IMG/VR virus record: IMGVR_UViG_3300044491_002959
Span: 1-25,048 of that record
Origin: a virus
DNA: 25,048 bases
Direction: 5' to 3' (one strand)
Shown: piece by piece, positions 1 to 25,048 of the stretch
Numbering within the stretch: the first letter of the stretch is position 1
How the letters are laid out: each line of letters begins with the position of its first letter
Position numbers and translations under genes: made by a program
The notes under the pieces: model-generated
What the model saw: only the letters and a program-made list of their open reading frames with translations
The model's database searches: none
Told to the model about the DNA's origin: nothing

Positions 1-847
1 ACTGCTGTAACTTTGTCCAATAATTGTACGATATTATTTTTTGAATGGGAACTTCAAAACCATTAAACATACGTTCAAACTGGGGTGGATAATAAAAACG
101 AGAATTATCTTGATCATAATAGTGACCGCCAGTCCAACAACATCTAAAAACTAAACCTTCTGGTGATATGTACCACTTACCCCAATCATCCCAGACACAG
201 TGTATTTTTCTCTCTGCTTGTTCATACTCTTTTGTCTTTTTCGAGTGAACAAACTTACCTGTTTTAGGGGCAAACACATCACGAGATGTTTTTACTGTAG
301 AAAAGGTTGTAAAACCTGAAGTTTTTGCAAGTTCTCTTGCTTTATCAACTTGGTGTTTGTTGTGTTCGAACACAATATATTTCCAATGCACTTGTGCTCG
401 ATTAGTTGCTATAACTGATTTTGCATTAGATAGCACTGTTTCAAACTCGGTGTTGATCCGGTATTTAGAGTGCGTATCCCACAAACCATCTAAATCAAAA
501 TTTATAATATCACGATTAGTTAAAATATTGCCTACATCAGTCCAGTACTCGTAATTATGAACTCCGCCATTTGTATGAATTAAAAGGCGAGTATCTTGAG
601 ACTTAATATAAGAGATAATTTCTCGAAACTGTTTATTCATAATAGAGTCGCCAAAGTTTCCGTTCAAAACTAACCATTCAAGATTTTGAAGAAGTTCTGG
701 ATTAAACAGTTGCTGAAATCGTTCTAATGAGATTGTATAACGTGCCTCGTTTAGGTTGACACGAAGAGGTTTCCAGCGATGACAGGCAGGACATTTAGCA
801 TTACAGCGAAAAGTGAGCTCTGTTGTAAGTTGTCTGATAGATCTCAT
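1..847 (-). CDS. Radical SAM enzyme with C-terminal cysteines, partial (3' end beyond window)
   Basis: The frame is open from an ATG at 847 to the window edge: 282 codons with no stop. Seen: a canonical CX3CX2C radical SAM cluster motif at C15, C19 and C22 (FRCNAKCPACHRW). Seen: a glycine motif N62-GNFG-D67 where most relatives have a GGEP-type SAM-binding motif. Seen: more cysteines at C217, C236 and C237 in the context CVWDDWG...GLVFRCCW, which looks like a SPASM/twitch auxiliary-cluster region. Known: radical SAM enzymes cleave S-adenosylmethionine at a 4Fe-4S cluster to start radical chemistry, and SPASM members often modify peptides. The start overlaps the stop of the preceding fibre gene (TAATG), so translation is probably coupled. 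The substrate is unknown. The end, and any further cysteines, lie outside the window. Confidence 0.85.
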   Translation of the reverse strand, partial: MRSIRQLTTELTFRCNAKCPACHRWKPLRVNLNEARYTISLERFQQLFNPELLQNLEWLVLNGNFGDSIMNKQFREIISYIKSQDTRLLIHTNGGVHNYEYWTDVGNILTNRDIINFDLDGLWDTHSKYRINTEFETVLSNAKSVIATNRAQVHWKYIVFEHNKHQVDKARELAKTSGFTTFSTVKTSRDVFAPKTGKFVHSKKTKEYEQAERKIHCVWDDWGKWYISPEGLVFRCCWTGGHYYDQDNSRFYYPPQFERMFNGFEVPIQKIISYNYWTKLQQ

Positions 848-2184
848 TATGGAGCAAGTGAAGTAATAGAAACAATAGTACCAGAGGGGATAGAAGCGTC
901 TACAAACTGTACGGTATCGTTAGAGTAGTTACCAACCCAGTCTAAAGTTGAGTGTTGGCGAATACCATCAAGAGTTACTACAAGAACGTTTGAATCATTA
1001 GCGCAGTCTTGTCCAATAAAGAACACATTTGAAGTACCTAGAGCTGTATTAACATTAGTGAAAGGTACTAATATAGTAGCTCCACCAGTTAGTGCTGCTA
1101 CGTTATCTTGAACTAAATCTGTATTTGCAATAACAGCTGTTACATTATCATTAGTTGTATTAAGATTAGCAGTAATTTGTGTGTAGCGAGCTTGAAGATT
1201 CACAGAAACTGATTCTGTATTTGAAGACACTGCGTCTACATTAGCATTTAGTCTAACATAGGTTACATAGTCATTAGCACGAAGTTCTACTCCTTGAGAA
1301 TATACAGCGTTAGCTTCCAACCCTCGTGAAGTAACATTAGTACTTTGAGTCGCATTAGCTGCAAAACGTACTACACCGTCTTCAAGAAAATACATTCCAG
1401 TATTAGACTGATCTGCATGACCAAAACCTACAAACTCTTCTGAATGAGTTGCATCGGAACCAAAAGAGTTAGCATGAACATCTACATATGCTATTGGGTA
1501 GTGAACAGTGTTATCACCAGGAGCATCAGTAAAAATAAAGTCAATATGATCGCCATATTGTGCAAAGCCAAAAAACACGTTTGCATTAGCACCACGGTTA
1601 ATCAAAATACCAGAGTCTGTTGGAAGTCCTACATCTACAGGAGTATTAGCTGCTAATAAGAGTGTGGGATCATTAACTGTTGCTGAAACAATTCCAAGAT
1701 CAACTTGTGCACCCACAACAATTAAATTGCCTTCAACTGTAAGAGTATCTTGCATAGTAACAGGACCTGTAAAAGGTACTGTTCCATCAATCACACCATT
1801 TAGATTAGAAGAAATGATATCAACGTTAGATTGAACCTGATCAATATTAAGAACATTAAGTGCAACATTATCTTGCACGGTATTCACATTTGCATAGATA
1901 GTGTTCACAGACGTAGTAAGAGTAGCTATATTACTAGTAGTGGTATTTACATTATCTTGTAAGATATCAACATTAGCTTGTGTCGCAACTACATTGTCTT
2001 GTACTATATCAACATTAGCATTTACACGAATTTCAACTGCAGCAGCATTACCTGATTCTTCAAATAGATCAGTGGTAAGCGCGCCTGCCTGAATATGACG
2101 AGCTTGAATGATGCTGTTTTGAAGTTTTTCAGATGTTACAACATTTGCGCTGATAACACCTGAAGTAATTCGTGTTAATGCCAT
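847..2184 (-). CDS. Tail fibre protein with repeated coiled-coil stretches
   Basis: 445 residues, starting at ATG 2184 behind AGGAG with a 5-nt spacer. It is almost free of cysteine and rich in Asn, Val, Thr and Ala. Residues about 50-135 carry imperfect repeats around NVDxVQDNV with roughly 14-residue spacing. A second set of the same kind lies at about 315-372. Between them is a beta-rich part (TVEGNLIVVG, then a stretch of short strands). The last 45 residues (VVTLDGIRQ...) resemble a small module also present in the M-like and J-like proteins of this window. Regular Asn/Val heptad-like repeats and a beta core suggest a trimeric fibre. The name rests on composition, repeats and position after J, not on a recognised family. 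The receptor is unknown. Its stop overlaps the start of the second radical SAM gene. Confidence 0.75.
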   Translation of the reverse strand: MALTRITSGVISANVVTSEKLQNSIIQARHIQAGALTTDLFEESGNAAAVEIRVNANVDIVQDNVVATQANVDILQDNVNTTTSNIATLTTSVNTIYANVNTVQDNVALNVLNIDQVQSNVDIISSNLNGVIDGTVPFTGPVTMQDTLTVEGNLIVVGAQVDLGIVSATVNDPTLLLAANTPVDVGLPTDSGILINRGANANVFFGFAQYGDHIDFIFTDAPGDNTVHYPIAYVDVHANSFGSDATHSEEFVGFGHADQSNTGMYFLEDGVVRFAANATQSTNVTSRGLEANAVYSQGVELRANDYVTYVRLNANVDAVSSNTESVSVNLQARYTQITANLNTTNDNVTAVIANTDLVQDNVAALTGGATILVPFTNVNTALGTSNVFFIGQDCANDSNVLVVTLDGIRQHSTLDWVGNYSNDTVQFVDASIPSGTIVSITSLAP

Positions 2185-2192
2185 TTATACTC

Positions 2193-2666
2193 CTAGTTGT
2201 CAGAATCTTCTTCAAGTTCTGCAAAAAATTCTGCCAAAAAGTCTTTCTGCTCAAGAGGCTTATCATTATCGATGTTTGATATCTCACCGTCTTCAAAAAA
2301 CTCTTTAATAAAGTCTTCTACTTGTTGATCAACTGATGGAGGTGCTAACAGTTCATCAAACTCTTCTTCAATGCATGCGCGATGAGCTAGAGCTTTTAAG
2401 TAATCAATAGTAGATTCATCAAGCGTGGTTGAGTCTTCGTAAATAGTTTTTGCCTCTGAAACTATTTTTTGATTTCTCTCTTCATAATATACACTAATTA
2501 CATCACCGCTTACCAGTTCTAAAATTTTAGGTTCTTGTTCTCCTATTAAATCAAGAGGAATTGCTCTTGTAATTTCTACAGAGTCTTTTCCATTAGCCAT
2601 ATCACGATAGCTAAAGAATGCTTGTTTTTGTTTATTCTCATCAATTTGTATTTTATAAAATATCAT
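2193..2666 (-). CDS. Small acidic protein of unknown function
   Basis: 157 residues from ATG 2666. The nearest purine-rich site (AGGA) is about 12 nt upstream, so the ribosome binding site is weak. The C-terminal half is strongly acidic, with two similar short helical stretches, DFIKEFFEDGE and DFLAEFFAELEE, separated by about 20 residues. It has a single cysteine and no signal peptide or membrane segment. I do not recognise the family. It sits between two fibre genes, so a fibre-assembly chaperone or an attachment adaptor is possible, since such chaperones are often small, acidic and encoded next to the fibre they fold. This is inference from position and charge only. The gene ends 8 nt before the next start. 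Confidence 0.7.
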   Translation of the reverse strand: MIFYKIQIDENKQKQAFFSYRDMANGKDSVEITRAIPLDLIGEQEPKILELVSGDVISVYYEERNQKIVSEAKTIYEDSTTLDESTIDYLKALAHRACIEEEFDELLAPPSVDQQVEDFIKEFFEDGEISNIDNDKPLEQKDFLAEFFAELEEDSDN

Positions 2667-2675
2667 TTTATATCT

Positions 2676-4169
2676 TTATCCTGTTCTAGTAAATTCACCA
2701 GTAAAACTGGTTAAATCAAATCCAGAGGTGGGTTCGCCTTTAGCATTTAGAGTAGCACCGTCTCCCCCAAAAGTTGAATAAACATCCCAGGGATCTCCAT
2801 CAAAGTTTGTTGTCTGTGTAACATCATGCCAAATCCAAACAGCTCCTGGAGCTCCAGAGTTGTTAGGTCCATCAGCCACCTGATCTCCACCACCAGAACC
2901 CCAACCATAGTCTGTAGGAACCCAAGCGTTTCCTTTTGCTCCTGAAACGTGTGGATATTCTGATGCCGTACCATCTACTCGACGAAGAGGAGAACCAGAG
3001 CCACTTGCCTGACCTGATAAACCACCGAGTGCCCCACCTTCCCACTCTAACACCTCATCAGCGCCTATATTAGCAGCTGACGCTGTCTGATCTCCGTTTA
3101 AAATTTCTCCAACAGCAGTTGAGTGATTTGCGAGGATCCATCGACCTCCGCCCCCTCCTCGTATTTTAAGATATAAATCAGTCGCAAGACTTGTTTTAAT
3201 TGCAGGACCACCTGTTCCGTCAAAATCATAACTTCCTGAGAGAGTAGAGCCTGCAGTAGCAACAACTTGAGTAGTACTATTGACCGCTGTTACTGTGTAA
3301 CTTTGGTTGAATGAAGCTGCTGATGAATTTGAAAGAGTAAATGTATCGTCAACAGATAATCCGTGAGTATCTTGAAAAGTAATAGTAGCTGATAAACTAA
3401 CGTAGGTAAATACGGTAACAAAATTACCAGTAGTAATAAAACCAGCATAAGCATGAGGCCCATGAGAAGCATCATTACGAGGTCCCCCAAAACCTCCTTG
3501 ATAGGCACCTATTGTTCCAGCAGCACTTATAACGTAAGATATGTTGGTTCCAATAGAAGCACGTTTCTTAAACTTAATAAAAGCTCCTGAGTTTCCACCG
3601 TCTGAACCCTCATTACCCCACCAGCCACTAGACCCACCTCCAGTTGCCATACCAATAACCACATTACCACCAATAGTAACAGGCCAAGTGCCTCTTTCAT
3701 TTACTCCTGTTAATATACGAGTATTAACAAGATCGTCACCACTTGTAACATTTTTTAAAGAACCATACTCATAGGTTAAATTAGCAGAGGTTCCGTAGGA
3801 AGATGCATAGTTTGGAATCAAAGCACCTGTGCCTGCTGAATAACCACTAACAGAAGCTCCATTTTGAAATGCGCCTCCAGAAATAGCGCCTCCTGTTATA
3901 TTACCACTACCCACAATCTGTAAATTAATTCCTGCTGTATTATCGTTTTCAATAGCTGTACTTCCATTACCCGCAATATTATAGGTGCTTGCATCTAGTT
4001 TAAGAAATTTATGAGTCGAGCTATGATCAACAATAATCGGAGTAGAGATGTCAGCGGTAACAGAAAGTAACTGAATAGGAAGTTTAAAACGTCCAGCTCC
4101 CGCTTTAGTAGATAAAGTGCCTCCTGTGCTAAAATTTGTTTTATTTAATCCTTTTGCTACTGTAAACAA
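2676..4169 (-). CDS. Glycine-rich tail fibre/adhesin-like protein
   Basis: 497 residues. The start is TTG 4169, placed behind a perfect AGGAG with 5-nt spacing. The next methionine in frame is near residue 175, so TTG is the only credible start. Residues 1-160 are beta-rich. From about 175 onward there are glycine-rich patches (ATGGGSSGWWG, GGFGGPR, RGGGGGRW, WGSGGGDQ) separated by ordinary sequence. Known: glycine-rich patches form polyglycine helices in some phage adhesins such as T-even gp38. Here the resemblance is compositional only. The middle (about 255-310: TITFQDTHGLSVDDTFTLSNSS) looks like a beta-sandwich insertion. It is probably a receptor-contact or fibre-shaft protein. No cysteine is present. 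Confidence 0.72.
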   Translation of the reverse strand: MFTVAKGLNKTNFSTGGTLSTKAGAGRFKLPIQLLSVTADISTPIIVDHSSTHKFLKLDASTYNIAGNGSTAIENDNTAGINLQIVGSGNITGGAISGGAFQNGASVSGYSAGTGALIPNYASSYGTSANLTYEYGSLKNVTSGDDLVNTRILTGVNERGTWPVTIGGNVVIGMATGGGSSGWWGNEGSDGGNSGAFIKFKKRASIGTNISYVISAAGTIGAYQGGFGGPRNDASHGPHAYAGFITTGNFVTVFTYVSLSATITFQDTHGLSVDDTFTLSNSSAASFNQSYTVTAVNSTTQVVATAGSTLSGSYDFDGTGGPAIKTSLATDLYLKIRGGGGGRWILANHSTAVGEILNGDQTASAANIGADEVLEWEGGALGGLSGQASGSGSPLRRVDGTASEYPHVSGAKGNAWVPTDYGWGSGGGDQVADGPNNSGAPGAVWIWHDVTQTTNFDGDPWDVYSTFGGDGATLNAKGEPTSGFDLTSFTGEFTRTG

Positions 4170-4174
4170 GTTTA

Positions 4175-4179
4175 CTCCT
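4175..4179 (-). promoter_or_regulatory. Ribosome binding site deciding a TTG start
   Basis: AGGAG on the minus strand, 5 nt before TTG 4169. It overlaps the TAG stop of the preceding fibre gene. It supports TTG as the start of the glycine-rich fibre gene, which has no in-frame ATG or GTG near its N-terminus. Confidence 0.8.
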
Positions 4180-5086
4180 ATGAGGTAACAGTTTCACTAA
4201 AGTACCAATATCCTGCATCAGCATCGTAAACTCCACTTGCAAGTTGAGCTGCTGATCCAAGAGAAATACCTTGTGACCCTGCTGACCATGAAATAGTCAT
4301 AGTACCGTTAGAACGAATATTTATAGTTTGTCCATCAAACTGACCGGTGCTAACAGTTAGTGTACCTGTTCCACCGTGTTTAACAAAATTGGCAATTGAA
4401 AGAGCATTGATAGATACTGTATTAGAATTTAAAATATTTTGAACATTTTGATAAATTTTTGCTTGAGTAACTGCTGCATCATTTATCTTGGCTGTTGTTA
4501 CAGCTGAATCATTAATCTTTACAGTTGTAACAGCTGAATCATTAATTTTAGCTGTTGTAACATTTAAATCTGTAATTTTAACTGTGGTAACACTATTGGT
4601 TCCAAGCATTGCAGAAGTTACAGACCCATTTGTTGGTGGAATACCGATATCTTTTACGCCTGTCATAGCTGCTGAATTATCTGTAATAAGATATAGTCGA
4701 GCATTAGCAGAAATGGCACCAGAGGATGACGGAGTTGCTACAAGTTCACCTATCTCATAAGATGCAATATTAGCAGCTAAAGCTTCAATTCCGTTCTCTA
4801 CTCTATTACCAATACCTACACGAGTAAAATTACCCCCAACAGGAGAAGATTTAACGTGAATAGAGTCTGAAATATAGAGTGCATTGGTTTTTGCACTTCT
4901 AAAAAGCATTCCATCTTGTTCACCTTGGTTTACGCCAGATGAAACAATATTTGTTGCAGCTGGTATAGCTGCTGATTTAAAATTAGTTAAAAGAGATCGT
5001 AGTGAATTGTTAATTTGACCTCTTGCAACGTTTAGTGATGTACCAGCTGTTGGTTCAATATAAGTATTTGAATCGACTAACGGCAT
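4178..5086 (-). CDS. Tail fibre protein with five 10-residue repeats
   Basis: 302 residues from ATG 5086, behind AGGAG with a 5-nt spacer. It starts directly after the stop of the J-like gene. Residues about 165-216 hold five tandem decapeptides of the form VTTAKINDSA (variants VTTVKITDLN, VTTVKINDSA, VTTAKINDAA, VTQAKIYQNV). Known: short AKI-type repeats with regular spacing are common in phage fibre shafts, where they form repeating strands or turns in a trimer. The N-terminal 80 residues may attach to the tip, since this is the first fibre gene after J. The C-terminal 80 residues (HGGTGTLTVSTGQFDGQTINIRSNG...) look like a beta-rich head. No cysteine is present. The fibre call is good; the exact role is inferred. 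Confidence 0.78.
   Translation of the reverse strand: MPLVDSNTYIEPTAGTSLNVARGQINNSLRSLLTNFKSAAIPAATNIVSSGVNQGEQDGMLFRSAKTNALYISDSIHVKSSPVGGNFTRVGIGNRVENGIEALAANIASYEIGELVATPSSSGAISANARLYLITDNSAAMTGVKDIGIPPTNGSVTSAMLGTNSVTTVKITDLNVTTAKINDSAVTTVKINDSAVTTAKINDAAVTQAKIYQNVQNILNSNTVSINALSIANFVKHGGTGTLTVSTGQFDGQTINIRSNGTMTISWSAGSQGISLGSAAQLASGVYDADAGYWYFSETVTS
4437..4589 (-). repeat. Five tandem 30-nt coding repeats
   Basis: Five imperfect units of 30 nt encode the decapeptide repeat of the fibre gene. The central units, built around a shared acagctgaatcattaatc core, are nearly identical in DNA, which would allow copy number to change by slippage or recombination. Boundaries are approximate. Confidence 0.7.
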
Positions 5087-8000
5087 TTAAACTCCTATGG
5101 CTGTAACTTGAACCTGAACAGCAGAAGCTGTCGGTACTAAAGCATTATTTTCTACGTCGTATAGCTTAAAACTAACACTAGTATTCGTACCAGCGGTGAC
5201 TAAAGCTGTTTGTGCAGTAGCAGTATCAATCGGCATGATATTGATTCTTGGTCTATTCAAGAAACCAAACGTAGAGTAATCAACTTCTGTAGGTTCTGCA
5301 TTATAAGTTACTGTAGTTTCAAAAATTGTTTGTTCTTTCTCTACTGTATACCTAAATTGATCTATTGTAAAGTCATATTCATCCTCCTGGGAGTTGTTTA
5401 CGACAAATTTTATTTGGAACTGCCTGAATGTTCTACTTCCAGCTTCGTAGGGTATGTATCCTTCATTAACTTCAGATCCAGTAAATGAGGCAAGATTTAC
5501 ATTTCCGTTGCTATAATAGAGGGTAGTATTATCAGAAGTAGTTGTTCTGATGAAGGTTTGTTGAGATAAAGCTCCTAGAGAACCAGCATAAGTTTCAGAA
5601 GCTCCAAAGTCGTTATACTGTTTTAGATTAACTAGATAATAAGAAGAACCAGCTACCGCTAAATTTGCATACACATTAGATCCTGTAGAATCACCGTTTG
5701 CATAAAAAGTCTCACCCAATGCAATAGCATTAGAATTAATGGTTCCAGCTATTAGAGCAAAAACGTTAGCATTTGATTCATCATTGACAAAGTTACCATG
5801 CATGTGAATTGCATACACATTCCCACTCGAACTACCACTCATACGTGTCATGTTATTTGCATCGTATCTAAAGTTTAACGGAGTGCTATTAGCAAAGCCA
5901 ATAATATGACCTATTCCTCCAAATGATGAGTCTACTAATACATTACCTGCAACAGGTCCTTCTTCTGTTGTGCTCTCAACAACATGCTCATGTTGATCAT
6001 TATAAGTAGTTTGAATAGCTTGTGTTGCAAGTAAGTCAATAGCAATTTGACCAGTAATAGTAGAACCAAAATCTCTAATTTGTGTAATGTAGGTACCTGA
6101 TCCATCAGCTAGAAGATCAGTAGGAGATCCTCCAATTGCAGAGAATCCTGTAGAGGTTCCGTTTGCATTATCAACTAAAGAAGAATCAAAAGGTGAATCA
6201 ATTGACGAATAAGATAAACCACCTGTATTAGAATTGGCAAATGAAGGAAAGTTTTCTTCGTCAGAGTTGCTATTAGTAATGTCAGAAAAATCGACTGGTG
6301 GAGAGTCTTCACTATACGCAGCAACAACTGTAGTACGTTTTGGTCGAGCAGTTGTAAGAGTAATTCCAACCACTCCTTCGCTAAAGTTACCGCTTGTATC
6401 ACGAGTTCTTACTAGATAAGTAAAGGTTCCAAAAATATCAATTGGAATTGATTTTCTATTAACACCTGCCGCGACAGTTACATAAGATGAACCTGCTAGA
6501 AAGTTTTCTAAAGTTGCACTATATATTCCCTGTATCCGTCTAATTACAACCTCTTTCAAATCTAAATCAACTAACTCTTGATTTTGACGTACATATTCCC
6601 AAAAAAGAGTTATCTGGTCTGTCTGCTGACCTCCTGTAAAGTTAAAAATATTACTAGGTGGTGCGGTTTTGCCTACAATTGATTTACTGATTGAAGAAGT
6701 AGACCCGCGTAAATTTTTATTTAGTGGTGTCACCCTAAAAGTTACAGAGTTAGTTTGAGAAGAAAGTCCTCTGTTTATACCATTTACTGTAAACCTAATC
6801 TTTCCATCATCGTCAACTCCTGTAGCCGGAACTTTTACAGTGTTAAAAGAGGTCAAGTCAGTACCGCCATCATCTGTTCCTACAGCATCTACACTATCAA
6901 GTTTATATGAAATTTCATAATCTGTTACTTCTTGAGAGTTAATATGATCAAATAAAACAGTTACTCGAACAGCTACACCAGAATTTTGTTCCCTGTATAA
7001 AGACTCTCGAACATCTAAATTATTTACTTTTTGGATAGGTAACGGACTAATAGTTATATTTTTTTCAACAAAAGGACTTGTTCTTTTAAATGGATTAATA
7101 TTTCTAGCCTTAACTGATACACGTCCTTGAGGTAAGTTTTTAATAGTAAGATCCTCATTTAAAAACACTCTATCATAGTCAGCATTAACTTGTAAATCAT
7201 ATACACCAGAGTTAGCTAATTTAAATGTTCCAGGATAAACTGTCTCATCATAGTCAAATGTACATGTATTTGCTAATACATTGTTAATAGTACCAACAGG
7301 ATTAGGAGAGACATTAACAAACGCAATAGAAGATAGATTACTTGTTGGCGAATCTGCAAATTGAATTCTGTATATTGAGTTAGTAGTCAGCTGAACATTA
7401 TATGTAGCTGATGTGGTATCGTAGCTAGTATTAACTACTGAAAATACATTCCCAGCTCCTGCTTGTAAGTTATCACCTACCTCAATAGCAGGAACTGTAT
7501 AATGATCAAGTTCTACTCTATATGTTATATCACTAGTTCCTACAGTATATTGTACATTATCTTTAAACGTAGAATTTTTATTTAAACTGAATTGTCCTGT
7601 CGATTGTTCAACACCATCAATATATAGCCTTACTTCACCAATATTACGTACTCTAACTGGTAAATCAATATATTCTGACTCACCAGCATTAACTGTTAAA
7701 TTGCCTTGTAAAGAAATTTGCCTCATAGAGCCGCTTACGTAAAATGAGTTATTTGCATAAAAACGAGAATCTAATAATTGATTAAGAGTAACATAAAAAG
7801 GTGCGGCTGGTAATACGTCAATTAGATTTAAAGCACCTGTTAGAGTATTCTCAATATCAATTGTATCACCTGATTTATTGTATGTAACTATGTTAGCAGA
7901 AACTGCGACTAAATCATTAGCATAAGCTACAAAATCTCTTGAGCTATTTACAGATGTTTTTTCTTTTAAAGGTACAGTGATTCTATCATCACCTTTAAGT

Positions 8001-10795
8001 CCTAAAAAGGATCCGTCATTAACTTCTAGCACATGTTTAGCAAAATTTTCATCATGAATAACATTTAAGCCTTCCACAACTAATCTTACATTACTAGTAC
8101 CGTCTCCATTATCTATTTCTGAATAAGCATTACATAAAAGTTTAATTTCACCAGCAAAACTAGAAAAGCCATTTTTACCAGTAATTGTTGAAGTGATTGC
8201 TCCGTTACTTATTGCGCTTGTATTATCAACTGTTAATGAAAGAACACTAGAAGAAGAATTATTGATCAGAGTACTTGCGACTGGAAGGGAAACAAAATAT
8301 TCTGTTGAAAATCCTTGCTGATAGCCGAGTCGATCAGTTTGATTATCTATAACAGCATCGAATACAATAGTTCCATCTAAATTACGTCTTAATTGTTTTT
8401 GTAGAGTAAAGTTTGGAGCTGGTGGAGGAGAAAAAGAACTTTCAATATCAGTATACGCAGTTGGAGTATAATCAATGAATGAATCAGAATCTACATACAC
8501 ATTAGAAACATATTCTTTTGCGATAATATTTACTTCTTCATCAGCAGTTTCTCTTTCAATTTCTGCAACAGTAAATAGTTTGCCAGCTTTATTAGTATAA
8601 AAGTTTCCAGGATTTTCCCATTCACCAATAGTCCACAAATCACCTTTTGTTGGAGCATTATTAGAAGTAAAAGTACTATATGAATCAACAGTTTTAGTTA
8701 TTGGGTTATATCTACCTGTAATAGTAACATTTGCTATATCAAAACCTGTACTAACATTATCTGTAGAAGTAAGAGTAAAAGTTGAATTACTTAAAATATA
8801 AAGATCTACACGATCAGAGTCAGTTTTAATAACTCGCAACGCAATTGGATAAGTATTTGCAGTAAACGTTGTGTTAGAGAGAGTTGGTTCAGTAAAATGC
8901 TCTAAATATACATGAGACTTACCAGAATCAGTAGAAGAATTTTGAGTTACCTTACCTCCAAACCCATAATTAATTCCTGTCATGTTTTGAGAAATCGAAA
9001 TTACATCACCTGGTGCTAGATTTAATGCATCAGTTGAGGTAGTAAAAGAAACAACTCGTCTTAAGTAGCGAGAAGCTGCTATCTGATATTGAGCAAAACG
9101 AAGTGCCTGGCTCCTACGAGTTACACCAGCTAAATCGAGAGATTCAATATTTTCAATTGTGCTTCTATCTGAACCATCGTTCACATCAACAGTATCAATA
9201 CGAGCAACTTCTCTTTTATAGTGATTTGTTGGCTCGATATAACTAATATCAACGCCAGTAATAATATCGCTCTCTCTACCGCCACTAATTTGAAATGATC
9301 CTGCTTTTATATTCGTTTCATTAAATAGCATTGTTGGAAGTTGATCAGGTTGATCAACAGCAAGAGATATTTTACCAAAACTGTGGATTAAAGTTCCTCT
9401 AAACGAAGCAGCAATAGAATTTAAAACTTCAAGTGTCTGTTTTTGATCAGATATGAGAATATCACATATAAATCTGCGCTCTTTAATTGCTGTACCAACA
9501 GGAATACCTTGTAAAGTTTTTCTTACACCAGTGAATGTGCCTCTAGGTTTATGTGTAAAAGAACCGTCAGATTGACCATCAACACCAATAAACTCACCAG
9601 TAATAGCGTCACAAGCATCACAATACTGGGCAACTTGATAAAACTTATACTTATCTATATTATCTTCTGGAATTCCTAGTCCATAAGTTGAATTAGTTAA
9701 GATGTCATAAATAATCCAAACTGGATTTTGTGTCCAAGAATAAACAAAAGTTCCATCCCAAGTTCCTACATAAATTTGTGGGTTTGCATCAGTTAACTTT
9801 GTAGCAGTGCCAGACTTTTGAAGGCTATATCCGTTAGTAGTATAACCATAACTTCCTGTTTCAGAAAGTTCAAGCTCACGCCAGTCAATTTGTCCATCAG
9901 TTAGAATGGGTTGGTTATAATTTGAAGGTACTTTTACAAGCAGTCCTTTAACTAGTGAACTCATTGTTGGGATTGATCCTACATGTTCATTAATTGCTTT
10001 TAATGCATATCCTACAAGAGCAGTTCTAGGAAATGTTTGTGGAGTGTTTTCAATCTCATACCAACCTACTGCCTGAATATTAGAAGTAACACGAGAATCA
10101 GAAGACTCGTCAGAGGTTTTTTCAATAGTGAATCTATATCCGTTTTCTGATTTCGATGCTTCAGGTATTTCAAACGTGACGAGTCGTTTGTAAGGAGTAC
10201 TTGTTTTACCATTTATTGTAACTGTGAGTGGGTCGCCAATTTGTGTTGATCCTGTGCTGTCAAAAAAGGTTACTTTTATTGTGAGAGAATGAGCTTTGAT
10301 ATTACCATTATTATCTTGTCTTTGAAGAGCGTTTACTACTAGAATAATAGATATTTCATCCCAAGCTCGCGCACTAGTTTCTTGAAGTAGAACTTTAGAA
10401 GCGGGAATTCCATCAACATTACCTTTTTTAAGGGTTACAGGAGACGAAAAAGTTTGAGGAGTAACAGTCTGCTGCCCAAATTTTCGTAATACAGATTGGG
10501 TTGTAGTGCCAGTTCGTGAGAGAGTTTTAAATACATCAGTATTTTCCGAACCATCACCGTCTAACTTAACTAAATCATCAATAGAATTTTCAGTAATTTC
10601 AATATCTTGAGGACCATTAGGGTTAACTCTATAAACAGGTCCTTCACCTAATGCTGTTAATAGAAATAAGATATCTGTTGAAAAAAGTGTATTCGGATCT
10701 TCAGAGTAACCACCGCCTCCACCTTTACCGCCTCCAAGACCGCCTTTAATTTGAGGAACTTTTTGATTATTATAAGTTGTAAAATAACGTCTCAT
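5087..10795 (-). CDS. J-like central tail fibre / host specificity protein
   Basis: 1902 residues from ATG 10795, overlapping the upstream stop as ATGA. The N-terminus has the lambda gpJ signature: a glycine run (GGGKGGGGGYSEDPN), then ILFLLTALGEGPV. Further conserved J-family stretches follow: GLLVKVPSNYN near residue 290, WTQNPVWIIYDILTNSTYGLG near 355-380, and RFAQYQIAASRYLRR...LAPGDVISISQN near 560-610. These form the hub-like part at the end of the tube. Near residue 1060 is a small module (YIDGVEQ) shared with other proteins here. Fibronectin type III-like segments lie at about 1255-1350 and 1380-1483. The C-terminal 400 residues are beta-rich and probably face the receptor. Lambda gpJ is 1132 residues, so this one has about 770 extra, mostly C-terminal. 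Known role: tip assembly and binding of an outer-membrane receptor. Confidence 0.93.
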   Translation of the reverse strand: MRRYFTTYNNQKVPQIKGGLGGGKGGGGGYSEDPNTLFSTDILFLLTALGEGPVYRVNPNGPQDIEITENSIDDLVKLDGDGSENTDVFKTLSRTGTTTQSVLRKFGQQTVTPQTFSSPVTLKKGNVDGIPASKVLLQETSARAWDEISIILVVNALQRQDNNGNIKAHSLTIKVTFFDSTGSTQIGDPLTVTINGKTSTPYKRLVTFEIPEASKSENGYRFTIEKTSDESSDSRVTSNIQAVGWYEIENTPQTFPRTALVGYALKAINEHVGSIPTMSSLVKGLLVKVPSNYNQPILTDGQIDWRELELSETGSYGYTTNGYSLQKSGTATKLTDANPQIYVGTWDGTFVYSWTQNPVWIIYDILTNSTYGLGIPEDNIDKYKFYQVAQYCDACDAITGEFIGVDGQSDGSFTHKPRGTFTGVRKTLQGIPVGTAIKERRFICDILISDQKQTLEVLNSIAASFRGTLIHSFGKISLAVDQPDQLPTMLFNETNIKAGSFQISGGRESDIITGVDISYIEPTNHYKREVARIDTVDVNDGSDRSTIENIESLDLAGVTRRSQALRFAQYQIAASRYLRRVVSFTTSTDALNLAPGDVISISQNMTGINYGFGGKVTQNSSTDSGKSHVYLEHFTEPTLSNTTFTANTYPIALRVIKTDSDRVDLYILSNSTFTLTSTDNVSTGFDIANVTITGRYNPITKTVDSYSTFTSNNAPTKGDLWTIGEWENPGNFYTNKAGKLFTVAEIERETADEEVNIIAKEYVSNVYVDSDSFIDYTPTAYTDIESSFSPPPAPNFTLQKQLRRNLDGTIVFDAVIDNQTDRLGYQQGFSTEYFVSLPVASTLINNSSSSVLSLTVDNTSAISNGAITSTITGKNGFSSFAGEIKLLCNAYSEIDNGDGTSNVRLVVEGLNVIHDENFAKHVLEVNDGSFLGLKGDDRITVPLKEKTSVNSSRDFVAYANDLVAVSANIVTYNKSGDTIDIENTLTGALNLIDVLPAAPFYVTLNQLLDSRFYANNSFYVSGSMRQISLQGNLTVNAGESEYIDLPVRVRNIGEVRLYIDGVEQSTGQFSLNKNSTFKDNVQYTVGTSDITYRVELDHYTVPAIEVGDNLQAGAGNVFSVVNTSYDTTSATYNVQLTTNSIYRIQFADSPTSNLSSIAFVNVSPNPVGTINNVLANTCTFDYDETVYPGTFKLANSGVYDLQVNADYDRVFLNEDLTIKNLPQGRVSVKARNINPFKRTSPFVEKNITISPLPIQKVNNLDVRESLYREQNSGVAVRVTVLFDHINSQEVTDYEISYKLDSVDAVGTDDGGTDLTSFNTVKVPATGVDDDGKIRFTVNGINRGLSSQTNSVTFRVTPLNKNLRGSTSSISKSIVGKTAPPSNIFNFTGGQQTDQITLFWEYVRQNQELVDLDLKEVVIRRIQGIYSATLENFLAGSSYVTVAAGVNRKSIPIDIFGTFTYLVRTRDTSGNFSEGVVGITLTTARPKRTTVVAAYSEDSPPVDFSDITNSNSDEENFPSFANSNTGGLSYSSIDSPFDSSLVDNANGTSTGFSAIGGSPTDLLADGSGTYITQIRDFGSTITGQIAIDLLATQAIQTTYNDQHEHVVESTTEEGPVAGNVLVDSSFGGIGHIIGFANSTPLNFRYDANNMTRMSGSSSGNVYAIHMHGNFVNDESNANVFALIAGTINSNAIALGETFYANGDSTGSNVYANLAVAGSSYYLVNLKQYNDFGASETYAGSLGALSQQTFIRTTTSDNTTLYYSNGNVNLASFTGSEVNEGYIPYEAGSRTFRQFQIKFVVNNSQEDEYDFTIDQFRYTVEKEQTIFETTVTYNAEPTEVDYSTFGFLNRPRINIMPIDTATAQTALVTAGTNTSVSFKLYDVENNALVPTASAVQVQVTAIGV

Positions 10796-11550
10796 GTTGC
10801 AAATCTCGATTCAACGGTAATGTTATCATCACGTCCATGATCTACTGTATCTAGGTAGCCACTAATAAGCTGTCCTGGAACACGGTGCATACCATAGATA
10901 AGCGGAATAGGAGTACTACTTGATATCGTATTTTGAAGACCTCCGAACATATCATTTGATCTCACATTTTGATCAGTTTGTTTAATGTCTTGGCGTTGTG
11001 TAAAAAGCATAGTGACAAGAGCTAGTCCTGCGTTCACAGCAAGAGTTCCAGCAGAGATGCCTAACCCAGCTGATGCAGCGGATCCCCCACTTAATGTAGT
11101 ACTCATAGCTATTGTTCTTCCAGCTTCTGCTCCAACTGTAGTTCCTGTATACCCAGAAGCAGCAACAGCAGAAGACCCTCCTCCTGCAAAAGCTCCCATT
11201 ACATAAGGAGCCGCAAAATAAGCAGCTGTCGCAATAGCTGCATAGGTTAAAAGTTTTTGAGTGCGTTTTCCGCCACCGCCTACGATGGCAGGTACGATAT
11301 GAAAAACATCATCTGTTTTTACAGATTTAATAAATAATTCTTGATCAGAAATTGGTTTAAGATTTTTATCTAAAAGAGCATAACCTTCTTGACACTGCCC
11401 TTGCTCAATAGCTTTAGCATAACGCTGAAACTTTGGATGCATTGCTCCAAGATAATAAAGAATATCAGCATATTTTTTAAAGTCAGCTTTATATTCAAGT
11501 TCTGTAAAAAGAGATTTAAAAGCTGAATGTATTTTAATTTTAGCAAGCAA
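10792..11550 (-). CDS. I-like tail tip assembly protein
   Basis: 252 residues if translation starts at TTG 11550, which has AGGAG 7 nt upstream. A longer frame from TTG 11574 (260 residues) has no such site. The N-terminal 75 residues look like the beta-grasp domain of lambda gpI (KIKIHSAFKSLF...). It is followed by FHIVPAIVGGGG, a typical gpI motif. A hydrophobic Ala/Gly-rich segment (about 100-190) follows and could insert in a membrane or pack in the tip. The C-terminus has the conserved SNDMFGGLQN...PIPLIYG motif. Known: gpI is needed for lambda tip assembly before J acts. The gene overlaps the JAB gene by 11 nt and J by 4 nt, as expected for coupled translation. Confidence 0.88.
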   Translation of the reverse strand: MLAKIKIHSAFKSLFTELEYKADFKKYADILYYLGAMHPKFQRYAKAIEQGQCQEGYALLDKNLKPISDQELFIKSVKTDDVFHIVPAIVGGGGKRTQKLLTYAAIATAAYFAAPYVMGAFAGGGSSAVAASGYTGTTVGAEAGRTIAMSTTLSGGSAASAGLGISAGTLAVNAGLALVTMLFTQRQDIKQTDQNVRSNDMFGGLQNTISSSTPIPLIYGMHRVPGQLISGYLDTVDHGRDDNITVESRFAT

Positions 11551-11911
11551 TATGCTTCTCCTGAAAATCTGCAAAAATTAAAGAATCTATATCTTCGTTA
11601 TACCAGTATATGTAAAATTTATTGTTAAAACCAACTAAAAATTTATACTCCTGAAATGCTGCACCTATTTTGTCCTCTTGACTTGGAATAGGGTTATCTT
11701 GGCCTGGGTGTGAATGAAAAATTCCCCATATGTTACCATCATTCTCAACAAGAGCTGCCGGATCTAAATAAAAAGTTTCTTTTGGATTATCACTAATGTT
11801 TTTGCAGGGAATGTAATTAAAATCTTTTGTAATAATACCTACCGCTTCAAGAGGGTAATCTCTTAATGCATGATTATTCATATCTTGTTTAATTTTTATA
11901 AATCTTTCCAT
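11540..11911 (-). CDS. JAB/JAMM metalloprotease-like tail protein (gpK N-terminal half equivalent)
   Basis: 123 residues from ATG 11911. The JAMM zinc motif is visible: E22 in YPLEAVGII, then H66-S-H68-P, S77 and D80 (HSHPGQDNPIPSQED). The gap between H68 and S77 is 8 residues, one more than the usual 7, but all ligands are present. Known: lambda gpK fuses an N-terminal JAB domain to a C-terminal NlpC/P60 domain and takes part in tail tip assembly. Here the JAB domain stands alone and is encoded after the NlpC/P60 genes, the reverse of the order inside gpK. It overlaps the upstream gene by 16 nt and the I-like gene by 11 nt. Confidence 0.9.
   Translation of the reverse strand: MERFIKIKQDMNNHALRDYPLEAVGIITKDFNYIPCKNISDNPKETFYLDPAALVENDGNIWGIFHSHPGQDNPIPSQEDKIGAAFQEYKFLVGFNNKFYIYWYNEDIDSLIFADFQEKHIAC
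11558..11562 (-). promoter_or_regulatory. Ribosome binding site deciding the TTG start of the I-like gene
   Basis: AGGAG on the minus strand, 7 nt before TTG 11550 and inside the end of the JAB gene. It favours TTG 11550 over the upstream TTG 11574. The first in-frame ATG is deep within the beta-grasp domain. Confidence 0.7.
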
Positions 11912-12318
11912 CGTGCTCTCTTAATTGTATATTGTTTAAAATATTTATGATATGTATGAACACTACTAGGTCTGTTCTCAAGCATATGTAATATTTTATC
12001 ATCACCTACGTACATAGCAACATGATTTGTAACATTAGTAGAACCTAAACTCATAGCAATAAAATCAAAAGGTTTTAATTCATTAACCTCTAACCAATCA
12101 CCATTGTTAGAGGCATTTAAAAAGTATTGTTCATGAACTTTTTGATACCATTGATCATCAACTAGTTTTAAAAAATCACTACTAGTATAAGGAATCGTTA
12201 TGTCCTTCTCTTGTTTAAGAATATATCTTAAAAGAGTGTAACAATCCATACCAGATTCAGGATTTTCTCCAAATAGTTTATAGGGAATGTTTATATATTT
12301 TTCATACCATTGATTCAT
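11896..12318 (-). CDS. NlpC/P60-type cysteine peptidase, second copy
   Basis: 140 residues from ATG 12318, overlapping the upstream peptidase gene by 17 nt. Seen: catalytic-type Cys26 in ESGMDCYTLLRYIL, His99 in TNHVAMYVGDDKILH, and a possible third polar residue, His111. This is the NlpC/P60 layout of a DC motif followed by H-hydrophobic-YVG and LH. Known: this fold cleaves peptidoglycan stem peptides, and the domain forms the C-terminal half of lambda gpK. It probably sits in the tail tip and may open the murein during DNA entry. It is clearly related in layout to the gene just before it but differs in sequence outside the motifs. Confidence 0.86.
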   Translation of the reverse strand: MNQWYEKYINIPYKLFGENPESGMDCYTLLRYILKQEKDITIPYTSSDFLKLVDDQWYQKVHEQYFLNASNNGDWLEVNELKPFDFIAMSLGSTNVTNHVAMYVGDDKILHMLENRPSSVHTYHKYFKQYTIKRARWKDL

Positions 12319-12691
12319 GGCGATATAAGGCGTGCAACCTCTCTACCCAATACTGGGATAAAGTGTCAACACGAGAGACTCCCCCCTCCTCTATGTGAAG
12401 CATTTGTGTTGGTGCTAAAAACATTGCAAAATGTGTAATACAATCTGTTTTTGTTGACTTAAATGCTATTACATCATAGTTTTTTGCTTCTGTCAATTTT
12501 ACTTTTACAGCACACGTTGAAGCCCATCCATCTACATCTGTAGTAGAAAAATGCTTCATCCAGGCTCTTGATTTAGGGTAGGTAGGAAGAGGAAAGTTGA
12601 TTAAAAGTTCTTGAGCATAGAATTGACGAATCAGCTCAATACAATCAAATATACCATACTCATGAGGTATTCCTAAATATTTCTGTACCAT
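12302..12691 (-). CDS. NlpC/P60-type cysteine peptidase, first copy
   Basis: 129 residues from ATG 12691, overlapping the radical SAM gene by 19 nt. Seen: Cys17 in YGIFDCIELIRQFY, His87 in ITHFAMFLAPTQMLH, and His99 as a possible third catalytic residue. The spacing matches the following gene, so the two look like paralogues or two independent acquisitions of the same fold. Sampled lines are visibly richer in G+C here than in the second copy. Known role of the family: cleavage of peptidoglycan peptides, and in lambda-like tails it is part of gpK. Two short single-domain copies in a row are unusual for a siphovirus tail. Whether both are active or one is structural cannot be told from sequence. 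Confidence 0.84.
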   Translation of the reverse strand: MVQKYLGIPHEYGIFDCIELIRQFYAQELLINFPLPTYPKSRAWMKHFSTTDVDGWASTCAVKVKLTEAKNYDVIAFKSTKTDCITHFAMFLAPTQMLHIEEGGVSRVDTLSQYWVERLHALYRHESMV

Positions 12692-13884
12692 TCTGCTAAC
12701 TCTGGAAATACGGATTCAAAAGATTCATTTCTAAATAAATCACTTCTTAAATTCATTTCTTTAAATTTACTTTGTAGATTAGAATCATCTTTAGAGTTCA
12801 TATGCTTAAGTGAATCTAGTATAGTGTTTATTTCATAGGTACTTAAACCTTCAGATGAGAGTAAAAATTCTTTATACTGCATATTAATTTGTTTTTTAAG
12901 TTCTTTTGGTAAAATTGAAGTTGATTGATAGTTGGGATTTGTTAAATTAGTAATGCTAAAGGATTTTCCTAAAGATTTAATCCACAAAATAAGTTCTATA
13001 TTACTTGAAATTGAATACACGCTACTAACTAACGAAAATGTCTGAATGTATTTAGAAAATTTTATAGAATTTTCTTTAAAAAGATTAATATCTAATCCTT
13101 TTCTACCGTATTCAGCCCTTTCGTCAAATCCTTCAATACTAGGCCAAAGTTCGACCTTTTTAAAACTATTCCATAATTTTTCAATATCATAAGATTTGAA
13201 AGATCCCTTATATGATAAATTAGTATTATATGATAAGTCTATATTTTTAGAGCAACCATTATCAACTAAAAACTGTAACATTTTGTAATGACCTTCTTGA
13301 ACAAAAGGCTCTCCTCCAGCAAAATACAGTACCTTGATATATTGCTTTATTTTGTTTATATCATTCCAAAAATCAAGATTATCGGTCCAATGATCATAAT
13401 GGTTAGGACTATTACTATCAAGTATACCGAAGTATTTATCTTCTTTAGCCCACGAAGAAGAAGCGTAAGAACCACACATTCGGCAGCTAAAGTTACACAA
13501 GTTACCAAACCTAAAATCTAAATATATTGGAGGATTATTTACAGAACCGTCGCTATTAGTAATATCATAGAGTTTTGAATACTGCGAGTATTTTGAATTC
13601 ATACGCTGACGATGACTTTCAATACCTTCTTTTTCCCAGTCATAACAAACTCGGCAGTCTTTAACAGGAATATTTGAAAGCATTGATAGTCTTGCAGATT
13701 TAATGTGAGCAGAGTTAAATGCTTGCAGAGGAGATAATCCTTTACCAAAAAGATTGCCACTATCATTTAAGGTAAAGCAGCATAAAGCATACTCACCCGA
13801 AAGATCACCATACTGATGAATCCAGGGTAATATACAACGTTTATCCTCTTGGGATTGTTCGTCCTGTGCCAGGAAAGCCTCCAA
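12673..13884 (-). CDS. Twitch-domain radical SAM protein embedded in the tail operon
   Basis: 403 residues if started at TTG 13884. The N-terminus carries a twitch-like cysteine set: C17 in RCILPWIHQY, C35-C36 in YALCCF, C77 and C80 in DCRVCYDW. The radical SAM core has C130, C134 and C137 (GNLCNFSCRMCG) and a good GGEP motif (LYFAGGEPFVQ). Known: N-terminal twitch radical SAM proteins form a named group, mostly of unknown substrate. The start is unsettled. No ATG or GTG precedes C17. TTG 13884 lacks a ribosome site, whereas CTG 13872 has GGAGG 5 nt upstream. The gene overlaps the L-like gene by 44 nt in the +1 frame and the next peptidase gene by 19 nt. Sampled lines are more AT-rich than the flanking tail genes, suggesting later acquisition. 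Confidence 0.88.
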   Translation of the reverse strand: MEAFLAQDEQSQEDKRCILPWIHQYGDLSGEYALCCFTLNDSGNLFGKGLSPLQAFNSAHIKSARLSMLSNIPVKDCRVCYDWEKEGIESHRQRMNSKYSQYSKLYDITNSDGSVNNPPIYLDFRFGNLCNFSCRMCGSYASSSWAKEDKYFGILDSNSPNHYDHWTDNLDFWNDINKIKQYIKVLYFAGGEPFVQEGHYKMLQFLVDNGCSKNIDLSYNTNLSYKGSFKSYDIEKLWNSFKKVELWPSIEGFDERAEYGRKGLDINLFKENSIKFSKYIQTFSLVSSVYSISSNIELILWIKSLGKSFSITNLTNPNYQSTSILPKELKKQINMQYKEFLLSSEGLSTYEINTILDSLKHMNSKDDSNLQSKFKEMNLRSDLFRNESFESVFPELAEWYRNI

Positions 13885-15373
13885 AATGAAGTTGATTGTT
13901 TCGAAGGGTGCATGCTTGGAGAGATTTAGAACAAATATCTCCTGATGAATCTGCAGCTATTTCGTTGTTAGCTGCAATTGGGTTAGTATTTGCAACTACG
14001 CCAGTAGTTGCTCCAGGAATTTGACCACCGCCAGGACCTGGGTATTGGCATTCTGGGCCTTTATACGTCCATTGACATGTGTTTTTATAATACTTACGTT
14101 TTGGAGTGACAAGTTTAAAGTATTGTAACCAAGAAATTAAACCGAAAGTCGCGACAGAATCGTTTAATTTCTCAAGTTGATCTATCTTGAATTTATCTTC
14201 AATGTAAGATTCTGAATCAGCCTCACTATTAACAATATAGAGGGGATCTCCAATCGTTACATTAGCGTCTAATTCATTTGAAAGAAAAATATAACTGTTT
14301 TCTTCAATTGCTTGAATAGTAGCTTCAGTGGTTCCAATTTTTGCTCTAACGTTATCACCAACTCTATAAGGCAGAGCATTAAACACTTCTATAACATTTG
14401 AACGAATAGACTCAATAGAGCTATATTCAGGCCAAGTATCTAAAAAATGAGCAAAAGTAGTTTTAATCTCTACTACACCGCCTAATAAGTCTCTTGTATC
14501 CATTTTTTGCTCAACCCACGTGCCGCCGACATTTAAAGTTTGTGTCCTATCAAAAGCAGCGTTAGAAGTGCCATAATAACCAACTATATCAGCGTCATAG
14601 TCTAAACCATCAGGATTGCCTGTAGTTCCTGGGACAGTACGAGGATCAATTCCATTTACTAATTCACCGTTTACGGTCGCGGTGACAGAGTTAGAAGAGT
14701 TATTACCAGCTAAAAAAGGATCTTCAACTAGTCGAGTAATAATGTTATCTACATTAAAAATATCAAGAGTAATTTCTTCAATAGTTCCTTCTGAACCTTG
14801 AGTTAAAGTAGATGAGTTGACAGGGAAAGGTATGTAAGAAGTTCCACCAAGAGATACATTGTATAGTATATCAGAGGTTAAATCACCCACAATTTCAGCA
14901 AAACGAATAGGAAAATAATGAGGCCAAGCTCTACCTGCACCTTGTCCAGTTGGGTTGCCAGCTGCATTAGGAGGATACCACTCACCAGGATAATAAACCG
15001 AGTAGAGACGAACAATCGGATTTTGAGTAAAAGCGTTCTTTTCTGCTTTAAACCCACTAGGAGTAATTGCAGACACTGTAGCAATAGCTGTAGTAGAGTT
15101 GGCAGAAAATACATTACTTAAAAAATTAGCTGTAGTTAATAACCCGTCTCCACCAGAAGCTGTAGTTGTAACAATGGTATTAGAATGTATTATTTCAGAA
15201 GAAGAAAACTCTTGTTGAAGATTATTAAGTTTTACCTTAAGCTCATTAGTGGTAGTATTAACATTGGCAATCGTACCTGTAGTTGCAGTTGTATTACCAA
15301 TCAAAACATTTGTAGTTTGAAATGGTGCAGCATTATCAACAGTTAAAATTACGTCATAAGAGCGAGCGCTCAT
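13841..15373 (-). CDS. L-like tail tip protein with iron-sulfur cysteines
   Basis: 510 residues from ATG 15373, overlapping the upstream stop as TAATG. The C-terminus has the lambda gpL pattern: C433-QWTYKGPE-C442, C481 and C488, then FGGFPG. Known: these four cysteines hold a 4Fe-4S cluster in lambda gpL, a tip component made before K, I and J act. Lambda gpL is 232 residues. The extra length here is mostly N-terminal (residues 1-190: beta-rich, Thr/Asn-rich) plus an insertion around 300-400 with VRAKIGTTEATIQAIEENSYIFLSN-type strands. The part at about 195-280 (EEITLDIFNVDNIITRLV...) looks like the conserved L core. Its last 44 nt also encode the start region of the radical SAM gene. Confidence 0.9.
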   Translation of the reverse strand: MSARSYDVILTVDNAAPFQTTNVLIGNTTATTGTIANVNTTTNELKVKLNNLQQEFSSSEIIHSNTIVTTTASGGDGLLTTANFLSNVFSANSTTAIATVSAITPSGFKAEKNAFTQNPIVRLYSVYYPGEWYPPNAAGNPTGQGAGRAWPHYFPIRFAEIVGDLTSDILYNVSLGGTSYIPFPVNSSTLTQGSEGTIEEITLDIFNVDNIITRLVEDPFLAGNNSSNSVTATVNGELVNGIDPRTVPGTTGNPDGLDYDADIVGYYGTSNAAFDRTQTLNVGGTWVEQKMDTRDLLGGVVEIKTTFAHFLDTWPEYSSIESIRSNVIEVFNALPYRVGDNVRAKIGTTEATIQAIEENSYIFLSNELDANVTIGDPLYIVNSEADSESYIEDKFKIDQLEKLNDSVATFGLISWLQYFKLVTPKRKYYKNTCQWTYKGPECQYPGPGGGQIPGATTGVVANTNPIAANNEIAADSSGDICSKSLQACTLRNNQLHFGGFPGTGRTIPRG

Positions 15374-16974
15374 TAGTCAAAAACCTCTTGAAGTGTGAAT
15401 GATACGGTATAAAAATTATCAATTAGTCTAGAACCTACAGAATATGTCTGTTCAATTGATAAAGGTCCTTCAAATCTTGTAGTAATTGTACCACTCTCAT
15501 TGATATGTGACAAGTCAAAACTGAATGATTCAAATTGTCCACTTCTTGCATTATAAAAGTTCTCTATCGCTGTTTTTTCAACCCCAGTTACTGCTGTATA
15601 TGATAGTTGATAGTTACGTTTTGAACGACGAGATTTTAACCGACGCTTTTCATACCCAGCTTGTGATGCAAATGTTGTAACATCAAATGTTCTTTGTGAC
15701 GCAATACCATTATCAGGTTTACGATCTGCCATTGAAGTAAAGCGGTCAATAGTTTCAACTGATGAATCAAATACTCTAATAGAAAGAGAATCTTCTTGAT
15801 CAACAGAGCCAAGAGGCGCACCACTTATCTGTGTTAAAGCAGATGTAGAAGTAATAGGAGCATGAGTAGCAGATTTATAACGAGTAGCATGAGAAAGTCT
15901 AACAAACGAAATATCTCCAGTCAATAACTCGGCTCCTACAGAATTGTTTGAAGCAATTGATACATCTCCACCAGTAGCTTGGTTAGCATACATTTCTGCA
16001 TAAGAAACATTTACATTGTTCACATACAGCCGTAAATTAGCAAAGTTTGCATCATAAGATACTGCAACATGATAGTTAGATCCACCATTAGCATTACCAC
16101 CGTAAACTTCTGTAATTTCTCCTGCAGTACTTACCACCATCCCAATATTTGAGTTTGATCCTACTAAACGAAGCACATAATAGTTAGTACCATCTCCATA
16201 TCTAGCAAATAGAGTTTGATTTGATGTCATTGTTGTGCCTGTGTCAGGTTTTACCCAAGTATCAAGCGTGAATGATCGATCTTGAAGATTAAAATCATCA
16301 GATGAAGGAACTGTTAAAAAGTCGTCAACCCCATCAAAAGAGATATAAGTATCGTCTCCAAGTGTAGCATATGTAGCTGTATCATTATGAGAAACTGTGT
16401 GGGCTGATACAGATTCATCTGTTAAGTTTGATGTAAAGTTAAGCAGCAGCTTTGTTGCTGTATTGTCACCTATATCAATACCGCTATATCCAAGAGTTGT
16501 AGAAGGATAAACATAAGCATCAGAGTTTTGAAGCACCCCTGATACGAAAACTTGAATTTCCGACACAGAAGACACATCTACACTAGCTGGTAAAGCAAAA
16601 GCTTCTTGATGAGCATTAATCAAATAAGTATTACCGTTCACAACTGCAGTTGATGTATTAGAGTACTCTTGTACAAAAGTAGAGTAGGTTGAACGTGTTT
16701 GTACGAGTTTTGCTGGAATTGACACTGTTTGAAGTGTTAAGTTAGACGCATCAGGAGGAGTTGTGAATGATACAGTGGCTCCTGAATTAGATATAGAATA
16801 CGAATCTGTAGCCTGTGCAACACCATCAATAAAAGCTGATACTTCACCACGATGAGACACAGCTGCTGCAAGATTAAATTCAGTTGTAGAGCCTCCAGTG
16901 CTAGAATAGGTTATTGTACTAGTTACTGGAAAAGCTGTTAAAGTTGCTGTTGCGTCATTAGGATATGTTGCCAT
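15373..16974 (-). CDS. M-like distal tail protein with LamG-type insertion
   Basis: 533 residues from ATG 16974, with a GAGG site upstream and a TAATG overlap with the tape measure stop. Residues about 440-533 match the lambda gpM type (RNYQLSYTAVTGVEKTAIENFYNARSGQFESFSF ending in VSFTLQEVFD), known to sit at the tip below the tube. In front lies a LamG/concanavalin-like jelly roll at about 205-370 (YISFDGVDDFLTVP, FTLDTWVKP, YHVAVSYD, LRLYVNNV). Before that are two small modules of the DGVxQ type (FIDGVAQ near 50, FVSGVLQ near 140). Lambda gpM is about 109 residues, so roughly 430 residues have been added at the N-terminus. LamG folds often bind sugars, so a decorated tip that touches surface glycans is likely but unproven. 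Confidence 0.85.
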   Translation of the reverse strand: MATYPNDATATLTAFPVTSTITYSSTGGSTTEFNLAAAVSHRGEVSAFIDGVAQATDSYSISNSGATVSFTTPPDASNLTLQTVSIPAKLVQTRSTYSTFVQEYSNTSTAVVNGNTYLINAHQEAFALPASVDVSSVSEIQVFVSGVLQNSDAYVYPSTTLGYSGIDIGDNTATKLLLNFTSNLTDESVSAHTVSHNDTATYATLGDDTYISFDGVDDFLTVPSSDDFNLQDRSFTLDTWVKPDTGTTMTSNQTLFARYGDGTNYYVLRLVGSNSNIGMVVSTAGEITEVYGGNANGGSNYHVAVSYDANFANLRLYVNNVNVSYAEMYANQATGGDVSIASNNSVGAELLTGDISFVRLSHATRYKSATHAPITSTSALTQISGAPLGSVDQEDSLSIRVFDSSVETIDRFTSMADRKPDNGIASQRTFDVTTFASQAGYEKRRLKSRRSKRNYQLSYTAVTGVEKTAIENFYNARSGQFESFSFDLSHINESGTITTRFEGPLSIEQTYSVGSRLIDNFYTVSFTLQEVFD

Positions 16975-19900
16975 TATTTACCTCTTCTCAATGATTTTTT
17001 AATAGAACCGTTGTTACGTAGATCACGAGTGATAATATCAAGAATTACTTTGTCGCCATTCATTTTTGGTGGAGCTACTGCTACAGTTTTTGGTGCTCCT
17101 TGGTTGTTTACATTCACTGATATGCTTGGAGCCTTGCCTGTTGCATTCATAGCACCAAGTGCTGCACCGCCAATTGCTTTTGCAGCTGGACGACGAATTA
17201 CAAACTCACCAGGCTCTAATAGTGCTGGGACTCTATCACGACTCATCACAGCACCGCCTCCAGCCATTGCGCGAATCATACCACCTGTTGCACGTATACC
17301 ACCATAACCACCACCAGCACCACCAATCTGTGCTCCAGCTGGTCCACGTCCTTGTACACTGTCTCTAGTCGGACTTTGACCAAACACACCACGATTAGCT
17401 GCAGCAAAACGTTCTGTAGCACCAAAAGCTGGAACAGACAAGCCAGGACCGTCAAGAACAGCATCTTTAAAAGCTCCAAAACCTGAAAAATATGGAGTAC
17501 CTTGTGGGGTGAGTGCTGAAAACTGTTGACCAGTACCAAAAGGACTCTCAACCAGTCCACGACCTGCAGAACTCATATAAGCATCTGATCTTCCAGGAAT
17601 ATAATCTCCAGGCTGATAACCTGCTAAACGAGTTAATTGAGTTCCGTCAGCTCTAGTAGATACTTGAGCAAACTGATCAGCTGTTCTGCCTGTTAAAGCT
17701 GGAGCAGCTGTAGCTCCAATTCTAGTCCCAGAACTAACGCCCATCAGTCTCATAACATTACCTAAATAAGGTACAAAGGAAAAAGGATCAACTCCACGAC
17801 TTCCTTTGCCGTATGTATCTTGTAAATCTTCAATTGTAGGATCGTTGATACTACCTCCAGCTGCACGTTTCACTTTAGATCCATACGCATAGGCAATAAC
17901 ACGAGCAATCGGATCATCTGATACGCCTGCATTAAGTTCTTGTAGTTTGCTCATACCCAGCTTTTTTGCAGCTTCTTTACGAATTACATACTCACCAGGT
18001 TCGAGCATAGCCGCGACACGGTCGCGCTTCATTGATCCCCCGCCTGCAAGGTGTACTCGACCACCAGCTGCAAACAATCCACCAACAAATTCAGCTATCG
18101 GAGCTGCAATAGTTTGGCGGAATACAGCTGATTGAATCTCACGAAGCATTGAACCAAGCATATCTCTGAAACCTTTAGCAATATTTTTAAAGGTAAGATT
18201 GCCCTCAATCAGAGCTGTATTAAGATCCATAAAGGCGTTAGTAACATGATCAATGACTACACCAGCAGCAATGTTTTTGATCTTCATCATCGTGTCACGT
18301 TCACGAGCTAAAATATCTAATTTTTCTTGAGCATTTTGAATAATTTGGGCACGTTCATTAGCATAAACTTCTTGGTCAAGATCTCTCTTATCTAAAAGCT
18401 GTTGTTTTTGGTCTTTTAAACTATCAAGTCTTGCAGTAGCGTTTTCAATTGCAAGTTGTGAATCAGCTGATGCAACCTCTTGCTTAGTTAAAAGAAGCTT
18501 TCTCTCAATGTCTGCAAGCTGACTATTTGATTCAAGATTTGCCTGTAATCTTCTTTCTTCAGTCTTATTAAGCTGCTCTCTAGCTTCTTTAACTGCCTGA
18601 GATTCAGCTAACTGTTCACTGAAGATATCTTCTGCACGGTTTTGCTGAATTTGAAGATCAGTAGTAATTACACCAATTCTTTTAAGAGTATCAGCTGATG
18701 CTTTTTCAAAATCTGCTGTATTGATTGAGATACCCAAGTCTTCTAAGCCTGTTGCTTTCAATTGTGCATTAACTACTTCAACATATTTTTGTAGTATATT
18801 AGCTTGACCCTTTAAGAATGCGTCATTTGTTAAAGCTCGTTCTTTAATTACTGCAAGTTCTCTGCGTATGTTATTAATACTTTCTAGTTTCCTATCAAGT
18901 TGGATTTTTGCTTGCGTATCTGAAATTTGTTTTTCTAATACAAATACATCTCTTTGATCTTGTACACGATTAATCTCTCTTTGTGCTTGTTGGCGTTCAA
19001 GCTCTTTTCTCTGATCAAATAAATTAAGTTCTGTTCTTTGACGCTCTTCTAAAGCAGCTTTATCCTCTTTTGCTGCTTGTAAAGCTTTACCAGCGGCAGC
19101 AATTTGAGCATTAACAACAACAAGATTTAGTTGAAACTCTTCTGCTGCTTGCTTTTTCTTCGCCTCAAGAATAGCAAGTTGCTGATCACGTTCTAATAGG
19201 ATTATTTGCTCTCTTAACTGTCTTCTTTGTTCTTCTGTTGCAAGGTTTGAGAAAAATTCTAAGTCTGCAAGCTCTTTCGCGATAGGGGCTATTTGTTGTG
19301 AAAAGCCTTTTGTGATTCTTTCTTGAGCAAGTTTCGACTGAATTGATAATAACTCTTTTGAAGCTTGAGCTTGTTTTACTATATTAGCTAACTCATTAGA
19401 ACTAATTTCTCTCTTTTTAACTGCAAGACTGTTTTGAGTTTCTGCTAATTGCGCTAATGCCTTATTAATTGATAACTCATTACTCAACCCATCTATAAAA
19501 GCTGCATCGCTTGCCTTAGCTTGAGTGAGTTCTCTATTTTTTTGATTTAGTGAATTACGCAGAATTAAAAATTTTAATTCATCTTCAGCAGCTTTACGAG
19601 CTTTTTCTTGAGCCCGTGCAAGTTTAGTAGTTTCATCATTCAATTTAATAATGCTACCTAACCTAGCTGAAGCTAAATCATTTATAATTGCTTGTTTTGT
19701 AGCGATTTCAGAATCTTTTTCTGCTATCGATGTAGTAATTGCATCAATTTTTTGTTTTGTTTTATTAACATCTCTGACAGCTCTTTCGTGTGCTTCTTCA
19801 ATACTCACCGTCTGTGTTAATCCATTAACAGTTTGAAGAACAACTAGGTTTCCTTCAGCTTGTGCCTTGACTATATCTTTAACAGCTGCTAGCTGTTCTT

Positions 19901-22445
19901 CTCTCTGCTTTTGTAATGTTTCTAGTTGAGCTTTTTGCGGTGCTACTGCCTCTTTTTGTTTTTCAAGAGTTGCATTTGTAGAACTAAGAATAGATTGTTG
20001 TAGTTGTAATTGATTTTTTGTTGCAGATAACTGATCTTGGGATATCCCACCTGGACCTACGATACCAGATAAAGCGGCTCTTTCAAACTCTTTAATATCC
20101 CCTGATACAGAGCTTTTAATATCTTTTTGTAATTTCTCAAGAGTAACTAATTCATCTTTGATTGCTGAATAAGTATATAACTGTTTTTCGAGAAGAACTA
20201 ATAACTCTTCTTGAGTTTCGATTCTTTTTAAATCTTCTTGGGTAACTTTACTTATATCTCCAAGTATTTGTGTATCTAATTCACTTCTAACTCTTGCTAA
20301 TTGAGTTTCTACTGCTACAATTCTTTGTCCAGCACCTTCAGCAGTGAGAGCACCACGAGCAAACTCTTCTGAAAAAGACTTAAAGTTTTGTATCACTCCT
20401 ACAATTGCCGCATCAGCTACTTGTGTAAATGCAAATAATTCACCCTTTGCGTTAGCGATTTCAAGAGTAAGACCTTGAAATGTAATAGCAAAGTTTTTAG
20501 TTTGAGAGTCAACAGAGATTAATCCAGCGGAAAATAAACCAAATAGTTCTCCAGCAGCAATACCAGTACGTGCTGCAAGCTGATTTAACAATTCAAATGC
20601 AGAAGCTCCTTGCACACCAAAAGAGGTAATCAAAGATTCTACTTTTTCTAAGATCTGAAGCTCAACAAAAGCTTGTCTTCCTTCAGTTCCGAATTTTTTT
20701 GTTCTTTCTGTAGCATCTGCAATTGCTGCACTTAATTCTATAGTTACTTGAGCTGTTTTAACACTTGCATCGTTTAGATCGCTTTGTAAACTGATTATAT
20801 TTTCTAAAGTATTGCCAAAAGCTGTGATCGGAGCTTCCAAATAACTTACATTAAAAACATCTTGTAAACTTTCTCCAGCTTTTTTCGTAGCTTCTTCTAG
20901 TTGTTTTGGTAGTAAGCCAGCTGTTTCAACTGTTAAAGAGATTGTACTTGCAACCTCAGCCAATGTTCCATTAAATCTTTTTGCCTCAGCGTTTGAGTCT
21001 CGTATTAACTTTGATAAAAATGCAATCGGAGATAATGCTTTTCCAAAAATCTGTCCTACAACTGCTAAAACACCTTCAACAATACCTACAAAAATCAAAA
21101 TTCTATTACCAAAAACTAACAAGGTTGAAATAGTTGTTTTCAGTTTAAGCGCAACAGCATTTACCCCATTAAATACTGTGGTAGCAGCAGCTCCATAAAG
21201 ATTAGTTCTTGTGCTTAAGTTATCTACTTCTCTTGCTAAACCATTTAACAAGACTTTTTGTGTTTTAGCACGTGCGTTAGCTTCATCAGACCTTTTAACA
21301 AATTTAGTTTGAGCATCTGCAGCTTCACGTAAAGCAGCTGCAGATGCTTTTGCATCAGCAGGAGAAATGGTTCCACCTTCACGTAAAAACTTTAATACTT
21401 TTACGCCTTCTGCAGCTTGCTTACCGCCAAATAAAGTACCAGGAGAAATTTTATTAGATGACTGAGCTATTTCAGATGTAGCTTTTTGGAAGGCTTGGTT
21501 ATTTGTCTGTGCATTTAGAGCTAAAGAAGAAAGACCACCTGAGACCTTACTAATAAAACCATCAAAAGCAGTAGCAGCTCCGGCTAAAGCCCTACCAAAT
21601 AGTTGTCGTAACAACAACCCTATAGCAATAACAGCTGCAGATAAGTTGTTTGAGATAAACTCTGCTACAGGAGCTAAGAAGTCAGCTAAGAAAGAGCCTA
21701 ATTGCTGCCCAATGTTAGCAATAGTAGCACTTAATCTTTCAAGCTTCTCAGCTGTCGTCGGAACAGTGGTATTAATAGTTGCAAATTTACGTGCACCTTC
21801 TTCTAGTACAGCATTAGCGAAAGCTTGACGACGTTCAAAGTTTGTAAGGGAGGAAGCTGTTTTACCAGTTTGGAGTGCGTATTTTTCTACGGCAGGATCG
21901 AGTCTAGCAAAAATACCGAGTTCGTCTAAAAGTTCAGGTTCAAGTTTACCGGCACCGCGAACAATTCTTTGAAAAGCATCTGTTAAATTACGGCCTAAAG
22001 CACGGGAAGCTTTAAGAGATACTGCGGTTAAACCTTCTAGCTGAGGTCCAAGACCCGCTGAAAGAGCAATATTAGCTTGTTGAGCTGTTTGAACAACAGA
22101 TAGCTGTCCTTTAGTAATATCTTGAAGATTAGAAATAACTTCTGATCCCACTTGCCCAAAAGTTGCAGCTAGTCTATTTAACCCATCAATAGTTTGTTCA
22201 GCGCGAGCTGCACGATTTAACGCAGTAAAAGCAGCAGTGATCGCAAAAATGTTAGCAGCTGCACCAGCGTAAGCTCCTACTAGACCGCCTAAACCAGCAG
22301 CTTGAGCGGAGAACTGACGACCAGAAGATGCAGAAGCTTGACCAAGACGTGTTTGGGCTTTACCAACTCGTTCTGTGTCTTTTACAACTTTATTTGCACC
22401 TTCAGACTTATACCTATTAATTACTGTATTGGTTTGGGTGGTCAA
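16974..22445 (-). CDS. Tail tape measure protein
   Basis: 1823 residues. The start is TTG 22445, directly after the TAA of the T gene and in the same frame, with AGAGGA 9 nt upstream. No ATG occurs in the first thousand codons, so TTG is accepted. N-terminal part (about 45-75) is hydrophobic. A typical tape-measure core follows (RIVRGAGKLEPELLDELGIFARLD near 165). Hydrophobic stretches near 275 and 438-470 could cross a membrane. Residues about 700-1400 are long charged coiled coil (Q/K/E/L heptads). Two copies of a RDRVxAxLEPGExVIR motif lie at about 1472-1488 and 1735-1750, separated by a Gly/Ala/Pro-rich linker. Known role: sets tail length, is coated by G/GT, and is released into the host envelope at infection. 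Confidence 0.95.
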   Translation of the reverse strand: MTTQTNTVINRYKSEGANKVVKDTERVGKAQTRLGQASASSGRQFSAQAAGLGGLVGAYAGAAANIFAITAAFTALNRAARAEQTIDGLNRLAATFGQVGSEVISNLQDITKGQLSVVQTAQQANIALSAGLGPQLEGLTAVSLKASRALGRNLTDAFQRIVRGAGKLEPELLDELGIFARLDPAVEKYALQTGKTASSLTNFERRQAFANAVLEEGARKFATINTTVPTTAEKLERLSATIANIGQQLGSFLADFLAPVAEFISNNLSAAVIAIGLLLRQLFGRALAGAATAFDGFISKVSGGLSSLALNAQTNNQAFQKATSEIAQSSNKISPGTLFGGKQAAEGVKVLKFLREGGTISPADAKASAAALREAADAQTKFVKRSDEANARAKTQKVLLNGLAREVDNLSTRTNLYGAAATTVFNGVNAVALKLKTTISTLLVFGNRILIFVGIVEGVLAVVGQIFGKALSPIAFLSKLIRDSNAEAKRFNGTLAEVASTISLTVETAGLLPKQLEEATKKAGESLQDVFNVSYLEAPITAFGNTLENIISLQSDLNDASVKTAQVTIELSAAIADATERTKKFGTEGRQAFVELQILEKVESLITSFGVQGASAFELLNQLAARTGIAAGELFGLFSAGLISVDSQTKNFAITFQGLTLEIANAKGELFAFTQVADAAIVGVIQNFKSFSEEFARGALTAEGAGQRIVAVETQLARVRSELDTQILGDISKVTQEDLKRIETQEELLVLLEKQLYTYSAIKDELVTLEKLQKDIKSSVSGDIKEFERAALSGIVGPGGISQDQLSATKNQLQLQQSILSSTNATLEKQKEAVAPQKAQLETLQKQREEQLAAVKDIVKAQAEGNLVVLQTVNGLTQTVSIEEAHERAVRDVNKTKQKIDAITTSIAEKDSEIATKQAIINDLASARLGSIIKLNDETTKLARAQEKARKAAEDELKFLILRNSLNQKNRELTQAKASDAAFIDGLSNELSINKALAQLAETQNSLAVKKREISSNELANIVKQAQASKELLSIQSKLAQERITKGFSQQIAPIAKELADLEFFSNLATEEQRRQLREQIILLERDQQLAILEAKKKQAAEEFQLNLVVVNAQIAAAGKALQAAKEDKAALEERQRTELNLFDQRKELERQQAQREINRVQDQRDVFVLEKQISDTQAKIQLDRKLESINNIRRELAVIKERALTNDAFLKGQANILQKYVEVVNAQLKATGLEDLGISINTADFEKASADTLKRIGVITTDLQIQQNRAEDIFSEQLAESQAVKEAREQLNKTEERRLQANLESNSQLADIERKLLLTKQEVASADSQLAIENATARLDSLKDQKQQLLDKRDLDQEVYANERAQIIQNAQEKLDILARERDTMMKIKNIAAGVVIDHVTNAFMDLNTALIEGNLTFKNIAKGFRDMLGSMLREIQSAVFRQTIAAPIAEFVGGLFAAGGRVHLAGGGSMKRDRVAAMLEPGEYVIRKEAAKKLGMSKLQELNAGVSDDPIARVIAYAYGSKVKRAAGGSINDPTIEDLQDTYGKGSRGVDPFSFVPYLGNVMRLMGVSSGTRIGATAAPALTGRTADQFAQVSTRADGTQLTRLAGYQPGDYIPGRSDAYMSSAGRGLVESPFGTGQQFSALTPQGTPYFSGFGAFKDAVLDGPGLSVPAFGATERFAAANRGVFGQSPTRDSVQGRGPAGAQIGGAGGGYGGIRATGGMIRAMAGGGAVMSRDRVPALLEPGEFVIRRPAAKAIGGAALGAMNATGKAPSISVNVNNQGAPKTVAVAPPKMNGDKVILDIITRDLRNNGSIKKSLRRGK

Positions 22446-22778
22446 TTAAGATCTTCCTCTCTGAACCTTTGCTAAAGATTCACGTTGTTTAGCTTTATCA
22501 CTATAATACTTGGACATTTCTGATTCCGCAACCTTTAATAGTTCAAAAACTGTTTTACGGTTACTAATTTCATAAATATCCATTATAGTTCCAAGACCAC
22601 TATAATCTTTACCTAACCAAGTTCCATTCATACCTTCCCAATTATCAGGCAGAGAATTTAAAAGGATTAAAGCTTGTTGAGCTTCTAATGGTAAATCAGA
22701 TGGGTCTTTTGGTAATTGGTTTTCTTCAATTTCCCAACCCATCTGTTCACACATTTCAATGTATTGTTCAGCAGACAT
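22446..22778 (-). CDS. Tail assembly chaperone T region, expressed as frameshift extension
   Basis: 110 residues from ATG 22778, but this ATG is a poor start. The only purine site, GGAGG, lies 1 nt before it and is buried in a perfect hairpin. The frame is open upstream to 22817, where a -1 slip at the end of G leads straight into it (LTEYLQNSLHAGG, then MSAEQ). The frameshifted protein would be 266 residues (143 + 13 + 110), close to the 279 of lambda gpGT. Contents: acidic N-terminal helix, WEGMNGTWLGKDYSGL, lysine/arginine-rich end. Known: in lambda the T part of gpGT recruits tube protein to the coated tape measure. The TAA stop abuts the TTG of the tape measure in the same frame. Confidence 0.85.
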   Translation of the reverse strand: MSAEQYIEMCEQMGWEIEENQLPKDPSDLPLEAQQALILLNSLPDNWEGMNGTWLGKDYSGLGTIMDIYEISNRKTVFELLKVAESEMSKYYSDKAKQRESLAKVQRGRS

Positions 22779-23245
22779 ACCTCCAGCATGTAAAGAGTTC
22801 TGGAGGTATTCAGTTAGTTTTTTGCTGCTTCGTCAGCCTTCTTTTTTGAAAATTGCTCAAAATCATTCATAGCATCTGTAATAAATTGGTCAAACACCGT
22901 AGAAGACTTAAGCAAATCAATTGCTTCTTCCTCTGAATATTCAACCTCTTCATTAACATCAGCACCTGAAATATCAACTGGAAGTAACATAGGTAAATGT
23001 TTAATTTTTAATCCACGCCAGCCCATGATAGATTTACCTGCATAGGCTTCTAGAAAACGATCATTATCAATTTCTTCTTCTCGTTGGCGAGTGCGTTTAT
23101 TAAATTTAAATGTTAGTGATTGATTGCGAATTTTTAACAGGTCTTCTCTTGTTAAAAAACAAAGATGTACCTCGAAACCCTCAACATCTGGAAAAGGAAT
23201 CCAGCTTGTAGTTTCTTTTGCAATTAGATTTTTAATTTTACTCAT
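22446..23245 (-). CDS. G-T fusion chaperone made by -1 frameshift
   Basis: Predicted product of a slip at 22817-22823: G residues 1-143, a 13-residue bridge, then all of T, 266 residues in total. The bridge has no stop codon. Known: a small fraction of ribosomes make gpGT in lambda, and the G to GT ratio matters for tail assembly. The sequence supports the event by heptamer, spacer and hairpin; the rate cannot be read from sequence. Confidence 0.82.
22777..22823 (-). promoter_or_regulatory. Programmed -1 frameshift signal
   Basis: On the minus strand the heptamer A-AAA-AAC (22823-22817) sits in the G zero frame, immediately before the TAA stop. A 7-nt spacer follows (22816-22810). Then comes a perfect 10-bp hairpin: ATACCTCCAG (22809-22800), a 13-nt loop (22799-22787), and CTGGAGGTAT (22786-22777). 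After the slip, the next codon CTA enters an open frame joined to T. Heptamer, spacer and stem all fit the known rules for bacterial -1 frameshifting. Confidence 0.88.
22814..23245 (-). CDS. Tail assembly chaperone G
   Basis: 143 residues from ATG 23245 (MSKIKNL), which has GAGGGG upstream with a short A-rich spacer. A longer frame from TTG 23293 would read through the structured leader and lacks a site, so the ATG is chosen. The length is close to lambda gpG (140). Contents: a mixed alpha/beta N-terminal part (WIPFPDVEGFEVHLCFLTREDLLKIR), basic NKRTRQREEE, then an acidic C-terminus (EEVEYSEEEAIDLL) ending in KKKADEAAKN, which encodes the slippery site. Known: many copies of gpG coat the tape measure and keep it soluble during tail assembly. 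Position between tube protein and tape measure is diagnostic. Confidence 0.88.
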   Translation of the reverse strand: MSKIKNLIAKETTSWIPFPDVEGFEVHLCFLTREDLLKIRNQSLTFKFNKRTRQREEEIDNDRFLEAYAGKSIMGWRGLKIKHLPMLLPVDISGADVNEEVEYSEEEAIDLLKSSTVFDQFITDAMNDFEQFSKKKADEAAKN

Positions 23246-23379
23246 TATTTCCCCTCGTAAAATACGAGTGCCCATCACGTATCTGCTTCTCAAAGGTGAG
23301 GGGGAACCTTGATTTGCAAGTGATGGGCACTCTTCTGGTTAAAAAGTGTTAGTGTTCCCCCTCAGAAACACTTAATTAA
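23246..23379 (-). promoter_or_regulatory. Structured leader between tube protein and chaperone G (possible pseudoknot)
   Basis: This is the only sizeable non-coding stretch in the window (134 nt). Two perfect inverted repeats interleave: an 11-nt pair at 23354-23364 with 23297-23307 (TGAGGGGGAAC), and a 13-nt pair at 23320-23332 with 23266-23278 (GTGCCCATCAC core). Read along the RNA, the order is arm 1, arm 2, arm 1', arm 2', the topology of an H-type pseudoknot with linkers of 21, 12 and 18 nt. A further 6-bp hairpin (23254-23259 with 23263-23268) covers part of the G ribosome site. The arrangement suggests control of G translation or RNA stability; the role is inferred. Confidence 0.72.
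23341..23373 (-). terminator. Weak terminator-like hairpin after the tube gene
   Basis: AAGTGTT (23373-23367) and AACACTT (23350-23344) can form a 7-bp stem with a 16-nt loop, ending in a run of five T (23345-23341). The stem is AT-rich and the T run is short and partly inside it. It could trim transcription after the highly expressed tube gene. Its loop contains one arm of the pseudoknot, so the two folds would compete. Confidence 0.25.
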
Positions 23380-24651
23380 TTAAGATTTAGCAGCAAAGAT
23401 TGTTACTTCACCACCGCTGCCTTTATTGGCAGTAGTTTCTTGAGCCACAAAGTTAACTGACATTGAGATAACATCTTCAACAGCTAGTGATGGGAACTCA
23501 AACTGAACAGCATCAAGCTGGAATGCTACATAAGGAGCAGTTGTTCCACCAATGATGAGGTTAGCGTTTGAAGTTTGTGCAGATGAAGTACGTGAATCAT
23601 TCTGAATATTTCTCAAGAATTGAGCTGATTCAGTGTCTCCTGCACGAAGATACATTGTAGCAGAACCTGTTACAGCACGTGTGCCAGTAAACTGACCGAT
23701 TGGCTCGTTTAGGTTTGCAAGTTCTTCTGGTGTTAAATATGTAATATTGTTGTTATAGTCAAAGCTAACAGCTGTAACTGGGAAGGTGTACTTCACGTCT
23801 GCTCCACCAGCTGAAGGCTGGTGATGGAATTCAATAGCACTTAAACGATTCTTAATGAATGAGTTAGTGGCAATTGAACCGGCAACGTTCATCTGATTGA
23901 ACGGATGATAGTGAGCTGTTACTGTGGCTTCTGAAGCGTTTGAGTTAGCTGTTACAGAAGAACCATCATTAAGAACACCACCAAATACTGAAATAGCATT
24001 ATCACGCTGTGTACTTGTAAGTTCTTTAAGAGTTGTTCCAAAACCTGTCCAAGTAGTAGTAGCAATTTCTTCGATCCCTGCATCAACAGTTACCTGATTA
24101 ACAGTAGCGTTAGATACCTGATAAACCACGTTATCCATTTTGAAGTACATGTGATTTTCTTGTGCAGTAGAGAAGTTTGAACGAGTTGAGTGTGAGCCTG
24201 TTCCTGCAGCTACGTTAGTAGTTTCAAGTTTTCCACCAGCCCCCCATACAGATTGTTCATCAACCCCACTTGCAGGTGCAGTATTAGAAACCATTGCTTG
24301 CCACATAAACCAGTCAGCAACTGGTTTAGCATTACCAGTTTGAGTAGTACCAGCATCAGTACCTCCAGCGGCAGCACCAGTGATAACACCGGTTGGGCGA
24401 AGGTAAACCTGTAGATTCCAGTCAACTGGGTTAATAGCAGTATTAAAGCGCTGCTGTGAACGATCAGGTGTTGTACCTGATTCGAGGCTTGTAATATCCT
24501 GTGTTGCAGAGGTAGATGTAGCTGCAAAGCCTGCTAACACTTCAAGTTTCCAAGTGTTCTCAGGAGTCATAGCAGTAACTGCAGCACCGTTGAGCAAATC
24601 AACAGTGGACATAAATACCTCTGAATTTCTTTGTAAATTAAGAGATGCCAT
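23380..24651 (-). CDS. Major tail tube protein
   Basis: 423 residues from ATG 24651, behind AAGGAG. Opening MASLNLQRNSEVFMSTVDLLNG, then WKLEVLAGFAATSTSATQDITSLESGTTPDRSQQRFNTAINPVDWNLQVYLRPTG, a pattern typical of tube proteins of long-tailed phages. The body is Thr/Ala/Asn-rich with alternating strands; cysteine is absent. The C-terminus (SLAVEDVISMSVNFVAQET) is a closing strand typical of tube folds. Known role: stacked rings of this protein form the tail tube around the tape measure. The size is well above lambda gpV (246), so an extra surface domain is probable, perhaps residues 110-260. The next gene is separated by the structured leader, so its output can be set apart from that of the abundant tube protein. 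Confidence 0.88.
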   Translation of the reverse strand: MASLNLQRNSEVFMSTVDLLNGAAVTAMTPENTWKLEVLAGFAATSTSATQDITSLESGTTPDRSQQRFNTAINPVDWNLQVYLRPTGVITGAAAGGTDAGTTQTGNAKPVADWFMWQAMVSNTAPASGVDEQSVWGAGGKLETTNVAAGTGSHSTRSNFSTAQENHMYFKMDNVVYQVSNATVNQVTVDAGIEEIATTTWTGFGTTLKELTSTQRDNAISVFGGVLNDGSSVTANSNASEATVTAHYHPFNQMNVAGSIATNSFIKNRLSAIEFHHQPSAGGADVKYTFPVTAVSFDYNNNITYLTPEELANLNEPIGQFTGTRAVTGSATMYLRAGDTESAQFLRNIQNDSRTSSAQTSNANLIIGGTTAPYVAFQLDAVQFEFPSLAVEDVISMSVNFVAQETTANKGSGGEVTIFAAKS

Positions 24652-24662
24652 CCCTTTTCTCC

Positions 24663-25048
24663 TTATCCGTCTATTCTATAGACAATTGTTAGTTCTACCT
24701 CTGCGAGCCCATAAGGAGTGGCTAATCCTTCATCAGTAGAAATATTATCTATGGTTATATCTAATATTCCTTTATCAGGATTGTCCCCTAATGAATAGAT
24801 AACATGCTCAATATCTTGAACTAAGCTATCAGAGAGGCTTTGAGAATTATCTTCTCCAAATACGTATGCTCTTATGGTAACGTCTAAAACTCCTACCGTC
24901 AAACTTTTAGAATTAAAATCTCTAATTTCGGTACCAGCGCTAACGTAAATAGATGGAAAATCGTTAACTTCATCTAAAAACTTAAGCTTTCGAAAAACGT
25001 TATTAAATAAGTTGTTTACATACGTATACGATGGATTAAAATCAGAAG
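24663..25048 (-). CDS. Tail terminator-like protein, partial (5' end beyond window)
   Basis: The frame is open from the window edge to TAA 24663: 128 codons, without the true start. A TTG at 24902 lies inside it and is not the start, because the frame continues upstream with good protein-like sequence (VNDFPSIYVSAGTEIRDF). The layout, with strands such as VLDVTIRAYVFGED, a helix (SLVQDIEHVIYSL) and a closing strand (AEVELTIVYRIDG), fits the small terminator/completion proteins (lambda gpU or DUF3168-like) that cap the tube. It ends 11 nt before the tube gene, the same order as U then V in lambda. The family call rests on position and fold pattern. Confidence 0.68.
   Translation of the reverse strand, partial: SDFNPSYTYVNNLFNNVFRKLKFLDEVNDFPSIYVSAGTEIRDFNSKSLTVGVLDVTIRAYVFGEDNSQSLSDSLVQDIEHVIYSLGDNPDKGILDITIDNISTDEGLATPYGLAEVELTIVYRIDG

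Follow-up and report, generated by a model that had tools for sequence, protein, structure and literature searches.

The window analysed here, which is the entire 25,048-base virus record IMGVR_UViG_3300044491_002959, carries its tail genes on the minus strand, and among these, between the gene for an L-like hub protein and those equivalent to lambda K, lies an ORF for a radical SAM enzyme that overlaps the two neighbouring ORFs by 44 nt and 19 nt respectively (Table 1). The enzyme matched the model NF033640 for twitch domain-containing radical SAM proteins (N_Twi_rSAM) over its full length, with residues 14–400 aligned to positions 2–398 of the 398 in the profile (323.9 bits against a cut-off of 170; E = 1.5e-96). 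The complete radical SAM core, the N-terminal cysteines and both overlaps described in the original prediction were all present in this ORF, and we confirmed that the gene is intact and real.

Table 1. Features of the tail-tip region of the window.
Feature	Positions	Strand	Remarks
Tape measure protein position, 1823 aa	16974..22445	-	
M-position distal tail protein	15373..16974	-	DUF2460-like core (aa ~410–533), N-terminal insert
Phage_tail_L / Fe-S hub protein, 510 aa	13841..15373	-	PF05100, TIGR01600
GGAGG, Shine-Dalgarno-like	13878..13882	-	5 nt before CTG, within L coding sequence
Proposed CTG start of enzyme (replacing TTG 13884)	13870..13872	-	Junction conservation
Radical SAM enzyme, N_Twi_rSAM family	12673..13884	-	ORF 403 aa, TTG start; NF033640 match
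NlpC/P60 protein 1 (K equivalent, part 1)	12302..12691	-	Overlaps enzyme gene by 19 nt
NlpC/P60 protein 2 (K equivalent, part 2)	11896..12318	-	
JAB-domain protein (K equivalent, part 3)	11540..11911	-	
I-like tail assembly protein	10792..11574	-	phrog_32, E 8e-17
J-like central tip / receptor-binding protein, 1902 aa	5087..10795	-	Follows I; homologous region in all relatives

The core motif C130-x3-C134-x2-C137 and GGEP at residues 190–193 were unchanged in all 60 distinct tail-tip homologues and across the 67 sequences aligned. The N-terminal C35, C36, C77 and C80 were likewise kept in 60/60 homologues and C17 in 59, missing only from a sequence truncated at the 5' end. The motif of SPASM/twitch auxiliary clusters is CX9–15GX4C plus CX2C, and the enzyme N-terminus fits it with C17-X12-G30-X4-C35 and C77-X2-C80, both invariant. 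These cysteines precede the core, whereas SPASM and twitch domains lie C-terminal to theirs, and the C-terminal part of the enzyme is helical with no conserved cysteine; the same cysteine pattern occurs in other phage members of NF033640. Since dN/dS is 0.18 (437 pairs), indicating purifying selection, and the catalytic residues are invariant, the enzyme is not decaying, and the same dN/dS together with an identical gene order in independent contigs argues against a chance locus. An AlphaFold2 model built from 67 homologues was confident (pLDDT 92.3, pTM 0.89). Its top viral structure matches were radical SAM proteins from uncultured phages (TM up to 0.82), and its fold relatives in the PDB were weak (TM 0.27–0.41), with BlsE first, followed by SkfB, SuiB, EpeE and others, among them AprD4, which like BlsE acts on sugars. 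A PDB sequence search with the enzyme returned no relative beyond a marginal viperin match.

Conservation across the L/enzyme junction suggests that translation probably starts not at TTG but at a CTG 12 nt further in, which would shorten the overlap with L to 32 nt. The TTG is doubtful because it lacks a Shine-Dalgarno sequence and because the CTG at 13872 is better conserved; in one relative (L080) the upstream TTG is lost and the CTG kept. Among 93 distinct junctions, 61 lack an ATG or GTG close to the conserved cysteine, and in 59 of these a CTG closely follows GGAGG or GGGGG, an arrangement found in only one of 22 junctions that have an ATG. The codon pair GGA and CCT in L, which creates the start signal, was present in 163/197 enzyme-positive L genes and in 0/12 enzyme-minus ones (redundant counts). 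For want of a good ATG we also considered a programmed +1 frameshift leading from L to the enzyme. Many loci, however, have TTC-C in place of the TTT-C slip site, and the frameshift was rejected, since CTG behind GGAGG explains the junction better.

The original prediction had placed the enzyme between the L and K equivalents of a tail tip. The L side of this held, the hub ORF matching PF05100 (E = 4.8e-24) and TIGR01600 (75.2 bits; cut-off 70.75), but K is not one gene: its equivalent comprises three genes, NlpC/P60, NlpC/P60 and JAB, in a domain order opposite to that of lambda K. This split arrangement (window 11540–12691) is conserved across the lineage, and the catalytic-type Cys and His are conserved in both NlpC copies. 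In L, C433, C442, C481 and C488 match the ligands of the lambda gpL [4Fe-4S] cluster in order and outer spacings, the lambda positions being taken from PMC10721106. The core of the M-position protein scored 27.1 bits against DUF2460, below the cut-off of 30.4, and adjoins the hub as RcGTA g12 does. Its insert consists of two related beta modules (aa ~13–175) and a LamG lectin-like domain (aa ~200–386), matches Laminin_G_3 (47.6 bits; cut-off 27.6) and has jelly-roll lectin folds as its Foldseek matches. That M also matched binding domains of clostridial neurotoxins reflects this common fold at ~10% identity and does not indicate a toxin. Further along the operon, the Gly/Ala-rich part of I (window 10792–11574) differs locally in length between the window and the near-identical L014. 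The region after J (window ~2550–4633, comprising the end of a fibre gene and ORF 2676–4169) is highly variable among relatives, and the third gene after J encodes anything from about 327 to 813 aa and drew almost no matches in the databases.

The relatives compared are fragments of uncultured viruses, mostly marine, and related loci do not count as independent samples; the collection scans were pattern-based, and locus counts refer to the matches listed. The enzyme gene was not scattered at random places among these relatives, the outcome that the original prediction had named as counting against it: a JAB-based scan, which does not depend on the enzyme, found it between L and NlpC in 64 of the 67 informative loci listed, and among the matches listed it lies next to 124 of 143 distinct L genes counted, the gene following L having been inspected wherever a locus of this L family extended downstream. 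The overlaps with both neighbours and the start signal inside L are also conserved among relatives, in keeping with the suggestion that the enzyme is made together with the tip through joint translation. Loci with this tail but no enzyme were L170, L171/L174, L204, L205, L248, L263, L265, L278 and L287, besides a distant outgroup (L289/L291–L293). No family member was found elsewhere in the enzyme-minus records, including 51.8 kb of G037, the 4.2-kb L263 being searched with a protein query only. The outgroup falls outside the enzyme-positive lineage, seven enzyme-minus loci form a nested clade (support 94/82), and L278 and L287 are single losses; the tree thus suggests a probable single acquisition of the gene near the base of the lineage, followed by at least three losses. 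In the outgroup loci L289 and L292, JAB directly follows L and the two NlpC genes are lacking.

Presence of the enzyme goes with an enlarged M. In all 60 distinct enzyme-positive loci where M is complete, the protein bears the insert and is at least 316 aa long, whereas M in enzyme-minus loci is 126–139 aa (138–139 aa in the nested clade) except in L278, which lost the enzyme but keeps the insert (324 aa). The same is probably true of L287, in which M is cut by the contig end and its visible start resembles an insert-bearing M. Enzyme and insert were lost together on one branch, that of the nested enzyme-minus clade, so that their link rests essentially on one joint loss. The outgroup has neither, although a related module occurs at the N-terminus of L in L289 and L292. 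The dependence is one-way, the enzyme implying the insert and not the reverse, and we regard it as a lead towards a substrate; a Fisher value for the association disregards shared descent and overstates the link.

Comparison of closely related loci showed that the enzyme gene moves as a cassette between phages whose tips are otherwise near-identical, as judged from DNA and protein identities. Between the window and L002, DNA identity was 98–100% through M and L, 68–82% in the enzyme and 99% again from the enzyme end, while L003 and L004 had the reverse pattern (enzyme near 100%, L 61–83%) and L022 and L025 carried identical enzymes beside L proteins 83% identical. In 84 pairs with L at least 90% identical (pairs not independent), median identity of the enzyme was 65%, with 61% of the pairs below 70%, against medians of 92–98% for M, NlpC1, NlpC2, JAB, I and J, with 0–3% of pairs below 70%. 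Enzymes only 46–52% identical occur beside tips 92–96% identical, and neither M, L, I, JAB, NlpC nor J changes in step with them. The trees conflict with strong support, the enzyme joining L003, L004 and L027 (97/91) and L joining L004 and L025 (100/99). Co-exchange of J with the enzyme version was looked for and not seen, even at the J C-terminus. Fibre co-exchange could be examined in a single usable pair, G006/G020, in which the third gene after J was 36% identical and the first two 86–89%. A handful of sites in L, NlpC, JAB, I and J were constrained solely in loci with the enzyme, none of them in a convincing motif.

The tail-tip enzymes group in a single clade (100/100), separate from the bacterial members and from those of other phages. 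We sampled 35 of its members, counting the window, and 34 occupy the slot. The remaining one, L092, is nested within the clade and comes from a phage record with polymerase, helicase, glycosyltransferase and carbamoyltransferase genes and without this tail. Its gene (L376:3273–4472) sits among glycosyltransferase, epimerase-like and carbamoyltransferase genes in this unrelated phage. Bacterial family members adjoin other radical SAM/SPASM genes (19/96 neighbours) and family-2 glycosyltransferases, and N_Twi-like radical SAM genes (L294–L371) are common in genomes of Bacteroidota, Bdellovibrionota and Elusimicrobia. Other marine phage records (L108, L110, L112) hold tandem arrays of at least five divergent N_Twi-like radical SAM genes, and such arrays adjoin further enzyme and sugar-type genes; one large related phage record also has a gene for an SPFH/Band 7 protein (L120:12130–13017; PF01145, E = 2e-30). 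Among cultured phages the enzyme had a single match, at 27% identity across half of its length, and an initial scan of genome contigs yielded no verified relative. A search for prophages with this L through 385, 369 and 345 genomes sampled from three bacterial classes found none; the search profile did match known virus records, and none of the genomes searched was positive.

Slot position, overlaps and fidelity along the clade speak for a role of the enzyme in the tip or in host recognition, while its exchange without change in the tip, together with L092, argues that it need not read tip sequence. We tentatively place first the reading that the enzyme makes a late, radical-based covalent change on an adhesion component of the virion during tip assembly. 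On this reading, the enzyme is part of the host-recognition module at the tail tip of one large uncultured siphovirus lineage. With its SAM-cleaving [4Fe-4S] motif and N-terminal twitch-type cysteines, all under purifying selection, it would be translated late, together with the tip proteins, as the overlaps suggest. It would then alter an adhesion part of the virion covalently by radical chemistry as the tip is assembled. The best candidate substrate would be the insert-bearing distal tail protein at the M position, or a fibre seated nearby; inserts in distal tail proteins are known adhesins (PMC10688798, PMC7296036). The change would tune the surface held by the phage, and versions of the enzyme, which pass as a cassette among phages with near-identical tips, would turn over because hosts differ. 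Several of the nearest folds (SkfB, SuiB, EpeE) modify peptides, in favour of virion modification, though BlsE is a small-molecule enzyme. Modification of a tip protein would fit the position and the co-loss with the M insert, but allele exchange and L092 do not demand it.

A close rival, possible though in our estimate doubtful, is that late in infection the enzyme acts on a sugar of the host surface, or on a precursor of such a sugar, which would keep progeny from sticking to the dying cell or its debris or stop competitors from adsorbing. Adhesin and receptor-changing enzyme would then be inherited as a single host-recognition module, which would account for the place of the enzyme in the tip operon, and versions of the enzyme do turn over independently of the tip proteins. 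The sugar-gene neighbours of the nested L092 and of the bacterial members, the lectin-like M insert, the weak matches to BlsE and AprD4 and the presence of radical SAM cassettes and glycosyltransferases in pelagimyophage host-recognition clusters (PMC7029224) all point the same way. Yet the slot has no sugar gene nearby, such a role has no need for translational coupling to tip genes, and J and M stay constant across enzyme versions. We give a small chance to a viperin-like antiviral or counter-defence enzyme, acting through a modified nucleotide or on a host factor and hitch-hiking in the tail operon. Diversification confined to the enzyme gene has the look of an arms race, and there is weak similarity to prokaryotic viperins; but the enzyme scored 19.4 bits against the viperin model NF038283 (pVip; cut-off 180) and 18.9 bits against PADLOC pVip, and the matches span about 65–110 residues of the radical SAM core only, so that we rejected viperin membership. 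The N-terminal twitch cysteines are invariant in the tail-tip enzymes, and a late tail-tip position would be odd for such a role.

It is similarly improbable that functionally equal versions are exchanged without adaptive meaning, the enzyme being an ordinary conserved factor in tip assembly: purifying selection and the same catalytic residues in all versions speak for this, but no neighbouring gene is exchanged alike, though each is flanked by equally conserved DNA. The original prediction had also proposed that the enzyme may help to mature the neighbouring iron-sulfur tip protein. For a role in inserting or maturing the [4Fe-4S] cluster of L speak the adjacency of the genes and the four cysteine ligands kept in L. 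We know of no radical SAM enzyme that matures another protein's [4Fe-4S] cluster in this way. This proposal is now unsupported and very improbable, because all four cysteines persist in the L of phages that lost the enzyme, such as L170 and L171, and the lambda and RcGTA hubs get their clusters without one (PMC10721106, PMC7296036).

The gene order around the enzyme is that common to lambda M-L-K-I-J and RcGTA g11–g15, in which tape measure (g11), distal tail protein (M, g12), Fe-S hub (L, g13) and NlpC peptidase (g14) are followed by J (PMC7296036). The window differs from both in the inserted radical SAM gene, the split of K into NlpC, NlpC and JAB, and an M with an adhesin-like insert. The evolved distal tail proteins of lactococcal skunaviruses are likewise enlarged by a carbohydrate-binding-type insert (PMC10688798), with no radical SAM gene mentioned in the abstract; the core in the window is DUF2460-like. 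The radical SAM cassettes reported from host-recognition clusters of pelagimyophages (PMC7029224) probably belong to the same enzyme family, as we read L108, L110 and similar loci, but in those T4-like phages they form arrays that vary and lie next to tail fibres and sugar genes, whereas here the gene is single-copy in the tip operon. Compared with other N_Twi_rSAM proteins, with which it shares the full-length match and cysteine pattern, the tail-tip enzyme forms its own clade in one siphovirus tail slot instead of radical SAM/glycosyltransferase arrays. SkfB, SuiB and EpeE have the radical SAM core and auxiliary-cluster motif in common with the window enzyme, which carries that motif at the N-terminus and is 12–22% identical to them. 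Open-access papers yielded none on a radical SAM enzyme in a tail tip, and for N_Twi_rSAM we found no close solved relative in the PDB and no reported function.

Few parts of phages are as well studied as their tail-tip operons, and a radical SAM enzyme was not previously known there; in more than 100 distinct uncultured virus loci it is a stable member of the operon. New here are its exchange as a cassette, the probable CTG start and at least three losses, which our trees suggest, with one co-loss of the M insert. The broader proposal that the tail-tip clade adds a non-standard covalent change to a virion adhesion protein, with versions swapped like serotype genes and altering the behaviour of the same tip, is in our view rather unlikely as a whole; if true, this would be, to our knowledge, the first virion protein matured by radical SAM chemistry. 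The tail-tip enzymes give a first handle on the N_Twi_rSAM family. As the sole tip gene with swapped versions, the enzyme offers a testable case for a chemical layer in host recognition over and above protein sequence, and its fixed slot and swapped versions point to a chemical step in how these phages meet their hosts.
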